Shown in pieces: positions 1 to 64,000 of a stretch of DNA of 64,000 bases. The translations under genes and the position numbers were made by a program. This DNA comes from Haladaptatus sp. DJG-WS-42 (GTDB lineage Archaea > Halobacteriota > Halobacteria > Halobacteriales > Halococcaceae). The first letter of the stretch is position 1, and the number at the start of each line of letters is the position of its first letter. The stretch covers positions 992,001-1,056,000 of the forward strand of contig NZ_CP147243.1 in the NCBI RefSeq assembly GCF_037198285.1. The letters are read 5' to 3'. The notes under the pieces were generated by a model, which saw only the letters and a program-made list of their open reading frames with translations, ran no database searches and was not told where the DNA came from.

Positions 1-1
1 T

Positions 2-196
2 GCGCTTGAGCAAATTACACCACTTGTCAAAGGCGGAGGAGAAGCAGTCGAAGTTGGGAATGTGGAAGCGTTCTCAGTAGCATTGGAAACTGTCATTGGT
101 GGGGATTTCAACCCTCAAAAAAGAGTTCGACAAGAGTTCTCTTGGGACGATACCGTTGTTCAAACGACACAAATACTTGCAACACTAGTAGAGTGA
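2..196 (+). CDS. C-terminal end of a probable glycosyltransferase (cut by window edge)
   Basis: An open frame enters from before the window and stops at TGA 194-196, giving 64 visible residues. The stretch reads like the tail of a GT-B glycosyltransferase: a loop rich in Gly and Val (GGGEAVEVGNVEAFSVAL) as found where these enzymes describe how much of the nucleotide-sugar site is occupied, then an acidic helix ending LATLVE. It lies directly before an ABC exporter and more glycosyltransferases, which supports a role in surface glycan assembly. The family call rests on context and a short tail, so the exact enzyme cannot be stated. Confidence 0.5.
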   Translation, partial: ALEQITPLVKGGGEAVEVGNVEAFSVALETVIGGDFNPQKRVRQEFSWDDTVVQTTQILATLVE

Positions 197-335
197 ACCA
201 CTAATTCGACCGACAAAGGAATGGTGGTGGGTTTAAACGAATTTTCCATTCCACACCAACACCCAAACTATGTGCTGCTGGCCAAACGGCAACGTTTACT
301 TTCAATCGGTGGAGTTCCTCACCTTTGAATCACAT

Positions 336-347
336 CTATTTTATACT
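336..347 (+). promoter_or_regulatory. TATA-like box upstream of the ABC exporter gene
   Basis: The sequence CTATTTTATACT matches the haloarchaeal TATA element. It lies about 60 bases before the start codon at 404, implying transcription from about 368 and a short leader. It is the only good box in the 207-base gap between the preceding stop and this gene. Confidence 0.4.
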
Positions 348-403
348 GCCAATACCGATTTTCGGACACTTACTTGCGACCCTAATAGGTCGCTCTGCTA
401 CCA

Positions 404-2197
404 ATGAGTAACGATCTTTCACGACGTGACCAGGCCCGTGCACTTGCTCGAGTCGGACAGTTTCGACCGGCGTTGACTATCGGTATTATATGTCTCAGCG
501 TGTTCGCGGCATTGCTGGAGGGTATCGGACTGAGCTTTTTGTTGCCGATTGTTGAGCTTGCACAGGGTTCTGGGAATATTGAGAATGCTGATGGGGTACT
601 CGGTGTGTTTGTTTCCGTGTATCAGTTCGTCGGGGTTCCATTCTCACTTGAGACCGCAATTGTTGGCGTCGCAATTGCAATGGTTGTTCGCTACTCGTCG
701 AGCTTTCTTGTGGCGTGGTTGAAGGCGGCGCTCCAGACCATATATGTCCGTGAATTGCAAACACGGGCATTCGACAATGCACTGAGTGCGAAAATCGGCT
801 ACTTTGACGAGGAAGGATCCGACGATATCCTGAATGCAATCGTCACGCAGGCGACGTACGCTGGCCGCACGATCGAGTGGATCGTTAGAATTGTCGAGCA
901 AGGATTCTTGAGTCTGATGTATCTAGCCGTTGCGCTATACTTTGCACCGTTGCTGACAGTCATTGCCGCCGTATTTCTCGGTGGCCTCACGGGTGTAGTT
1001 CGCGGCGTCCTTGAATCTGGATACGCTGTTGGTGATCGGGTTGCCGATGCGAATGAGCGACTCCAGCAGTCCGCCCAAGCGGGAACGCAGGGTATCCGCG
1101 ACGTGAAGCTGTTCGGTATGTCCGAAGAACTCTTCGCGGATTTCGAAGGTGCCGTCAATCAATTCGCGAACTCGACGATTGCGTTGCGTCGGAATCAGGC
1201 AGCAATCGATAATTTTTATCAGATGGTGACAGCGGTGACCGTCTTCGGACTTATCTACGTCGCAGTGGCAATTGCCTCAATGTCACTCGCTTCCTTGGGC
1301 GTGTTCTTGTTCGCCATGTTCCGGCTCGCCCCACGGGTGAGCACACTCAACAATCTCGTCTACAAACTTGAGGGAGACCTCCCACATCTCGTTCGTACAC
1401 AGGCGTTTATCGACGAACTGGATGACGAGGCGGAACCAGAAAGCGACGTCGAAAATCTCCCACAGAAAGTCGATCGGGTCGAGTTTTCAGATGTCTCCTT
1501 TTCATATACTGAAGACGAACGCGTCCTTCAGAACCTCTCATTCGACGTTGATAGCGGTGATTTCGTCGCGTTCGTTGGGTCATCAGGTGCTGGAAAATCA
1601 ACCATCGTTTCGTTGCTTACCAGGATGTACGAACCCAATTCAGGTGAGATTCGAGCGAACGGCATCCCTATTGATCGATTCGACATTGGCAAGTGGCGTT
1701 CTCGAATAGCGGTGGTTCGGCAGAATCCGTTCGTGTTTAACGACACACTGCGGTATAACGTGACGATTGGCAACCGCAATGCAACCCAGGAACAGATCGA
1801 ACGGGCGTGTGAAATCGCGCAGGTAACTGAATTCATCGAGAATCTCCCCAACGGGTATGATACCGTCCTCGGGGACAATGGGGTTCGACTGTCTGGCGGG
1901 CAGCGACAGCGAATCTCCATTGCCCGAGCCTTGTTAAAGGACGCCGACGTCCTTGTCCTTGACGAAGCGACGAGTGATCTCGACAGTACACTCGAAGAGC
2001 GAGTTCATTCGGCAATCGAAGCGATGGAACATGACCAAGCGCTGCTCGTGATTGCACACCGTCTCTCAACGGTAATGAACGCCGACCGCATCTATACGAT
2101 GGCTGACGGACGCATCACTGAAGTCGGGTCTCATGACGAGCTTGTCGATGATGATGGCGCGTACGCTGAACTGTACGCGACACAGACACAGGGTTAA
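404..2197 (+). CDS. ABC exporter, fused permease and ATPase (lipid-linked glycan flippase type)
   Basis: The 597-residue protein has an N-terminal transmembrane domain (about residues 25-310, six predicted helices) and a C-terminal nucleotide-binding domain. The Walker A motif GSSGAGKST is near 391-399, the signature LSGGQRQR near 495, and Walker B VLVLDEATSD near 516, followed by the H-loop AHRLST. This is the MsbA/PglK half-transporter layout, which works as a homodimer. PglK-type proteins flip lipid-linked oligosaccharides across the membrane. The position at the head of a glycan gene cluster suggests that substrate, but this is inference; other lipids are possible. ATG 404 gives the usual family length. 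Confidence 0.85.
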   Translation: MSNDLSRRDQARALARVGQFRPALTIGIICLSVFAALLEGIGLSFLLPIVELAQGSGNIENADGVLGVFVSVYQFVGVPFSLETAIVGVAIAMVVRYSSSFLVAWLKAALQTIYVRELQTRAFDNALSAKIGYFDEEGSDDILNAIVTQATYAGRTIEWIVRIVEQGFLSLMYLAVALYFAPLLTVIAAVFLGGLTGVVRGVLESGYAVGDRVADANERLQQSAQAGTQGIRDVKLFGMSEELFADFEGAVNQFANSTIALRRNQAAIDNFYQMVTAVTVFGLIYVAVAIASMSLASLGVFLFAMFRLAPRVSTLNNLVYKLEGDLPHLVRTQAFIDELDDEAEPESDVENLPQKVDRVEFSDVSFSYTEDERVLQNLSFDVDSGDFVAFVGSSGAGKSTIVSLLTRMYEPNSGEIRANGIPIDRFDIGKWRSRIAVVRQNPFVFNDTLRYNVTIGNRNATQEQIERACEIAQVTEFIENLPNGYDTVLGDNGVRLSGGQRQRISIARALLKDADVLVLDEATSDLDSTLEERVHSAIEAMEHDQALLVIAHRLSTVMNADRIYTMADGRITEVGSHDELVDDDGAYAELYATQTQG

Positions 2198-2603
2198 CAT
2201 TAGCATTGAAATTGAATCTACTCTCGTTCATTTGATCGTAGATAACGACAGTTTCCAAATGGGTGGTGCAAATCAGTTGATGAATATCCAATTAGGAACC
2301 GATTTTGGTAGAGTGTTCATTAGCGTAGAGTTTGTTCGTAGCAGTTCCTTGATTTCTTAACGGTATCAGTATGGCTTTTCACGCGCACGACCAACTAATC
2401 ATAAGTGAGACTATATAAAAACACAAAATTCCTATTCTATGAAATATAACGAATCAATCCGAACCAACTAATGGTAACCTGTTTTGGCCTATTAGCTCTC
2501 GATTTGAGGTGGTGGCTAGGGTTTATTTCGAGAGAAAACCGATTAAGTCGTCAAAGTTATTGTAAGGGAAAGTTTCATACGCAGAAGCAGTTATTGGCAA
2601 AGT
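2198..2603. other. AT-rich intergenic region, no confident gene
   Basis: No convincing protein gene is visible. A strong TATA-like box, TATATAAAA, lies at about 2413-2421. About 20-25 bases after it is an ATG (2439) opening a frame of only ten codons. A weaker AT-rich element near 2556-2566 is better placed to drive the dioxygenase gene at 2604. The composition is clearly more AT-rich than the housekeeping part of the window. Confidence 0.5.
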
Positions 2604-3314
2604 ATGACTACTGATGAAGCAAATTATGCGAATACCCTTGCTGAAGATGGGGTAGTGGTGATCGAGAACTATTTAGACGAAGATAGATGCGGGGAGTTGT
2701 ATGCGAAAATTTCGAATGCTATTGAGAATGAAGAAATTGATGTGGTAAGAGGAGATGGTTACAGTTATAACGAGTTGGCTAACTGGGGTGGTGCAGTTGC
2801 AAATGAACGATCGGGCCGCGACGATGGAATGATCGACGTGTTTAACCTTGATTCGGTCGTTCCAGATGTTGCATCATTCAAATTCGACAAGACGATAAAC
2901 AATATTATCAATCTCGCAGCTTCAGAGAGCTACTCCCCAGACAACGTCAACACCTATTGGAATCGGTCTGTGACGGCAACAAGAGATTTTCACGCCGACA
3001 CTTACGGTGGCAAATTTAAATCATTCGTCTATCTAACAGATGTCCCAAATCGATCTTACGGGCCATTTACCTTCATTAAAGGGTCTCACAAGGTTTCAAG
3101 AGTGAAGGTGAAAACGTCGTCTCTTGTTAACAAAATCAAAAATAAACCGTCGACTGATGCGGTATTTTATGATGAGAAAGATGTTGAGTACTACACCGCT
3201 CCAAAAGGTACATTGATTATTGCCAACCAGGCTGGCTATCACAGAGGACACCCACAAAAGGAGGGCGAAGAGCGCATGTTGATGACAACGTCATACACTC
3301 CTGAAGAAAATTAG
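2604..3314 (+). CDS. PhyH-like Fe(II)/2-oxoglutarate dioxygenase
   Basis: The 236-residue protein has the marks of the phytanoyl-CoA dioxygenase family. The metal-binding HxD motif is H130-A-D132, the distal His is H213 in GYHRGH, and R224 is placed to bind 2-oxoglutarate. GPFTFIKGSH (about 153-162) is the family signature between the strands. The family hydroxylates small molecules or lipid and sugar moieties using O2 and 2-oxoglutarate; the substrate cannot be read from sequence. It sits among glycosyltransferase genes, so a role in modifying a glycan, its lipid carrier or a sugar precursor is a reasonable inference. The gene is markedly AT-rich, like its downstream neighbour, suggesting transfer. 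Confidence 0.8.
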   Translation: MTTDEANYANTLAEDGVVVIENYLDEDRCGELYAKISNAIENEEIDVVRGDGYSYNELANWGGAVANERSGRDDGMIDVFNLDSVVPDVASFKFDKTINNIINLAASESYSPDNVNTYWNRSVTATRDFHADTYGGKFKSFVYLTDVPNRSYGPFTFIKGSHKVSRVKVKTSSLVNKIKNKPSTDAVFYDEKDVEYYTAPKGTLIIANQAGYHRGHPQKEGEERMLMTTSYTPEEN

Positions 3315-3531
3315 ATGGGACTGATTTTAATGATTATTGTGAATGGGGGAATTTGTTGCGCCTGAAATTTATGACCGGCACTCAATTCAAATTGGCATAG
3401 TCGCATTAATGAATTGGCTACCACCAGGCAATAAATTGATCATCGGGATAGTCGATATTCTACTCAATAGTTAGATTGGAGTACTGTCAAAAGGTTAATT
3501 ATCGAATAATGAAACTGGAGCATACAGATAG

Positions 3532-4749
3532 ATGGTTTCTCTCTTAAAACAACCTGTAGGCAATTCCAAAGGCATTCTAGTATTCACTCATAAAGAGAGG
3601 CAGTTTTTACTTGATCCGATACCCCCACTACAAAGAAAATTTCAATCGATAAAAGAGGCGTATCTTGTCGGAATGCATTGGGGCCACTTTGCAGAAGATG
3701 TTGGCCCCACGCCATTCGTAGATTTCCATCTTGCTGGACAAGGAACAGTTTCATTTACCGATGAGGTTGATGTACCAGTCCTAAACTATTGTAGTAGGAA
3801 CTTCGTTCCCGAATATTTCACTCCCTCGAATAAAGAGGCGAAATGGGACATTGTGACGATAGCTCCACCAACACGTCTTAAACACCTATCTGAGCTACTC
3901 AACGTGGTACGTGAAACTCGTGATCAAGGTGTAGATTTAACAGCATTGTTTATTTGTCCTCGTCCAAAATCTCTTCAAAGTCGAAAATGGGATCACAAAT
4001 TTATCGAGACGTGCGAAAACGATCTTTCAAAAAGTGAACGAGAGGCAATCAAAATAATATGGCCACTCAGAACCGATGATGAAATATATCCAATCCCACA
4101 TAGAATCATCCCATACTTCTTTAATATTGCCAATTCATTTGCTCTGTTCAGTGAACAAGAGGGAGAATCTCGCGTTATTTCTGAAGCACTGATGACCGGC
4201 ACTCCAGTTATCGCTCGTAGTAATCTAAAAGGGGGAGGGCTTGATTATCTAGATAATTCGAACTCTCTATTATTTTCCTCAACTGAGGAGGCAATCGAGA
4301 TATTTACTAAAATATCAAATAATCCTAATGAATATGCATTTGACCCAGACTATCTCCGAGATGAGCTTTACGCGCCACAAAGCAGTAAACACTTTCAAGC
4401 TGAAGTTGAACGAGTGTTCAACCACTATGATATCCCATATGAAGGTACCCTTGAAAATGAACAGCTTGCATTCTTACTTCCTGGCCATGCCTTGACCCTT
4501 CCCACAGACCTCCGAGCATCTGGAGTGAATGACCTTCGCAGCCAAGTTGCCGCGGTTAAATTCTGTGAGGAGGTATTGGAATACCCCCCAAAAGACAATC
4601 CAGTTAGATTACAGTATTATCGGACTAGAGAATATTTTAGAGATCTACTGACCTCCGAATCAATAACCACCCAAATTGGAAATTTATTGTGGCGAGTGGA
4701 ACAACATACTCCAATTAATATATATTCACGAATCCAATCCATACGTTAA
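3532..4749 (+). CDS. Glycosyltransferase, GT-B fold (GT4-like)
   Basis: The 405-residue protein carries a GT4-type donor-binding segment near residues 205-235, containing EGESRVISEALMTGTPVIA followed by GGGLDYLD. The Glu-rich stretch plus ALxxGTPVI is the retaining GT4 signature. The N-terminal half is divergent and the C-terminal 130 residues have no motif I know. It would transfer a sugar from a nucleotide donor to a growing glycan at the cytoplasmic face. The gene is very AT-rich, as is the preceding dioxygenase, so the two may have arrived together. Donor and acceptor are unknown. Confidence 0.7.
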   Translation: MVSLLKQPVGNSKGILVFTHKERQFLLDPIPPLQRKFQSIKEAYLVGMHWGHFAEDVGPTPFVDFHLAGQGTVSFTDEVDVPVLNYCSRNFVPEYFTPSNKEAKWDIVTIAPPTRLKHLSELLNVVRETRDQGVDLTALFICPRPKSLQSRKWDHKFIETCENDLSKSEREAIKIIWPLRTDDEIYPIPHRIIPYFFNIANSFALFSEQEGESRVISEALMTGTPVIARSNLKGGGLDYLDNSNSLLFSSTEEAIEIFTKISNNPNEYAFDPDYLRDELYAPQSSKHFQAEVERVFNHYDIPYEGTLENEQLAFLLPGHALTLPTDLRASGVNDLRSQVAAVKFCEEVLEYPPKDNPVRLQYYRTREYFRDLLTSESITTQIGNLLWRVEQHTPINIYSRIQSIR

Positions 4750-4803
4750 ACCCATCATATAAATAGATAATTTTTGATGTTATCTCGACAAGAACGTAGT
4801 TAC

Positions 4804-6228
4804 TTATTTTTCTGGAGAGGGGCTTTCATGTTGTAATCGCTCAAAGGTTTCACACGCTTGTTTTGCTGCATTTGGTTTGAAGTAATAATCACGGTCAAAT
4901 GAATGTGACTCCTCCTCAAGCGCCAAGACAAGCTCGTCTGCAGACGAGATTAGTTTGGCTGAACCATCGTCAACTAGTGGTTGTAATATTTCTGAACCGG
5001 AACATTCGTAGACAAATGTCTCCAATCCGAATGCAAGTCCCTCAAAGACAGCTGTTGATCCTACTCCGATCTGAGCGCTTGACTCCGAAAAGAGTTTGTA
5101 AAGCTGAGGTTCTTGACTATCGACGATTTTGAAATTCGCTTCGAGCAACCATGGGTACGCGTCTTCCCACCGCTCGTACTCTCCGGGGTGAAGCTTGTAG
5201 ACGATGTCCCAGTCAAATTCTGGATGTTGATCAACTTCCACTGCGAGCCTCGACAGATGTTCACCGATCGTTCCCTGGGAAATAAATAACAACTGCTCTG
5301 TCGACTCAATTTCGTCATACTGGGCGATCGACTCTTCTAAGAACGGATACCCAACTGAGATTACCTTATTGTCTGGAATGGTCAAATCGACGGTGTCCTT
5401 CCAGAAATCCCCGAACGTGAGAAGGTAGTCAGGAAATGTTTCCTTCGTGTACTCCTTGGGATACGAATATCCGACATGCTGTGGGTGAATAACACCATGT
5501 TGCAGTTCTACAACTGGAATTTGATTATTCTTACAAATTTCGATGAAATTTTCCTTACCATAACTGACAACGACGACCGCCATTTCAGGATCGATTCGTT
5601 CAATGAGACGTTTGTAGAGCCAGTTCGTTGACCGTCGATTTGAAAGTGTATATTCAGCACGACTGACAAGGTCGATTTCAACATTGAAGCGATCCCTGAA
5701 CGACTCTTCGGCCTCACGGAGTATCTTCTCAACTCCTTTTGAGAGGCTGTAATCAACCAAACCTGATTTTCGAAGAAATGTTCCTGCATACTCAATTAGA
5801 TCAAGATAGCGAAGGTTATTCGTACGCGCTGGCGACAGATGTTGGTTCTGATAGCTCTGCTCGAAATGCGACACGTCTAAATTGCATTCCTCGTAGAGTG
5901 GATCACAGTAAATGTCCCACCACTTTCCATCTTCTCTTTGCTTTCGTCGTGGATGGCCCCAAACGATGATGTCGTGCTTACCGGCGAAAAACGGGTTTCG
6001 ATAGATAGTATTCCTGAAAAAGAGGGATAAACCACGGGCATAGTCGCTTACATCAAAGGCAATTGAATCGTGAGAGGTTCCAAAATTGAGCACATCGTTT
6101 TGGATCTCGCGATACACGGGAAAGCGGATTCGTTCCCAAATATTAACGCCATCAGCCTCAATTTCGAAAAGTCCAGTCTCGATTTCAATGTCACAGAACG
6201 TGTCGTGAAATTCTTGGCTGTTAGTCAT
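4804..6228 (-). CDS. Capsule-polysaccharide-synthesis-like GT-B protein
   Basis: The 474-residue protein resembles the capsule polysaccharide / CDP-glycerol glycerophosphotransferase / 2-epimerase superfamily. Around residue 243 it has ELQHGVIHP, near 344 KLHPGEY, and near 388 GVGSTAVFEGLAFG followed by an acidic C-terminal segment. These three blocks define the GT-B-like nucleotide-binding half. Its start codon overlaps the stop of the upstream GT4 gene by four bases (ATGA), so the two form an operon on the minus strand. A role in surface glycan assembly is likely; whether it is a transferase or a phosphotransferase cannot be settled. Confidence 0.65.
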   Translation of the reverse strand: MTNSQEFHDTFCDIEIETGLFEIEADGVNIWERIRFPVYREIQNDVLNFGTSHDSIAFDVSDYARGLSLFFRNTIYRNPFFAGKHDIIVWGHPRRKQREDGKWWDIYCDPLYEECNLDVSHFEQSYQNQHLSPARTNNLRYLDLIEYAGTFLRKSGLVDYSLSKGVEKILREAEESFRDRFNVEIDLVSRAEYTLSNRRSTNWLYKRLIERIDPEMAVVVVSYGKENFIEICKNNQIPVVELQHGVIHPQHVGYSYPKEYTKETFPDYLLTFGDFWKDTVDLTIPDNKVISVGYPFLEESIAQYDEIESTEQLLFISQGTIGEHLSRLAVEVDQHPEFDWDIVYKLHPGEYERWEDAYPWLLEANFKIVDSQEPQLYKLFSESSAQIGVGSTAVFEGLAFGLETFVYECSGSEILQPLVDDGSAKLISSADELVLALEEESHSFDRDYYFKPNAAKQACETFERLQHESPSPEK

Positions 6229-7430
6229 ACGAGAGACTTGTATAAGGTTTCGAATTCGTCTCCGATTCGCTTCGGTGCGTACCGCTCAATCTCCATACGA
6301 GCGTTCGACGATAGTGTCTCCAATTCACCACTGCGAACCGTCGAAATAATTCCTTCTGCTAACGCTGCTGCTGTCGGTTCAATCACAACTCCCGCAGTAC
6401 CGAGAATTTCATCGACTGCGCCAACGTTGGTCGCTACAACGGGAGTTTTTGCTCCCATCGCTTCGAGAAACACCCGCCCAAACGGCTCCTCCCACAAGCC
6501 GGGATACACGAAAATGTCATGGTGAGCATACACCGAAGGGAGTTCTTCGTAGGGAACGTGCCCCCGAAAGTCGACGGAATCACTGAGGTTGAATTTTAGT
6601 ACGGACTGTTCCAACTGTGAGCGCATACCCCCATCCCCAACGATAGTGAGTTTGAAATCAAGGTCTGATTCGTCCAACCGTACCATCAGTTCAGGAAGCA
6701 TATCCACGCCTTTGTGTTGCTCCAGATAACCGACGTAGAGAAGATTGTACGGCTCCGAAAAGTCGCTTTCGTGGGGGACTACGAATGATTCGTCAATGGG
6801 GTTGGGGACGACAGCGATTCGCTCATTCGGAAAGCCAAATCCGGCATACGTCTGTTTGACGTGTCCCGAGAGCGCATGGAACCCGTCAATGCTAAGAGAG
6901 CCTGGGTTGACGCTTTTTATCAAACCATAATTTCCAAGCCTACTCACAGTTCGATATACTCGTCCGTGTTTATCGCTTCCACCGCTCGTCTTGCCGATAC
7001 AGGGGAGACAACGGCTGAGTCTATTGTCATCACATACTTCGGTACCCATGTACCGCAAATTATTTTTTGGGCAGACGCCAGCATAGGCGTTAAGCGTGAC
7101 CAGGGTCTTCGCCGAAGTCTGTTCACCAATTGTGTTCATCCCTGGGATGAGCGACGTGAGATAACTACTCACAATATCATACTGGTCGAACTCATCAAGT
7201 CGCCTGTGAATTGCACGATTCAGTGCCACATTTGTGTGTGGAATTTTGTTATCTGAAAGAAATTTGAGCTTAGTACCGTCCTTTTGAGAGGCTGCTGGTG
7301 GCTGTTTAGTACAATAGACCGTGAGATCGTGGCCTTGGTCTACAAGCGTTTCCACAATCTGGCTTGCCGTGTGGGTTGCACCCGTTCCTTCGCTTCCAGG
7401 CCAACTCGGGTGAATGAAGCCAATCTTCAC
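6225..7430 (-). CDS. GT4 glycosyltransferase with a four-cysteine cluster
   Basis: The 401-residue protein opens with MKIGFIHPSWPGSEGTGATH, a GT4 N-terminal Rossmann domain. It carries the donor-binding segment WEEPFGRVFLEAMG near residue 310, followed by KTPVVATNVGAVDEI. RIAVVPNPID marks the linker. Residues about 119-145 contain four spaced cysteines (AGVCP, EVCDD, RCLPC), which may bind zinc or another metal; this is unusual for haloarchaeal GT4 enzymes. It is translationally coupled to the downstream capsule-synthesis-like gene. It likely adds a hexose or similar sugar to a lipid-linked glycan. Confidence 0.85.
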   Translation of the reverse strand: MKIGFIHPSWPGSEGTGATHTASQIVETLVDQGHDLTVYCTKQPPAASQKDGTKLKFLSDNKIPHTNVALNRAIHRRLDEFDQYDIVSSYLTSLIPGMNTIGEQTSAKTLVTLNAYAGVCPKNNLRYMGTEVCDDNRLSRCLPCIGKTSGGSDKHGRVYRTVSRLGNYGLIKSVNPGSLSIDGFHALSGHVKQTYAGFGFPNERIAVVPNPIDESFVVPHESDFSEPYNLLYVGYLEQHKGVDMLPELMVRLDESDLDFKLTIVGDGGMRSQLEQSVLKFNLSDSVDFRGHVPYEELPSVYAHHDIFVYPGLWEEPFGRVFLEAMGAKTPVVATNVGAVDEILGTAGVVIEPTAAALAEGIISTVRSGELETLSSNARMEIERYAPKRIGDEFETLYKSLV

Positions 7431-7777
7431 TATGAGGTGATTTGAGTGGGTTTTGGTAATACTTTGTGCTTTTTCCCTCTCAAGGGTTCATTGGCACCTA
7501 TAGATAAGTGCGAGGCAATGAGTTTTCAAGGTGAAAGCGGATGCTGTAAATATAATGATTGAACCCCCCCTCGACAAACAATTGGTCATTCTCACCGGAA
7601 CTGTTTTTCGGTCGGTTAGAAAGTGTGAAATCATTATCTGAATTCTCAGAATAGAAAAATAGAAGATACAATAGTTTAGGATGTCGTAATTAATACAACA
7701 TCATATTTGGCCACGAGATTGACCAGTCCAATTGTAATGGTTGAGAGAGGCACCAATTTTCTACGAGTTGATTTTGT
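7431..7777. other. Intergenic region between two minus-strand glycan genes
   Basis: No gene is supported. The stretch is AT-rich and carries a TATA-like element (TTATATTTA on the minus strand, about 7545-7555) that could drive the GT4 gene ending at 6225 with a long leader. The short minus-strand frame overlapping the 3' end of the membrane protein gene has no protein-like features. Confidence 0.4.
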
Positions 7778-8980
7778 TTAGAGATCCATTTTAAATTGGG
7801 GGAAATCCGTTTTAAAATCAGTAGTAATGGAATAGCCCAGTATGATTGCGATGATCGTAGAACGCATTGAAATTCCGACGAATGAAAGTTGGTTGTTAAC
7901 CTGTACAACTGCAAACGCTACCAGCAACATCGCAAGCACAACGCCCGAAGTGGTAGTGGCTCGGCGAGCACCATCGACTGTTGCTCCGATGACGAAAACT
8001 AAATACAGGAATCCACCGATGAGGCCAAATGCGGTAAACATTCGGAGGTAGGAATTGTGAGGATTTCCAACAATACTAATGACACCTTGGAAGCCGTGAC
8101 CAAGTAATAACCGACCTCGCAACGCAGTAACACTATCAATCCAGAGTGCTCTACGCCCATTGAGTGATATTTCTGTGAGGAACTCTGGACCGGGGATAAC
8201 TCCGAACATCATGAAGAGGGCAATCATTAGACCAGATAAGCCCCCAATGGTTGCGAGAAGCAAAGCACGCCGCCCCCACAGTAGATAAACGATAAAGATC
8301 GCTACGGCCGCACCGAAGGCTACCCACCCCGTTCGATAGTTCGAAAGCGCCAATCCAATGAAATTCAGCGCAATTAGTGGTAACGCTATCGACGTACCAT
8401 CACCAGTCCACTCACGAATGGAAGCGATTGTAGCGAATAAAGTAAGTCCACCAAGTTGATTTGGGTTAATAAATACGCTCATCATCGGCTTTAAATCCGG
8501 ATACCAGTATATGCTGCTTCCCCACAGGGATACATCGATGAACCCAATGGTGAAAGAGAACCCGAGATATGGTAGAAACCCAATGACAACCAGGACTGCA
8601 CTAATCCGGCTACCGACATTACAAAACTTACGAAATGAAATTAATTGAGGAAGGATAAACAGATTCGCAGTGGTGAACGTGAGCAGAACAAAGAAACGAA
8701 CCACGTTGCTAAGCGCAGGATCCAACGCCGTGCGGACGAAGACAATTACTACGAAAGCAACAAATATCGGTGTGAGCCAATTTCTCGCTATTGTAATTTG
8801 TGGAGTATACCAGAGGAATGCAATCGAGATGCAAACGTAAGTAAGTGCGATGATTGCGTAAGCAGGAGCAGTGGAAAGCTGTGTATTTTGGAGAATTAGT
8901 GAACAGAATAGGAGGGCAGCCAATAGCGAAACTATATTGGGATTGGCCTTCCGGGACTCAAGCGTTTCTTGGAATACCAC
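7778..8980 (-). CDS. O-antigen ligase/Wzy-polymerase-like membrane protein
   Basis: The 400-residue protein is almost entirely hydrophobic, with about ten predicted membrane spans. It has a larger extracytoplasmic loop around residues 250-330 containing LNGRRALWIDSVTALRGRLLLGHGF and GNPHNSYLRMFTAFG. The NPHNSYL element with a preceding G-x-G is typical of the O-antigen ligase/Wzy family (Wzy_C). Such proteins polymerise or transfer glycans at the outer face of the membrane. It lies among glycosyltransferase genes but is transcribed as its own unit. Polymerase versus ligase activity cannot be decided from sequence. Confidence 0.75.
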   Translation of the reverse strand: MVFQETLESRKANPNIVSLLAALLFCSLILQNTQLSTAPAYAIIALTYVCISIAFLWYTPQITIARNWLTPIFVAFVVIVFVRTALDPALSNVVRFFVLLTFTTANLFILPQLISFRKFCNVGSRISAVLVVIGFLPYLGFSFTIGFIDVSLWGSSIYWYPDLKPMMSVFINPNQLGGLTLFATIASIREWTGDGTSIALPLIALNFIGLALSNYRTGWVAFGAAVAIFIVYLLWGRRALLLATIGGLSGLMIALFMMFGVIPGPEFLTEISLNGRRALWIDSVTALRGRLLLGHGFQGVISIVGNPHNSYLRMFTAFGLIGGFLYLVFVIGATVDGARRATTTSGVVLAMLLVAFAVVQVNNQLSFVGISMRSTIIAIILGYSITTDFKTDFPQFKMDL

Positions 8981-9106
8981 GCATATTCGACTGAAGCATT
9001 GCTAGATAAGTATTGTGTTCTGTAGATTATTCTACATGGCAGGGCTACAAGCCGATTACAATCGGATGCGGAAAGTTATTTGATTGGATAATGAACGTCT
9101 CATTCA

Positions 9107-10210
9107 ATGCCGGACATCCTTTATTTGGTGAATTCGATTTCGTCTACCTCTATCCCTATCGAGATTGGAAATGCGATTAACCAACACACAGACTCAAATG
9201 TCACAATCGGCGCTTTTTTTGAAAGCGCCGGCATGACGCTTGACCCAGACATCCAGAAGATGGACTTACCGACTGAATTTTTCGGAGGCTCCGGCAACTT
9301 TGATCTGAAAGCATATCGGCGATTGTGGAGCCATCTCAATAACCACGACTACGACATCATTCATACTCATCACAACTTCACGGGTGCTGTTGGGAGAATC
9401 ATCGGAAAACTCCGAGATACGCCGGTCATAAATACAGAGCATAATGATCTTGCCCATTTTTCGTTGCCTCAGCGAATGGTAAATGCGGCCACGTTCGGGT
9501 TTCCAAAAGTGAACGTTTACAACTCACATTGTACGCAATCGTCTCTTGGACCTGTCGAACGGTGGCTCTCGAGTCGTGGAGAAGTCATTTATAATGGAAT
9601 CGACATTGACCGAGTAGCCGCAAGCCACGACTACCCACTTCCGGTTGAACTACCTGAAGGAATTCTTGTCACAAACGTCGGTGTGATGACTGAGCAAAAA
9701 AATCAAACTGCGATTCTGAAAGCTGCTAAAAAAATCAAAGGGGAGCCGGAAGCAGAAAGTGTACACTTTCTCATTGCGGGGTCTGGGCCACTTGAAGATA
9801 AATTGAGAAAAAAGGCGGTCCGATTAGGAGTCAATGACATTGTGACGTTTACGGGTTATCTCCCCCGCCGAGAACATATCTACAGCCTCTTTCACCAATC
9901 AGATATTTTCCTCGTGCCATCGGTCTATGAGGGATTCTGTGTCGCAGCAGTTGAGGCGATGGCGTGTAAATTACCCGTAATTGCAAGTGATATTGAGGTT
10001 CTTCACGAGGTGATCGGTGACGATGGTATTTATGTTCCAAATAGAGATGTTCAGAGATTAGCCGAGAAGATAGTTCAAACCATTCCAGAGATTGACACAG
10101 AATCGATGGGAAAACGTCGTGACGCATTGCACCACAGAGCAGTAACTCGATTCCCTCTGAAACGCACTGCTGTTGCGTATCATGAACTTTATTTAGATGC
10201 TTGTAATTGA
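9107..10210 (+). CDS. GT4 glycosyltransferase
   Basis: The 367-residue protein is a complete GT4 enzyme. The N-terminal acceptor domain includes the HTHHNFTGAVGR segment, typical of GT4. The donor-binding domain has GVMTEQKNQTAILKA near 200 and the E-x7-E segment VPSVYEGFCVAAVEAMA near 266, followed by KLPVIASDIEVLHEVIG. It would transfer a sugar with retention from a nucleotide donor in the cytoplasm. It is divergent from the membrane protein gene upstream, and runs toward two alkaline-phosphatase-superfamily genes. The specific sugar is unknown. Confidence 0.88.
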   Translation: MPDILYLVNSISSTSIPIEIGNAINQHTDSNVTIGAFFESAGMTLDPDIQKMDLPTEFFGGSGNFDLKAYRRLWSHLNNHDYDIIHTHHNFTGAVGRIIGKLRDTPVINTEHNDLAHFSLPQRMVNAATFGFPKVNVYNSHCTQSSLGPVERWLSSRGEVIYNGIDIDRVAASHDYPLPVELPEGILVTNVGVMTEQKNQTAILKAAKKIKGEPEAESVHFLIAGSGPLEDKLRKKAVRLGVNDIVTFTGYLPRREHIYSLFHQSDIFLVPSVYEGFCVAAVEAMACKLPVIASDIEVLHEVIGDDGIYVPNRDVQRLAEKIVQTIPEIDTESMGKRRDALHHRAVTRFPLKRTAVAYHELYLDACN

Positions 10211-10301
10211 GTCGTGTTATTAATGGTTGAGAGGATTTCTAGCGATGGAACGATCTGCTATTTCCGTGATAGCGTGAGGCGAGCAAGGGTGGGAATGGGA
10301 C

Positions 10302-11918
10302 ATGACTGACGTAATTGTTCTTGGTTTGGATGGTGCTACGTGGGATGTTTTAGACCCACTGATCAAGGATGGTAGATTACCAAACATTGAACGTGTGAAG
10401 TCGAACGGCCCGTCTGGAACGTTAGAAAGCACCTTCCCCCCTATTACAGCCCCAGCTTGGCTTTCGATGGCAACAAGCCAGAACCCAGGAAAAACGGGTG
10501 TGTTCTATTTCCTCAACCGTGAAGACCCAGATTCATTTGAGTTCGAATCTGTTGGTTCCGATAAGTTCCACGGGCAGAGCTTCTGGGACGTGCTGTTAGC
10601 CCGTGGTTATGACGTGGGTGTATTCAACTTCCCCATGCTGTATCCGCCGTACAGCCTTGGAGAAAACGGCTTTATGGTCAGCGGTCTTGGCTCCCCCGAA
10701 GATGATACGATCACGACGCCAAATAATCTGAAATCGGAGCTCGACGAAGTCGCTGATGGATATGAAATTAAGGTTCCGTACGCTGACCCGAAATACCGTG
10801 GACGCCCAGGGAAGTTAGAAAGCGACCTCCAAGGGATTGTTGAGAAGAGAGAGCGTGCAATCGAATACTTGCTCACCGAAAAACGCCCAGACGTATTTTT
10901 CGGTGTCATCAGTGCGACCGACTGGGCACAACATTACTTCTGGAGATATCACGACTCATCTCACCCGCTATACGAAGCTGACGGAGACGCTGACTATGAT
11001 GATGCGATTGGGCGACTATGGGAGCGTGTTGATGAAACAGTTGGGCTCGTCGCTGACATAGCAGAGCGAGAAGATGCAACGCTTCTGCTCGTGTCCGACC
11101 ACGGATTTGGTCCAGTAAACAAGACGTTCCACTCAAACGCTTGGCTTGAATCTGAGGGGTTCCGCGTTCCGACTGAGCAGTCACCAGTACAGAAACTCCG
11201 TACTAACTACTTTCCGTATCTTCGTCGATTTGTCGAACCGGTCGTGACGGCAATACCGCAATTAAACGATTTAGCGAAATCAGTTGGTAAGTCAATCCGT
11301 GGGTCGCCTGGTGAAGCTGTAGATTGGGATCGAAGCATCGCGTTTGCACCCAAACAGAACCTCACTTGCGGCATGATCTACATGTTGTCAGACGATCCCG
11401 AAGATCGTAAAGCAGTTGTAAACACATTATCTGAACTCCGAGATACCGATGGCAATCGCCTCGAAGTTGAGGTGTATAGCCCGGAGGATCTCTATGATGG
11501 TTCAAACGTCAAATTAGCCCCCGATATTCTGTTCACTATCGATAACTTCGCTTGCGCAGTTGACCCACGTTTCAGCACAGATGATGAATTCGTCACGACT
11601 GGTCCTCCGTCTGCAGCACGCAGTGGTGGTCATCGAATGGAGGGGATATACTGTGCCAGTGGGCCAAACATTGAATCCGGTGGTAGTGCAGACAAGAATT
11701 TACTAGATATCGCCCCGACGATTCTATACGCGCTTGACGAACCAATCCCAGAAGTAATGGATGGAAACGTATTGAAAGATGTGTTCACTGACGAAGCTCT
11801 GAGTGAGCGATCGGAGCGACGGGAACCACTGGAGAATCTTGTTGAAGCAAATATAGGGAGTACAAAGCGAGACACGAATGCTGTTGAGAAACAGCTTGAA
11901 GATTTGGGATACATTTGA
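10302..11918 (+). CDS. Alkaline-phosphatase-superfamily phosphodiesterase/nucleotide pyrophosphatase
   Basis: The 538-residue protein matches the type I phosphodiesterase/nucleotide pyrophosphatase family. GLDGATWDVLDPL near residues 8-20 provides the first metal aspartate. T49 in PPITAPAW is the expected nucleophile. VSDHGFGP supplies the second metal Asp-His pair, and the C-terminal GGHRMEG block supplies the last His. It is followed after three bases by a sulfatase-like gene, so the two are cotranscribed. Such pairs are common in haloarchaeal glycosylation clusters, where they may act as phosphotransferases or hydrolases on glycans or lipid carriers; the substrate is not known. Confidence 0.82.
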   Translation: MTDVIVLGLDGATWDVLDPLIKDGRLPNIERVKSNGPSGTLESTFPPITAPAWLSMATSQNPGKTGVFYFLNREDPDSFEFESVGSDKFHGQSFWDVLLARGYDVGVFNFPMLYPPYSLGENGFMVSGLGSPEDDTITTPNNLKSELDEVADGYEIKVPYADPKYRGRPGKLESDLQGIVEKRERAIEYLLTEKRPDVFFGVISATDWAQHYFWRYHDSSHPLYEADGDADYDDAIGRLWERVDETVGLVADIAEREDATLLLVSDHGFGPVNKTFHSNAWLESEGFRVPTEQSPVQKLRTNYFPYLRRFVEPVVTAIPQLNDLAKSVGKSIRGSPGEAVDWDRSIAFAPKQNLTCGMIYMLSDDPEDRKAVVNTLSELRDTDGNRLEVEVYSPEDLYDGSNVKLAPDILFTIDNFACAVDPRFSTDDEFVTTGPPSAARSGGHRMEGIYCASGPNIESGGSADKNLLDIAPTILYALDEPIPEVMDGNVLKDVFTDEALSERSERREPLENLVEANIGSTKRDTNAVEKQLEDLGYI

Positions 11919-11921
11919 GCG

Positions 11922-13397
11922 ATGGATTCCAAGCCCCCAAACGTCATTCTGCTCGTACTCGATACTACTCGCTACGACGAGACGCTGACAACGCATTCAG
12001 GTGCACCGATTGCCCCGTTTCTGAATGACCTCGCTACAGAGGGAGTGTGCTATGACTCCACATTCACACAAGCACCGTGGACACTCCCCTCTCATGCTTC
12101 ATTGTTCACCGGAACCTATCCGTCGAAACACGGAGCACATGCTAAGCACAAACGTCTCAGCCCTCAACTGTTGACTCTCTCCGAAATTTTCTCAAACGCA
12201 CAGTACGAGACTGTTGCCGTCTCAAACAACACTTGGATCAGTGAAGAGTTTGGCTTCGCTCGCGGCTTTGATACGTTCCACAAAACTTGGCAATTCGTCC
12301 AGTCAGAGACTGACTTGGGGAGAATTGCTCGGACAGAAGAGGGTGCTGATATGTTTCGCGCGCTCGCATCTGAACTCACTCAGGGAAATCCGCTTGTCAA
12401 TCTAGCAAACGCGTTTTACGGTAAGTACCTCCGAAAGCACGAGGATGACGGGGCAAAGCAGACAAACGAGTGGATACAACAGTGGCTTCAGAACAGAGAT
12501 TCTTCACAGCCATTTTTCCTCTTCGGGAACTATCTTGAACCTCATCTCGAGTATCGACCTCCAAGGAACAATGCAGAACGATTCCTTCCAGATGGTGTCT
12601 CATTCAAATCAGCAATGGCTGTCTCGCAAGATGCTTGGGAATACATTTCTGGTAAAACTGAACTTTCAAAGCGGGACTTCGATATTCTCAGAGCGCTTTA
12701 CCGGGCGGAGATAGCATATTTAGACTCGCGGATTGAGGAGGTAAAAGAGGCACTCGTTACGGCAGGAGAGTGGGATAACACAGTGTTCGTTGTGACGTCT
12801 GACCATGGAGAGAACATCGGGGAACATGGACTAATGGATCACCAGTACGCACTTTACGATACACTTCTTCACGTTCCGCTCATCATCAATGGCGGCTCTT
12901 TTACAGGCGGCAAGAAGGTGGATAACCTAATTCAACTTGTCGATTTGGCCCCAACATTACTTGATGTGGCTGGCATCGAAGCACCGAAAGCTCGTGAGCA
13001 ATTCCAAGGTCAGTCGTTCCATCCAGAGGCCAATAATGAACCACAGAGGTGCGTATTCGCGGAGTATATGGCCCCTCAGCCGTCAATGAATGCACTCGAA
13101 AAGCGCGTTGGTGAGCTTCCGAAACATCTCCGTAAATATAATCGTTCACTGCGAGCGGTTCGTACAGAGGAATACAAGTATATTCGCGGTTCGGACGGGT
13201 TAAAAGAACTCTACGACATTCGAACCGACTGTGGAGAAACAGACGATATTGCCGAAGGAAATCAAGATATCGTCAAAGAGTACGACTCGATATTGAACGG
13301 ATGGGCCAACTCATTCGAACACTCACAATCCACAGAGAGTGTCTCGATGGACGCGGACACGAGATCTCGTCTAGAGGATCTCGGTTATCTCCAGTAA
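11922..13397 (+). CDS. Sulfatase-like hydrolase with Thr at the nucleophile position
   Basis: The 491-residue protein has the sulfatase domain: D14-T15-T16-R17 for metal binding at the N-terminus, and VTSDHGENIGEHG for the second metal pair. The active-site segment is WT54LPSH rather than the C/S-x-P-S/A-R of formylglycine sulfatases. Thr54 therefore replaces the modifiable Cys, and His replaces the Arg. Thr nucleophiles occur in phosphodiesterases and phosphotransferases of the same superfamily, so the true reaction may be on phosphate esters. It follows the phosphodiesterase-like gene by three bases and ends the plus-strand pair. Confidence 0.8.
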   Translation: MDSKPPNVILLVLDTTRYDETLTTHSGAPIAPFLNDLATEGVCYDSTFTQAPWTLPSHASLFTGTYPSKHGAHAKHKRLSPQLLTLSEIFSNAQYETVAVSNNTWISEEFGFARGFDTFHKTWQFVQSETDLGRIARTEEGADMFRALASELTQGNPLVNLANAFYGKYLRKHEDDGAKQTNEWIQQWLQNRDSSQPFFLFGNYLEPHLEYRPPRNNAERFLPDGVSFKSAMAVSQDAWEYISGKTELSKRDFDILRALYRAEIAYLDSRIEEVKEALVTAGEWDNTVFVVTSDHGENIGEHGLMDHQYALYDTLLHVPLIINGGSFTGGKKVDNLIQLVDLAPTLLDVAGIEAPKAREQFQGQSFHPEANNEPQRCVFAEYMAPQPSMNALEKRVGELPKHLRKYNRSLRAVRTEEYKYIRGSDGLKELYDIRTDCGETDDIAEGNQDIVKEYDSILNGWANSFEHSQSTESVSMDADTRSRLEDLGYLQ

Positions 13398-13668
13398 CTT
13401 TCCGAGTACTAGAGTTATCTTCGGAACCATCCCACACTAACTATTGGTTGTGGTCTCACGTCCATGCCCGTTCGGGGAGTCTCTACCAATATTTGGCCCA
13501 ATGTTGCCCTATATCTCAACGATATCACCAATCATTTTCTTTTGCACAGCGACATTTGCAGCATGCTCTAAATGGCGCAAGCACAGGTTGGTTGGTAGTT
13601 GAAAACAGCCCATCTCAGTTCTAAAACCCATAGATTGAATAGCAAAACTTCAAAAGTGCTGTTCATAG

Positions 13669-14700
13669 ATGCTTTCTGGAAAAACGGTTCTGATTACAGG
13701 TGGAGCAGGGTCTGTGGGGCGTGCACTACTCCCTCGATTTCTTGAAGAAAACGTGAGTTCGATTCGCATTCTGGATAACAACGAACCGTCTCTGGCTGAA
13801 ATTAGGAATCAAGTGGACGATGACAGGTGTCGGTATCTTTCGGGAGATATTCGAGACAAAGATCGTCTGGCTCGGGCGATGCAGAACGTCGATATCGTCG
13901 TTCACACTGCGGCGATGAAACACGTCGACCTCTCCGAATACAATCCATTCGAAGCGGTGAAAACGAATGTATTCGGCCTCCAGAACGTCGTGGATACAGC
14001 AATAGACGAGTCCGTCGAAAAAGTCGTATTTACGAGCAGCGACAAATCGGTTGCTCCCTCAAACACGATGGGTGCAACGAAACTACTTGGTGAGCGTCTG
14101 GTGACTGCTGGCAATAAGTATCGAGGAAAGCGAGATATCGAACTGGCCTCCGTTCGATTCGGCAACGTAGTCAACTCCTCCCAATCTGTGGTTCAGCTAT
14201 TCGATAACCAGATTCGGCAAGGAGGCCCAGTTACACTCACGGACGAACGCATGACTCGGTTTTTCCTGACGTTTACCGATATCTCGAACCTCGTCACTGG
14301 CGCGATCGAGCACATGCAAGGCGGTGAAATATTCTTGAAGAAAATGGAAGCGATGCGAATCGAAGATTTGGCCCACGGTATGATAGAGACACTTGCTCCA
14401 CGGTATGGCTACGATCCAGAGGGTATAGAGGTACAACTCATCGGCCGTCGAGTCGGAGAAACGCTCCACGAAAAGGTGATGACCGAACGCGAAGCAGGCA
14501 GAGTTGTAGAAAACGGTGACCTGTATGCCATCCCGCCAGAGGACGTTGGTTCCGTGAGTTCGATAAATCGCGAAGAACTCACCGAATTTTCTAAGCCAGA
14601 AGTAGTCGAACGTTCCTCAGGAGAAAGCGAACTGCTCACCCAGGACGAAGTGAATTCATTTATCGAGAACCACATCGTCCCGGAGGTTTGCAATGAGTGA
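13669..14700 (+). CDS. pseB: UDP-GlcNAc 4,6-dehydratase, PseB/CapE-like
   Basis: The 343-residue soluble protein belongs to the PseB/FlaA1/CapE group of short-chain dehydrogenases. The NAD(P)-binding motif GGAGSVGR is at 11-18, HTAAMKHVDLSEYNP is the family block at 79-93, and the active site reads S-D125-K126 ... M134-G-A-T-K138. Methionine stands where most SDRs have the catalytic Tyr, a change known in related 4,6-dehydratases such as WbpM. Asp125 and Lys126 are retained. It would convert UDP-GlcNAc to a 4-keto-6-deoxy sugar, the first step of pseudaminic or legionaminic acid synthesis. Its 3' end overlaps the next gene by eight bases. Confidence 0.82.
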   Translation: MLSGKTVLITGGAGSVGRALLPRFLEENVSSIRILDNNEPSLAEIRNQVDDDRCRYLSGDIRDKDRLARAMQNVDIVVHTAAMKHVDLSEYNPFEAVKTNVFGLQNVVDTAIDESVEKVVFTSSDKSVAPSNTMGATKLLGERLVTAGNKYRGKRDIELASVRFGNVVNSSQSVVQLFDNQIRQGGPVTLTDERMTRFFLTFTDISNLVTGAIEHMQGGEIFLKKMEAMRIEDLAHGMIETLAPRYGYDPEGIEVQLIGRRVGETLHEKVMTEREAGRVVENGDLYAIPPEDVGSVSSINREELTEFSKPEVVERSSGESELLTQDEVNSFIENHIVPEVCNE

Positions 14701-15628
14701 GACAGTAGTAGTTACTGGAGCGGCAGGATTTATCGGCAGATGGGTTGTGTCGGAACTGCTCGATAGAGACTACAACGTTGTTGGTTTAGATGATTTCTCG
14801 CACGGTAAGCCAGAGAACATTGCAGAGTTCGATGCTGACGACCAGTTCGAGTTCCACGAGGGCGATATCTGCAACGAAGAAATAGTCGAGCAACTCATTG
14901 ATAACGAAACGGCAGCCTGCATTCACCTCGCAGCAGAAATCGACGTCCACGAGAGTCTTGAACGGCCGAATGACCATTTCGATGCAAATGTTGTTGGGAC
15001 GCGGAATGTCCTCGAAGCGTGCCGAGAGACGGACACACGACTCGGGCTGATGGGGACGTGCATGGTGTACGATATGGCAGACTCGACCGAGGGTATCGAC
15101 GAGACACACCCGGTCAAGCCAGCCTCTCCGTACGCTGGTACGAAACTCGCTGCAGAGAACATTGCGGAATCATATTACCACGGATACGACCTCCCGGTTA
15201 CTATTCTGAGACCGTTCAACACGTATGGGCCGTATCAAGAAGTGGGAGTTGTCCCGATATTTGTTGACCGTGACTTGCAGGGTAAAACGCTGAAAATCTA
15301 CGGCGAAGGTACCCAAACACGAGACTTATTGTACGTCACTGACTGCGCTCGGTTCGTCATTGATGCGACGTTCAGCGATGCTGCAGTCGGAGAGGTGCTG
15401 AATGCAGGGACAGGAGAGGATGTTTCGATTAACGAACTCGCAGAGCTGATTGCAAGCGAGAAGACCGACATTGAACATATCGAACACCACCACCCACAAA
15501 GCGAAATTCCAAAGCTGCTTTGTGACCCCAGCAAGGCAAACGACCTCCTCGGATGGGAGCCAGAATACAGCCTAGAAGAGGGAATCAAGGAATTAAGAGA
15601 CTGGCTGGCAAATCAAGCGAACGAATGA
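14693..15628 (+). CDS. Extended SDR, nucleotide-sugar epimerase/dehydratase
   Basis: The 311-residue protein is an extended SDR: GAAGFIGRW at 8-16 binds NAD, CIHLAAEIDV is the conserved strand, and S-P-Y-A-G-T-K is the YxxxK active site. The upstream strand reads MGTCMVYD instead of the usual SSxxVYG. It resembles UDP-glucose epimerases and LegB-type 4,6-dehydratases; the two cannot be told apart by eye. It overlaps the PseB-like gene by eight bases and the aminotransferase gene by four (ATGA), so all three are one operon. It may act in the same pathway or make a second sugar of the same glycan. Confidence 0.8.
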   Translation: MSETVVVTGAAGFIGRWVVSELLDRDYNVVGLDDFSHGKPENIAEFDADDQFEFHEGDICNEEIVEQLIDNETAACIHLAAEIDVHESLERPNDHFDANVVGTRNVLEACRETDTRLGLMGTCMVYDMADSTEGIDETHPVKPASPYAGTKLAAENIAESYYHGYDLPVTILRPFNTYGPYQEVGVVPIFVDRDLQGKTLKIYGEGTQTRDLLYVTDCARFVIDATFSDAAVGEVLNAGTGEDVSINELAELIASEKTDIEHIEHHHPQSEIPKLLCDPSKANDLLGWEPEYSLEEGIKELRDWLANQANE

Positions 15629-16815
15629 GCGACGACGCACTCCCCGCAATCGAAGGCGGTACTCCAATCTTCGAGGATGGCATCGGGTACGGAGGCCAGT
15701 CAATATCCGAGGCCGACAAGCAGGCTGTATTTGAGGCTCTTGAGGGCGACTACATCACGCGAGGGCCAACTGTCGAAAAATTCGAAGCGGCCGTTGCCGA
15801 CTACGTGGGCGTTGACCACGCGATTGCGGTCACGTCTGGAACTGCTGCGTTACATTTGGCAGGCAAAGCAGCTGGCTTCGGTCCCGGTGACGAAGTCATC
15901 ACGACCCCTCTCACGTTCGCATCGACGGCACACGCGGCCGTCTACAACGATGCAACCCCAGTATTTGCAGACGTGAAGCGTGACACACGTAATCTCGACC
16001 CTGAGGCTGTTCGCGACCAGATCACGGAGGACACAGCAGGATTGATCCCGATGCATTTTGCCGGACAGCCCTGTGAGGTGGACGAGATGCTGGACATCGC
16101 AGACGAGCACGACCTCACAGTAATTTGGGACGCATGCCACGCGATTGGCTCGACATGGCGAGAGAAGCCTGCAGGAAGCCACCGCAACGCTGCAGTCTTC
16201 AGTTTCCATCCCGTGAAGAATATCACAACAGCAGAAGGAGGGATGGTCGTCACAGACGACGAAAAATTTGCCGAGCGTGTTCGGTCGCTTCGTTCGTTCG
16301 ATATGGAGTACAGTCCAGAAGGTCATGAAGACGAGCCATGGTTTCAGGTGACTGAGGGAGTTGGCTACAATTACAACGTCACCGACCTACAGGCGGCACT
16401 TGGCCTCTCGCAGTTGGATCGTATCGACTCGTTCAAACAACGCCGCAAAGAGATCATCGCACGCTACGAAGAGGCATTCTCTGACATCCCTGGACTGCAT
16501 CTTCCCACGGTCAAAAATGACGTGGATCCGATGTGGCACTTGTTCGCTGTCGAAATCGATGAGGAGTTCGGCTGTGACCGAAAGCAGTTCGTCAACGCGA
16601 TGCACGCAGAGAACATCTACGTGCAGGTTCACTACGTCCCCCTCAACTATCACCCTCTGTTTCAAGAGCGGTTCGGTTACGAAGAAGGCCAATTCCCGAA
16701 TGCAGAGGCGATCTACGACGGAATTGTCTCTCTGCCGCTATATCCCTCGATGGACGGTGAAACTGAAGAAGCCGTGATTCGAGCGGTTCAACGCATCCAT
16801 CAGTACTACACGTAA
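15625..16815 (+). CDS. pseC: DegT/DnrJ/EryC1 aminotransferase, PseC-like
   Basis: I start the gene at ATG 15625, which overlaps the stop of the previous gene (ATGA). A longer frame from 15553 lacks conservation in its first 24 residues. The 396-residue protein is a PLP-dependent sugar aminotransferase with the PLP lysine K198 in SFHPVKNITTAEGG. TTPLTFASTAHAAVY (about 93-107) and MHFAGQPCEVDEM are close to the PseC/SpsC subgroup. It would transfer an amino group from Glu to C4 of the 4-keto-6-deoxy UDP-sugar. It is the third gene of the nonulosonic acid operon. Confidence 0.87.
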   Translation: MSDDALPAIEGGTPIFEDGIGYGGQSISEADKQAVFEALEGDYITRGPTVEKFEAAVADYVGVDHAIAVTSGTAALHLAGKAAGFGPGDEVITTPLTFASTAHAAVYNDATPVFADVKRDTRNLDPEAVRDQITEDTAGLIPMHFAGQPCEVDEMLDIADEHDLTVIWDACHAIGSTWREKPAGSHRNAAVFSFHPVKNITTAEGGMVVTDDEKFAERVRSLRSFDMEYSPEGHEDEPWFQVTEGVGYNYNVTDLQAALGLSQLDRIDSFKQRRKEIIARYEEAFSDIPGLHLPTVKNDVDPMWHLFAVEIDEEFGCDRKQFVNAMHAENIYVQVHYVPLNYHPLFQERFGYEEGQFPNAEAIYDGIVSLPLYPSMDGETEEAVIRAVQRIHQYYT

Positions 16816-16847
16816 ATTACGCTGTGTCAGCCGGTTTGGCGCACAGT

Positions 16848-16855
16848 CTTTATTG
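16848..16855 (+). promoter_or_regulatory. TATA-like box of the NeuB-type synthase gene
   Basis: CTTTATTG lies with its centre 27 bases before ATG 16879, the spacing expected for a leaderless haloarchaeal transcript. It suggests that the synthase and acetyltransferase genes can be transcribed separately from the three upstream pathway genes. Confidence 0.5.
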
Positions 16856-16878
16856 TAGTAGTCTGGTTTGTTGGTAGC

Positions 16879-17937
16879 ATGAATACGATTACAATTGGTG
16901 ATAGGGTGGTTGGCCCCGGCGAGCCGACGTTTATTATCGCCGAAGCTGGTTCTAACCACAATGGAGATCTCGAAATTGCGAAGGAACTCATCGACGCCGC
17001 AGTTAATGCCGGTGCTGACGCGGTCAAGTTTCAAACCTTTAGAGCCGAAGATCTCTACGTTGAAGATAGTGGAGAAGTAGAGTACTTAGAGGACAAACGC
17101 GATATCTACGAGATTATTGAGTCAATGGAGATGCCATACGAGTGGATTCCGGAGCTCTATGATTATTGCCAAGAGCAAGGAATTCTGTTCATGTCGACCC
17201 CATTCGACGAACGGTCTGCGAAGGAACTCGCAGAATATGTCCCTGCTTGGAAGGTCGCATCATACACGAGTAGCCACGTTCCCTTCCTTCGTCATCTCGC
17301 TGGAACCGATAAACCGATCATAATGTCCACCGGGGCTCACGAATTGGAAGAGATCCATGAATCAGTAAAGGCACTTCGTGAAGAAGGCGTCAACAAACTC
17401 GTTTTACTCCATTGTGTCGCGGCGTATCCAACACCGATCTCGGATATTAATGTCCGTGTGGTTAAAACCCTCTATGAGGAGTTCAAGGTTCTCTCCGGAC
17501 TGTCTGATCACACCCTCAACGCGACTACAGCTCCGACTGCTGCGGTTGCACTCGGGGCAAGCGTGATTGAAAAACACTTCACTCTCGACAAAGAAATGGA
17601 AGGACCAGATCACGAATTTGCACTAGAACCAGATGAACTTGCTGCGATGGTTTCAGCAATTCGAGATACGGAAAGGGCGCTAGGGGACGGGAAAAAACGA
17701 GAGATTGAGGTGGAATCAGAACTTCGACGAACTGCTCGAAGGCGAATCCAAGCAACTCGAGAGATTACAGAAGGATCTCAAATAGAACAAAACGATATCA
17801 GAGTTCTCCGTCCAGGAAATCAGAGTGCTGGCCTCGCTCCGAAATTTAGAGACGATGTTATCGGCTGTAAAGCCACTACAAAGATCCGCAAAGGCGAAGG
17901 CATCACATGGGAGAATATTGAACAACCCAATGATTGA
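16879..17937 (+). CDS. pseI: Nonulosonic acid synthase, NeuB/PseI family, with SAF domain
   Basis: The 352-residue protein has the NeuB TIM barrel followed by a C-terminal SAF (antifreeze-like) domain from about residue 285. Diagnostic blocks are EAGSNHNG near 21-28, KFQTF near 52, LHCVAAYPTP near 178, GLSDHT near 212 and EKHFTLD ... GPDHEFAL near 232-252. It would condense phosphoenolpyruvate with a six-carbon 2,4-diacetamido sugar to give a nine-carbon sialic-acid-like sugar. The neighbouring PseG-like hydrolase points to the pseudaminic branch rather than to NeuAc. It overlaps the acetyltransferase gene by eight bases. Confidence 0.88.
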   Translation: MNTITIGDRVVGPGEPTFIIAEAGSNHNGDLEIAKELIDAAVNAGADAVKFQTFRAEDLYVEDSGEVEYLEDKRDIYEIIESMEMPYEWIPELYDYCQEQGILFMSTPFDERSAKELAEYVPAWKVASYTSSHVPFLRHLAGTDKPIIMSTGAHELEEIHESVKALREEGVNKLVLLHCVAAYPTPISDINVRVVKTLYEEFKVLSGLSDHTLNATTAPTAAVALGASVIEKHFTLDKEMEGPDHEFALEPDELAAMVSAIRDTERALGDGKKREIEVESELRRTARRRIQATREITEGSQIEQNDIRVLRPGNQSAGLAPKFRDDVIGCKATTKIRKGEGITWENIEQPND

Positions 17938-18367
17938 AAACCACCTGACATACAGGCCACTTCAACTTGAGGACCTTGAATTATTACTTGCCTGGCGTTC
18001 AAACCCAGATATATATAAACATTTCAGAAATCAGAAGTCAGCTCTTACTTGGAGTGATCATCTTTCATGGTTCGGCTCTCGCCCAATTGACAGACATGAT
18101 TATATTATTGAATACAATGGGAGACGAGTTGGTTCAGTAAATCTAACGCAGGATTCCTATGTCGGTGTTTTCATTGGAGAAGTTGACCTTTGGGGAGAGG
18201 GAATCGCAACAGAAGCAGTCAACTGGGTGTGTCAACGACATTCACGAGAAAAGTACTTTGCAGAGATTCATGAAGACAATATTGGTTCCAAACAGCTATT
18301 CGAAAAATGTGGGTTCACTAAACACGAATGTGTAGACGAGTGGATAATATACCAATTAGATGATTGA
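17930..18367 (+). CDS. pseH: GNAT N-acetyltransferase, PseH/SpsD-like
   Basis: ATG 17930 is chosen because the protein-like sequence MIENHLTYRPLQ begins there and overlaps the stop of the synthase gene; the 35 residues upstream in frame are a shadow of that gene. The 145-residue protein is a GNAT enzyme. The acetyl-CoA binding segment LWGEGIATEAV is near 85, and NIGSKQLFEKCGF near 115-127 is the GNAT C-terminal signature. PseH acetylates the 4-amino group of the UDP-4-amino-6-deoxy sugar, and the gene context fits this step. It ends the plus-strand part of the pathway. Confidence 0.8.
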   Translation: MIENHLTYRPLQLEDLELLLAWRSNPDIYKHFRNQKSALTWSDHLSWFGSRPIDRHDYIIEYNGRRVGSVNLTQDSYVGVFIGEVDLWGEGIATEAVNWVCQRHSREKYFAEIHEDNIGSKQLFEKCGFTKHECVDEWIIYQLDD

Positions 18368-18423
18368 AACGCGTACGAATGATTACTCGATATCAGTTTT
18401 CTACCGGTAATTACTCTGGTTTA

Positions 18424-19431
18424 CTACCCTCTACCTAAGTTAACCATTTTGTTAGCGATTCTTTCTGTGCCATTTCCATCGACGAGATTACGCCCTCGTT
18501 CACGATGTTCACGTCGTAGAGTTGTGTTTGACGAATAAGTCTTAATTGCATTTTTTATTTTTTCATCATCTGCCCTCCAACCGAGTACAGTTGCGATATC
18601 GTATTCTTGGAGAGACGCTGCGATTTGTTCCTGATTGTCGACGACCGCGAAAGTTACGAATGGTGTGCCTAATGCAAGAAGTTCGTAGGTTGTAGAGCTT
18701 GCCGTACTCACCGCGAAATCCGCCTGAAACATTCGTTCTGGTAAATTCTCAGGGTCACGAGCGACTCGAACGTCAGCCGAAACATTCGCTCCAGCGTCAC
18801 GGATCTCTTGCTCTTGATTTTCGGTGAAACCAGGCCCGACAATGGCGTCCACACGGAGGTCAAGCCCGTCAAATGAGCGAACAACGGTTGGGGTCAAATT
18901 TGCAGTGTCGCTTCCCCCCATCGTTATAAGAGCCTGTTCAGGGTTTTCACGCCACGGTGGGTTTTGTGATGCGAGATCTCGAATTTCACGACGGAGCAAG
19001 ACGTAGCGAGTTCCGAGACAGGTCTTCGGTTTCGAATCGACGTAATCGTACTCCAGCGAGGATGCATTGAGATTCCCATTCACGAAGAGGTCCGCACAGA
19101 CTGCGTGACGAGCGTCATCCTGTAGTACAGCAAGCGGGACTTGTTCCCGGATTTCCCGCTGGTAGTCCGTGTCGACCGGATAAGCGTCCGTGAACACGAC
19201 GTCAGGCGTTTCGGTTTCAAGCCACGCGACAAACGGAGTGGGGTCGTCTCGTTTTGGCAACGTGACTGTCTCGACGTCAGTCGGACACACGTCCGTGACG
19301 TGTTCTGGCGTTGTGGTAGCAAAGGTGACGTTGTGACCTCTTTCGAGAAATTCCTCTGCAAGTGCACCTGACCTCACGAGATGCCCGTAACCAATAGTAG
19401 GGCCACCATCTGCTCTAATTGCGAGATGCAT
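18424..19431 (-). CDS. pseG: UDP-sugar hydrolase, PseG/SpsG-like
   Basis: The 335-residue GT-B-fold protein starts MHLAIRADGGPTIGYGHLVRSGALA, which holds the PseG signature RxDxxxxxGxGHxxR; the His is the catalytic residue in Campylobacter PseG. LLRREI, ITMGGSDTANLT near 165-177 and FVTFAVVDNQEQ near 272 are further PseG blocks. The enzyme removes UDP from UDP-2,4-diacetamido-trideoxy-altrose without epimerising C2, unlike the NeuC/LegG 2-epimerases. It is transcribed convergently with the synthase operon and its start overlaps the end of the cytidylyltransferase gene by 17 bases. Confidence 0.85.
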   Translation of the reverse strand: MHLAIRADGGPTIGYGHLVRSGALAEEFLERGHNVTFATTTPEHVTDVCPTDVETVTLPKRDDPTPFVAWLETETPDVVFTDAYPVDTDYQREIREQVPLAVLQDDARHAVCADLFVNGNLNASSLEYDYVDSKPKTCLGTRYVLLRREIRDLASQNPPWRENPEQALITMGGSDTANLTPTVVRSFDGLDLRVDAIVGPGFTENQEQEIRDAGANVSADVRVARDPENLPERMFQADFAVSTASSTTYELLALGTPFVTFAVVDNQEQIAASLQEYDIATVLGWRADDEKIKNAIKTYSSNTTLRREHRERGRNLVDGNGTERIANKMVNLGRG

Positions 19432-20182
19432 CGTGTGTTGATTTCTGAATCACCGTTTCGTTCATCTCCCCTAAACCGTGTTTATCGATATATTCAATAA
19501 CATCGAGAAGCTGTGGTGTGTTTTCATAGTCCACCTGCTCGAATATTTCTCGGAGAAGAAGATAGTCCTGCGCTTCATCGAGAGTCAACCGAAGGTCGGT
19601 GCGGTTCTGCAACTGTTCTTGGTCAAATACTTCTGCTGAGGTCACGTTCGCAAACTCAAACTCGTCAGAGTTGTCTCTATAATAGAGTGTTACATGCTCA
19701 AGTTGAGAAGAGGTACTAGCGTGTGAGTGGACGCGTTCGAAACTCTCAGCCGTAAACACCTCAACGTCAAGTCCGCGTGGGAACGTCCGTTCGAGGATGT
19801 TTGATACATAATCGGCGTTTGACGCACGTCGCCGTCTCACCACTGCATCAATAACCGTTGGATCGATAAGCGGACAGTCTGCCGTGATACGTACTATTTC
19901 GTCAGCCTCAACGGTCTTCGCTGCGCGATACATTCGATCCAGGACGTTCTGTTCATCACCTCGGAATACTGTCGCTCCAGCGTTTTCACTGCACCACTCA
20001 ATTATGTCATCAGCTGTCTTGGTCGTTGTTGCGACTACGACTTCGTCGATTTCAGAAGCGCGCTGTACACGGTGAATAACATGTTCTAAGTCCAGATGGT
20101 CTCCCAAGGGGAGCATCACCTTTCCCGGCAGGCGAGTAGAACCCATCCGAGCCTGAATAATGCCAACAGTGTATTGACTCAC
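19415..20182 (-). CDS. pseF: SpsF/PseF-like cytidylyltransferase
   Basis: The 255-residue protein begins with IIQARMGSTRLPGKVM at about 9-24, the nucleotide-binding signature of the SpsF/KdsB/NeuA cytidylyltransferase superfamily. DEIVRITADCPLIDP near 95-109 provides the metal-binding aspartate, and LRLTLDEAQDYLLL near 196-209 is typical of SpsF. It is likely to activate the nonulosonic acid as a CMP-sugar. It is the first gene of a two-gene minus-strand operon with the PseG-like hydrolase. SpsF-type proteins are less well characterised than true PseF, so the assignment rests partly on the neighbours. Confidence 0.8.
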   Translation of the reverse strand: MSQYTVGIIQARMGSTRLPGKVMLPLGDHLDLEHVIHRVQRASEIDEVVVATTTKTADDIIEWCSENAGATVFRGDEQNVLDRMYRAAKTVEADEIVRITADCPLIDPTVIDAVVRRRRASNADYVSNILERTFPRGLDVEVFTAESFERVHSHASTSSQLEHVTLYYRDNSDEFEFANVTSAEVFDQEQLQNRTDLRLTLDEAQDYLLLREIFEQVDYENTPQLLDVIEYIDKHGLGEMNETVIQKSTHDASRN

Positions 20183-20648
20183 GATAGGAACTGTTGGGGT
20201 ACCAGGGTTAAGATTACTACGCTCCGAATGAGTTTGTAGATACTACTCATTTCAGTGCGACTCCAAATTAATTCGTACAAACACAGATCGAGACTCTCAT
20301 TCTCCTGTCCACTGGTCACTTTTCACTCTTTCTCGGAAGCCCCACAGACAAACGTGCTCTTTCATAATCGAATCCAATGCCATAGCAAGAGTTAGCGGAG
20401 GTATTAGAATCTCTCAGTGGATAGATTCGACTCATAGTCGGGTTCAATCCCCGGAAAGAGTAGCAGACTAGGCGTTACAGATAGGAACTATGTCGAGATG
20501 ATGAGCGCGAGATTGCGTAAGAGGGAAAAAGTAGGAGATATCCAAAAATCGGATACGCAACGTGATTATGAAGATCACTGCGTCGCTGCATCAACTCAAG
20601 GATCAGGAGTTGTGAAATTCTCGGAGTTGTTTTGCCCAGCTACGCTAC
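20183..20648. other. Repeat-bearing gene-poor region
   Basis: No protein gene is supported. The region contains one exact copy of the word TTCATAATCG at 20361-20370 and near matches at 20431 and 20562. It also holds most of one copy of the dispersed repeat (20484-20657) that reaches the stop codon of the neighbouring epimerase gene. Three small hairpins lie in series at about 20408-20457; the last resembles a tRNA T-arm but no complete tRNA is present. Confidence 0.5.
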
Positions 20649-20657
20649 TCACAGTGA
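20484..20657 (+). repeat. Dispersed degenerate repeat, copy A
   Basis: The stretch shares with 26057-26180 the opening GGAACTA-GTCG and the block TACGCAACGTGATTATGAAG, and with 22511-22637 the block ATATCCAA, the GATTATGAAGAT core, GCATCAACTCAA and the end TTTTGCCCAG followed by CGCTACTCACAGTGA. Its right edge runs over the stop codon of the epimerase gene. It encodes nothing recognisable. Confidence 0.55.
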
Positions 20658-21641
20658 CGATGCTTCCAGTGCATCATCGATTGTTCGAGCGAGGTCGTTC
20701 CGAATGACATCCTCGATTGAATACGTTGGCTCCCACTCCAGTTCTGCTTTCGTTCTATCAATGTCCACATCAAAGCGTTCGACGAGAGTTTCAGTTCTGG
20801 GATTTTCGAGCATTCGAAGCTCTGGTTTGTTGTCGCCCGTAGCGTGTTGCTGGACGAGTTTTGCTACTTCGATGACGGATGGATCTTCGACGCCTGAAAG
20901 TTCGAATTTTTCTGCGCCTGTTTTCCCGGCATCAAGTTGCTCAATCGTCCGTTCTGCGCTTCGAATGTAGGCGTTAGAAACGTCTTGCACATGAAGGTAA
21001 TTGCGTGCTTGTGACCCAGGTAGATGAATTGTGAGGTCTTGCCCAGAAATGGCTCGGTTTACGAAAATGTTGATCACAGTCGGCTTCGAAACCCGTGTCC
21101 CATCGACCTCGTGTGCCCCATACAGATTCGACTTCAAGAACAGATGCGCCGGGAACGACCCTTCCGCCATCGTCTCAATCATCCGCTCATTCAGCAGCTT
21201 TGTCTCCCCGTAGAGATTCATCGGGTCACGAGGGTGGTCAACGGTAATCGGGAACTCTTGGGGGTCGCCAATCACGGCCATACTGAACGGGAAAATCAAG
21301 CCTGCGCCGGTTTTCTTGCAGAACCATGCGACGTTGTTCGTCCCTTGGACGTTCACTTCGTAAGCCAAGTCAGGGTTCTCATCGCAATCTTTCACCCCGG
21401 AGATTGCCGCGAGGTGCATCACGATATCCGCACCCGAAAGCGCCTCCTCGAGTCGAGCCCGATTTCGGATATCGACGTGCTCGACTGGGACATCTTTAAT
21501 CTGATCCACTTGACCGCGATAGAAGTTATCGAGCGCCGTCACCTCCCAGTCGGGATGCTCCGCTCGAAGGTCGTGAACCACACGGCTTCCAATATACCCC
21601 GCCGCCCCAGTCACGGCGACGTGTGGCTGTTTTCCACTCAT
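20649..21641 (-). CDS. NAD-dependent nucleotide-sugar epimerase (extended SDR)
   Basis: The 330-residue protein is an extended SDR with GAAGYIGSR at 13-21 for NAD binding, VMHLAAISGVKDCD, and the active site Y-G-E-T-K near 162. The strand before it, FPFSMAVIGDP, is unusual. It is a close paralogue of the protein encoded at 41789-42763, sharing long identical stretches such as AYEVNVQGTNNVAWFCKKTG. The exact reaction is not known; UDP-glucose epimerase-like activity on a glycan precursor is the best guess. A degenerate repeat ends at its stop codon, and a repeat-rich region lies upstream of its start. Confidence 0.82.
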   Translation of the reverse strand: MSGKQPHVAVTGAAGYIGSRVVHDLRAEHPDWEVTALDNFYRGQVDQIKDVPVEHVDIRNRARLEEALSGADIVMHLAAISGVKDCDENPDLAYEVNVQGTNNVAWFCKKTGAGLIFPFSMAVIGDPQEFPITVDHPRDPMNLYGETKLLNERMIETMAEGSFPAHLFLKSNLYGAHEVDGTRVSKPTVINIFVNRAISGQDLTIHLPGSQARNYLHVQDVSNAYIRSAERTIEQLDAGKTGAEKFELSGVEDPSVIEVAKLVQQHATGDNKPELRMLENPRTETLVERFDVDIDRTKAELEWEPTYSIEDVIRNDLARTIDDALEASSL

Positions 21642-22510
21642 TACACACAGTATTTCACCCTTACTTATTAAAACAAGCAGGAATATTCAGGCCGCAATGG
21701 CTGGAAAATGCACCACGAGAACACACCACTTTTTCTCGGGTAGATCAACGTCTGCCAGCTGTGACGAATAGGGTAGAAGAGAGCCTCCCCTCAACATCGC
21801 TGTGAGCAAAGCGAATGAATATCTCGACCGCCTAGACTGACGGAACCTCTCTTACTACTGTCTCCCGGCTCACCCAAAGAGAGTTTATAATCGAAACAGC
21901 GGCGTCTCCGGCCACGAGAGGAGGTATAGTTGGATGTGTACTGCTCACGAACGGTTCATAATCGGGTTCGTCCCCGCAAGGGAAGGAGAAGAGCTACTTG
22001 GCAACGCATTTTGAGAGGAGTCCTGTGTTCACAGAGTCAGTCGGGAGAGTCACGGAGAGGAGATAGCAGAGTTCAGCGCGTCCGCTGTCGAATCCGACTG
22101 TTCTCCGTGTGTGAAATCATCGTCACCAGCGCAGAGAGAAATGGCAGACTGGAACCGATTATGAAGAATTGAGGCACCTTTTGAGAGCAGCGAGAGCGGA
22201 CGATGAAATCCACGCACGCGACCACATCGCTTCTACGGACGGAATTCGGGCCTGAGAGCCAATACAACCCTCTCAAAAATATTATCTAGTTCCCTTCGAC
22301 GGAGGTCTCCACAGTTCACTTCCGGGGAATTGAGTCGATTATGAACGGCACATGGCGGCTTGAATCAACCCTAGAACATTCATAATCGGCTCTCGTGTCC
22401 TGGTTCCGATTATGATAGTGGGAAGCAAAAACGGACACAATTGGCTTACAAAAGACACCATCCCAACCGGTGAATGGGTAGAAAGGAGCAATATGGGGGT
22501 TTGGAGGCGA

Positions 22511-22637
22511 AATATCCAATCAGAAAACGCCGGACGTAAACCGATTATGAAAATTGAAGCGTTGCAGCATCAACTCAAAGGTCAGGAGATGCGGAATTTT
22601 CGTAGTGAATTTTGCCCAGACACGCTACTCACAGTGA
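22511..22637 (+). repeat. Dispersed degenerate repeat, copy C
   Basis: This copy has the CGATTATGAAAATTGAAGC core and the best match to copy A at its right end: GCATCAACTCAAAGGTCAGGAG in place of GCATCAACTCAAGGATCAGGAG (two changes), then TTTTGCCCAGACACGCTACTCACAGTGA. No gene adjoins its right end, so the shared CTACTCACAGTGA is part of the repeat and not of an epimerase gene. Confidence 0.55.
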
Positions 22638-22684
22638 TTGCTCTAACACACGTAATTCGAATGGGGTTGAAATCGGAATTGAGG

Positions 22685-22758
22685 GAGTACATTTCGTATG
22701 TCTTTGTGGGGGACGTAAGCCCAATTCTTACACCAGAATGAGAGTACATTTCGTATGT
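22685..22758. repeat. Two direct copies of a 17-base word
   Basis: GAGTACATTTCGTATGT occurs at 22685-22701 with one mismatch-free 16-base core and again at 22742-22758, 57 bases apart. The flanks to the left are also related (GAATTGAGG and GAATGAG). Within each copy ACAT and ATGT form a short inverted repeat. The spacing of about five and a half helical turns would suit a pair of regulator sites or the ends of a small lost insertion. Confidence 0.5.
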
Positions 22759-22871
22759 TCTCACCACCCGTCTGTGCAGTAGCGACAGAGAGTGAGTGCC
22801 AGACTGATACCGAATGGAGCGCGAACGGCTGAACCAATGCGCTCAGTGAACAGCCTGACTGCTCGTAACAG

Positions 22872-23372
22872 TCACTGCAGAGTGAGCATCGCTCGCCTGT
22901 TCACCAAACAGTCCGTACACACCCAGTGGCCTTCAGGACAAATCAAGGCCGATCTGAGAGCGAGAACGAGGGGGTCTTCTGGGTCGTCAGCTGCCAGTTC
23001 TTGCTCGTATTCGTCTCGGTCAATCGGTGATTCGCCGGCTGCGAGTCGGATGGTGGTCTCGACTTTTGATTTCCCACAGACCATGCAGTCTGTGTCAATC
23101 GCAGGAATGGGGACGAGCGATCGTTTGCAGTAGGCACACTCCATCGTCCGGGCAGGATCTTTCCCCATTGCGTGCTCATCGGGGAGTTTCCGAGAAAGCG
23201 AGTCCCAGAGGTCGAACCACTCGGCTTGCGAGAGGCGGTACTTCGTCTCCGATTCGATAACAATATCGCCTTCGAGGAGCTTGTCCAGTTCGTCTGAAAG
23301 CGCGTCATCGTAGCCGACATGGACCGTGACTTCCGGGAAGAGGTCGAGGGTAGAAACGCAGGTTTCACACAT
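22872..23372 (-). CDS. Cysteine-rich zinc-ribbon-like protein, function unknown
   Basis: The 166-residue protein has four pairs of metal-binding-type cysteines: MCETC at the start, CAYC near 78, CMVC near 95, and CPEGHWVCTDC near 144-154. They suggest two zinc ribbons or treble-clef folds around an acidic middle. I do not recognise the family. It stands alone in a repeat-rich region. The real-protein character is supported by the regular Cys spacing and an acidic, haloarchaeal composition. Another frame over the same bases from 23443 is basic and serine-rich and is a shadow. Confidence 0.6.
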   Translation of the reverse strand: MCETCVSTLDLFPEVTVHVGYDDALSDELDKLLEGDIVIESETKYRLSQAEWFDLWDSLSRKLPDEHAMGKDPARTMECAYCKRSLVPIPAIDTDCMVCGKSKVETTIRLAAGESPIDRDEYEQELAADDPEDPLVLALRSALICPEGHWVCTDCLVNRRAMLTLQ

Positions 23373-23812
23373 GGGTAGCGGACGCTGAGTGCGGGTGGGT
23401 GAGTATCATTTTTGAGAGGGGCCGATACGTGATGGAATGACAATCCATCGTAAAATGAAATGTGTTAATTTCATTAATAAAATTTTCGTGTACTAAGTGA
23501 AAGTTGACCATTTTGACCTCGCACAGAGGTGGGAATCACGTAGAGTCCTCAGAGGAAACACGTGCGAAGAAGGCGGCTAGTCGGGCAGTTCCGTCTCCCC
23601 ACTCCGATAACACTCCCAGCACGGAAAGTCAGTAACTCACGGCTGAAGGCGTGGGCGTCCTCCGTGCAATCATGCAGTCATGTGATACAGGCGGAACCAA
23701 CGACCAGGCCGAGATACTGTTCGCCCTAACAGTGACACGAGCAGTGACGAATTGTAGCCAGCAGGCGCACGAATGTCGGTACAGTGGTTTGGAACGAGTA
23801 GTTCACCATGGT
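23373..23812. other. Intergenic region with nested hairpin
   Basis: No gene is supported. The left part (about 23440-23510) is AT-rich and may hold the promoter of the zinc-ribbon gene. The right part holds a nested hairpin at 23619-23667, described separately. Confidence 0.45.
23619..23667. mobile_element. Possible IS200/IS605-type end hairpin (relic)
   Basis: An outer inverted repeat GCACGGA / TCCGTGC (23619-23625, 23661-23667) encloses an inner hairpin CACGGC-TGAA-GGCGTG (23638-23653, one mismatch). Sequences of the form CACGGCTTCAGCCGTGGGNNTCCTCCGTG are, from memory, common at ends of haloarchaeal IS200/IS605-family elements. No transposase or TnpB fragment is recognisable beside it, so this would be a solo end. 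It could instead be a transcription terminator. Confidence 0.3.
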
Positions 23813-24226
23813 TCAGTTCTCAGTGGAACTGTTGTACAGCGCATCGAATTCCTGTTCACCGCGGATGAGGGTATCCACTCCTTCTGAAAGCGTCACCTCA
23901 CCGAAGACGGTCGCGCGGTAATAGGTATACAGACCGTCTTGGCCACGTTCCGTGCGTTGACGCTTCTCGACGAGGCCGACATCGACGAGTTTGTTGAGAT
24001 GGTAGTGCAGGGTGCTATCGTCGATCGTTAGCTCAGCGTCGAGTTCTTTGGGGCTCCGGTCACCGCCATGGACAAGTCGGTACAGTATCTCGTAGCGGGT
24101 TCGATGCCCGACTGCTGCGTGCATTGCAAGGTACTCGTCGAGCGTGAGGACGCTATTTTCCGGAAGGAGGTCCGCTGGATCTTCTGGGACTCCATTATCG
24201 ACCGGCTGTCCATGATTCGTCGCCAT
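23813..24226 (-). CDS. ArsR-type winged-helix transcriptional regulator
   Basis: I start the gene at ATG 24226 (MATNHGQPVDN). An upstream ATG at 24277 lies inside the probable TATA box, so it cannot be the start. The 137-residue protein has a winged helix from about residue 37: HRTRYEILYRLVHGG, then SPKELDAEL and the recognition helix STLHYHLNKLVDVGLVEK, followed by the wing GLYTYYRAT. It is divergent from the MGPY-motif gene at 24324 and probably controls both from the shared 100-base promoter region. No metal-binding cysteines of the sensory ArsR type are present. Confidence 0.82.
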   Translation of the reverse strand: MATNHGQPVDNGVPEDPADLLPENSVLTLDEYLAMHAAVGHRTRYEILYRLVHGGDRSPKELDAELTIDDSTLHYHLNKLVDVGLVEKRQRTERGQDGLYTYYRATVFGEVTLSEGVDTLIRGEQEFDALYNSSTEN

Positions 24227-24274
24227 CGTACGTGGGAGTACGGGTACGAGACGCTTAGGTTTTCTCAAGCCAAA

Positions 24275-24302
24275 CATTTTAAAAAAGACCAGTTTTTAAA
24301 TA
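24275..24302. promoter_or_regulatory. Divergent promoter with two TATA-like boxes
   Basis: CATTTTAAAAAA (24275-24286) read on the minus strand gives a box about 55 bases before the regulator start at 24226. GTTTTTAAATA (24292-24302) lies 26 bases before ATG 24324, the spacing of a leaderless gene. The two boxes are nearly adjacent, so a regulator bound here would affect both genes. Confidence 0.6.
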
Positions 24303-24323
24303 CTCTTGCAGAGATGGTCGAGT

Positions 24324-24944
24324 ATGCCTGTAGAAATCACACGCGACCTACTCGTCGACCAATTGGGTCACGTGAGGTACGACCGGTTTCTTTTCTACAT
24401 TATGGGCCCGTACAAGTCGTTCAATCTCAATTACGTGCTCAGCGAAAAGGAGCGTCGAAAGTTCGACGTGGAAGACCTTCCAGGACCGTTGCGCCGCCTC
24501 TTCCAGAGTAAGGACACGATTGATGAAGCGCAGGCGTTGTTGCGGCGAGTGCAGGGCGAGCTTCGAGTGACACCGGGCATTAACGCGTTTCTGGCTCTCG
24601 ACGTCGATGTAGATACTGATGACGTGGATGCGGCAACCCAGAGTATCGAGTACACGAGGTGCAGTAACGCAACGGCATTCGTGCTCCCGTTTCTTGGGCA
24701 CAACTTCGGTATCGGAGAAGAGGCGGGGAGTATCCTTGAGGCGCTTTCAGAAACGCACGGTGACCGGCTAACGTTCGTCCACGAGGACAACGTGACGAGT
24801 GCGATGATTCGGTCGGCGCGGGTACGGTGGGATCTGCGGGTTGAAACATACGAGACGGAGGCAGAACTCGTCGAGAAACTACGATTCTTTGCAGGGAGTA
24901 TTATGCAGCGAGAACGCCGAGGTGAGCTCAATCGATTAGCTTGA
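24324..24944 (+). CDS. MGPY-motif protein of unknown function (DUF7509-like)
   Basis: The start at 24324 (MPVEITRDLLVDQLG) agrees with the TATA spacing; the six residues before it in frame are not needed. The 206-residue protein has FLFYIMGPYKSFNLNYVL near 23-40. Its second half has FVLPFLGHNFGIGEEAGSILEAL near 121-143. The MGPY element plus a later glycine-rich Glu-containing loop recalls nucleoside 2-deoxyribosyltransferase and TIR-like folds, in which the Glu is catalytic. From memory it resembles a haloarchaeal family called DUF7509. The pairing with a divergent regulator suggests a tightly controlled function, possibly in defence or nucleotide metabolism. Confidence 0.65.
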   Translation: MPVEITRDLLVDQLGHVRYDRFLFYIMGPYKSFNLNYVLSEKERRKFDVEDLPGPLRRLFQSKDTIDEAQALLRRVQGELRVTPGINAFLALDVDVDTDDVDAATQSIEYTRCSNATAFVLPFLGHNFGIGEEAGSILEALSETHGDRLTFVHEDNVTSAMIRSARVRWDLRVETYETEAELVEKLRFFAGSIMQRERRGELNRLA

Positions 24945-24963
24945 CTGGAGATACCTCGAGGAA

Positions 24964-25178
24964 TCAGAAATCAGCGCGTTTGAGCCATTCGATGGCAGTG
25001 AGGACGAACCACCCCATCCAGACGGTGAAAATGACCAGCAACGCACCGTAGTACGCCTCTTTCGACCCGACCAAATCGCACCAAAAAGTGAAGCGGCGAC
25101 GACGAGGAGCGCGGCCACGTTGCGTCGCCAGTCACTGAGTTCCTCGGTAAGCGCAGTCGTTCCAGTGTACGCCCCCAT
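24964..25178 (-). pseudogene. Small two-helix membrane protein gene with a frameshift
   Basis: The frame from ATG 25178 encodes MGAYTGTTALTEELSDWRRN then a hydrophobic helix VAALLVVAASLFGAIW, and then turns into unrelated arginine- and serine-rich sequence. The next frame from about 25075 encodes GSKEAYYGALLVIFTVW then MGWFVLTAIEWLKRADF and stops at 24964-24966. Together they make one plausible 71-residue protein with two membrane helices. The total of 215 bases is one short of a multiple of three, so a single base appears to be missing near 25075-25085. It may be a real pseudogene or a sequencing error. Confidence 0.65.
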
Positions 25179-25398
25179 ACCGACCAGTCGGCCAGAGACA
25201 GCATTAGTCTACTTCCGCCACTCGTCTCGTTCCGGAAACACCGTGTGTGGCCACCGCGTCAACGCAATCGAACACCGTCATACCAGTTCTTCTCCGCCTG
25301 ACCGGAAACGTGGTCGGGCGAAACTCCTCGAAAAAGCCCTTTTGAACGCGCCACCAACCCTAAAGAATCGTTAAGATTTCGCGTCGCCTAGAAGTAGC

Positions 25399-25836
25399 AT
25401 GTCAAGTAAATCCCGGGTATCGAGGGGAACTAGCGTCGGACTTCTTGGGTCGGGAGTCGGCGTGCTCCTGTCGCTCGTCATCATGTTCCTCCCGCTTGGA
25501 ACGGGCGAAGTGTGCACGATTGGCGGCGAGTGTACCCCGGTTCAGGGAGCAGTTGGAATCGACTATCTCCTTGGCGTGGAGGGGGCAGAGCCCATCCTCT
25601 TTTTTTGGTCGGTGTTCATCCTTGGGTTCGCCCTTCTGGGAGGCTATGGCGCGTGGCGTGAGCGCCGCATACTCGTGTGGGTGGCTGCAATTGCCCTCCT
25701 TGCGTTGACGGTCTTTGGCCTCGCCAGTATCGGTCTGTTGGTCGCACCAGCAGCACTGTTGTTTCTGCTTGCGGGATTCTGGCTCCGTGAGACGCAGCCA
25801 CCGAGCACCACTGGACGGTCGATACCCCGGTCGTGA
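25399..25836 (+). CDS. Small integral membrane protein, function unknown
   Basis: The 145-residue protein has about four predicted membrane helices (roughly 12-33, 64-84, 90-108 and 112-128). An extracytoplasmic loop near 36-48 contains two cysteines (EVCTIGGECTP) that could form a disulfide. The N-terminus is basic and the last 17 residues are polar. I do not recognise a functional family. An AT-rich element just upstream (AAGAATCGTTAAGATTT) may be its promoter. It stands alone between the frameshifted gene and a repeat-bearing gap. Confidence 0.6.
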   Translation: MSSKSRVSRGTSVGLLGSGVGVLLSLVIMFLPLGTGEVCTIGGECTPVQGAVGIDYLLGVEGAEPILFFWSVFILGFALLGGYGAWRERRILVWVAAIALLALTVFGLASIGLLVAPAALLFLLAGFWLRETQPPSTTGRSIPRS

Positions 25837-26363
25837 GGACTTCGGAGGCGTCGAACCGGTTCAATTCACGCGAATTTCTACAGGGAAACCCGCAGATTTC
25901 AGACCACTGTTCGTCACTGACCCTGTTGGAGTGTGTTCATACTCGGATTCAGGCGTGTAGCATGAATCAACAGATACCTAGGCAATGCTAAGGGACTCGT
26001 TCCAGTTTCATAATCGGACGTATTGACCGGAAGAGAGTTGAAAATCACCCACGATGGGAACTAGGTCGGATTGGGGTTGCGTGAACGCATGCATCAGGAA
26101 TTCCGGGAGCGTGAAAAATCCCAAATCGAGGTACGTAACGCGATTTTGAAGAAGCTGCTTTGATGTACCCTACTCACAATCCGAAACGAAAAACCGCAGG
26201 AGAGAAAGAGATTGTGAAAATCTAGAGACTCCCCGTCGGAGTCGGAGACCAAGAGAAACCTGTACTGAATCAATATAGCAGTATAGCAGAAAAACGAGCG
26301 GCAAATCCCAAGCGGTAACTACAAGGTTTATCCCTCAAATTGCTGACCCAAGAGGCTATACAA
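25837..26363. other. Intergenic region with repeat copy D
   Basis: No gene is supported. It contains an exact TTCATAATCG at 26007-26016 and dispersed repeat copy D at 26057-26180. The last 60 bases include an AT-rich stretch (CAATATAGCAGTATAGCAG) that could hold the promoter of the TRAM protein gene. Confidence 0.5.
26057..26180 (+). repeat. Dispersed degenerate repeat, copy D
   Basis: The copy opens GGAACTAGGTCGGAT, like copy A, and has TACGTAACGCGATTTTGAAGAAGC in place of the GATTATGAAGAT core. It ends with CCTACTCACAAT. It lacks the middle block with GCATCAACTCAA seen in copies A and C, so it carries an internal deletion of about 50 bases. Confidence 0.5.
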
Positions 26364-26792
26364 ATGGAATTTTTGGAGGAATTTCAGTGCCTGTTTTCTG
26401 CACAAATCGAAACGCACGGAGAGTCGTACCATATCGAAGTTCCAGAACAAGAGCTTCGCGTAGGCGACCTCGAAGCGGGCAAAACGTATCGCGTGGCGAT
26501 CGTTTCCGAGCCGTCGGCGTCAGGGCGTGAGCACTGTGAGACGGAATCAACACAACGGTCAGCACCGTCTGCGGCTTCCTATCCGGAACAACCGGTCCAA
26601 GTAGGTGAGCAGCGCACGGTGGAAATCGAGAGTCTGGGGGACCAAGGTGACGGCATCGCCCGTATCGAACGCGGGTTTGTCGTCATCGTCCCCGACACAG
26701 AAAAAGGCGAACGAGTACGGGTCAAAATTACTGAGGTGCGCACGAACGTTGCCTTTGGCGAAGTTGAAAAGCGCCTGAGTTATTACGAGTGA
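26364..26792 (+). CDS. TRAM-domain protein
   Basis: I start at ATG 26364 (MEFLEEFQCLFSAQIE), as in related haloarchaeal proteins; the eight residues before it are not conserved. The 142-residue protein ends in a TRAM domain from about residue 81: VEIESLGDQGDGIARIERGFVVIVPD, then GERVRVKITEVRTNVAFGEV. TRAM is a small beta barrel that binds RNA. In haloarchaea TRAM proteins are proposed RNA chaperones or partners of RNA-modifying enzymes. The N-terminal 60 residues are a separate small domain. It stands alone, in an accessory region. Confidence 0.8.
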   Translation: MEFLEEFQCLFSAQIETHGESYHIEVPEQELRVGDLEAGKTYRVAIVSEPSASGREHCETESTQRSAPSAASYPEQPVQVGEQRTVEIESLGDQGDGIARIERGFVVIVPDTEKGERVRVKITEVRTNVAFGEVEKRLSYYE

Positions 26793-26979
26793 GCAATCAC
26801 GGTCCCTGAAATACCTGTTGCCACGCTCGAGAGGAGCCCAGTCAACACCCTAGTTCGTGAGTGCCACACGACTAATAGTAACATTTAGAGACTGTTCAAC
26901 ATACTTATATTCTCGGCGTGCATTTGGTGAATGCAAGAGACTCCAGTTTGCGGGAGCAATCCCCTGCAGGAGGACAGCC

Positions 26980-27423
26980 ATGACCGACCGTACAACCATC
27001 CTCGTCCCCATCAGATATCCACTTACTGAACAGAGTGCCCGAACCCTGACGTTCGCTGCACAGATCGCTCGAGAGACCGCGTCCGCAGAACTTGTCGTAT
27101 TACACGTCAACCTGTTCCAAACGAGTGATAAAACCCAGATCGACGAGATTAGACGCGCGATTTCACCGCTACTCGATGGGGTCGCAGCGACGGTGCTCAC
27201 CCGACGCGGCTTCCTCGTTGAGGACGTCATCCTCGAAGAGGCCGCCCAGTCGGCTGCAACGATGGTCGTCGTTGGCGCGAATCAACGCCCAACGTGGCGG
27301 AAGCTACTCAGTCGCGTTACGGGCAACGAGGTCGTCGTCGCAGACTACCTCCGTGAATGCCTCACACCGGACGTCGAAATCGTAGAAGTGAGTCCGCAAG
27401 CAGAGATTGCACTCATTCCGTAA
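26980..27423 (+). CDS. Universal stress protein-like, without a classical ATP motif
   Basis: ATG 26980 begins MTDRTTILVPIRYPLTEQSA, the usual UspA first strand; the frame extends upstream without protein-like sequence. The 147-residue protein has the Usp layout: ELVVLHVNLF near 41-50 and ATMVVVGANQRPTWRKLLSR near 90-109. The ATP-binding loop G-2x-G-9x-G-S/T is absent, since the loop reads GANQRPTWRKLLSRVTGNE. It is therefore likely a non-ATP-binding Usp. Expression and partner are unknown. Confidence 0.75.
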   Translation: MTDRTTILVPIRYPLTEQSARTLTFAAQIARETASAELVVLHVNLFQTSDKTQIDEIRRAISPLLDGVAATVLTRRGFLVEDVILEEAAQSAATMVVVGANQRPTWRKLLSRVTGNEVVVADYLRECLTPDVEIVEVSPQAEIALIP

Positions 27424-27441
27424 AAACAAGAAAGTGGCTGC

Positions 27442-28185
27442 TTACAGCGACAGGTCTTCCCACGCGACCGACCCTTCGCTCACGATGTTTGCCGGGGTCA
27501 GTTCCGGTGCGCCGAGTACGTCGCCGGCGTTCGGGATGGGGAGCGGGCCGTAGGTGTCAGCGGGGACGTTGCTGTCGCCAGAGACGACGACTCGCATGAC
27601 CATTCCGAGTTCGAGGTGCGGCAGACAGAGGATGTCGTACACGCCCTGTGTGGTGAACCGATACAGCCAGGAATCGCCGGGTGTCACGGGTGGCGAGGTG
27701 AACCCGTAGTCCGTCGCCACGCGGTCTGGCAGAGTGAAGAAGGGTGGTTCGCTGAACTTCGGGTGGAAAGACGTCACGGTGTGCAGCCCGTTGTGGATGT
27801 GGAAATTGACGACCTCACCCGGACGAACGTGAAGACCAACAGGATCGAAAAAGGTCTCCACAGGGATTTCGGCTCCGTCCTCGTCGAGCGGGAAGTCTGA
27901 ATGGTTGGCTGGCCCCTCATGGATGTGGAGCGTGACCGTGTGGTCTACGAGCCCCGAAGGAACGTTGTCAGCTGCTGAATACGGGGCCCCGTAGGTTTCA
28001 TCGATTTTCGCCCCTTGCCGCGAGTCGGGGAGTGCCGCTGCGGTCCCACCGAACATTGAAAGGGCAGCGCCCGCACCGAACACCTTCATCAGGAGTCGGC
28101 GGCTCACCCCATGATTCTTCAGTGCAGCGATGAGTTCTGCGTCACTGAGTGTCAAGTCATCTATCGTGTCGGTTTCAGGCCTCAT
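27442..28185 (-). CDS. Tat-exported cupredoxin (halocyanin/plastocyanin-like)
   Basis: The 247-residue protein has a Tat signal, SRRLLMKVFGAGAALSMFGG at 28-47, after an acidic N-terminal region. The cupredoxin domain follows. Type 1 copper ligands are visible as H135 in HNGLHTV and C187, H190 and M195 in CLPHLELGM. The protein is longer than small halocyanins and has extra His-rich strands (VTLHIHEG, NFHIHNG). It is probably an electron carrier or copper protein on the cell surface. It is convergent with the Usp gene. Confidence 0.85.
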   Translation of the reverse strand: MRPETDTIDDLTLSDAELIAALKNHGVSRRLLMKVFGAGAALSMFGGTAAALPDSRQGAKIDETYGAPYSAADNVPSGLVDHTVTLHIHEGPANHSDFPLDEDGAEIPVETFFDPVGLHVRPGEVVNFHIHNGLHTVTSFHPKFSEPPFFTLPDRVATDYGFTSPPVTPGDSWLYRFTTQGVYDILCLPHLELGMVMRVVVSGDSNVPADTYGPLPIPNAGDVLGAPELTPANIVSEGSVAWEDLSL

Positions 28186-28481
28186 CTCACTGTGAACCTT
28201 CGAGCAACCGGTGGAAAGTTATGACCGGACATGACCCATTAATGTATAATAAATGGAACGAGTTGTTTAAACGGAAAATTGCACTCCCTACTCTGGTTGA
28301 GTGCGCTTTGGAGAAAGTGTATCTACAAAAGTTGTTAGATAGAATTGTGGTCAGGAGACTTGTCTAATCGGACGGTCGAGTGCAGTGACCTCACTACTAG
28401 GAAAACATCAGATAGTAGAGAGAATGCCCGTAATCAGCAGAAGTCACGACCCATTTATCCATGCGTCCGAAAGAGTGGCCA

Positions 28482-29135
28482 ATGGGCGCTGGAATCCACG
28501 TCCGGCTGGTTGTCCGCGGTGTCGATGCATGTCCCGTTGCCTCCTTGAGCGAGGACTTCGAGATCGAGTCGATCACCACTGACCGCCGAGCTGACGTCGC
28601 AGGCGGTGGAATCGTCGGTGAAGTCACGATAGACCACGACGCAGCGTCTGCAGCCGAATCCACACAGGCGGAGCTCGTCTTCCGTGACGGCGGCCACTCG
28701 GTGTACAGGTACACGAACGAAAGTGGTGACTGTCCGTGTGGACGTATCCCTGACACCGGATGTCCGATCCGAGCACTCCGCGCTGCGTCGGGGGCGCTTG
28801 TAGTGACGTTTCTTGCACCGGACATAGAGACAGTCCAATCTGTCGTCACAGACCTGAATGCGTGTTGTACTAGCGTTCGCGTGCAACGACTGGCGCAAAC
28901 GACAACAGACGACCGATCCGCGCTCATAGTCGTCGACCGAACCGCGTTCACCACCCGTCAGTTCGAAGTGCTGCAGACCGCCCACGAGATGGGGTATTTC
29001 GACCAGCCAAAGCAAGCTGACTCGACGGCCGTGGCCACAGCACTCGGAATTTCGGTCGCGACGTTTAGCGAACACCTCGCCGTCGCACAGGAGAAACTGC
29101 TCGACCAGCTCCTTGCCGGTTCTGAGGGGGCGTGA
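28482..29135 (+). CDS. HTH-10 (bacterioopsin-activator-type) regulator
   Basis: I use ATG 28482 (MGAGIHVRLVVRG), about 25 bases after a TATA-like CATTTATCC. An in-frame ATG at 28461 lies right at that box. The 217-residue protein has an N-terminal sensor-like domain with a Cys motif CPCGRIPDTGCPIRAL near 88-103. The C-terminal HTH_10 domain reads FTTRQFEVLQTAHEMGYFDQP then STAVATALGISVATFSEHLAVAQEKLLDQLL. It precedes a truncated globin gene on the same strand by about 95 bases, and it may control it. Confidence 0.85.
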   Translation: MGAGIHVRLVVRGVDACPVASLSEDFEIESITTDRRADVAGGGIVGEVTIDHDAASAAESTQAELVFRDGGHSVYRYTNESGDCPCGRIPDTGCPIRALRAASGALVVTFLAPDIETVQSVVTDLNACCTSVRVQRLAQTTTDDRSALIVVDRTAFTTRQFEVLQTAHEMGYFDQPKQADSTAVATALGISVATFSEHLAVAQEKLLDQLLAGSEGA

Positions 29136-29229
29136 GCGTGGTGTGAACCCCCTTACCACGAGACCATAAAGACCCGAATAGCTTAGCAAGAGGGCGTATC
29201 CCCATTCGGAGACGAGACACACCTAGTCA

Positions 29230-29589
29230 ATGTCCCAGACCGTATACCGAGAAATCGGCGGACGAGAGGCAATCGAGAACGTCGTTGAAGACTTTTATTC
29301 CGCCGTGCTCGCAGACGACCAACTCGTGGACTACTTCGAAGGGATGGACATGCACGCACTCAGAGCCCACCAGGTTCAGTTCATCAGTTCAGTCACCGGT
29401 GGCCCCGTCGAATACGCGGGAGCAGACATGCGAGAAGCGCACGCACACCTCGATATCGACGAGGCTGACTTCGATGCCGTTGGCACGCATCTCGAACGCG
29501 CTCTGCGAGAAAATGGCGTTGCGGAGGACGCTGTCACGGGCATCATGTCGAAGGTCGAAGGACTCAAAGCACCGATTATCGGCGCGTGA
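29230..29589 (+). CDS. Truncated hemoglobin (group I type)
   Basis: The 119-residue protein matches 2-on-2 globins. The proximal heme His is H71 in MREAHAHL. Tyr B10 is likely Y23 in EDFYSAVL, and FISSVTGGP near 51-59 is the family block. Group I truncated globins bind O2 and often detoxify nitric oxide. The HTH_10 regulator lies directly upstream. The gene probably has its own promoter in the 94-base gap, because a stretch around CATAAAGACC lies before the start. Confidence 0.88.
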   Translation: MSQTVYREIGGREAIENVVEDFYSAVLADDQLVDYFEGMDMHALRAHQVQFISSVTGGPVEYAGADMREAHAHLDIDEADFDAVGTHLERALRENGVAEDAVTGIMSKVEGLKAPIIGA

Positions 29590-29633
29590 GGCGGGAGAAG
29601 TGGCGTGGGTCACACTTGCGAGTGACGTATGGA

Positions 29634-29643
29634 TTTTTCTTAA
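29634..29643 (+). promoter_or_regulatory. TATA-like box of the amidohydrolase gene
   Basis: TTTTTCTTAA is centred about 25 bases before ATG 29663. This supports a leaderless start there, and rejects the much longer in-frame extension that overlaps the globin gene. Confidence 0.5.
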
Positions 29644-29662
29644 TGGAGATGCCTCATCGGGT

Positions 29663-30556
29663 ATGACATTAGGTAACGAGATGCAAGTGCTGGACGTCCA
29701 CTGCCATTATTCGACGGACGAGGCCTACGTGTTCAGGACAGCGGAAGACCGGGAGCGAGCGACCGTCAACTTCCGCCGAGAGGTCGAGTTGGGCACCGAA
29801 GAAGAGATGCTCGAAGACCTCAGAGCAGCGGGCGTCCGGACGATGATAAACATCGGGTGTACAACCGACCTGCCCATCGAAGAGGTCCGCGAACTCCACG
29901 ACGACACCGCGCGAATCATCAGCGAGAACCGAGACGTCTTCATCGGCCAGTGGATCATGGTCGACCCGAACGAGGACACCCTCTCCGAGTTCGAGCGCTG
30001 TCTCACGGAATTGGACATGGGACTCGTGGGGTTCACTGTAAACGGCTCGTCCACAAACACCGCGGCGTCGGACGAGGCGTATCATCCCTTCTACGAACTC
30101 TGTCTCGAACACAATGCGCCCGTCCACGTCCAACTCGGGTACACGGGAATCGGGGCGCGACATCCGGGTGGTGACGGGCGAATACTGCAGTACTGCCATC
30201 CGAAACACGTCGATAAGCTGGCTGCAGAGTTCCCGGAGATGAAAATCATCATCGGCCGTCCGGCGTGGCCGTGGCAGAGCGAGGCCATCGCGACGTTCAT
30301 CCACAAAGAGAACATCGTCGGGTACGAACTCCACGGCTGGAGTCCGCGCTGGTGGCCAGAAGAACTCAAACAGAGCATCGAACACCGACCTGGCTTCCAG
30401 GGAAAAATCATGTTCGCCTCGGACTATCCCATCTTCTCGCACGACGAATTGTACGAGGCGTGGGAGGAACTCGACCTGAGTCGAGACCAACTCGAAGGCA
30501 TCTATCACGACAACGCTGTGAATATCTTGGGGCAGTTCGACGGGGCAGACCTGTAG
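29663..30556 (+). CDS. Amidohydrolase-family metal-dependent hydrolase or decarboxylase
   Basis: The 297-residue TIM-barrel protein is of the amidohydrolase-2 type (ACMSD/resorcylate decarboxylase relatives). The H13-x-H15 metal motif is in VLDVHCHY. HVQLGYTG supplies a later His, and FASDYPIF near 254-261 supplies the last Asp. The strand where the family usually has H-x-G-G reads IIGRPAWPWQ, so one His is replaced by Arg. The gene faces a phenylacetate-CoA-ligase-like gene, suggesting aromatic-acid metabolism. Substrate is unknown. Confidence 0.75.
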   Translation: MTLGNEMQVLDVHCHYSTDEAYVFRTAEDRERATVNFRREVELGTEEEMLEDLRAAGVRTMINIGCTTDLPIEEVRELHDDTARIISENRDVFIGQWIMVDPNEDTLSEFERCLTELDMGLVGFTVNGSSTNTAASDEAYHPFYELCLEHNAPVHVQLGYTGIGARHPGGDGRILQYCHPKHVDKLAAEFPEMKIIIGRPAWPWQSEAIATFIHKENIVGYELHGWSPRWWPEELKQSIEHRPGFQGKIMFASDYPIFSHDELYEAWEELDLSRDQLEGIYHDNAVNILGQFDGADL

Positions 30557-30571
30557 ACCCTGTTCCGACCG

Positions 30572-31972
30572 TTAGCGTCGGTCTTCGAACCGGTCAATTT
30601 TCGTTTTCTGCCCGATTTTCGTGAGGTCGGCCAACTCGCCGGGCGCTTTCACCTCGACGCCGATTGCGACGTCGAACTCCGCTTTGAGCAGGGATTCGAG
30701 TTCGGCTTCGAGTTCGGGGATGTTGGACGAATTGCCCGATTTGCGTTCGACCAGTGCGGTGAGCGTCGTGTTGCGCAACTTGTCTGCATCGGCGAAGATG
30801 AAGTACTCTGAAGAGGTGCGTTCGTGGTCGGTGAGCACCTGCCCGACTGCTTCGGGCCAGACGTTGATTCCCCGAACCTTGACCATGTTGTCGCCACGAC
30901 CCAGAAAGTCCGTGAGGCGGTGCATGTTGCTCCCACAGGCACACGGTGTTTCAACCTTGGCAGACAGGTCTTTGATGTTGTACCGAACCTGTGGCGCGCC
31001 GGTTTTGTACAGTTCGGTCACGACGATTTCCCCGATTTCGCCCGGTTCGACCTCTTCGCCGGTCTCCGAATCGACAATCTGGATGTGGAATAGGTCTTCG
31101 AAGATGTGCATTCCGGCGCGTTCTTCACACGAGGCGGAAATCGTGTTGACCTCGTGGAAGGCGTAGTTGTTGTACACCGGCACGCCCCACGCCTCCTCGA
31201 CGAGGTCGCGTTCGTTTTTTGGGCCGTAGGTGGAGATCGTCTTGAGGTTGAAGTCGGTTTTCGGGTCGTAGCCCTGTTGTTCTGCGACCTCAGCGAGTCT
31301 GAGCAGATACGACGGGAATGCGTAGATGGTGTCTACGTCCCACCGCCGGGCGTGTTCAAGCTGCTCAGTGCTCGGGGTGACGGTCCCCGTGCTCGTGGTG
31401 ATGTCCGTCACGCCAAGCCAGTGGTAGAAACCGTAGTCGACGATCCACGCGCCGTTGTGGGTCGAAAACGCCCAGGTGTTGAGCGCCACGTCGCCGGGGC
31501 GGATGCCGTGCATATACATCGCCCGGGCAATCGAAAGTGCCTGAATCACGCGTTCGTCGGCGGTGAAAATCTGTGGGCGCGGCGCACCGGTCGTCCCTCC
31601 GCTCATGAACATCCGGAGGGGTGCGTCCTCAGGGTTGTGAAGCTGCGCACCCTGGTAATCTCCGTAGGGTGGGTCTCGCTCGATGCTCTCTCTGATGTCC
31701 TCGATAGTGTAAATCGGAATTTTGTTGATGTCCGCAAGGCCGTTTATGTCGTCGGGTGTAATGCCCGCGTCCTCCCACCGTCGTCGGTAAAATGGGATCT
31801 CCCACGCTTGTTCGACCTTCCATTTGAGCCGCTGTTCTTTCCGTTCGCGGATTTCCTCACGCGAGGCGTAGAAGAAGCCATTGTCCGCGAGAAAATCCTC
31901 CGGAGGAGGATACTCCTTCTCGATTTCCTCGAAATCAACCGATCGATGCAGTCTATGTGGGTATTCAGCCAT
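30572..31972 (-). CDS. Phenylacetate-CoA ligase-like AMP-forming acyl-CoA synthetase
   Basis: The 466-residue protein resembles PaaK and benzoate-type CoA ligases. The ATP-binding motif FMSGGTTGAPRPQIFT is near 128-143, and GEIGEIVVTELYKTGAPQVRYNIKDL carries the conserved Arg and Asp. GRGDNMVKVRGINVWP with the C-terminal domain completes the fold. There is a CxCG motif (PCACGSNMHRL), as in PaaK proteins that may bind zinc. It would activate an aromatic acid to its CoA thioester. It is convergent with the amidohydrolase gene, 15 bases apart, and has a palindrome just upstream of the start. Confidence 0.82.
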   Translation of the reverse strand: MAEYPHRLHRSVDFEEIEKEYPPPEDFLADNGFFYASREEIRERKEQRLKWKVEQAWEIPFYRRRWEDAGITPDDINGLADINKIPIYTIEDIRESIERDPPYGDYQGAQLHNPEDAPLRMFMSGGTTGAPRPQIFTADERVIQALSIARAMYMHGIRPGDVALNTWAFSTHNGAWIVDYGFYHWLGVTDITTSTGTVTPSTEQLEHARRWDVDTIYAFPSYLLRLAEVAEQQGYDPKTDFNLKTISTYGPKNERDLVEEAWGVPVYNNYAFHEVNTISASCEERAGMHIFEDLFHIQIVDSETGEEVEPGEIGEIVVTELYKTGAPQVRYNIKDLSAKVETPCACGSNMHRLTDFLGRGDNMVKVRGINVWPEAVGQVLTDHERTSSEYFIFADADKLRNTTLTALVERKSGNSSNIPELEAELESLLKAEFDVAIGVEVKAPGELADLTKIGQKTKIDRFEDRR

Positions 31973-31977
31973 GATAG

Positions 31978-31994
31978 AACTGCCATGAGCAGTT
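31978..31994 (-). promoter_or_regulatory. Operator-like palindrome upstream of the CoA ligase gene
   Basis: AACTGC-CATGA-GCAGTT is a perfect 6-base inverted repeat with a 5-base spacer. It lies six bases upstream of the CoA ligase start and directly after the likely TATA box AATAAGCTAAATAA on the minus strand. A regulator bound here would block transcription. Confidence 0.45.
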
Positions 31995-32324
31995 ATTTAG
32001 CTTATTTTGTCATTTCCACGTCAAATGCTATCTTTGCGCATGGGTTGCCGGGATTAGGGTTCGCACCACCCCATAGAGAGTGGGGTACGACAGGTAGCGT
32101 CAAAGCAGTTCGACACAGTTTTTTCCCTTTCCGACCCGCTGAAGATGTCGATACCAGCGGGTCGAATAGCTATTGGGAGCAACCTAAGTGTGTCAGTTGT
32201 TCGCCACGGTGTGGAGGACATCGACGAATTCGATTGGGAGTGGCTCGGCACCGATCCGACGTTCGGGGGTGAAGGCGGGGAAACAGTCAATACACAACAA
32301 TGTATAGATAAACAGGAACGTAAC
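31995..32324. other. Divergent promoter region
   Basis: This 330-base stretch holds the minus-strand TATA region of the CoA ligase gene (about 31995-32008). At its right end, TGTATAGATAAA (32301-32312) is AT-rich and precedes the RsbR gene start at 32325. The frame upstream of 32325 has no conserved sequence. Confidence 0.45.
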
Positions 32325-33128
32325 ATGTCAATGAGCGATCCCTCTTATCAAAATCTGATTGAAAATGCCCCTATCGGTGTCTTTCAAGCAAGCGTCGATG
32401 CCGAGCAATTGCGTGATTCAACAGCGGAGTCGGTTGACTTCTACGTGAACGAATCACTCGCCAACATCCTCTCGTTCGATTCACCCGAGCACCTCCACGA
32501 AGAGAGAGCAGTGATTGAACACGTCAATCCCGAAGACGAGGAAACCTTTCAACGACTGCTGCTGGAAAACGGCACAGTAGAGGGGTTCGAGACGACCCTC
32601 GTCACGAACGACAACAACACAATCGACGTCCTGATCTCCGGCACGTTCTCGGAAGGTGAGGTGTTCGGCTATGTCACCGACATCACCAAACAGAAGCGAC
32701 TCGAACAAAAGGCAACGGCTCAGGCCGAAGCCATCCTCGAACTGTCTACGCCAATCGTCCAGATCTGGGAAGGCATCACCCTCGCGACGGTGGTAGGCAC
32801 GCTCGACACCACGCGCGCCCAGCGGCTCACCGAAGAGCTGCTCACTGAACTCACAGAAAACGAGTCGGGGGTCGCCCTCTTGGACATCACAGGCGTGGCA
32901 AACATAGACACTGCGACCGCACAACATCTCATCGACACGGTCAACGCCGTCTCGCTGTTGGGCAGCCAGATTATCATTACGGGAATCAACCCCGAGATTG
33001 CACAGACACTCGTTCATCTCGGAATTACGCTGGACGACATCAAGACAAAATCGTCGTTGAGTGCGGGATTAGAACTCGGACTTAACCTCATTCAAGACGA
33101 CCCCAGCGCGACGATTGAGGCCAGCTGA
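32325..33128 (+). CDS. rsbR: RsbR-like stressosome protein (PAS-like sensor plus STAS)
   Basis: The start at 32325 (MSMSDPSYQN) begins the conserved sequence. The 267-residue protein has a PAS-like domain from 10 to 125 (NLIENAPIGVFQA ... VFGYVTDITKQKRLEQ), a linker helix and a C-terminal STAS domain. The STAS domain has LLDITGVANIDTATA near 185-199 and GINPEIAQTLVHLGI near 220-234. Thr196 and Thr228 sit near where Bacillus RsbRA has phosphorylated T171 and T205, by eye. RsbR normally forms the stressosome with RsbS and releases RsbT on stress. It heads an operon with those partners. Confidence 0.88.
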   Translation: MSMSDPSYQNLIENAPIGVFQASVDAEQLRDSTAESVDFYVNESLANILSFDSPEHLHEERAVIEHVNPEDEETFQRLLLENGTVEGFETTLVTNDNNTIDVLISGTFSEGEVFGYVTDITKQKRLEQKATAQAEAILELSTPIVQIWEGITLATVVGTLDTTRAQRLTEELLTELTENESGVALLDITGVANIDTATAQHLIDTVNAVSLLGSQIIITGINPEIAQTLVHLGITLDDIKTKSSLSAGLELGLNLIQDDPSATIEAS

Positions 33129-33136
33129 GCGCCCAT

Positions 33137-33511
33137 ATGTCTACTAATCAACAGTTGAGCGTCATGCAGGTTCGCGAGAACCTCATCGCCGCGCTTCCGG
33201 CCCACCCGACGGACAGTACCATCGACGAGTTGCAAGAGAGCATCCTCACCCGTATCGACCAAGCAGACACAGAACGCATCGACGGAGTCATTCTCGACGT
33301 CGCGCCCGTCCAAACAGTCGATTCCTTCCTCGCGCGGACCATCGTCGAAACCGCAAAGATGGTGGAGTTGATGGGAGTTCACCCGGTTCTCGTCGGCATC
33401 AGTCCCGCAATCGCCATCACGGCGACCGAACTCGGTTTCAGTCTCGGTGATATCGATACCGCGCTTAGTACCGATGCGGCGTTGGATATCGTCAGTGGCC
33501 TTCCGAAATGA
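33137..33511 (+). CDS. rsbS: RsbS-like STAS protein
   Basis: The 124-residue protein is a lone STAS domain. It holds ILDVAPVQTVDSFLARTI near 52-69, with S63 in VDSF at the position of Bacillus RsbS Ser59, which RsbT phosphorylates. SPAIAITATELGF near 89-101 is also typical of RsbS. It starts eight bases after the RsbR gene and its stop overlaps the RsbT start by four bases (ATGA). It is expected to form the scaffold of the complex and to trap RsbT when unphosphorylated. Confidence 0.88.
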   Translation: MSTNQQLSVMQVRENLIAALPAHPTDSTIDELQESILTRIDQADTERIDGVILDVAPVQTVDSFLARTIVETAKMVELMGVHPVLVGISPAIAITATELGFSLGDIDTALSTDAALDIVSGLPK

Positions 33512-33921
33512 CTGCTATGACGACTGAAAAAGGAAGCCTCGAAATCGCCTCCGAAGCCGACATCGTCACCGCGAGGACGACGATTCGGGAGGTCGTGACC
33601 ACCATCGAATTCGGGTTGACCGACACCACACGCATCGTGACGGCGGTCTCAGAACTCGCCCGGAACGTCTTTCTGTACGCCGAAACCGGGACGATGCGCT
33701 GGCACACCGGAATCGACGGGACCCGACGGTTCGTCGAAATTGCCTTCGACGACGATGGGCCGGGAATTTCGGACGTCGATCGCGCCCTCGACGAGGGCTA
33801 CACGACCTCCGGTGGGATGGGCCACGGACTCTCAGGGACGCAGAAGCTGATGGACGAATTCGACATCGAAACGAGCGCCGAGAACGGGACGACGATAACC
33901 ATCCGAAAATACCGGCCATGA
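33508..33921 (+). CDS. rsbT: RsbT-like serine kinase
   Basis: The 137-residue protein has a HATPase_c fold. The N-box is E49-L-A-R-N53, followed by VFLYAETG. The G1 box reads D83-G-P-G-I, and G2 reads GYTTSGGMGHGLSG near 98-110, followed by KLMDEFDI. These match RsbT and not histidine kinases. It would phosphorylate RsbS and RsbR on release from the scaffold. Initiation overlaps the RsbS stop, so translation is coupled. Bacillus RsbT activates the phosphatase RsbU; no RsbU-like gene is visible here. Confidence 0.88.
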   Translation: MTAMTTEKGSLEIASEADIVTARTTIREVVTTIEFGLTDTTRIVTAVSELARNVFLYAETGTMRWHTGIDGTRRFVEIAFDDDGPGISDVDRALDEGYTTSGGMGHGLSGTQKLMDEFDIETSAENGTTITIRKYRP

Positions 33922-33931
33922 GAGATCTCCA

Positions 33932-34951
33932 ATGACGCATCCAGATGCCACTACGGTGCAGGTTGCGGATGACGCCGATGTCGTCCTCGCCGGACGAGAG
34001 ACGAGAGCCACCCTCGAACGAATCGAGTTCGACGAAACGACCGTCGAAGAGGTCGTTCTCGTCGTCCACGAGCTGGCGTCGAACATCGTCAAACACGCCG
34101 GTGCGGGCTCCATCACCCTCACCCTCCAGACGGACGGCGAGCGGACAGGTATCGAGATATACGCGAACGATACGGGCCCCGGAATCGCCGACGTCGGCCA
34201 GGCGGTCGTCGACGGATACTCGACGTCGGGGAGTCTGGGCGGCGGGCTCGGCGCGATCTATCGCCTCATGGACACTGTCGTCATCGAATCAGACGGCGAC
34301 CGCGAAGCCGGCTTCGAGGTAGTCGCAACGCGGTGGCAATCGGCGTCGTCGGTCTATTCCGCGCCGCCAATCGTTGTCGGTGCGGCGACGCGAGCGATGC
34401 CAGGGCACGACCAGAACGGCGACGCGTTCCTCATAGAGCACGGCGCCGAAACGACGCTCGTCGGAGTGATCGATGGGCTCGGCCACGGCGAAGCGGCACA
34501 CCAGGCATCGAGTGCGGCCCAACAGTACGTTCGGACGCACTCCACCCAGCCGCTTTCCGACATCTTCGAAGGGGTCGAGCGCGCCTGTCGCAACACGCGC
34601 GGTGTGGTGATGCTCCTCGCGCGCTTCGACTGGAACACCGCTACCGTCACGCTCGGCAGCGTCGGCAACATCACCCTCCGAGTCTGTCACTCGCCCAAAT
34701 CGCGCCACCTCACCCCCAAGCGGGGCGTCCTCGGTGGAAACGCACCCGCACCCGTGATCGCTGAGTGGGACTGGAGTCCGGCGTCCGTCATGGTGGTGCA
34801 CTCAGACGGGCTGCGCTCGAACTGGCAGTGTGACGAGTTCTCGCTGCGCGACGGGCAATCGGTGACCGCCATCGCAGACGACCTGCTCACGACCCTCTCG
34901 ACCCACGACGACGACGCCACCGTACTCGTCATCACGGAGGCGACGCCATGA
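33932..34951 (+). CDS. RsbT/RsbW-like ATPase fused to an RsbX-like PP2C phosphatase
   Basis: The 339-residue protein joins two modules. Residues 10-135 form a HATPase_c domain: HELASNIVKHAG near 46-57, NDTGPGI near 79-85 and GYSTSGSLGGGLGAI near 95-109. Residues 150-335 form a PP2C/SpoIIE-type phosphatase with GHDQNGDAFLIEH near 158-170, GVIDGLGHGEAAH near 178-190 and VVHSDGLRSNW near 287. RsbX returns RsbS and RsbR to the unphosphorylated state. Similar fusions follow RsbT in many bacterial operons. Its stop overlaps the kinase start by four bases. Confidence 0.85.
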   Translation: MTHPDATTVQVADDADVVLAGRETRATLERIEFDETTVEEVVLVVHELASNIVKHAGAGSITLTLQTDGERTGIEIYANDTGPGIADVGQAVVDGYSTSGSLGGGLGAIYRLMDTVVIESDGDREAGFEVVATRWQSASSVYSAPPIVVGAATRAMPGHDQNGDAFLIEHGAETTLVGVIDGLGHGEAAHQASSAAQQYVRTHSTQPLSDIFEGVERACRNTRGVVMLLARFDWNTATVTLGSVGNITLRVCHSPKSRHLTPKRGVLGGNAPAPVIAEWDWSPASVMVVHSDGLRSNWQCDEFSLRDGQSVTAIADDLLTTLSTHDDDATVLVITEATP

Positions 34952-36132
34952 CCGAAGACGTACCGGCCCGCGACGAAGCGACGAACAAGGAGCTTCGAGC
35001 CGAACTCCGCGAGTCGCGGTCGCGGATTCGAGGGCTAGAGGCGGAGCTGGCGGAGACCAACGAAGGGATGGTCGCGCTGACGCTCGAACTCGAGAATGCG
35101 AGAGAGCGATATCAAACCATCTTCGAAGAGAGCACCGACGGCATCCTCCTCATCGAACCGGATCAGGACACCATCCACGAGGCGAATCCGCAGGCGTGCA
35201 CCCTCCTTGGATACGACCGAGAGACGATTATGACGCTGTCACCGGCTGACATCTTCCCCGACGAGAGCGACCGGTCTCACACGTTCGCAGAGGCGGTCGT
35301 CCACGGCTGGGCCGACGGGTTCACCTGCCGCACCAAAGACGGGCGAAAGGTCGATGTAGACATCTCCGCGTCGATGGTCACCCTAAACGGTCAGTCGTTG
35401 CTGCTCGCCGCCTTGCGCGACGTGACGGAGCGAAAGCGCCGTGAACAGCGCCTGCAGGTTCTCACGCGGATTTTCCGACACAACCTCCGCAACGACGGGA
35501 ACATCATCCAGGGCCACGCAGACCTGCTGTACGACGAGGTCTCGGGCTCTCCCCTCGAAGCGAACGTGTTCCAGATTCGAGAGACGATAGACGAGATACT
35601 GGAGTTGAGCAGCAAAGTCCGACGGGTCCAGGACATCCTTGACCAGAGTCGGTTGTACAAGAGTCCACTCGCCGAGTTGCTCTCACACCACGAGGCATGG
35701 TTCGAACAAACCTACCCGGAGACGACGCTGACCAGCTCCGTGCCCGAGGAGGAAATCGTCGTCGGCCGACGACTCGGCGTTGCCATCCAGGAGGTGATAG
35801 AAAACGCCGCAAAGCACACCGGCGATGGGACGACCATCACCGTCTCGGCCGAGATCGACGACGACCAAGTGTGGGTCAAAGTCGCAGACGACGGCCCGGG
35901 AATCCCCGACCAAGAGCTCGAAGTCATCCAGGTCGGTGCGGAGACTCCACTTGCCCACTCGAGCGGTGTCGGGCTCTGGTTCACCTCATGGGTTGTTGAT
36001 AGTCTCGGCGGCAAGCTGTCCGTTCAGCGGCGCGACCCGGAGGGAACGCTCGTCTCGATGGCCGTCCCCGTACTTACGCCAGAAGCAGCCCAGCCGGGCT
36101 GGAACGAACAACACACACCGAATCAACCATGA
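34948..36132 (+). CDS. PAS-domain histidine kinase with bacterial stressosome-type linker
   Basis: The 394-residue protein begins with a coiled coil (about 10-55) containing ELAETNEGMVALTLELENA. A PAS domain (about 55-165) follows, then a HisKA-type domain with H178 in RIFRHNLRNDGNI, and HATPase_c with IQEVIENAAKHT, ADDGPGIP and GVGLWFTSW. The kinase core is haloarchaeal. The linker is close to bacterial kinases found after RsbX (ETNRGVVALYAELDE-type). It is translationally coupled to the fusion gene before it and to the response regulator gene after it. Confidence 0.88.
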   Translation: MTEDVPARDEATNKELRAELRESRSRIRGLEAELAETNEGMVALTLELENARERYQTIFEESTDGILLIEPDQDTIHEANPQACTLLGYDRETIMTLSPADIFPDESDRSHTFAEAVVHGWADGFTCRTKDGRKVDVDISASMVTLNGQSLLLAALRDVTERKRREQRLQVLTRIFRHNLRNDGNIIQGHADLLYDEVSGSPLEANVFQIRETIDEILELSSKVRRVQDILDQSRLYKSPLAELLSHHEAWFEQTYPETTLTSSVPEEEIVVGRRLGVAIQEVIENAAKHTGDGTTITVSAEIDDDQVWVKVADDGPGIPDQELEVIQVGAETPLAHSSGVGLWFTSWVVDSLGGKLSVQRRDPEGTLVSMAVPVLTPEAAQPGWNEQHTPNQP

Positions 36133-36716
36133 CATCCGATAGTCAACTTTCGACGGTGCTCGTCGTCGAAGACGAACACTCGCTCGCCGACCTGTTCGAA
36201 ATGTTCTTGGAGTCTAAGTACACCGTCCACACGGCCCATGATGGTGCGACGGCGCTCGAACTGATGAGCGACGAGGTCGACGTCGTTCTCCTCGACCGGC
36301 GGATGCCTGGCATCTCCGGAGAGGAAGTGCTCAAAGCCATCCGTGCGGAGGGGTACGACTGCCGGGTTGCCATGGTGACCGCCGTCACGCCCGATGTCGA
36401 TATCATCGAGATGGGATTCGACGAGTACCTGACGAAACCCGTCACACGAACGGAGTTACTCGAAACCGTAGACCAGCTCGTAGAACTTGCCAGCTACGAC
36501 GAACTGATACAAGAGTACTACCAGCTTATTTCAACGAAGGCGACGCTCGAGGTCGAAAAGGACGACCGGTATCTCGCAGAGAACGAGGAGTACGCGCAAC
36601 TGACCGCCCGGATGGCCGAGTTGAAAGTCCAGCTCCGTTCGACGGAGGAGTCGTTATCCGACGTCGATGTTCGAAGCCTCATCATCCAAGGAGGGGTACA
36701 AACTGACACAGAATGA
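36129..36716 (+). CDS. Response regulator with HalX domain
   Basis: The 195-residue protein has a receiver domain (about 8-120) with acidic E14-D15, the phosphoacceptor D56 in VVLLDRRMPG, T84 in MVTA and K103 in LTKP. Residues 120-190 form a predominantly helical, charged C-terminal HalX domain. It has no DNA-binding domain. It is translated from an ATG overlapping the kinase stop (ATGA) and is probably phosphorylated by H178 of that kinase. Partner or output is unknown. Confidence 0.88.
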   Translation: MTSDSQLSTVLVVEDEHSLADLFEMFLESKYTVHTAHDGATALELMSDEVDVVLLDRRMPGISGEEVLKAIRAEGYDCRVAMVTAVTPDVDIIEMGFDEYLTKPVTRTELLETVDQLVELASYDELIQEYYQLISTKATLEVEKDDRYLAENEEYAQLTARMAELKVQLRSTEESLSDVDVRSLIIQGGVQTDTE

Positions 36717-36858
36717 GGGCACAGATTCTGGCGTTGGAACTGCACAACGAACGACTGGGGCTGGTGTGACTCATGTGTGATATGACCCACCACGAACAAC
36801 ATGGGGGCAGTTGCGGTAGCGTGTTCGGTCCAGTTGCACACAACGAACGTACCCAACC

Positions 36859-37917
36859 ATGACCTCCGAGTCCATCGAACTCTACGAACAGATAGTCGCT
36901 CTGATGGGCGACGGGGTTTACGTCCTCGATTTGAACGGCCGATACGTGAAGGTAAACGACCGCTTCGTTGAGCTTACGGGGTACGATCGAGAAAATCTGC
37001 TCCAGAAACAGCCCTCAATCCTGCTGGATGAGGCGGCCGTAGAGCAGTTCGAACAGGCGATCCAGCAGCTCATTACGACAGAGACGAACGCCATCAAGAC
37101 GGTCGAAGCGACCATTACGACCGCATCCGGAGACTGCGTTCCGTTAGAGGCCACGCTCACAGTGCTCTGGGAAGATGGGGAAGCAGTGGGAACAATCGGG
37201 GTCGTTCGTGACATCACAGCGCGCAAAGCCCGAGAGGAAAAGTTGAAACGCCAGAACGAACGTCTCGAAAAGTTTGCTACGGTGGTCACACACGACTTAC
37301 GAAACCCACTGAATGTGGCGATGGGCCGACTCGAAATAGCAAAAGAGACGGGTGAGTCAAGGCATTTCGAGGCGATTGCAAACGCTCAAAAACGGATGGA
37401 GCGCATCATCGAAGACGTCCTGGCGGTGGCTCGACAAGGCGAGGCGGTCGAAGAGACACAGCCGGTTACGCTCGACACGGTTGCACGCCGCGCGTGGGAT
37501 ACCGTTGACACCGGCACGGCGACACTCGTCGTGGACACTGACACGCGAATCGACGCCGACGTAAGCCGCCTCACCCAGCTGTTCGAGAACTTGTTCCGGA
37601 ACAGTGTCGAACACGCTTCGACCGGCGAGCAACCAGCGACCAACAGCGCGAACGAACGCTCCGAAGAAGCAGTAACCGTGCACGTTGGCCGGCTCGACAA
37701 CGACGCAGGGTTTTACGTCGAAGACACCGGTCGCGGCATCCCGCCAGACAAGCGCGAGCGCGTGTTTGAGTCCGGGTACACGACTGACTCCGAGGGAACC
37801 GGCTTCGGACTCGCAATCGTCATGGAAATTGCGATGGCACACGGCTGGAAAATCGACGTCAAGGGAGGAACAGCGGGCGGTGCGCGGTTTGAATTCACAA
37901 CGGAACCGACTGAGTGA
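36859..37917 (+). CDS. PAS-domain sensor histidine kinase
   Basis: The 352-residue protein has a PAS domain (about 5-122; DGVYVLDLNGRYVKVNDRFVELTGY) and a HisKA domain with H145 in FATVVTHDLRNPLNVAMGRLE. HATPase_c follows, with NLFRNSVEH, DTGRGIP and EGTGFGLAIV. It has no membrane helix, so it senses a cytoplasmic signal. It is separated from the response regulator gene by 142 bases and may be read from the same operon or its own promoter. It might share the HalX regulator. Confidence 0.88.
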   Translation: MTSESIELYEQIVALMGDGVYVLDLNGRYVKVNDRFVELTGYDRENLLQKQPSILLDEAAVEQFEQAIQQLITTETNAIKTVEATITTASGDCVPLEATLTVLWEDGEAVGTIGVVRDITARKAREEKLKRQNERLEKFATVVTHDLRNPLNVAMGRLEIAKETGESRHFEAIANAQKRMERIIEDVLAVARQGEAVEETQPVTLDTVARRAWDTVDTGTATLVVDTDTRIDADVSRLTQLFENLFRNSVEHASTGEQPATNSANERSEEAVTVHVGRLDNDAGFYVEDTGRGIPPDKRERVFESGYTTDSEGTGFGLAIVMEIAMAHGWKIDVKGGTAGGARFEFTTEPTE

Positions 37918-37992
37918 GCGCAGACGAGCGGAGAACGCAAGGTACCGACAGCGACAACAAGAACAAAGAGACTTCACCACATTGGTTGACAC

Positions 37993-38442
37993 ATGACACT
38001 CCTCGTTCCCTTCGACGGCTCCGCGCTGGCCGAAACCGCCTTGAAGCGAGCCGCAGAGTTCGGCGACGCGTTTGGGAAAACTGTGGTCGTGCTCGTCGTC
38101 ATTCCAGACGACGAAACCTACGCAGAAGAGCGTGGTTGGACCGATGGCGGGAGTTTCGATGCGGAGGCGTTCACCGAAACCTTGCGCACTCGCGTCGAGG
38201 CCATCGCCCCCGAAGCGACGTTCCGCGTCGAGCACGCCCGCGACCCAGAAGACGAGCCGTACTCGTCGGTGACGATGAACATTGTCCGCACCGTCAGGAA
38301 GGTCGCAGCCGAGGTCGATGCAGACATCGTCTTCATCGGCAGCGAAAACGCCGGACGCGTCTCTCAGCCGCTCACGAGCGTCGGCGCGCCGGTGTCAGCC
38401 GACCCGCAGTACGACGTCCACATTGTGCGCCACGCGAAGTAA
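37993..38442 (+). CDS. Universal stress protein-like (no classical ATP loop)
   Basis: The 149-residue protein starts MTLLVPFDGSALAETALKRA, a Usp first strand and helix. The expected ATP loop G-2x-G-9x-G-S/T is degenerate: IGSENAGRVSQPLTSVGAPV. It likely does not bind ATP in the classical way. It is the last gene on this strand after the stressosome and kinase genes, about 75 bases after the second kinase, so it could be an output or partner of that system, though this is inference. Confidence 0.8.
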   Translation: MTLLVPFDGSALAETALKRAAEFGDAFGKTVVVLVVIPDDETYAEERGWTDGGSFDAEAFTETLRTRVEAIAPEATFRVEHARDPEDEPYSSVTMNIVRTVRKVAAEVDADIVFIGSENAGRVSQPLTSVGAPVSADPQYDVHIVRHAK

Positions 38443-38495
38443 ATCGACAGCGAGTAAACAACATGTGTAAACCCACCGGCTGAGTAGCCCCTCGC

Positions 38496-39053
38496 ATGTG
38501 GCCCTGGGGACACGTCGCGGTTGGCTATCTGCTGTACTCGTTGTATCATCGCTCTAGAGTTGCAGCCATCTCCGGGGTGGGTGTGTTTTTCGTCGCTCTC
38601 GGCACGCAGTTTCCAGACCTCATCGACAAGCCGCTGGGGTGGAATCTCGGCATCCTCCCGAGCGGCCGGTCGCTCGCCCATTCGCTCATCACGGCGGTTG
38701 TGATAATTGCCATCGCCGTGGCCGTCGCACGACGCTTCTCGCGGGAGGAGGTGGGCTGGGCGTTTGGCCTTGGCTACCTCTCGCACCTCGCAACCGACGG
38801 CCTCTATCCCGTTCTCGAAGGGAAGGTTATCTTCCTCTCGTATCTCGGGTGGCCGCTGCTCCCGATTCCCCCCTACGAACACGAATCCGTGAGCATCCTC
38901 GCACACTTCCTCTCGATGGAGTGGTCTGCGTATTTCGCCCTCGAACTGGTGCTCACGGCGCTTGCGCTGGCTCTCTGGTTGGTGGACGGGAGACCTGGAT
39001 TCGGATTGCTTACACAGCATCTCGGGGCAGACGCGCAGGCGAGCGATGAGTGA
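38496..39053 (+). CDS. YdjM-like metal-dependent membrane hydrolase family protein
   Basis: The 185-residue protein has about four membrane helices with short acidic and His-containing segments: PWGHVAVGY near 3-11, GTQFPDLIDKPLGW near 35-48, SLAHSLI near 59-65, and LSHLATDGLYP near 94-104. This His/Asp pattern between helices matches the YdjM/LexA-regulated membrane hydrolase family. Its catalytic function is unproven in the family. Its stop abuts the ZIP gene stop with no gap, in convergent orientation. Confidence 0.75.
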   Translation: MWPWGHVAVGYLLYSLYHRSRVAAISGVGVFFVALGTQFPDLIDKPLGWNLGILPSGRSLAHSLITAVVIIAIAVAVARRFSREEVGWAFGLGYLSHLATDGLYPVLEGKVIFLSYLGWPLLPIPPYEHESVSILAHFLSMEWSAYFALELVLTALALALWLVDGRPGFGLLTQHLGADAQASDE

Positions 39054-39884
39054 CTATGCAAGCGAGATGTCGAGATACAACATCACGACGGCGCCGAAAA
39101 TCACCCCGAAAGTGGCGACGCGCTCGTTGCCGCCAGTGTGGGTTTCGGGGATGATTTCGTCGCTGATGACGAACAACATCGCGCCCGCGGCAAAGCCCAT
39201 CGCGTAGGGCAGCAGCGCGGAGACGGTCTGGACGGCGTACGCGCCGAACACCGCGAGGGGGATTTCGACGACGCCGGAGCGAATTCCGGCGAAGGCGGCG
39301 TAGAAGCGACGGTCTAACCCGGCGTTGATGGCGGCGACCGACACCGCAAGCCCTTCGGGGATGTTCTGGATGCCGATAGCGAGCATGAGTGGAATTGCCG
39401 TGTCGATGTTCCCACTCCCGAAGCCAACGCCCACAGCGAGGCCCTCTGGCATGTTGTGGAGCGTGATAGCGAGGATGAACAGCACGACGCCGGAGAGTCG
39501 TTCGTCATTTACGGGCAAGTTCGTCGAGGGGTGGGCGGCGTCCGGACGCGAGCGTCCCGAAAGCAGGTAGTGTGCGTGGGGGACGAGCATATCAGAGCGG
39601 TCTAAAAACAGCGCGCCGAGCACGACGCCTGTGAGCACGGGAAGCGGGTTCCCGTTCGAGTACTGCTCGATGCCGGGGATGATGAGACTCGTGAAACTCG
39701 CCGCGAGCATGACGCCTGCGGCGAAGCCGAGTGCCCCGTCGAGTGCTTTCTCGGAGGGGTTGCGCCAGACAAGCACCAGCGACGCGCCGAGCAGGTTGAG
39801 CGAGGCGATGACCAGCCCACCAATCAGCCCATGAACAACCGGGTTAGACCCGAACAACCGGATGAATTCATCAGCGAGCGCCAT
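39054..39884 (-). CDS. ZIP-family divalent metal transporter
   Basis: The 276-residue protein has eight predicted membrane helices with metal-site motifs on helices 4 and 5: HNMPEGLAVGVGFG and GIQNIPEGLAVSV. A cytoplasmic loop before helix 4 is His-containing (LVPHAHYLLSG). ZIP proteins import zinc, iron or related ions. The gene has no visible regulator beside it; the promoter region toward 39900 is AT-rich. Confidence 0.9.
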   Translation of the reverse strand: MALADEFIRLFGSNPVVHGLIGGLVIASLNLLGASLVLVWRNPSEKALDGALGFAAGVMLAASFTSLIIPGIEQYSNGNPLPVLTGVVLGALFLDRSDMLVPHAHYLLSGRSRPDAAHPSTNLPVNDERLSGVVLFILAITLHNMPEGLAVGVGFGSGNIDTAIPLMLAIGIQNIPEGLAVSVAAINAGLDRRFYAAFAGIRSGVVEIPLAVFGAYAVQTVSALLPYAMGFAAGAMLFVISDEIIPETHTGGNERVATFGVIFGAVVMLYLDISLA

Positions 39885-40024
39885 GGCCCCTCCTAGTCAT
39901 ACGAGAAGGTTGCGAACCAGCGATTAAATCGTTGTGAAACAACCAACCGTCACCGCAATTTGGCGGCATCTCTCGTCACGAACGCGCTAAGGGCTTTCCC
40001 CACGGCCGTGGTAGCGTTGCGTAG

Positions 40025-40738
40025 ATGACCGCCCTGTGCGCTCACCTCCAACTCCCCGTTGCAATGGGCTGGCGCCACGTCCTGTTCGCAAACTGGCCGG
40101 TAGAGCCTGCGCTCGTCGCGGCCCATCTCCCCGATTCGCTTTCGGTGGACACGTTCGACGGACAGGCGTGGCTCTCGGCCGTCCCGTTTACGAACGTCGC
40201 CGTTCGTCCCGCGGGCACGCCGCAATTCGCAGGGTTTCGACTGCCTGAGCTCAATTTGCGCACCTACGTCACCCACGATGGCGAGCCGGGCGTCTACTTT
40301 TTCAGCCTCGACGCACAGGGCGTCCTCGGCGTGGTTGGCGCGCGGCTGTTTCACCACCTGCCGTACTACTACGCCCGAATCTCGCTCGCGACTACAGCCG
40401 AGAGAGTCGCGTTCTCGTGTCGGCGCGTCCACCCCGGCGCGCGCCCGGTTCGATTTCAGGTGACCTACCGGTCGACAGGCGAGCAGTTCCGCGCGGAATC
40501 TGACTCACTCGAAGCATTTCTGACCGAGCGCTATCGCTACTACACCGAGGCCACAAGTGGGGAGCTCCGCTTCGCGTCGGTGAGTCACGAACGCTGGCCG
40601 CTCACGGAGGCGACCGTCGAATGGGGTGCGAACAGTCTGTTTCGGGCGAACGGGTTTGCCGACCCGGCGAGCGACCCGGTGTATCTCTACAGCCCGGGCG
40701 TGGACACGGTTGCATCGGGGAGCAAGCGCGTCAGATAG
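40025..40738 (+). CDS. DUF2071 (YqjF-like) protein
   Basis: The 237-residue protein has the family opening MGWRHVLFANWPVEPALV, then LPDSLSVDTFDGQAWLSAVPF and a LRTYVTHDGEPGVYFFSLDAQ block. The family is acetoacetate-decarboxylase-like in fold and has no assigned function. An alternative start is at 40064 (MGWRHVL). It is convergent with the lipoprotein gene, 12 bases apart. Confidence 0.8.
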   Translation: MTALCAHLQLPVAMGWRHVLFANWPVEPALVAAHLPDSLSVDTFDGQAWLSAVPFTNVAVRPAGTPQFAGFRLPELNLRTYVTHDGEPGVYFFSLDAQGVLGVVGARLFHHLPYYYARISLATTAERVAFSCRRVHPGARPVRFQVTYRSTGEQFRAESDSLEAFLTERYRYYTEATSGELRFASVSHERWPLTEATVEWGANSLFRANGFADPASDPVYLYSPGVDTVASGSKRVR

Positions 40739-40750
40739 CGTGGAGGGGTT

Positions 40751-41704
40751 TCAGAGTTCCCAGAACGCTTTGGCGTCGTCTGCCTCGAGGTTGTACCAGT
40801 CGAACATGAAGTAGCACGCGTCGCGGTCGGTTGGAAGCTGAAAGGCGAGTTCGCCCCGTGCGGTCGCGCCAGCGTCGATACTCCCCACGTCGAAGCCCTC
40901 GCTGAGCGACTCCCACGCCCAGAGGTCTACGGTGTACACCAAGCCAGTCGCTCCTTTCAGCCGCAAGTTCCAGACCGACGAGATGGGGATTGAATCAGTT
41001 CGGTCGTTCGTGATTTCCAGCGTGGGGAGGACGAATTCGTGACCCTCGCTCGCCACCAGTTTCCCACCGAGTTCGGTCGTAGTACGAACCTCTGTGACGG
41101 TCACGCGCACGTCATTGTTGGATACCGCTTCGCCCAGTGGATGAACGGTCTGAAGCGTCTGTTCTAAGTCTGCGACCGGCGTTGCTGACGATTCGAGGTC
41201 GATTGAAACAGTTGAAAGCGCCACCGCCGAACGATTGGTGAAATCGAGAGCGTAGGTGAGGTTCGTAGCGTCTTCTGGAACCTCGTACACCACGTCGCCC
41301 CGCGAGACCTCACCCGGGAGGAGGTCGTGATTTTTCGGGAGGGCGTGGGTCGTCGTCGTGTCGGCCAGATAGTACTCATTGCCGTCACCGTCGGCGATGT
41401 ACGGCTCTATCCGCGGGAACCAGTGGGCGACCTCGTCGCTCGTGTTCTTTGCGGCGAATCGAAGAACGACGTACGTGTTGCCACGGCTTGCTCGCTGCGC
41501 GTCGGTGAGTGCCGTCGTCTTCGTCACCCCCCTCAGTACGAAACTGAACGACGGGGTTTCGACGAGGTCGCCAACGGCGACTGTCACTGGCGTCGCGGTT
41601 TCGGTCTGCTCGGTGGCCTGTTCTACACCACCAACACACCCGGCGAGGAGTGACGCCGCGCCGGCGCTCAGAAAGCGTCTCCGAGTGAACAGGTGGAACT
41701 TCAT
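40751..41704 (-). CDS. Tat-exported lipoprotein with DUF4352-like domains
   Basis: I start at ATG 41704, giving MKFHLFTRRRFLSAGAASLL then AGC. This is a Tat signal (TRRRFLSAG) with a lipobox (LLAGC), so the mature protein is lipid-anchored at the cell surface. The 317-residue protein has two beta-sandwich modules, each with runs like YVVLRFAAKNTSDEVAHWF (about 90-108), similar to DUF4352. The family often binds other surface proteins; no catalytic motif is visible. Confidence 0.75.
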   Translation of the reverse strand: MKFHLFTRRRFLSAGAASLLAGCVGGVEQATEQTETATPVTVAVGDLVETPSFSFVLRGVTKTTALTDAQRASRGNTYVVLRFAAKNTSDEVAHWFPRIEPYIADGDGNEYYLADTTTTHALPKNHDLLPGEVSRGDVVYEVPEDATNLTYALDFTNRSAVALSTVSIDLESSATPVADLEQTLQTVHPLGEAVSNNDVRVTVTEVRTTTELGGKLVASEGHEFVLPTLEITNDRTDSIPISSVWNLRLKGATGLVYTVDLWAWESLSEGFDVGSIDAGATARGELAFQLPTDRDACYFMFDWYNLEADDAKAFWEL

Positions 41705-41788
41705 AGCGACACCTACAGCGCAAGCTGTTAAAATACTAGACACACGCGGAAATTGATGTGTCAGAGAGAACCAGACCGCAGTGGCGGT

Positions 41789-42763
41789 TCAGTTCTCGGC
41801 TTCCGACAATAAGCCCCGGACGCTCTCTTCGATGGAGTGTCTAACTTCCCAGCCAAGGCGCTCGTGGGCTCCAGAGGTATCGACGGCGAACGAATCGACG
41901 AGCGTCTCGCTGCGCGGGTTGTCGAGCAATGTGATATCGAGGTCGGTGCCGAGCAGGGCTGCGGCGTGACGTTGGACTAACTCGGCCACGTCCATGACGC
42001 TCGGATCTTCGTCGCTCGCAATCTCGTACTTCTCGACGCCGGTTTCGTCGGCGTCGAGTCGGTCGACGAGACGCTCTGCACTGCGGACGTACGCATTGGC
42101 AACGTCCTTTACGTGGACGTAGTTGCGCGCCTGCGTGCCGGGTTTGTACACCGTCAGTTCCTCGCCCGCGAGCGCGCGGTTGACGAAGAAGTTGATGACG
42201 GTGTTCTTCGAGATGGTTTTGCCCTCTAGTTCGTGTTTGCCGTACACGTTCGAAATCATGAACAGATGGGCCGGGAACGCTCCCTCGGCCATCGTCTCGA
42301 TGGCGCGTTCACCGAGCAGTTTCGTCCGTCCGTACCAGTTGAGTGGCGCGCGCGGTTGGTCGACCGTAATTGGGAATTCTTGGGGGTCACCGAGCACAGC
42401 CATACTGAACGGAAAGACGAGCGCTGCGCCCGTTTTCTTACAGAACCACGCCACGTTGTTCGTGCCCTGAACGTTCACCTCGTAGGCGAGGTCTGCGTGC
42501 TGGTCACAGTCTTTGACACCGCTCACGGCGGCGAGGTGGATGACCACATCCGCGCCTTCCAAGGTCTCCTCTAACCGGTCGCGCTGGCGGATGTCGAGGT
42601 GCGAAATGTCCACGTCGCCGACCGAGCGAACCTGCCCGAGATAGAAGTTGTCGAACGCGACGAGTTCCCAGTCGGGGTGTTCTTCCTGAAGTTTTGCGAT
42701 GACGCGACTGCCGATGTAGCCCGCGGCCCCCGTGATGGCGACGCGCGGTGTGTCCGTACTCAT
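41789..42763 (-). CDS. NAD-dependent nucleotide-sugar epimerase, paralogue of the 20649-21641 gene
   Basis: I start at ATG 42763 (MSTDTPRVAITG), which overlaps the stop of the upstream SDR gene (ATGA); the 17 residues upstream in frame are basic and unlikely. The 324-residue extended SDR has GAAGYIGSR, VIHLAAVSGVKDCD, PFSMAVLGDP and the Y-G-R-T-K active site. It shares AYEVNVQGTNNVAWFCKKTG with the region 1 epimerase. The product is uncertain. It is the third gene of a three-SDR operon on the minus strand. Confidence 0.85.
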   Translation of the reverse strand: MSTDTPRVAITGAAGYIGSRVIAKLQEEHPDWELVAFDNFYLGQVRSVGDVDISHLDIRQRDRLEETLEGADVVIHLAAVSGVKDCDQHADLAYEVNVQGTNNVAWFCKKTGAALVFPFSMAVLGDPQEFPITVDQPRAPLNWYGRTKLLGERAIETMAEGAFPAHLFMISNVYGKHELEGKTISKNTVINFFVNRALAGEELTVYKPGTQARNYVHVKDVANAYVRSAERLVDRLDADETGVEKYEIASDEDPSVMDVAELVQRHAAALLGTDLDITLLDNPRSETLVDSFAVDTSGAHERLGWEVRHSIEESVRGLLSEAEN

Positions 42764-43692
42764 GATTGTCTGAAGTGGTCTGCGAGTTCGCGAACGCCCT
42801 CGCGGAGCGTCCATTCGGTCTGAAAGCCGGTATTCGCCAGCCGGTCGAAGTTGACGTGGTACGACGGGCCGGGGTGTTTGTCCTCTAAGTAAGTGATGTT
42901 GACCTCGCCCACCGCTTCGCTCACGACCTGTGCAATCTCCGAGATGCGGAAGTTCTGGTCGTTCGACCCGACGTTGTAGACGAACTCGGCCCAGTCGTCG
43001 GGGTTGAGCGCGGCGTGGGCGTAGGCGCGCGCGGCGTCTTTGACGTGGATGAACGGCCGCCAGTTGCTCCCGTCGCCGTAGACGGTGAGCGGGCGGCGCG
43101 TGAGCGCGCGGAAGACGAAGTGGTTGACGACGAGGTTGAATCGCACGCCGGGTGCGTAGCCGTAGTTCGTGCTCATCCGGAGGGCGGTCCCCTGCATGCT
43201 CGACTTGTCGATGGTTGCTTTCAACAACTCCTCTGCGGCCTGTTTCGACTCGGCGTAGGGGTTGAGCGGGTCGGTCGGCGTCTCCTCGGTGAGGTCCATG
43301 CTCGTCGCCCGGCCGTAGTTGTTACACGAGGAAGCGAACACGACGTTCGAAACGTCGAGTTTGCGCGCGGCCGTGAGGACGTTCTTCGTCCCTTCTAAGT
43401 TTACGTCGAAGGTCTCCTCGCGGCGGTCGTGAGTGCTGTCTGCACCCGTGATGGCGGCGAGGTGAATCACCGTCTGCACGTCGCGCATGGCGCTCTCGAC
43501 GTCGCCGTACTCGCGGACGTCGCCCCGGCGAAAGTCGATGGAGTCGTCTAAGTTTGCCCCCATGAGGTTGCGCGGCGAGCCAAGCGAGTAGTTGTCGAGA
43601 ATCACGATGTTCTCGACCTCGTCGTGTTGCTGGAGCAGGGGAACGAGGGCGCTCCCGATGTACCCACACCCGCCGGTGACGAGCACGTTCAT
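42760..43692 (-). CDS. NAD-dependent epimerase/dehydratase (extended SDR)
   Basis: The 310-residue protein has the NAD motif GGCGYIGSAL, VIHLAAITGAD, the strand FASSCNNYGR and the active site Y-A-E-S-K. FRALTRRPLTVYGDGSNWRPFIHV is the usual nucleotide-sugar segment. It is similar to UDP-glucose 4-epimerases and dTDP-glucose-dehydratase relatives. It starts just 3 bases after the stop of the SQD1-like gene and overlaps the following epimerase by four bases. Function is inferred only as nucleotide-sugar conversion. Confidence 0.85.
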   Translation of the reverse strand: MNVLVTGGCGYIGSALVPLLQQHDEVENIVILDNYSLGSPRNLMGANLDDSIDFRRGDVREYGDVESAMRDVQTVIHLAAITGADSTHDRREETFDVNLEGTKNVLTAARKLDVSNVVFASSCNNYGRATSMDLTEETPTDPLNPYAESKQAAEELLKATIDKSSMQGTALRMSTNYGYAPGVRFNLVVNHFVFRALTRRPLTVYGDGSNWRPFIHVKDAARAYAHAALNPDDWAEFVYNVGSNDQNFRISEIAQVVSEAVGEVNITYLEDKHPGPSYHVNFDRLANTGFQTEWTLREGVRELADHFRQS

Positions 43693-43695
43693 GAC

Positions 43696-44865
43696 TTAGT
43701 CCTCTAGGACGCTCGGGAGGAAACGGTCTTCGTAGGCGGTGATGGTGTCCTCATAGCGCGCGAGCGTAGTGAGGATGTCGCGGGTGCCGCTCTCGAAGTC
43801 CTGGGCCTGCTCGCCGATGAGCGCCATGTACTTCTCGTTTGCAATCTCCATCTTGTGCGTCTCGTCTTCGTCGCGTGGGTTCTCGAAGTGCTTGACAGCG
43901 GCGTCGTAGTCGAACTCTCCGGCGACGTCGGAGATGGTGTTTGCCATCTCGACGATGCTGATGGCGCGGGTGACCTGATTGTAGACGGTGAGGTCGTCCG
44001 GACGCTCTGCTGGGTCGGTGAGTGCGAGCTGTGCGAGGCCCTCGACGGCGTCTTCTAAGCTGATGAACGGCTTTCGCTGTTCGCCCTTGCCGTACACCGT
44101 GAGCGGGTAGCCCGCGACGGCCTGTGCGGCGAAGCGGTGGGAGACGACGCCGAAGTAGTAGTCGAAGTCAAAGCGCGTCTTCAGGCGGTTGTCCTCGCGG
44201 GTTTCTTCTGTTTCCGTGCCGTAGGTGATGGCCGTGCGCACGTCGGAGATCGGGATGCCGAACTGCTTGTTTGCGAGTCGGAGGTTCGCCGCGTCGTGGC
44301 TTTTCGTGAGGTGATACCAGCTGCCGGCCATGGCGGGGAACGGCACCTCGTCGCGCTCGCCTTGGTTTTCCATCGTCGCACCGCCTTCGGGAATCGGGAA
44401 GGTTGGCGCGCCGTAGACGCCCGTCGTCGTGGTCTCGATGAAGTGGGTGTCCGTGAGGTCGTGTTCCTCTAAGCCCCAGATGAGATTCCGCGTGGCCTGC
44501 ATGTTGTTGTGCTGGGTGTAGTTCGCGCGCTCGCCGTTGATTTGCGAGTAGGGCGCGGAGGGCTGTGCCGCGGTGTGGACGATGGCGCTCGGCTCGTGGA
44601 CCGTCAGGAGTTCATCGACGAACGACTTCTCGGTGAGGTCGCCTTCGATGAAGGAGAGGTTGGAAAGCCCCAGCGTCTCCTTTGCGGCCGCGAGGCGTTG
44701 GTCGATGCTCATGATGGGGACCGCGCTCGTCGCGCCGACCTCTTCGACCCAGCCACGTCGGGCGAAGTTGTCAACGAGAATCACGCGGTCGTCGGTCCGG
44801 TCTGCGATGCGGAGGGCGGTTGGCCAGCCAATATAGCCGTCGCCGCCAGTGACGAGAATGGGCAT
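43696..44865 (-). CDS. UDP-sulfoquinovose-synthase-like SDR (SQD1/Agl3-like)
   Basis: The 389-residue protein has GGDGYIGWPTALR at 7-19, DNFARRGWVEEVG, HTAAQPSAPYSQI, ETTTTGVYGAP and the YxxxK active site in SWYHLTKSHDAAN. These blocks match SQD1 and Sulfolobus Agl3, which make UDP-sulfoquinovose from UDP-glucose and sulfite. If active, it would supply a sulfonated sugar for N-glycans or lipids. It is the first gene of the three-SDR operon and has a palindrome at its promoter. Confidence 0.85.
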   Translation of the reverse strand: MPILVTGGDGYIGWPTALRIADRTDDRVILVDNFARRGWVEEVGATSAVPIMSIDQRLAAAKETLGLSNLSFIEGDLTEKSFVDELLTVHEPSAIVHTAAQPSAPYSQINGERANYTQHNNMQATRNLIWGLEEHDLTDTHFIETTTTGVYGAPTFPIPEGGATMENQGERDEVPFPAMAGSWYHLTKSHDAANLRLANKQFGIPISDVRTAITYGTETEETREDNRLKTRFDFDYYFGVVSHRFAAQAVAGYPLTVYGKGEQRKPFISLEDAVEGLAQLALTDPAERPDDLTVYNQVTRAISIVEMANTISDVAGEFDYDAAVKHFENPRDEDETHKMEIANEKYMALIGEQAQDFESGTRDILTTLARYEDTITAYEDRFLPSVLED

Positions 44866-44867
44866 TA

Positions 44868-44888
44868 GTTACTCTAGTTCTGAGTAAC
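44868..44888 (-). promoter_or_regulatory. Operator-like palindrome before the SQD1-like gene
   Basis: GTTACTC-TAGTTCT-GAGTAAC is a perfect 7-base inverted repeat with a 7-base spacer, three bases upstream of the start at 44865. An AT-rich promoter element (TATTTATTGAAA, minus strand) lies about 25 bases before it. A bound regulator would cover the transcription start. Confidence 0.5.
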
Positions 44889-45016
44889 AGAGTTTTTCAA
44901 TAAATACTTTCTCGTTGTCGGCAGAACGGTTTGGTAACACGACCCGTAATGGTGCTGGTTTGTCTGACAATCGTAAGATTAGAAACAATTATGCTACTTG
45001 CAAGAGGGTATCAGCC

Positions 45017-45706
45017 ATGAGCCCCGGTGCGCTGGAGGAGGCGGACGTACTGGAGTTTGGGCGGGCCCTGTCCCAGCTAAAACAAGCTGGAAGCATGGTT
45101 CTCGTAACTGGCAGCGTGCCCAAAGCTGCGTTTAGCGCCGTCTCACGCCAGATGCTCGGGGAATCCACGCTCCCGCGACGACGGCTGTTCGTCCTCACAG
45201 ACACCACCGCAGATGCCGTCCGCGAGCGCGTGCCGCGAACCGCAGACCCACGCCAGACGCGCATCATCGAACAGCTCTCGATGACGCGAAGCGTCACCAC
45301 CGCGACGGCGGGAAGCGACCCGACCGTCGAGTATGTCTCCAGCGACGAGTTGCCAGCGCTCATCGAGACCGCGTTCGACGCCATCGGCGCGCTCGAAGTG
45401 GGCGCAGCACCCGCAGAGTTGCGCGTGTGTGTCGATTCGCTCACGCCGCTCATCGAGCGCTATGGCAAGCAGCGAACCTTCACGGCGTTACACGCGCTGT
45501 GTTGGCGCGTTCGCCACGCGCGCGGGCTGGGCCACGCCCACTTACAGACAGATGCGACGGACGTCGTCGCGCTCTTTGCTGAGCTGTTTGACGCTCATGT
45601 CGAGCTTCGGGAACGAGCGGGCACGTTCCAACAGCGATGGCATCTTCGCGACGATGATGTGACAACGGCGTGGTTGACATTCGAGGCGGTGGGTGACATA
45701 CAATGA
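45017..45706 (+). CDS. RecA-like protein of unknown function (DUF7504-like)
   Basis: I start at ATG 45017 (MSPGALEEADVLEFGRALS); sequence upstream is not protein-like. The 229-residue protein has GSMVLVTGSVPKAAFSAVSRQML near 24-46, positioned like the P-loop of RecA/KaiC-type ATPases but without GKT/S. RLFVLTDTTADAV and ELRVCVDSLTPLI fit the later core strands, the second like a degenerate Walker B. From memory it resembles haloarchaeal DUF7504. It is followed by the CHAT-domain gene after 73 bases, suggesting one functional unit. Confidence 0.65.
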   Translation: MSPGALEEADVLEFGRALSQLKQAGSMVLVTGSVPKAAFSAVSRQMLGESTLPRRRLFVLTDTTADAVRERVPRTADPRQTRIIEQLSMTRSVTTATAGSDPTVEYVSSDELPALIETAFDAIGALEVGAAPAELRVCVDSLTPLIERYGKQRTFTALHALCWRVRHARGLGHAHLQTDATDVVALFAELFDAHVELRERAGTFQQRWHLRDDDVTTAWLTFEAVGDIQ

Positions 45707-45779
45707 CCAAACACAGAATTTCTAAACTAGTAGATACATTTTTATCTTCATACAACAGTAAGGTAGCAACGACTGTCAG

Positions 45780-47894
45780 GTGTGGGAGAGCCGGGCAATC
45801 ACCGAGGTGAGCGCACACGTGTACATTACGTATCGAGAATTAGACGGCGGAACCGGGCTAGAGATTACGGATACCATCGAACGGCGGCGGTATTCACTGC
45901 TCTCTGAGACGCCCGTCACACCGACAGGTATCGACACTGACAAATTCGCCTTTCCGATCGACGGCGCAGTTGCGATCGTCACCGAACGGCTGACGCTCCC
46001 AACCGTTGTGCCGGTGTACGTCCGCAACGCAGCGGGCGAGATGATCGCGGAGGCAGAACACTTTGCAGACGCGGACCTCCCGGCAGGCGAGTACAGCCTC
46101 GAGCTGTGCGCGCCGATGAAAATTTATCTGCGCGCCCGCGGGCCGCTCACCCTCGCAGGCGACGCACAGCAGCTTCACGTCGAGTTCGACGAACCGACCG
46201 AAGTGCTCGTCGGTGCGCGCTCACACCACAAGCACCCGGCCGGAACCGTCACGACGACCGAAGACCCGCGCGATTTGATGGCGGCCGTCTCGACGTTTGG
46301 CTCTGCGCTCAAGACGACGTCGCCGGAGCGCTCGTACCCGACGCTCAGAGGCCACCCACCGCTGGTTGAGCTCGGCGATGAACTCGATATTCCCGAGAAT
46401 CTGGTGCGCCCCGACACGGGCATCACCATCGAGGTGCCCCCAGAGACGGGGTACATCTTCTGTGCCGCGCCACTCGTCTACTACCTCGGCGCAGACCTCG
46501 TCCCCGGCTTCGACGCGCGGCTCGTCACCGACGAGGGCTTCACCTTCCCGCTTGGCGACACGCCCAGAGAGTTCGAAAACACGGTCGAAGCCGTGCTCAA
46601 GCACGTGTTCTTCTTAGACTGCATCACGCGCACGGAGGGGTTGTATAAGCTGAATCTCCACGAGCGCCACGAGATTGCAGACCGCGTCGCGCTCGACTTC
46701 GCTTTACTTTACGACCAGTCGCTCGCCGCGCAGCTCGAAGCGTACCTCGCTGTGCCCTTCGAGACCGTCGAACCGCTCTTGCCCGAGTGGAAGCTCACCT
46801 CGCACGTCTCGCTGTCGCCAACGAGCATCGAGACGCTGCCGTTCCTCGTCGATGACCTCGCGGTTGTGCGAACCCCACAGGCAGAACAGGTTGCGCACGC
46901 GGACGCACAGATGGCGCTCGTAGACGAGTTCCTCCGCGACGGCAGCTTCATGCGCAGCGCCTCTGCGGCGTCTGCAGCACCCGCGTCGTACGTAAAGCCA
47001 CAGGCGGTCACGTCGCTCGAACAGGCGTGGGTCGGCGACGGTGCGCCACTCGGCGCGAGCAAGACAACGACGCAAGCGTTCCACAACCATCTCGCGCGCG
47101 AGCTGTCCGACGGCGACATCGACATCACCGTCGTCTGCAACGACCCGCAGATGGACGAAGAGCGCGACATCGTAGACCGCGTCTATGGCTCGCGCTCTGA
47201 CCTGCTGTTCGACGTGACCATCAAACACGACCTCACGACCGCAGAACTCGCGGCCGTGCTCACGAGTCAGACCGAGTTCCTCCACTACATTGGCCACATC
47301 GACGCGGAAGGCTTCGAGTGCGTCGACGGGAAACTCGACGTGTCCACGCTCGATGACGTTGGCATAGACGCCTTCTTCCTCAACGCCTGTTCCTCCTACG
47401 ACCAAGGAATGGCGCTCATCGAGAAGGGTTCGATTGGCGGTATCGTCACGCTCTCTGATGTCATCAACAGCGGGGCGGTTCGCATCGGAAGTACGGTTGC
47501 ACGCCTGCTCAACGGTGGGTTCCCGCTTTCCTCCGCGCTCGAAGTGGCGAAAGGCGAGAGCATCGTTGGCGGCCAGTACGCCGTGATTGGCGACGGCGGG
47601 CTCGCGGTTGCACAGGCAGACAGCGGAACACCGCTGGTCTGGGAGCTAACCGCGCTCGAAGACGACCAGTACGAAGTTGAAATGAAAACCTACCCGACCT
47701 GTGAACGCGGGATGGGGAGCCTCATCGTGCCGTACTTTGAGAGTAACAACGAGTACTTCCTGAACTCTGGGACGCTTGAGCCGTTCACCGTTTCTGCAGG
47801 TGAACTCCTGCGGCTATTCATTATGGAGGATTTCCCGGTGAGAATGGACGGACAACTTCGGTGGTCGAGCGAGATCACGCACAGCGAACTGTAA
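45780..47894 (+). CDS. Large protein with a C-terminal CHAT (caspase-like) protease domain
   Basis: The 704-residue protein starts at GTG 45780, about 35 bases after the TATA-like TTTTTATC. Residues about 420-630 carry CHAT features: FLHYIGHIDAEGF with H502 and H506, then DAFFLNACSSYDQGMALIEKG with C537, and GSIGGIVTLSDV, as in CHAT/separase-like peptidases that use a His-Cys dyad. The first 400 residues are unrecognised, with beta-rich segments; a C-terminal beta-rich region follows the CHAT domain. The gene follows a RecA-like gene and faces a small membrane peptide gene. Confidence 0.75.
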   Translation: MWESRAITEVSAHVYITYRELDGGTGLEITDTIERRRYSLLSETPVTPTGIDTDKFAFPIDGAVAIVTERLTLPTVVPVYVRNAAGEMIAEAEHFADADLPAGEYSLELCAPMKIYLRARGPLTLAGDAQQLHVEFDEPTEVLVGARSHHKHPAGTVTTTEDPRDLMAAVSTFGSALKTTSPERSYPTLRGHPPLVELGDELDIPENLVRPDTGITIEVPPETGYIFCAAPLVYYLGADLVPGFDARLVTDEGFTFPLGDTPREFENTVEAVLKHVFFLDCITRTEGLYKLNLHERHEIADRVALDFALLYDQSLAAQLEAYLAVPFETVEPLLPEWKLTSHVSLSPTSIETLPFLVDDLAVVRTPQAEQVAHADAQMALVDEFLRDGSFMRSASAASAAPASYVKPQAVTSLEQAWVGDGAPLGASKTTTQAFHNHLARELSDGDIDITVVCNDPQMDEERDIVDRVYGSRSDLLFDVTIKHDLTTAELAAVLTSQTEFLHYIGHIDAEGFECVDGKLDVSTLDDVGIDAFFLNACSSYDQGMALIEKGSIGGIVTLSDVINSGAVRIGSTVARLLNGGFPLSSALEVAKGESIVGGQYAVIGDGGLAVAQADSGTPLVWELTALEDDQYEVEMKTYPTCERGMGSLIVPYFESNNEYFLNSGTLEPFTVSAGELLRLFIMEDFPVRMDGQLRWSSEITHSEL

Positions 47895-47903
47895 CTTTGT
47901 TTT

Positions 47904-48038
47904 TACGGGCCGCCAACGGTGCCTGCCACGCCGGCTGCTGCATTCCCGACGGAGCTGAGCAGGAGCATCAGCATGAACAGCGCGCCGGTCATCTGGGGGT
48001 TCTCTGCGAGGTATGCTTTGAGTGAGCTTTCGGACATT
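47904..48038 (-). CDS. 44-residue membrane peptide (DUF7503-like)
   Basis: The minus-strand frame from ATG 48038 to TAA 47904 encodes MSESSLKAYLAENPQMTGAL then a hydrophobic helix FMLMLLLSSVGNAAAG and ends VAGTVGGP. One membrane span near residues 17-36 is predicted. From memory it resembles a haloarchaeal family called DUF7503, which often adjoins the RecA-like DUF7504 genes. It is convergent with the CHAT gene, nine bases apart. Upstream lies a very AT-rich stretch (about 48062-48105) suitable as a strong promoter. Confidence 0.7.
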
Positions 48039-48247
48039 ACAACCTCTCAGATGAGGGGCGAGAATATATAATTATTCTAATATATCTGCTATAAAATTAA
48101 TGTAACAAAACATTTGTGATAAATGGTGTTGCTAGCGCTAGCAGATGACACAAGAAAATAGTTCGGTAACCGAGAACAAAATTCTTTTCCCCGCGTAGAC
48201 ACGACGTGAGCGTAGAAATTCGGCACCTCGCCTGCGCTCACACACTC

Positions 48248-48889
48248 ATGAATTCGGACACGACTCGGCACGAAAACTCCCCAACTCCACGGCTTCGAGC
48301 CGCAGTTTCAGAATCGAAACTGGGGCAGTTCGTCGCGGTGGGTCGCACGGCGGCAGGTGAGTCAGTCACCGCGCAGGGAGTGGACACCCTCGAACACGCA
48401 ACACACCAGTCGCGCGTCGTGTCCACTGGCAGGCGCGCCACAGCCCGCGTTGGCGAGCTGACGCGGCGGTCGTCTCTCTTTCGCTGGCTCACCGCCGAGC
48501 CAGAACCAGAAATCATCGTCATCGACCTGCGCGAAACGTGGACAGTCGGCCCTTTCATCGCCCTTCTCGACCGATTCGTTGCCGCCGCCGAACCCCACAT
48601 CGCGTCGCTCGGCATCGGCACTGCCGCGAGACGCCTCACAAACGCCCTCTCGCGTGCGCCAGTTCGCATCGCTGGCCTTCTGAGCGTGTTCTTGTTCTCA
48701 GGGCTGGTCGCGGCAGCGCTACTCACAGGGACGCTCACACGGCCCGCCATGGGCGCGTACGCCATCGTCCTCGGACTTGCCCTCGCCGCGACGCGCGTGG
48801 GGCTGTCGTGGCGTGAGCTCGGCGAGACGAAATTCGGAAACGCAGTTGCGGCGGCGTTCGAGCCGCCCGAATACGACGACCGACGCTGA
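48248..48889 (+). CDS. Two-helix membrane protein, function unknown
   Basis: I start at ATG 48248 (MNSDTTRHENSP); a GTG at 48206 in the same frame is an alternative. The 213-residue protein has a long N-terminal cytoplasmic part with IIVIDLRETWTVGPFIALLDRF near 85-106. Two helices follow near 138-155 and 160-177 (IAGLLSVFLFSGLVAAALL and AYAIVLGLALAATRVGL). I do not recognise the family. Its stop abuts the glmS stop. Confidence 0.6.
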   Translation: MNSDTTRHENSPTPRLRAAVSESKLGQFVAVGRTAAGESVTAQGVDTLEHATHQSRVVSTGRRATARVGELTRRSSLFRWLTAEPEPEIIVIDLRETWTVGPFIALLDRFVAAAEPHIASLGIGTAARRLTNALSRAPVRIAGLLSVFLFSGLVAAALLTGTLTRPAMGAYAIVLGLALAATRVGLSWRELGETKFGNAVAAAFEPPEYDDRR

Positions 48890-50689
48890 CTACTCGACGG
48901 TCACACTCTTTGCGAGGTTGCGCGGCTTGTCAATCGACCGCCCGAGCTGTGCGGCCGTGTAGTAGGCGAGCAACTGGAGCGGGACGTTTCCGAGAATCGG
49001 CGCGGTGCGCGGGTGACTCTCGGGGATGCGAATGACGTGGTCTGCGTAGCGTTCGACGTCGGACTGGCCGTCGGTGACGGCGATGACCGGCGCGTCGCGC
49101 GCCTCGACTTCTTTGACGTTGCCAATGGTTTTGCGCGCAATCTCGTCGTCGCCCGTGACGATGGCGATGACCGGCGTCTTATCGGAGACGAGCGCGAGCG
49201 GGCCGTGTTTGAGTTCGCCCGCCGCGAAGCCCTCTGCATGCTTGTACGTGATCTCCTTCATCTTGAGCGCGCCTTCGAGCGCGACGGGGAAGTTGAGCCC
49301 CCGCCCGATGAAGAAGTACGCATCCGCGTCTAAGTACTCCTCTGCAATTGCTTCGGTGAGCGGCGCTTCGTCGAGAATCGCCTGCACCGCGCTTGGGAGG
49401 TCACGGAACGCCTCAATGATGTCGCGCTTGGTCGAGGACGTGACTGGCGCGGTGGCCATGACGAGCAGTGTCATCGCCGCGAGTTGCGAGGCGAACGTCT
49501 TCGAAGCGGCGACCCCGATTTCGGGACCGGCGCGGATGTAGAAGACGTGGTCACACTCCCGAGAGACCGTGCTCCCGATGACGTTGGTGACGCCGAGCGT
49601 CGTCGCCCCGCGGCGCTTTGCCTCGCGTAGCGCAGAGAGCGTGTCTGCGGTCTCACCGGACTGGGTGACGCCGATGACGAGGTCGTCGCCCGTAGGCGGT
49701 GGCGACGTGGTAAACTCGCTCGCAAGGAACGCCTGGGCGGGAATCCCGGCTTCGCGGAACAGCTCTGCCCCGTACATCGCGGCGTGGTACGAGGTTCCAC
49801 AGGCGACGAACTGGACGCCCGTTGGCTGTAACGCACCGAGTTCTTCGATGGTGATCGAGCCGGTGAGTTCGTTCATCCGGCCTCGGAGACACTGGCGCAG
49901 CGCGCGGGGCTGTTCGTGAATCTCCTTTATCATGAAGTGGTCGTAGCCACTCTTGCCCGTCTCCTCTGCGTTCCACTCGATTGTGTGAATCTCTTTGTCG
50001 TGGCGCGTTCCCGAGTGGTCGGTGACGTACCATTCGCGCTCGTTGATGATGGCGATTTCACCGTCTTCTACGTACACCACTTGGTCCGTGTAATCACGGA
50101 ACGCGGGCACGTCGCTGCCGAGATACGTGGCATCCTCTGCGATGCCGAGGACGAGCGGCGAGTCTTGGCGCGCCGCGTAGATGGTGTCGTGACCCGCGAA
50201 CACGGCGAGAATCGCGTAGCTCCCCTCGATGGTCTTGATAGCGTCGTAGAACGCCTCTTTCTGGGTCATGCCCGCGTCGAGGTTTCGCTCGATGAGGTGA
50301 GACACCACTTCGGTGTCGGTGTCGCTTTGGAACTCGTGGCCCTGGTCGGTGAGTTCGTCGCGCAACAATTGGTAGTTCTCGATGATGCCGTTGTGAATCA
50401 CCGCCACATCGCCCGTGCAGTCTTGGTGCGGGTGAGAATTGCGGTCGTTTGGCGGGCCGTGTGTTGACCACCGAGTGTGACCAATACCGAGCCGTCCGCC
50501 TAGCTCTGCGCCCTTCACTGCCTGTTCTAAGTTGACGAGTTCGCCCTGGCGCTTGACGACGGAGATGTCGTCGTCTACGAGCGCGACGCCCGCAGAGTCG
50601 TAGCCGCGGTATTCGAGCTTCGACAGCCCGTTCATCAGTACATCTAACGTTTCCCCCTCTCGGCCAACGCAGCCAATAATTCCACACAT
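48890..50689 (-). CDS. glmS: Glutamine-fructose-6-phosphate aminotransferase (isomerizing)
   Basis: I start at ATG 50689 (MCGIIGCVGREGE), giving 599 residues. Cys2 is the glutaminase nucleophile. The N-terminal glutaminase domain has GIGHTRWSTHGPPNDRNSHP. Two SIS domains follow, with CGTSYHAAMYG, VTQSGETADTL and GRGLNFPVALEGALKMKEI; the C-terminus NLAKSVTVE is typical. It makes glucosamine-6-phosphate from fructose-6-phosphate and glutamine, the entry to UDP-GlcNAc. Its start overlaps the stop of the GlmU-like gene by one base (TAATG), so the two are coupled. Confidence 0.95.
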   Translation of the reverse strand: MCGIIGCVGREGETLDVLMNGLSKLEYRGYDSAGVALVDDDISVVKRQGELVNLEQAVKGAELGGRLGIGHTRWSTHGPPNDRNSHPHQDCTGDVAVIHNGIIENYQLLRDELTDQGHEFQSDTDTEVVSHLIERNLDAGMTQKEAFYDAIKTIEGSYAILAVFAGHDTIYAARQDSPLVLGIAEDATYLGSDVPAFRDYTDQVVYVEDGEIAIINEREWYVTDHSGTRHDKEIHTIEWNAEETGKSGYDHFMIKEIHEQPRALRQCLRGRMNELTGSITIEELGALQPTGVQFVACGTSYHAAMYGAELFREAGIPAQAFLASEFTTSPPPTGDDLVIGVTQSGETADTLSALREAKRRGATTLGVTNVIGSTVSRECDHVFYIRAGPEIGVAASKTFASQLAAMTLLVMATAPVTSSTKRDIIEAFRDLPSAVQAILDEAPLTEAIAEEYLDADAYFFIGRGLNFPVALEGALKMKEITYKHAEGFAAGELKHGPLALVSDKTPVIAIVTGDDEIARKTIGNVKEVEARDAPVIAVTDGQSDVERYADHVIRIPESHPRTAPILGNVPLQLLAYYTAAQLGRSIDKPRNLAKSVTVE

Positions 50690-51888
50690 TATCTCATCAC
50701 CTCTGCCCCTTCCACGATGTAGCCCGAAATCTGGACCCCCGTGTGGAGGTGGGCTCCCGAACCCACAAGCGTGCCCGGTGCGACGCTGATAGCCCCCTCT
50801 GCGCGGACGCGGTCTGCAAACACCGCGCCGAGTTCCTGGTCTTGATACACGTGGGCGTTGATGCGCACGTCCGCCGGGCCACCGGGCACGATGGTGCTCG
50901 CGCCGAGGTGGACGTCTTGGCCCGTCACGCAGTCGATGAGGACGCTCCCGGGCCCAACCCGGGTGTCTGCGTCGATGACCGACTGTTCGACGGTCGCGTT
51001 CGCACCAATCGTGACGTTGCGCCCGAGTGCGACGTTCGGGCCGATGACCGACCCGGGGCCGACGACGCAATCAGGACCGATGACGACGGGGCCGAGCAGC
51101 GTCGCATCCTCGTGGACGAGCGCGCTGTCTGCGACCCACACCTCACCGTCTTCGCTTGGCTCCTCAACGCGCCCACGCGCGAGCAGCTCGCGGTTCATGT
51201 GAAGGATGTCCCACGGGTAGGTTGCGTCCACCCACATACCCTCAGTGCGTACGCCACGAACCACGGTGCCCTCGTCGATGAGGCGCGAGATGGTCGTGGT
51301 AAGTGCGAGTTCGCCGTCTTCCCGAGGTGTCTGGTCGATGGCGTCGAAAATCGACGCGTCGAAGGCGTACACCCCGGCGTTGATGAGCCGTGAGATAGCC
51401 ACATCGGGCTTCTCGACGAGCTGTTGGATGCGACCGCCGTCTAAGACGACCGTCCCGTAGCGGTTCGGGTGGTCGCGTTCGAGGACGGCGAGCGCGGGCG
51501 TGCCGTACTGCTCGTAGGCATCCATCACGTCTTTGACGATGCCGGGTTCGAGCGCGCGGTCGCCGTTTACGACGATCATCGACTCCGTAACGGCCTCTTG
51601 TGCTTGCAACAGCGCGTGGCCGCTGCCGAGTTGTTTCTCTTGGACGTGATATGAAAGTGGTACGTTCCGGTAGGAGTGGCCGAAGTACTCCTGGACGCGG
51701 TCGCGTTTGTACCCGACGACCACGTGAATCTGTTCTATGCCTGCGTCGATGAGCGCATCAAAGACGTAGGCCATTACCGGACGGTTCGCCGCCGGAAGCA
51801 TCGGCTTCGGGCGGTTGCGCGTCAACGGATGTAAGCGAGTCCCCTCCCCTGCCGCCAGCACGACGGCTGTTCTAACACCCATGTACAT
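50689..51888 (-). CDS. glmU: Bifunctional sugar-1-phosphate nucleotidylyltransferase/acetyltransferase (GlmU-like)
   Basis: The 399-residue protein has an N-terminal nucleotidylyltransferase domain with VVLAAGEGTRLHPLTRNRPKPM near 9-30 and a C-terminal left-handed beta helix of hexapeptide repeats (about 255-370). Such archaeal enzymes make UDP-GlcNAc from GlcN-1-P. The start may be ATG 51888 or ATG 51882, two codons later. It is transcribed ahead of glmS; no phosphoglucosamine mutase gene is in the window. It feeds the 4,6-dehydratase in region 1. Confidence 0.88.
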   Translation of the reverse strand: MYMGVRTAVVLAAGEGTRLHPLTRNRPKPMLPAANRPVMAYVFDALIDAGIEQIHVVVGYKRDRVQEYFGHSYRNVPLSYHVQEKQLGSGHALLQAQEAVTESMIVVNGDRALEPGIVKDVMDAYEQYGTPALAVLERDHPNRYGTVVLDGGRIQQLVEKPDVAISRLINAGVYAFDASIFDAIDQTPREDGELALTTTISRLIDEGTVVRGVRTEGMWVDATYPWDILHMNRELLARGRVEEPSEDGEVWVADSALVHEDATLLGPVVIGPDCVVGPGSVIGPNVALGRNVTIGANATVEQSVIDADTRVGPGSVLIDCVTGQDVHLGASTIVPGGPADVRINAHVYQDQELGAVFADRVRAEGAISVAPGTLVGSGAHLHTGVQISGYIVEGAEVMR

Positions 51889-51943
51889 TACATTGACATC
51901 AGAGAGTAAGAACGTTCTGTCCTAAGAACAATATTGCGACAGG

Positions 51944-52759
51944 TCAGGCGAGTGTAAGCACGCCGCCAAGAATGGCGAGTGCGCCAAGCCCAACGCAAAC
52001 CGCCCAGAACGCAACCCGGTGGACGACGCGCATGAGCGCGTCGATGGTTAGGTAGCCCACGACGGCGGCGACACACAGCGCGAACAGCGCCGGGCCAGGG
52101 TCGATGGCCGGGACACCCTCGGTGAGCACGGTGAGCGCACCCGCGGCGAACGCCGCTGGAATCGAGAGCAAAAAGGAAAGGCGGAGCGCAGACGGCCCAT
52201 CGTGGCCGCGAAGGAGCAGTGCGCTCGCGGTGGTTCCAGAGCGCGAGACGCCCGGAAGGATGGCGAGTCCTTGGAGACCGCCGACGAGCACGGCGTCGAG
52301 GAGTGACGGTTCCTCACGAGTCCCGAGCGAGAGCCGGTCAGCCCCTCGGAGGACGAGGCCGGTCGCGACGAGCAAAACACCGATGAGCGCGACGAAGGCA
52401 CCCCCCGTGAGCGCCGAGGCGAGGTCCATCAGCGCGGTGTAGGCGACGAGGCCGACCACGCCCGAAGCGAGCGTGGCGAGGGCGAGAAACGAGAGGTCTG
52501 CCGTTTCGCTGTCAAAGGCCTCGCGCGGTCGCCACTGTGGGAGCGAGGCGAGCACTGAGACCACTTCGTCACGGTAGTACGCGAGCGCGGAGACGGCCGT
52601 GCCGCCGTGTAAGAACAATGAGAACTGGACGGCAACCTGCGGCGAGACGCCCTGAAACGCCGTGAGAAAGAGGGTGATGTTCCCCTCACTGGAGATGGGG
52701 AGCCACTCGAAGATGCCCTGTAAGATGCCGACGACGAGGGCGAGGAGCCACGAATTCAT
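51944..52759 (-). CDS. uppP: Undecaprenyl-diphosphatase-like (UppP/BacA family) phosphatase
   Basis: The 271-residue membrane protein has the BacA motifs: GILQGIFEWLPISSEGN near 12-28, with the catalytic Glu, and LPGVSRSGTTASALLLRG near 167-184, with the catalytic Ser-Arg pair. About eight membrane helices are predicted. In archaea the likely role is recycling of dolichyl or undecaprenyl diphosphate carriers after glycan transfer. It lies in the same orientation as glmU and glmS but with separate starts. Confidence 0.88.
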   Translation of the reverse strand: MNSWLLALVVGILQGIFEWLPISSEGNITLFLTAFQGVSPQVAVQFSLFLHGGTAVSALAYYRDEVVSVLASLPQWRPREAFDSETADLSFLALATLASGVVGLVAYTALMDLASALTGGAFVALIGVLLVATGLVLRGADRLSLGTREEPSLLDAVLVGGLQGLAILPGVSRSGTTASALLLRGHDGPSALRLSFLLSIPAAFAAGALTVLTEGVPAIDPGPALFALCVAAVVGYLTIDALMRVVHRVAFWAVCVGLGALAILGGVLTLA

Positions 52760-52914
52760 ATTCTGACAGTTTCGCGGGAGTACAAAGGTCGTTCGGATTT
52801 CCTGAGCGCGACGTTTTCAGCACGGCTCTCCTATCTCCATGAAGAGGTGAGCGGTGAGAGTGAACTGTGGAGGCAAGGAGGGGGGTATCGACAGACGAGA
52901 AACCAGACACGATC

Positions 52915-53214
52915 ATGCAATTCATTGCAACACTCACACACAGCCCAGACCATTGCTGGGCACGCGAAGACCGAGCCGACGACGCCCGCGAGTGGATTTC
53001 AACCATGCACACCCGCGCAGAGGAACAAGGCATCCACCTCCAAGGCGCGTACGTCGCAACCAACGAACACACGTTCTACTTCATTCTCGAATCTGACGAC
53101 TTTGGGGCCGTTTCGTCGTTCCTTGGCCCACCGCTGCTGACCGACCATACGGCGCACATCACGCCCGTTGGAAACCTAGAGGAGATCGCCCGCATCTTCA
53201 TCGAGATGGAGTGA
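52915..53214 (+). CDS. Small DUF3303-like protein
   Basis: The start at ATG 52915 gives 99 residues beginning MQFIATLTHSPDHCWAREDR. The fold appears ferredoxin-like, with an HxPDxC-type first strand and an acidic helix (AEEQGIHLQGAYVATNEHTFYFILES). It resembles DUF3303, a small family of unknown function. Its upstream region is GC-rich with no clear TATA box. It precedes the broken mechanosensitive channel gene. Confidence 0.65.
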   Translation: MQFIATLTHSPDHCWAREDRADDAREWISTMHTRAEEQGIHLQGAYVATNEHTFYFILESDDFGAVSSFLGPPLLTDHTAHITPVGNLEEIARIFIEME

Positions 53215-53226
53215 CGGCGACACCAC

Positions 53227-53234
53227 GTTTTATC
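53227..53234 (+). promoter_or_regulatory. TATA-like box of the MscS gene
   Basis: GTTTTATC is centred 28 bases before ATG 53259 and supports a leaderless start for the mechanosensitive channel gene. Confidence 0.5.
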
Positions 53235-53258
53235 TCGCGTCTGCCCAACTGTCAGCGT

Positions 53259-54365
53259 ATGACAACGGTGGCGGAATACGAAACGTTGCTGCGCGAGGCG
53301 CTGCTCGCGCTCCCGCCGTGGCAGGGCGTGGTGGTGACGATTGGGGTCTCGCTCCTCGTCGCAAAAGGGATTGAACTCCTCGGGAAGACGGTCATTCCGC
53401 GGCTCACCGCGCGCATCGAGGGCGAAGTCGATGACGTGATTTTCAAAACGATTCAAGCGCCACTCTACGTCTCGGTCGTCCTCATCGGGGCGTACATCGC
53501 CACCGTGCCGCTCGGCCTCGCGCCCGCCGTCGATGCGCCACTGCTCGCCGGGACGCTTTCGACGCTCACCGTCCTCTGGGCCTTTACGCTCACCCGCCTC
53601 GGGCGGAAGGTGTCGAAAGCCGTCACCGCCGGCAAAGAGTTCGACTAGACCGTCGTCCCCATCTTCCAGAACGTCTGGTCGGCAGTCATTCTCGGGGCCA
53701 CCATCTTCCTCTTGCTCACGTTCTGGGAAATCGATATCACGCCGTTTCTCGCCTCTGCGGGGATTATCGGGATTGTGGTTGGGCTCGCCGCCCGCGACAC
53801 GATTGCGAACTTCTTCGGCGGCATCGCGCTCTATTTCGACGGCACGTACGCCGTGGGCGACTACATCGTCCTCGAATCGGGCGAGCGCGGCCGGGTCGAA
53901 GACATCTCGATTCGCAGCACCGTCATCCGCACGCGTGACGACCTGCTCGTGACCGTTCCGAACGCCGTGCTCAACTCTGCGCGCATCGTGAACGAATCGA
54001 CCCCCGAGCGCGAGCGCCGGATTCGCCTCCCGGTGGGCGTTGCCTACGGCAGCGACGTAGACCGCGTCGAGGAAGTGTTGCTCGCAGAGGCGAACGCTGA
54101 AAACCTCGTCCTCGAACAGCCCCACCCGCGCGTGCGATTCCGGGGCTTTGGTGATTCGGCGCTCGACTTCGAGTTGCTCTGCTGGATTAGCGACCCTGTC
54201 TTGCGCGGGCGAGCCACCCACGAGATGAACAAGCGCATCTACCAAGCGTTCGGCCGCGAGAACATCGAAATCCCGTTCCCACAGCGCGTGGTCACGATGA
54301 CCGACGAGCCGCCAACAGAGCCGTTTGTATCCTCGGACAGCGTCGTCGGCGACGGCGGCGAATGA
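53259..54365 (+). pseudogene. MscS-type mechanosensitive channel gene with an in-frame amber stop
   Basis: From ATG 53259 the frame encodes three membrane helices and then reads AGKEFD-TAG (TAG at 53646-53648). The same frame continues without change of phase as TVVPIFQNVW through the pore helix and the MscS beta domain (SAGIIGIVVGLAARDTIANFFGG, IVLESGERGRVEDI, TVPNAVLNSARIVNES) to TGA 54363-54365. The whole makes a normal 368-residue MscS. A single C-to-T change in a Gln codon CAG would create the stop. It is either a nonsense pseudogene or a read-through case. Confidence 0.8.
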
Positions 54366-54433
54366 CCAGAAAACAATAACTCATATTTCAGAGATATTCA
54401 CGATATAAGGTACGACCCTATAGCGGTCTCCAT

Positions 54434-54703
54434 ATGACACTGTTCGATAACGTCCGTAAGGTTCTTGCTGTGACGAGGGAAACAGAGGCTATGGGGGAGT
54501 ACGGGATAATCACCTGTCCAGTCTGTGACCAACGCTACGTCCGGAGTGGAGTGGAGGCCATAGACCGAGCAACGCTGAAAGAACTCGCCCGAAACCATCT
54601 CAAGACCCATCGGCTCGACGAGAGCAAGCGCGGCATCTACGGCGTGTTGATGGTCGAGCAGATGGAGCGATTGCAGGCCATCGAAAACGAAATCATCACC
54701 TAA
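54434..54703 (+). CDS. Small C2H2-type zinc-binding protein
   Basis: The 89-residue protein has CPVC near 28-31 and HLKTH near 55-59, giving a C2H2-like zinc finger. The rest is helical and charged. Function is unknown; such small zinc-finger proteins are frequent in haloarchaea and affect stress or surface traits in a few studied cases. It stands alone, with an AT-rich upstream stretch (CTCATATTTCAGAGATATTC). Confidence 0.6.
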   Translation: MTLFDNVRKVLAVTRETEAMGEYGIITCPVCDQRYVRSGVEAIDRATLKELARNHLKTHRLDESKRGIYGVLMVEQMERLQAIENEIIT

Positions 54704-54745
54704 CCGTGCACCTATACTGCCACGACGTGCTGTCAGAGAGGTGAG

Positions 54746-54840
54746 ACCGCAACAGGAGAGTCCGTGGCCATCACCCTCAACTTCTGTGGCATCCTCGAAG
54801 TGACCGACGAGCCGGACGTGACCCAAACGACCGCCATCTC
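54746..54840 (+). pseudogene. Relic of the C-terminal end of a PQQ-propeller/PKD protein gene
   Basis: The frame reads TATGESVAITLNFCGILEVTD then EPDVTQTTAIS. This aligns with the end of the intact protein encoded at 55056-56780 (QTGETTEVELDYCGIL-TMTLR-VTDETGATQTTSIELS), with TMTLR missing. No start or upstream body is visible. It looks like a decayed duplicate, or the remains of a related gene. The rest of the 352-base gap holds no gene. Confidence 0.6.
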
Positions 54841-55055
54841 GCGTTCGCCGGTCTACGCCGCGCACTGTTTTGTTCATTTTATCTCCCCAGAAAGCCCGGC
54901 GAAAGCGCCAAGAAATGCCAATATAGCCACACGCACCGTTTAAAATGCACAGGTCCACAGATAGAATAAAATCGGCTCAAGAGATGTGAAAGGGTTACCC
55001 AATGCGATATTAGGCACCCGATAGTTAGTAGACCAACACGTTTTGGTCAGGGTGC

Positions 55056-56780
55056 ATGGTACGACCCTCCAGACGGACGTTCCTGAAAGGTATCGGTGTG
55101 GCTGGCGCGGCCGGCCTCGTCGGCACAAATGCAATTGCAGCAACCCCGGACGGGGAGACACCAGACTGGCCCGTGAGCCGTGGCACGGACGGGCGGACGG
55201 GGTACACCACAGGTCGAGGGCCACAACCCTATGCTGGTCCCGGCTGGTCACCTGGCGACGAACTCTCAGACCCCACAGAAGTGACGGTCGTAGACGGTTC
55301 CGCCTACGTTGGGACAGTTGGCTCGTACGACGTCGACGCGAGCACAGGCGAGGTCGCCGCCTACGACGGCACGGACGGTGGCCTCCGCTGGATTCGCGAC
55401 GACGACAGTATCGGTGCGGTGATCGCGGCCCCGACGGTCGCAGACGGCCGCGTGTTCGTCGCCGCTCGCCCAGCAATCAGCTACACGGAAGGTGGCCGAC
55501 AGGGTGAGACGCCACCGAACGGCGGCATTTTGGCCCTCGACGCAGAAACCGGCGAGACGCTCTGGACGAACAAGGAGTTGCGGTACACGAACGGTGCAGT
55601 GCTCGTTCGTGACGACACGGCGTACGCCATCTCAGGGGCGACGGTGTACGCCCTCGCTACCGCGACGGGCGACGTACAGTGGAGCGTCGAAGTAGACGAT
55701 ACCAACTTCCTCAGCACGCTGGTGTTCGGTGAGGAGACGCTCTACGCGGCAGGCGGCCAAACGATTGTGGCGCTTGGAACCGATGGAACCGTCCAGTGGC
55801 AGTCGGATGCCCCCGACGGTGTCGATGCAAACACGCTTGCCGCCGCCGACATCCACCTCTACCTTACGATGGCATCTGGCGCGGCATCGACCTCAGACAC
55901 GGTGTGGGCACTCTCGCAAGCAGACGGTTCGGTGGTCTGGGAGACGCAGGTCGCTGCCGATTTCGAGGACAGCGAGCCAAACAACCTGAGTCCCCCTGCA
56001 GTGGCCAACGGAACGGTGTACGTCTCCTCCGAGGATGACGACGAACGCGTCGGCGCGGTTCACGCGCTCTCCACCGAGACGGGCGAGGAACAGTGGCAGT
56101 TCGTCTCGGCCGCGAAACTCGTGGGCAAGCCTGCCGTCACCGACGGCACCATCTACGTCGGGGGGCAGTACACGACCATGGCCGCCGTCGAAAGCGAACG
56201 CGAAGCAGGCTACTTCGAACACGGAGCCGACTACGTCGATACGGCCTACGCCCGGCCCATCGTGTACGCACTCGACACGGACGATGGGTCAGAGCAGTGG
56301 AGTTACGGCATCGACGAGGCCGGGGCCGACTACTTCGCACTCTCCACCGTACCCGCAAATGACCACCTCTACGTACAGGTCTCCGGTACGCGAACCCCAC
56401 CGTACGGCGCAGTAGGTGGTGTGTACGCACTCGCTTCGAGCGAGAGTATGCCCGGCCCCGAGCACACGCTGGTGGATGACTCGCCAAAGGAACCGGAGCG
56501 CGAACCGGTCAAAGCATACATCACGACCGCTCCCGAGAACGCTGAGGAGGTAGATTTCGACTCAGGCGCGACCGTGACGCTCTCGGGAACTGAGTCGAGT
56601 TCACCGAACGGCGCAATTACGAGCTACGAATGGGACATAGACGAGGACGGCGAGTACGAGCAGACGGGTGAAACCACTGAGGTGGAACTTGACTACTGTG
56701 GCATCCTCACGATGACCCTCCGAGTGACCGACGAGACCGGTGCGACCCAGACGACCAGCATCGAACTCTCGACGGTTTAA
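55056..56780 (+). CDS. Tat-exported PQQ-type beta-propeller protein with C-terminal PKD domain
   Basis: The 574-residue protein has a Tat signal SRRTFLKGIGVAGAAG at 5-20. A PQQ-like beta-propeller follows, with repeats such as GTVYVSSEDDDERVGAVHALSTETGEEQW and GTIYVGGQY, then a C-terminal PKD-like domain (about 480-574; SGTESSSPNGAITSYEWDIDEDGEY). It is probably a surface protein that binds other macromolecules; no catalytic motif is visible. A relic of a related gene lies upstream. Confidence 0.82.
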   Translation: MVRPSRRTFLKGIGVAGAAGLVGTNAIAATPDGETPDWPVSRGTDGRTGYTTGRGPQPYAGPGWSPGDELSDPTEVTVVDGSAYVGTVGSYDVDASTGEVAAYDGTDGGLRWIRDDDSIGAVIAAPTVADGRVFVAARPAISYTEGGRQGETPPNGGILALDAETGETLWTNKELRYTNGAVLVRDDTAYAISGATVYALATATGDVQWSVEVDDTNFLSTLVFGEETLYAAGGQTIVALGTDGTVQWQSDAPDGVDANTLAAADIHLYLTMASGAASTSDTVWALSQADGSVVWETQVAADFEDSEPNNLSPPAVANGTVYVSSEDDDERVGAVHALSTETGEEQWQFVSAAKLVGKPAVTDGTIYVGGQYTTMAAVESEREAGYFEHGADYVDTAYARPIVYALDTDDGSEQWSYGIDEAGADYFALSTVPANDHLYVQVSGTRTPPYGAVGGVYALASSESMPGPEHTLVDDSPKEPEREPVKAYITTAPENAEEVDFDSGATVTLSGTESSSPNGAITSYEWDIDEDGEYEQTGETTEVELDYCGILTMTLRVTDETGATQTTSIELSTV

Positions 56781-56809
56781 TCTACCCCCACAGTTTTCGA
56801 TTCCAGAAG

Positions 56810-57295
56810 TCAGTCGCCATCCGAACTAGTCGGTTCGGACAGCCCCTGTCTGAACGCCTTCACTGTCCGAAGCACAACCCAACAGAGCGCGACCGCGACA
56901 ATCCCGACGAACGCCAGATACACCGTGTTGGCGGTGTCGAGACCCCACTGCGTGAGTGCGACGAGCAGTGAGCCAACGACGAGGAACGTTGCGAGCGCCA
57001 CGATTGCGAGGATGAGATGGCGTGCGAGTCGCACACCTCGACGGCCTCGGTGTAAGTACGCGAAGCCGTGAAGTCTGACTGCGGCGATGTCGGAGGCGAC
57101 CTGTGCCCCGACGATGAGCGTGACAACGTGAAGGGCAGTTCTCACGCTATCGGTGAGCAGCGACGTTGCGCCTGCAACACCTGCGAGCAGTTCGACGCTG
57201 TGGAAGAGGACGGACGCAACGGGGACCGGAAACAAGAGGAATGCCCCAAACCACACAGCGGCGGTGGTGAGCAGCGAACGGTTGGAGGAGGCCAT
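56810..57295 (-). CDS. Four-helix membrane protein, function unknown
   Basis: I start at ATG 57295 (MASSNRSLLTTAAVWF), since a TATA-like AAGATATTTGA lies about 30 bases before it on the minus strand. The 161-residue protein has four predicted helices (about 8-30, 45-65, 90-112 and 122-142) and a short cytoplasmic tail. I do not recognise the family. It is convergent with the PQQ-protein gene. Confidence 0.6.
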   Translation of the reverse strand: MASSNRSLLTTAAVWFGAFLLFPVPVASVLFHSVELLAGVAGATSLLTDSVRTALHVVTLIVGAQVASDIAAVRLHGFAYLHRGRRGVRLARHLILAIVALATFLVVGSLLVALTQWGLDTANTVYLAFVGIVAVALCWVVLRTVKAFRQGLSEPTSSDGD

Positions 57296-57401
57296 ACACA
57301 CCGGTTCGCGAGCGGTCATCAAATATCTTAATCAACCAACACGTTCGTGCGAGCTACGGCAAAACCAAGACTGTTAATCCGAGCAGGACGCAGTTCCGAT
57401 A

Positions 57402-58685
57402 ATGACGATTCTCGACGATGCGCGAGCGGTCGGAGAGAACGGCCCCGTCTGCGATTCGTGTCTGGGCCGGGTGTTCGCCGAGCGGAGTTTCGGCCTCACC
57501 AACGAACAGCGCGGGAACGCGCTGCGGACCGCCGTGGCATTGGCAGACGACGAGCCCTACGAACCGACCGACGTGGCAGAGTGTTGGGTGTGTGAAGGCC
57601 TCTGTGCGACGTTCGACGAGTGGGCGCAGCGCGCCGCAGAAGCAGTGGAGGGCATCGAGTTCGACACGTATCAAGTTGGCACACGCACGCCGCCGCTCAT
57701 CGAAGAAAACGAACTCCTCTTGCGCGAGAGCGCCGGGCTCCCGGAGGACGCGGGCGAGCAGTTCAAGTCCGAGTTCAACCGCGAGGTGGGCAAACGCATT
57801 GGACGGCTCACCGAGACGGAAGTTGACTTTGGCCGCCCGCACGTCATGTTCACGCTCAATTTAGAGGGCGACACAGTCGAGATGCGCAACCACTCGACGT
57901 TTGTTTATGGGCGCTACCGCAAACTCGAACGCGACATTCCCCAGACGAAATGGCCGTGCTCTGAGTGCAACGAGACGGGTTACATCCGCGGCGACCCGTG
58001 TCACGTCTGTGCCGGGAGTGGCTATCGCTACCCCGAGAGCGTCGAACAGCTCGCCGCACCACCGCTGCTCGAAGCAATGGATGGCGAGGCAACGACCTTC
58101 CACGGCGCGGGCCGCGAGGACGTAGACGCGCTCATGCTCGGAACCGGCCGCCCGTTCGTGATGGAGATTACAAACCCGAAGGTTCGGCACGTCGATTTGG
58201 CCGCGCTTGAAGAGGCAGTCAACGAGCAGGCCGAGGGGAAAATCGAGGTCGAGGGCCTGCGCGCGTGCACCTACGAGATGGTCGAACGAGTCAAAGAACA
58301 CGACGCCTCGAAGACTTACCGCATGGACGTGAAGTTCGCCCATCCGGTGACCACAGAAGACCTGCAGGCGGCGATAGCCGAGTTGCAGGGCGCGACCATC
58401 GAGCAGTACACGCCCCAGCGCGTCGACCACCGCCGAGCGAACCTGACCCGCGTACGCGAGGTGTACAACATCGAAGGCGAGGTGGTGGACGAATATCACG
58501 CAGACCTCACCATCCACGGCGCGGGCGGCCTCTACATTAAAGAACTCGTGAGCGGCGACGACGGCCGTACCAAACCGAGCCTGACCGGCCTGCTCGGCGT
58601 CAACGCCGTCGTGACCGCGCTCGACGTGGTTGCGGTCGAAGGCGAAGACGAACCGTTCGAAGCCGAGGAGTTCTTCCGTGACTAG
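57402..58685 (+). CDS. pus10: tRNA pseudouridine synthase Pus10
   Basis: The 427-residue protein has the archaeal Pus10 layout: an N-terminal Cys motif CDSCLGRVFAERSFG near 17-31, further pairs CWVCEGLC and CSECNETGYIRGDPCHVCAGSGY, and a C-terminal catalytic domain with GREDVDALMLGTGRPFVMEI near 233-252, where the Asp is catalytic. Pus10 makes pseudouridine at positions 54 and 55 of tRNA in archaea. It is followed by the rnhB gene. Confidence 0.93.
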   Translation: MTILDDARAVGENGPVCDSCLGRVFAERSFGLTNEQRGNALRTAVALADDEPYEPTDVAECWVCEGLCATFDEWAQRAAEAVEGIEFDTYQVGTRTPPLIEENELLLRESAGLPEDAGEQFKSEFNREVGKRIGRLTETEVDFGRPHVMFTLNLEGDTVEMRNHSTFVYGRYRKLERDIPQTKWPCSECNETGYIRGDPCHVCAGSGYRYPESVEQLAAPPLLEAMDGEATTFHGAGREDVDALMLGTGRPFVMEITNPKVRHVDLAALEEAVNEQAEGKIEVEGLRACTYEMVERVKEHDASKTYRMDVKFAHPVTTEDLQAAIAELQGATIEQYTPQRVDHRRANLTRVREVYNIEGEVVDEYHADLTIHGAGGLYIKELVSGDDGRTKPSLTGLLGVNAVVTALDVVAVEGEDEPFEAEEFFRD

Positions 58686-58695
58686 CGGGCAGAAA

Positions 58696-58705
58696 CGTTT
58701 TTTAG
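58696..58705 (+). promoter_or_regulatory. TATA-like box of the RNase HII gene
   Basis: CGTTTTTTAG is centred 26 bases before ATG 58727 and supports a leaderless start there, excluding the seven-codon upstream extension. Confidence 0.55.
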
Positions 58706-58726
58706 TTGCTCTGCAACGTTTGTGTG

Positions 58727-59374
58727 ATGACTGGGCGCTTTGGTGCTGACGAGGCCGGGCGCGGTCCCGTCCTCGGGTCGATGTTCGCCGCCGCCGTGAG
58801 CGTGCCCGACGAGGACGTACTCCCGGACGGCATCACCGACTCGAAGTTTCTCACGCCCGCCCGTCGCGAAGAACTCGCGGACGCCCTCCGCGCGTCGCCG
58901 AACGTCGCAGTCGGCATCGCGGAGGTGACGGTTTCGCAGATTGACGACCCGGAGACGGACCTGAACACCCTCACCGTCCGCGCACAGGCAGACGCCCTCC
59001 GCCAAGTTCTCGAAGACGACATGGAAGGCATCGTGGACGCCTGTGACACCGACGAAGCGCGCTTTGCCCGCCGCGTGGCCGGAAAACTCGACAAGAATGT
59101 CACCCTCCGCGCGGAACACGGCGCAGACGAGAATCACCTGATTGTCGGCGCGGCGAGCATCATCGCTAAGGTCGCCCGCGACGCCCACGTCGCGGAGTTA
59201 GCCTCAGCGTACGGCGAGGTCGGCAGCGGCTATCCGAGCGACCCGACGACGAAGGCATTTCTCACCGAGTTCGTCGAACGAAACGGCAACCTGCCCGATT
59301 GCGCGCGCGCGTCGTGGCAGACGAGCAAGGATGCCCTCGCCGCACGCGAGCAGGCGGGCCTGAGCGAATTTTGA
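58727..59374 (+). CDS. rnhB: Ribonuclease HII
   Basis: The 215-residue protein starts MTGRFGADEAGRGPVLGSM; the DEAGRGPVLG motif contains two catalytic acidic residues (D8, E9). LRAEHGADENHLIVGAASIIAKVARD near 126-151 holds the later catalytic Asp and basic residues. The enzyme cleaves RNA in RNA-DNA hybrids. Length is typical for archaeal RNase HII. Confidence 0.95.
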   Translation: MTGRFGADEAGRGPVLGSMFAAAVSVPDEDVLPDGITDSKFLTPARREELADALRASPNVAVGIAEVTVSQIDDPETDLNTLTVRAQADALRQVLEDDMEGIVDACDTDEARFARRVAGKLDKNVTLRAEHGADENHLIVGAASIIAKVARDAHVAELASAYGEVGSGYPSDPTTKAFLTEFVERNGNLPDCARASWQTSKDALAAREQAGLSEF

Positions 59375-59421
59375 ACCGGTGAGACACGCCGTTCGCCGCG
59401 TCCGACCCGCTCATTTTTAGC

Positions 59422-59438
59422 ATGTTATTGAGTAACAT
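59422..59438 (+). promoter_or_regulatory. Palindromic operator-like site upstream of the Usp gene
   Basis: ATGTTA-TTGAG-TAACAT is a perfect 6-base inverted repeat with a 5-base spacer. It lies between the TATA-like ATTTTTAG and the start codon at 59445, where a bound repressor would block initiation. The half-site GTTA resembles that of the palindrome at 44868-44888. Confidence 0.5.
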
Positions 59439-59444
59439 ACATTG

Positions 59445-59927
59445 ATGTACGACGAGATTCTCCTTCCGACTGACGGAAGTGGCGGGATGAAACGGGTTAC
59501 AGAGCACGCCCTCGGTCTCGCCGAATTGTGCGGGGCGACCATCCACGCGCTGTACGTCGTTGATGAAACCGCCTATGAAACCGTCCCCGAGGATGCACGC
59601 CATCAGGTTCGGGACACGCTCCAAGAAGACGGAAAGAGTGCGACGAAGTCGATCGCATCACGCGCCGAGGTGAGAGGTATCGAAAGCAAGGAGGAGGTTA
59701 GGTGGGGCGACCCAGCAGTCGCCATCATCGCCTACGCCGTCAGGAATGACATCGACCTCATCGTGATGGGGACACGTGGAAAAACTGGCTTCGAGCGATA
59801 TCTGCTCGGAAGCGTAGCGGAGAAGGTGCTTCGGGTCTCTCCTGTTCCGGTCGTGACGGTTCACCTCAGCGACCCAGAGGAACTCGTCGCCGAAATCGAG
59901 GAGTTACTGGAGCGTAATTACGAATAG
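59445..59927 (+). CDS. Universal stress protein (ATP-binding type)
   Basis: I start at ATG 59445 (MYDEILLPTDGSGG), preferred to a TTG three bases upstream. The 160-residue protein has the first Usp strand and the full ATP loop GTRGKTGFERYLLGSVAEKVLR (about 110-131), fitting G-2x-G-9x-G-S. It therefore likely binds ATP, in contrast with the other two Usp-like proteins in the window. A palindrome just upstream suggests specific regulation. Confidence 0.9.
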   Translation: MYDEILLPTDGSGGMKRVTEHALGLAELCGATIHALYVVDETAYETVPEDARHQVRDTLQEDGKSATKSIASRAEVRGIESKEEVRWGDPAVAIIAYAVRNDIDLIVMGTRGKTGFERYLLGSVAEKVLRVSPVPVVTVHLSDPEELVAEIEELLERNYE

Positions 59928-59932
59928 TGGCA

Positions 59933-60002
59933 CTTCAATCCCGAATGAGTAGCTGGAATCGAGAGTTGTCGTCCGATTCCAGCTATCGGTCGACGATTGA
60001 AG
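59933..60002. repeat. 70-base two-part palindromic element
   Basis: Outer arms CTTCAATC (59933-59940) and GATTGAAG (59995-60002) and inner arms TAGCTGGAATCG (59950-59961) and CGATTCCAGCTA (59974-59985) are perfect inverted repeats, separated by symmetric 9-base spacers and a 12-base loop. It lies five bases after the Usp stop. It may be a transcription terminator, an RNA stem-loop or a small non-autonomous mobile element. No poly-T run follows, which argues against a simple terminator. Confidence 0.6.
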
Positions 60003-60085
60003 AGGTACTAGCGGTGTGACAGCACCAAGCACGCGATCGAGAAAATCAGCAGCTTTAGCCGCCTGTATCGCGTGCGAATCGGTAA

Positions 60086-60409
60086 ATGTCCTGGAATCTG
60101 CTCTTCGTCGCGGGGCTGTTCGAGATCGCGTGGGCCATCGGACTTGGCTACTCTGAGGGGCTCACGAAGCCCATTCCGACGGCTGGAACCGTCGTCGCGC
60201 TCGTCATCAGCATGGTGCTGCTCGCAAAAGCCGTCGAGAACCTTCCCGTCGGGACGGCCTACGCCGTGTGGACCGGCATCGGCGCAGTCGGAACCGCGAT
60301 TCTTGGGATGTACCTATTCGACGAGCCCGCCACCGTCGCTCGCCTCGGCTTCATCGGCCTCATCGTCGTCGGCGTGGTTGGGTTGAATCTCGTCTCGGGC
60401 GGCCACTAA
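60086..60409 (+). CDS. sugE: SMR-family transporter (SugE/Gdx-like)
   Basis: The 107-residue protein has four membrane helices and the SMR signature: FEIAWAIGLGYSEGLTKP near 12-29, with Glu13 in helix 1, and AVENLPVGTAYAVWTGIGAVGTAILGM near 49-75. The absence of extra charged loops and the AVWTGIGA block fit SugE/Gdx, which exports guanidinium-like ions in bacteria. The gene starts about 84 bases after the palindromic element; an AT-poor gap makes the promoter unclear. Confidence 0.85.
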   Translation: MSWNLLFVAGLFEIAWAIGLGYSEGLTKPIPTAGTVVALVISMVLLAKAVENLPVGTAYAVWTGIGAVGTAILGMYLFDEPATVARLGFIGLIVVGVVGLNLVSGGH

Positions 60410-60443
60410 GCGGAATTAAGTGATAGTGGGCTGAAGCGTTCGT

Positions 60444-60785
60444 ATGGAACGATCTGTTCGCTACGCCCTCTCGGTTCTCGTCGCCATCGGCGTCACGGGG
60501 TTCGTCTATCTGGTTGCGCCGCCGCCAGAAGCCTCGCTCGACATACTGGCGGGACTCGGGGTAGTGTACGCCGCGGGTGCGTTCGTCTGGCTTCGCTATT
60601 GGACACATCTGACAACCGTAGAAGCACCCAGTCCGGTGAGTGGGTTGTTCACCGGTGTGACGACGTTCGCCGGTATCTCGCTGCTGAACGGGCTTCCAGA
60701 CGGCACACGACTCGGCGTGACCGCACTTGGCTTTGGACTGGCGTGGTTCGGGTTCGCCGCGGGCGTTGGGGTCGGCGTAGAGTGA
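60444..60785 (+). CDS. Small membrane protein, function unknown
   Basis: The 113-residue protein has four predicted helices: about 7-24 (ALSVLVAIGVTGFVYLV), 31-50, 65-82 and 91-110. A cytoplasmic turn WTHLTTVEAPSP contains the only charges in the middle. I do not recognise a family. It starts 34 bases after the SMR gene and may be cotranscribed. Confidence 0.6.
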   Translation: MERSVRYALSVLVAIGVTGFVYLVAPPPEASLDILAGLGVVYAAGAFVWLRYWTHLTTVEAPSPVSGLFTGVTTFAGISLLNGLPDGTRLGVTALGFGLAWFGFAAGVGVGVE

Positions 60786-60799
60786 GGCAGTTTCTCCAA

Positions 60800-60907
60800 C
60801 TATTCAGTCGGTAGATTGCTACCCGCATTCAACAGCAATGCCGCAGCTGCGACCAGCAACAGCCCGGCGAGCAGCGAGAACCACAGTTCTTGACGGCGAG
60901 AGGGCAT
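60800..60907 (-). CDS. Small single-helix membrane peptide
   Basis: A 35-residue minus-strand frame (ATG 60907 to TAG 60800-60802) encodes MPSRRQELWF then a helix SLLAGLLLVAAAALLLN and the tail AGSNLPTE. The positive N-terminus and single hydrophobic span suit a membrane peptide. It lies downstream of secD on the same strand, about 60 bases after its stop. No homologue is known to me. Confidence 0.45.
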   Translation of the reverse strand: MPSRRQELWFSLLAGLLLVAAAALLLNAGSNLPTE

Positions 60908-60969
60908 CGGTCGAAGCGACGCGAAACGGCGTGAAAATGGTTACTGAATTGACCGAACGACGAACTCGA

Positions 60970-62520
60970 CTAGTCGATGTTCATCAGGTTGCGCAGCACG
61001 TCACCGTAGGCCGGGCGGGTGACGAGCACGCCGATGAGCACACCGACGATGGTGATGATGGCGAACCCTTGGAGGTCACCGAGGCTGAGCACCGCGAGCG
61101 GACTCATGGCAACGATGGTCGTCGCGGCGGCCGCACCGATGACCCAGAACGCCTTGCGGAAGCGGTCGCGGAACACGCGGCCGGTTTTCACGTCTCCAGC
61201 TTGGATGATTTCGTCGGCGATAATCACCAAGTCGTCCACCCCAGTCCCAATCACGGCGATGAGTCCGGCAATGTGCGAGAGGTCGAGCGCGAGGTCGATT
61301 GCCGCGGCGAAGCCGAGCAGGATGATGACCTCAGAGAGCGCGGTGACGACCATCGGCGCGGCGATTTCGAATCGGCCGTAGCGCAGGTAGGTCATCCCAG
61401 CAACGGCGAGGACGGCGATGATGCCCGTGATGAGGCTGAACAGCTTGAACTCAGAAGCGAGTGCGGGTTCGAGGAAGTACGTCGTCCCTTCACCCTCGAT
61501 GTCGAGGGAGGTCGGGAGCGCACCGGCTTGCAGGTTGACCTGCAGGGCGCGCGCTTCTGACATGTTCGTCGTCGTCATGGTGAACGACGGGTCGTTTACG
61601 AACTCGCCGCTCTGGAGGATTCCTGCGAGCCCCGAGGACATCGACGCCGAGTAGACGACTTGCCCGTCAACCACGGTGTGCAGACAGTAGCCCGGGTCGT
61701 CGGGTGTGGACTCGTACCGACAGTTCTGGATGCCCTGTTGGCTCGTAAAGCCGAAGTTCTGCATCCCCTCTGAGAAGTTCTGGGCGGCCTCGTCGTTCAG
61801 CGCGACGGGCACGGACGGCGGCTGGTTGCCCTGACCTTGTTGGGGCGCACCGATTTCGGTGAAGTCGCCCTGCGTGAGCATCGAGACGCGGCGGTACTCA
61901 GTCGTGCCGTTGCCTTGGGCGGGGAACTCGGCGACGATTTCGACCTTCCCGCGGTCGCCGATGAGGTTGATGACGTCAGAACGGTTCTGGTTTGGCACCT
62001 CAATCAAGATGAACGTCTCTTGGGTGGTTTCGACCTGTTGGACCGACCCACCAGAGAGGCCGATACGATTGATTTTCTCCGTGAGCACCGCGACAGCCGT
62101 CTGACGGGTTTCTGCGGTGACGCCATCGCGGATGTTCTCCTCGGTCGCATCGACGCCCGCCGCTTGCAGGGCGCTTGCGAACTCGGCTTGCGTCACGTTG
62201 TTCGTGAACACCTCGACGGTGCTCGGCGTGACGCGAACGTCGGTGCGCGAGATGTCGAGTTGGGAGGCAACGGTGTTTGCGACCTCGCGGTCGTTGTCAG
62301 GCGAAATCGAGACCTCCTCTGCGGTGAGGCCGACGAGCGGCGCGCGGATGCGCGTCCCGCCGGAGAGTTCGAGGCCGTATTTGAGGTTCGTCGGCCCCGT
62401 GTCTACAGTTCCGGCTTGGCCGCCGTCTGCGCCACCGGTCGGCGCGAACAGGGCGACCCCGGAGAGGACGATGAGGACGACCAGCAAGACGATTCGCCAG
62501 TTTTCGCGAAACGAACTCAT
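60970..62520 (-). CDS. secD: Protein-export membrane protein SecD
   Basis: The 516-residue protein has an N-terminal helix near 8-27, a large periplasmic-equivalent domain with LKYGLELSGGTRIRAPL near 46-62, and five C-terminal helices. The SecD signature AVIGTGVDDLVIIADEI and the segment ITGIIAVLAVAGMTYLRYG are present. SecD and SecF assist protein export driven by the ion gradient. It is the second gene after secF, with a 4-base overlap (ATGA). Confidence 0.95.
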   Translation of the reverse strand: MSSFRENWRIVLLVVLIVLSGVALFAPTGGADGGQAGTVDTGPTNLKYGLELSGGTRIRAPLVGLTAEEVSISPDNDREVANTVASQLDISRTDVRVTPSTVEVFTNNVTQAEFASALQAAGVDATEENIRDGVTAETRQTAVAVLTEKINRIGLSGGSVQQVETTQETFILIEVPNQNRSDVINLIGDRGKVEIVAEFPAQGNGTTEYRRVSMLTQGDFTEIGAPQQGQGNQPPSVPVALNDEAAQNFSEGMQNFGFTSQQGIQNCRYESTPDDPGYCLHTVVDGQVVYSASMSSGLAGILQSGEFVNDPSFTMTTTNMSEARALQVNLQAGALPTSLDIEGEGTTYFLEPALASEFKLFSLITGIIAVLAVAGMTYLRYGRFEIAAPMVVTALSEVIILLGFAAAIDLALDLSHIAGLIAVIGTGVDDLVIIADEIIQAGDVKTGRVFRDRFRKAFWVIGAAAATTIVAMSPLAVLSLGDLQGFAIITIVGVLIGVLVTRPAYGDVLRNLMNID

Positions 62521-63389
62521 CGGGCCACCCCCTCGAATTTGTACCAGCGAAGCAGGCTCAGATTGAGCATGTATGTGTTCATCAGGTCAGCGGTGAGGCC
62601 AAAGACGAGGACAATCCCGATAGAAGGGAGCAGCGGAATCCCAAAGAGGAACGCCGTGAGCGTCATCACGGCCATCGCGGCGAGCGACGTGAGCGTCATC
62701 GTGACACCCGTGCGCATCGCGCGGTAGGTGGATTCATAGAAGTCCCCGCTCCGGCGCAGAATGTGGTTGTTGAGCAGGAGGTCTGAGTCCACGCTGTAAC
62801 CAATCAACATCAACAGCGCGGCGACCGTCCCGAGCGAGAGTTTGATGCCGAAAATGTTCATCAACGCAATCGGAATCACGATGTCCGAGAACGCAGAGAG
62901 GACGACGGCAATCGACGGGACGAACGAGCGAAACAGGATGAAGACGATGAGACTCATCCCGACGAACGCGATGAGCACGCCAAGCAGGGCAAGGCGCTGG
63001 GTCTCAGCCCCGAAACTCGGGGAGCGACTCTGTGAGGACTCGACGGTGTAGCCTGCATCCCGCGCCTGTCGTTCGATCGCTGACGCAGACGCTTCATCGC
63101 CGTCCGCTTGGAACGTCACGATGTAGGTATCGGCTGACGAGCGAATCGGTTGAACCGACTCGACCGGCGTGTCGAACGTGGCCTCAATCTGTGCCGGTGA
63201 ATCGGTTGTCTGTATCTGTAATTCGGTGCCGCCGGTGAACGCGATGCCCGGGGTGACCGGTGCACCCGTCATCGCGGTCCACCCAGCGATGATGAGAAGC
63301 GCAACGGCGAGCACTCCAAGAGGCACCGCCGCCAACTGGCGGTTAGTGTACCGGGAGAAATCGACCTCCGGTACCTCGAACTCGACCAT
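62517..63389 (-). CDS. secF: Protein-export membrane protein SecF
   Basis: The 290-residue protein has six membrane helices. The first extracytoplasmic segment holds GIAFTGGTELQIQT near 48-61. SecF family blocks are ALLMLIGYSVDSDLLLNNHIL near 190-210 and FGIPLLPSIGIVLVFGLTADLMNTY near 249-273. It overlaps the secD start by four bases and forms the operon with it. Confidence 0.95.
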   Translation of the reverse strand: MVEFEVPEVDFSRYTNRQLAAVPLGVLAVALLIIAGWTAMTGAPVTPGIAFTGGTELQIQTTDSPAQIEATFDTPVESVQPIRSSADTYIVTFQADGDEASASAIERQARDAGYTVESSQSRSPSFGAETQRLALLGVLIAFVGMSLIVFILFRSFVPSIAVVLSAFSDIVIPIALMNIFGIKLSLGTVAALLMLIGYSVDSDLLLNNHILRRSGDFYESTYRAMRTGVTMTLTSLAAMAVMTLTAFLFGIPLLPSIGIVLVFGLTADLMNTYMLNLSLLRWYKFEGVAR

Positions 63390-63499
63390 ACCTGTGGGTC
63401 CTTATTCCCGTCGAATAAGCCTTCTTATACGAAATTGAGAAGCGAACGAAATTCACCCGCCCCACAACGTGCTTGTGGTTGGCACGCATAGAAGATGCC

Positions 63500-63814
63500 A
63501 TGAGCGATGCATCGCGCGTCGTCGTCTCCTACCCGGCAGACCTGAGCGGGTGGGGACGCGGCCAACTCGACACCCCGTGGTTTCGCGCCTATCTCACGAA
63601 AACGCTCGGAGCGCCCCGCGTTGGCGACGAGTTCGAGGAGTTCCTCGACGTGGGCTGTTGTGGTGATTCACTCGACGTGCCGCTCAAGGTAGCGGCCATC
63701 GAGGGCGGCGACCGCGTTGGCCCCACAACCGAAATCGAATACGTAGAACGCGAAGCCTGCGGGATTCGCGGCGGGTGGCTCGTCCAGAGTCAGGCCGCGC
63801 CTCAGGGCAAGTAG
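63500..63814 (+). CDS. Small conserved haloarchaeal protein, function unknown
   Basis: The start at ATG 63500 (MSDASRVVVSYPADLSGWGR) is preferred to a TTG nine codons upstream. The 104-residue acidic protein has the pair CC in DVGCCGDSLDVPLKV near 57-71 and EACGIRGGWLVQ near 88-99, suggesting a metal site. I do not recognise a function. Its 3' end overlaps the end of the convergent gene on the other strand by 13 bases. Confidence 0.6.
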   Translation: MSDASRVVVSYPADLSGWGRGQLDTPWFRAYLTKTLGAPRVGDEFEEFLDVGCCGDSLDVPLKVAAIEGGDRVGPTTEIEYVEREACGIRGGWLVQSQAAPQGK

Positions 63815-64000
63815 CGAATCGCAACGACGCCTGCGTTCGCACGGATTTCGACTCGATTGACGCCGAGACGCGCGGCGCGTTCGCGGGTCGCTTGGTCTGT
63901 CCGAACGTCTTCTACAGCCGCGTCGGTCTGGTCAGCTTCGACGGTCAGTACGTGAATCTCGCCGATGCCAGCGCGCTCGCGCGTGGTGAGTTCACCGATT
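63802..64000 (-). CDS. C-terminal part of a haloarchaeal DUF5812-like protein (cut by window edge)
   Basis: The minus-strand frame enters from beyond 64000 and ends at TGA 63802-63804, giving 65 visible residues: GELTTRERAGIGEIHVLTVE then ARLGVNRVEIRANAGVVAIRYLP at the end. The opening and closing motifs resemble a family I recall as DUF5812, of unknown function and common in haloarchaea. It overlaps the last 13 bases of the small gene on the other strand. Confidence 0.6.
   Translation of the reverse strand, partial: IGELTTRERAGIGEIHVLTVEADQTDAAVEDVRTDQATRERAARLGVNRVEIRANAGVVAIRYLP

What the first reader, a model, noticed from the sequence alone, without database searches (positions are those of the whole stretch)
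45017..48038. RecA-like, CHAT-protease and small membrane peptide gene unit
Seen: a RecA/KaiC-like protein with a degenerate P-loop, a 704-residue protein with a His-Cys CHAT core (H502/H506, C537), and a 44-residue one-helix peptide gene facing it. Known: CHAT proteases act in bacterial defence and cell death when linked to a sensor. Inference: the ATPase-like protein could sense, the CHAT domain cut, and the peptide act at the membrane. No precise description of such a unit is known to me.
Basis: partly seen in the sequence, partly recalled or inferred. Interest (0 to 1): 0.7.

Follow-up and report, generated by a model that had tools for sequence, protein, structure and literature searches.

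The report
Caspase-like protease paired with Gly-Pro peptide
Nearly all salt-loving archaea sampled carry a caspase-like protease gene that faces a gene for a tiny peptide precursor ending in the same two amino acids (glycine-proline), which looks like an undescribed peptide-protease control or signalling system.

Summary
The 704-aa protein is a divergent CHAT (caspase-clan) protease with invariant His502, His506 and Cys537. It is convergent (tail-to-tail) with the 44-aa gene (Pfam DUF7503) in all 54 DUF7503/CHAT loci examined. In 344 Halobacteria genomes, DUF7503 occurs in 296 and CHAT in 320, never DUF7503 without CHAT.

The peptide looks like a propeptide rather than a membrane effector. 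It has a conserved signal-peptide-like leader, a signal-peptidase-type site, then a variable tail of fixed 8-9 residues ending in Gly-Pro. In six species of one genus the leader is lost and the tail is repeated 4-13 times, with pN about 0 against pS 0.07-0.57. Divergent CHAT paralogues face unrelated small ORFs that also end in Gly-Pro (11 of 22 against 0.7 expected).

The RecA/KaiC-like neighbour (DUF7504) is optional: near the pair in 25 of 54 loci, but in every genome as a multi-copy family. Best model: the Gly-Pro peptide is the dedicated ligand, regulator or substrate of the protease. Function is untested. No description was found in the literature searched.

The parts
45017..45706 (+). 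DUF7504 gene (229 aa), degenerate P-loop, possibly RecA/KaiC-like; optional accessory neighbour
   Evidence: Pfam PF24336 E 2e-43; no Walker A lysine in the aligned members; near the CHAT pair in 25 of 54 loci
45780..47894 (+). CHAT-type cysteine protease gene, 704 aa from GTG 45780 (GTG 45807/45819 possible starts)
   Evidence: 57-member alignment, 71 columns at least 93% conserved; PF12770 hits in orthologues
45813..46229 (+). N-terminal beta-rich domain (residues 12-150), no known fold match
   Evidence: AlphaFold2 pLDDT mostly 70-92 in this part; no PDB match with E <= 0.001
46320..46361 (+). most conserved N-terminal motif, residues 181-194 SPERSYPTLRGHPP (R184, P187, R190, G191, H192, P193, P194 invariant), candidate ligand-binding site
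   Evidence: conservation only; binding is inference
47283..47297 (+). HYIGH motif: His502 and catalytic-type His506
   Evidence: 57/57 and 56/56 conserved (one row reads X at H506)
47388..47390 (+). catalytic-type Cys537 in LNACSS
   Evidence: 56/56 conserved (one gapped row)
47903..48037 (-). DUF7503 propeptide gene (44 aa), convergent with CHAT, 8 nt between stop codons
   Evidence: PF24335 E 1e-17; spacing
47933..48037 (-). conserved leader: short n-region, hydrophobic core, SPase-type site NAAA (residues 1-35)
   Evidence: alignment of 55 rows: position -3 V/A/T, position -1 A/G in every row
47906..47932 (-). predicted mature tail GVAGTVGGP (residues 36-44) with invariant C-terminal Gly-Pro
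   Evidence: tail length 8-9 and GP-COOH in essentially all members

Best explanation
This is a two-component module. One part is a soluble CHAT-type cysteine protease; the other is a dedicated propeptide whose working part is a short C-terminal peptide ending in Gly-Pro. In most species the propeptide has a signal-peptide-like leader that would be removed by signal peptidase I, giving an 8-9-residue peptide (here GVAGTVGGP). That peptide, perhaps after re-entering the cell or taken from unexported precursor, is recognised by the protease, most likely through its N-terminal region (conserved SPERSYPTLRGHPP motif), and switches protease activity on or off. It would thus act as a pheromone-like or autocrine peptide controlling a caspase-like enzyme. 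DUF7504 is an optional accessory. Shown: gene pairing, catalytic residues, leader/tail anatomy, tail amplification under purifying selection. Inferred: release of the tail, binding to CHAT, sign and target of the effect.
For: Pairing: DUF7503 in 296/344 genomes and CHAT in 320, with all 24 CHAT-negative genomes lacking DUF7503. Convergent in 54/54 loci at -38 to +152 nt although neighbours differ: no other neighbour is shared by more than 10 of 50 loci except DUF7504. The tail is the working part: fixed length 8-9, variable sequence, invariant GP end. Within two genera the tail evolves faster than the leader (pN/pS 0.32-0.42 against 0.09-0.17) with GP fixed. In genus g43 six species dropped the leader and carry 4-13 copies of a 13-aa tail unit; pN is 0-0.03 against pS 0.07-0.57, while their CHAT proteins stay 78-83% identical to those of sister species with the normal propeptide, with no fixed change in a catalytic motif. 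Divergent CHAT paralogues face unrelated small ORFs also ending in GP (11 of 22 against 0.7 expected, binomial 1e-11), including a soluble (K)RVS[ST]YGGP series. CHAT-C paralogues in which the His/Cys motifs were not found have no such partner. Named examples: Halorussus, Halomarina.
Against: No binding, cleavage or secretion data. The multi-copy and soluble precursors have no export signal, so an exported pheromone cannot be the whole story unless another route exists. Internal repeat units do not carry a free C-terminal GP unless they are cut. About half of the divergent CHAT paralogues, including the third copy in this genome (L164), have no recognisable GP partner. The structure of the full protease could not be predicted, so a binding site is conjecture. 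The SPase site is a rule-of-thumb reading, not a trained predictor.
Confidence: 0.5

Rival explanations
1. The propeptide is the substrate: CHAT cuts it, either to release the GP peptide (prohormone convertase-like) or to destroy it, and the released peptide is a bacteriocin-like or signalling product.
For: Tight pairing; multi-copy array with conserved junctions GP-[YFMS][TN]ADGN; basic residues before the conserved end of the f4 partners, (K)RVS[ST]YGGP.
Against: Sequences upstream of the peptide differ between variants (AxA-type, R/KR, array junctions), so no common cut site is seen; only the C-terminal GP, which has nothing after it in most precursors, is shared. CHAT is unchanged where the leader was lost.
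Confidence: 0.25
2. Toxin-antitoxin or programmed cell death module: the peptide is a membrane-anchored inhibitor or membrane effector and CHAT is the killer protease.
For: CHAT proteases act in cell death and immunity (general knowledge); the hydrophobic segment of the leader is very conserved; the tail may act as a product-like inhibitor.
Against: Near-universal distribution across the class rather than patchy; no viral contig hit; no PADLOC hit; the hydrophobic segment is dispensable.
Confidence: 0.13
3. One reading: DUF7504 senses, CHAT cuts, the peptide acts at the membrane.
For: DUF7504 lies near the pair in 25 of 54 loci, 21 of them directly upstream on the same strand.
Against: DUF7504 is a multi-copy family found in all 344 genomes, also those without CHAT; 29 of 54 loci lack it nearby; it has no P-loop.
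Confidence: 0.05
4. The pair is linked for a regulatory reason only (overlapping convergent transcripts, antisense control) and the proteins do not interact.
For: Stop codons are adjacent or overlapping in many loci.
Against: Protein-level constraint on the tail: invariant GP, fixed length, synonymous-only repeat divergence; spacing of up to 152 nt and a leaderless multi-copy variant keep the pairing.
Confidence: 0.07

Closest known systems
CHAT domain proteases (PF12770), e.g. TPR-CHAT Csx29 of Craspase (PMC10028731) and cyanobacterial HetF (PMC8406250)
   Same: Clan CD His-Cys core; large soluble protein with an extra domain; orthologues hit PF12770
   Different: No TPR or Cas partner; different, conserved N-terminal beta-rich region; dedicated convergent propeptide ending in Gly-Pro
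RRNPP propeptide-receptor pairs (PapR-PlcR, ComS-ComR) and Rgg-SHP (from memory)
   Same: Short gene next to the receptor gene; hydrophobic leader; mature peptide is the variable C-terminal part of 5-12 residues
   Different: Partner is a protease, not a TPR transcription factor; invariant Gly-Pro end; convergent order; Archaea
PatS/PatX RG(S/T)GR pentapeptide morphogens of heterocyst-forming cyanobacteria (PMC7761841, PMC9410556)
   Same: Small precursors with a conserved short motif, in a network that also contains a CHAT protease (HetF)
   Different: Receptor is HetR, not the protease; no tail-to-tail gene pair was tested; motif differs
Multi-copy propeptides such as yeast alpha-factor (from memory)
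   Same: Tandem near-identical peptide units under purifying selection in genus g43
   Different: No signal sequence, no conserved dibasic junctions; prokaryote
Orphan caspase-like activity of Haloferax volcanii (PMC3615174)
   Same: High LEVDase activity in a haloarchaeon, reported without gene homologues; DUF7503 is found in H. volcanii
   Different: No evidence links that activity to this gene

Membership tests
CHAT protease (PF12770) | profile match over curated cut-off | tested here: inconclusive
   window copy: no hit; own-genome paralogue E 0.18; orthologue in G337 24.7 bits, over the 24-bit cut-off; 3 of 40 members E <= 0.01, best 5.9e-5
CHAT protease (PF12770) | catalytic His (xGH) and Cys (xAC) at the expected positions | tested here: met
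   H506 56/56, C537 56/56
CHAT protease (PF12770) | caspase-like fold | tested here: inconclusive
   full-length model pLDDT 38.5
CHAT protease (PF12770) | cysteine protease activity | not testable with these tools
   needs purified protein
RRNPP peptide-receptor system | TPR-type HTH receptor | tested here: not met
   no TPR or HTH Pfam hit in P0002 or in the 40 homologues
RRNPP peptide-receptor system | short exported C-terminal peptide from an adjacent small ORF | tested here: inconclusive
   anatomy fits in DUF7503; export not tested; some precursors lack a leader
Anti-phage defence system | match to known defence proteins, or island-like or viral distribution | tested here: not met
   no PADLOC hit; near-universal in the class; no viral contig encodes CHAT
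Type III-E Craspase | gRAMP/Cas7-11 neighbour | tested here: not met
   neighbour clustering of 50 loci finds no shared neighbour in more than 10 loci other than DUF7504
RecA/KaiC ATPase (DUF7504) | Walker A GxxxxGK[ST] | tested here: not met
   motif absent in all aligned members
RecA/KaiC ATPase (DUF7504) | sequence similarity to KaiC | tested here: inconclusive
   best PDB match KaiC, E 1.4
SPase I signal peptide (DUF7503 leader) | h-region followed by small residues at -3 and -1 | tested here: met
   -3: V32 A22 T1; -1: A51 G4; mean KD of h-region 2.6; by rule, not a trained predictor

The most novel reading that the evidence does not exclude
A class-wide archaeal peptide-hormone system: a propeptide with a hypervariable, fixed-length, Gly-Pro-ended nonapeptide (amplified to 4-13 copies in one genus) that is sensed directly by a caspase-family protease. 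It would be the first peptide-based cell-cell or autocrine signalling known in Archaea, and a candidate gene for the orphan haloarchaeal caspase activity.
Probability: 0.3. Interest if true: 0.95.

Novelty: categorically new. Interest (0 to 1): 0.82.

Why it matters
Only three cases of true density-dependent signalling in archaea were described before the Haloferax work, none with a known peptide signal (PMC12240190), and a strong caspase-like activity in Haloferax has been reported without gene homologues (PMC3615174). A protease-peptide pair kept in about 86% of sampled Halobacteria genomes, with both Pfam neighbours still 'unknown function', gives a concrete, genetically tractable candidate for both questions. 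If the Gly-Pro peptide controls the protease, it would define a new way of coupling peptide signals directly to proteolysis. The terminal Gly-Pro rule also gives a simple way to find further partners, many of them unannotated today.

Tried and rejected
N-terminal part alone: a beta-rich domain at residues 12-150, no PDB match with E <= 0.001; best 0.013, to an alpha-galactosidase with TM 0.25. (2) PDB sequence searches with P0002 and with the 40-member profile: none. (3) PADLOC and NCBIfam: none. (4) Viral contigs: none. (5) A first genome-contig scan with a two-sequence profile chose poor seeds and found only 3 loci, so the survey was done with the genome search. (6) Shared promoter element upstream of the peptide gene: a weak motif (TATCAGA...TCGAAAAATT, 34% of loci with at least 12/17 matches against 3% in shuffles). 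It was read off the same sequences, so it is only suggestive. (7) Search for a conserved further neighbour: none beyond DUF7504. (8) Literature: nothing on DUF7503, DUF7504 or DUF7090 or CHAT in haloarchaea. Peptide identity of the Haloferax disk-forming signal was considered: that signal is described as a small molecule resistant to proteinase K (PMC12240190), so a link is not supported, though a very short peptide is not strictly excluded. (9) My adjacency probability for DUF7504 used an approximate count (27/52); the count is 25/54 and I do not rely on that p-value.

Full report
CHECK OF THE OBSERVATION. The three genes are present as described. The upstream gene is Pfam DUF7504 (E 2e-43) and the 44-aa gene is Pfam DUF7503 (E 1e-17). 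The 704-aa protein has no Pfam hit of its own, but a 54%-identical paralogue in the same genome matches CHAT weakly (E 0.18, below cut-off). Among homologues 3 of 40 match CHAT (best 5.9e-5), and one orthologue exceeds the curated cut-off (24.7 bits). In 57 homologues sharing 35-56% identity with the window copy, His502 is 57/57, and His506 and Cys537 are 56/56 of rows with a readable residue. It is therefore a divergent CHAT-type cysteine protease by motif and family relationship; fold and activity are not shown.

A TAIL-TO-TAIL PAIR KEPT ACROSS A CLASS. DUF7503 occurs in 296 of 344 Halobacteria genomes (69 of 82 genera) and CHAT homologues in 320 of the same 344. All 24 CHAT-negative genomes also lack DUF7503; a Fisher test gives 6e-24, not corrected for phylogeny. 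I fetched 54 independent loci from about 45 genera. In every one the CHAT gene and the DUF7503 gene converge, with stop codons -38 to +152 nt apart and often overlapping by 4 nt. Apart from DUF7504, no other neighbour is shared by more than 10 of 50 loci, so the pair stays together while its surroundings change. The window genome has a second copy of the pair near the other end of the chromosome record (C1 about 47-50 kb). DUF7504 is different: it lies near the pair in 25 of 54 loci (21 directly upstream on the same strand), but is a multi-copy family present in all 344 genomes, including those without CHAT. It lacks a Walker A motif throughout.

THE PEPTIDE IS A PROPEPTIDE. In 55 aligned DUF7503 rows a conserved leader (YLAxHPRMIGVLFTxLLLLSQAG) is followed by [TSN][VA]x[A], with V/A/T at position -3 and A/G at -1 in all rows. 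After that comes a tail of 8 or 9 residues with variable sequence that ends in Gly-Pro as the last two residues of the protein (one 10-residue tail, L074). That is the anatomy of a signal peptide plus a short secreted peptide. In two genera with dense sampling the leader is under strong purifying selection (pN/pS 0.09-0.17) and the tail changes faster (0.32-0.42) while Gly-Pro is fixed. The window copy predicts GVAGTVGGP. It carries Q at the otherwise basic position before the hydrophobic core, so cleavage at that residue cannot be a general mechanism.

THE DECISIVE VARIANTS. Eight genomes have a canonical CHAT but no DUF7503 hit. In six, all of genus g43, the gene at the same convergent position still begins MS-[EK]... 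but has lost the hydrophobic leader and instead carries 4-13 tandem copies of a 13-aa unit [YFMS][TN]ADGNxxGISGP. This unit is homologous to the single tail of sister species (TVAAGNSGAISGP). Between units of one gene, synonymous differences are frequent (pS 0.07-0.57) and non-synonymous ones nearly absent (pN 0-0.03), so the array is translated and selected as peptide. The CHAT proteins of repeat and non-repeat species remain 78-83% identical, with no fixed difference in a catalytic motif. The other two genomes (g75) have remote leader peptides, again ending in Gly-Pro (L116, L117). Divergent CHAT paralogues outside the DUF7503 association were then tested: 11 of 22 face a small ORF ending in Gly-Pro, against 0.7 expected from a background of 196/21,870 ORFs. 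Among them is a soluble series ending (K)RVS[ST]YGGP in one family. CHAT-C paralogues, in which the His/Cys motifs were not found, had no such partner. The common denominator is the Gly-Pro end, not the membrane segment.

HOW IT MOST LIKELY WORKS. Shown by sequence: near-obligate pairing, invariant catalytic residues, leader/tail anatomy, and selection on a Gly-Pro-ended tail that can be amplified and freed from its leader. Inferred: the tail is recognised by the protease (probability about 0.8), most likely as ligand or regulator (0.5) rather than only as substrate (0.25). A binding site near the invariant SPERSYPTLRGHPP region is a guess from conservation. In canonical species the peptide would be exported and act on neighbours or return; in the leaderless variants it must act inside the cell or leave by another route. 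The sign of regulation and the target proteins are unknown.

COMPARISON WITH KNOWN SYSTEMS. CHAT proteases are known in Craspase (PMC10028731) and as HetF (PMC8406250). RG(S/T)GR peptides of the PatS/PatX type act in the same cyanobacterial network as HetF but bind HetR (PMC7761841, PMC9410556). RRNPP systems share the propeptide logic but have TPR transcription factors as receptors, which are absent here. No defence-system model matched, and no viral contig encodes the protease. Outside Halobacteria the protease family was found only in four genomes of one family of the same phylum, and no Gly-Pro partner was seen in three of these four; in the fourth (L163) a 170-aa overlapping ORF happens to end GP. 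In named plasmid records most CHAT copies are called 'hypothetical protein', one each 'CHAT domain-containing' and 'caspase family', and the propeptide is annotated in Halomarina sp. BND7 but not in three Halorussus plasmids.

LIMITS. The signal-peptide reading is by rule. Fifty-one of the 54 loci were chosen through DUF7503; the unconditioned evidence is the genome-wide co-occurrence and the CHAT-selected loci within.

Noticed in passing
L124, L127, L138, L139, L143, L144 (genomes G124, G174; genus g53): One genus carries about 10-12 CHAT matches per genome, several with their own convergent Gly-Pro-ended small ORF; a natural expansion of the system.
   Followed up: partly
L176-L179 (CHAT-C): A paralogue group keeps the N-terminal region (profile positions 2-345) but the His/Cys motifs were not found and no Gly-Pro partner was seen; possible decoy or separate use of the N-terminal domain.
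   Followed up: partly
L164:3767-5860 (+), own genome C1:264916-266847: Third CHAT homologue of this genome has intact His and Cys but no recognisable Gly-Pro partner; a separate same-strand gene follows it.
   Followed up: partly
L063, L064, L067: A second CHAT copy lies on the other side of the DUF7503 gene or in tandem, apparently sharing one propeptide.
   Followed up: no
L201:1591-2976 (Halostagnicola larsenii plasmid): The DUF7504 domain sits in a longer protein annotated with a HalOD1 output domain, suggesting a signalling role for DUF7504; no Gly-Pro peptide was found within 900 nt of that CHAT.
   Followed up: partly
window 48040-48100 and the same position in other loci: AT-rich element upstream of the peptide gene; a TATCAGA...TCGAAAAATT-like motif about 54 nt before the start codon recurs in about a third of loci.
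   Followed up: partly
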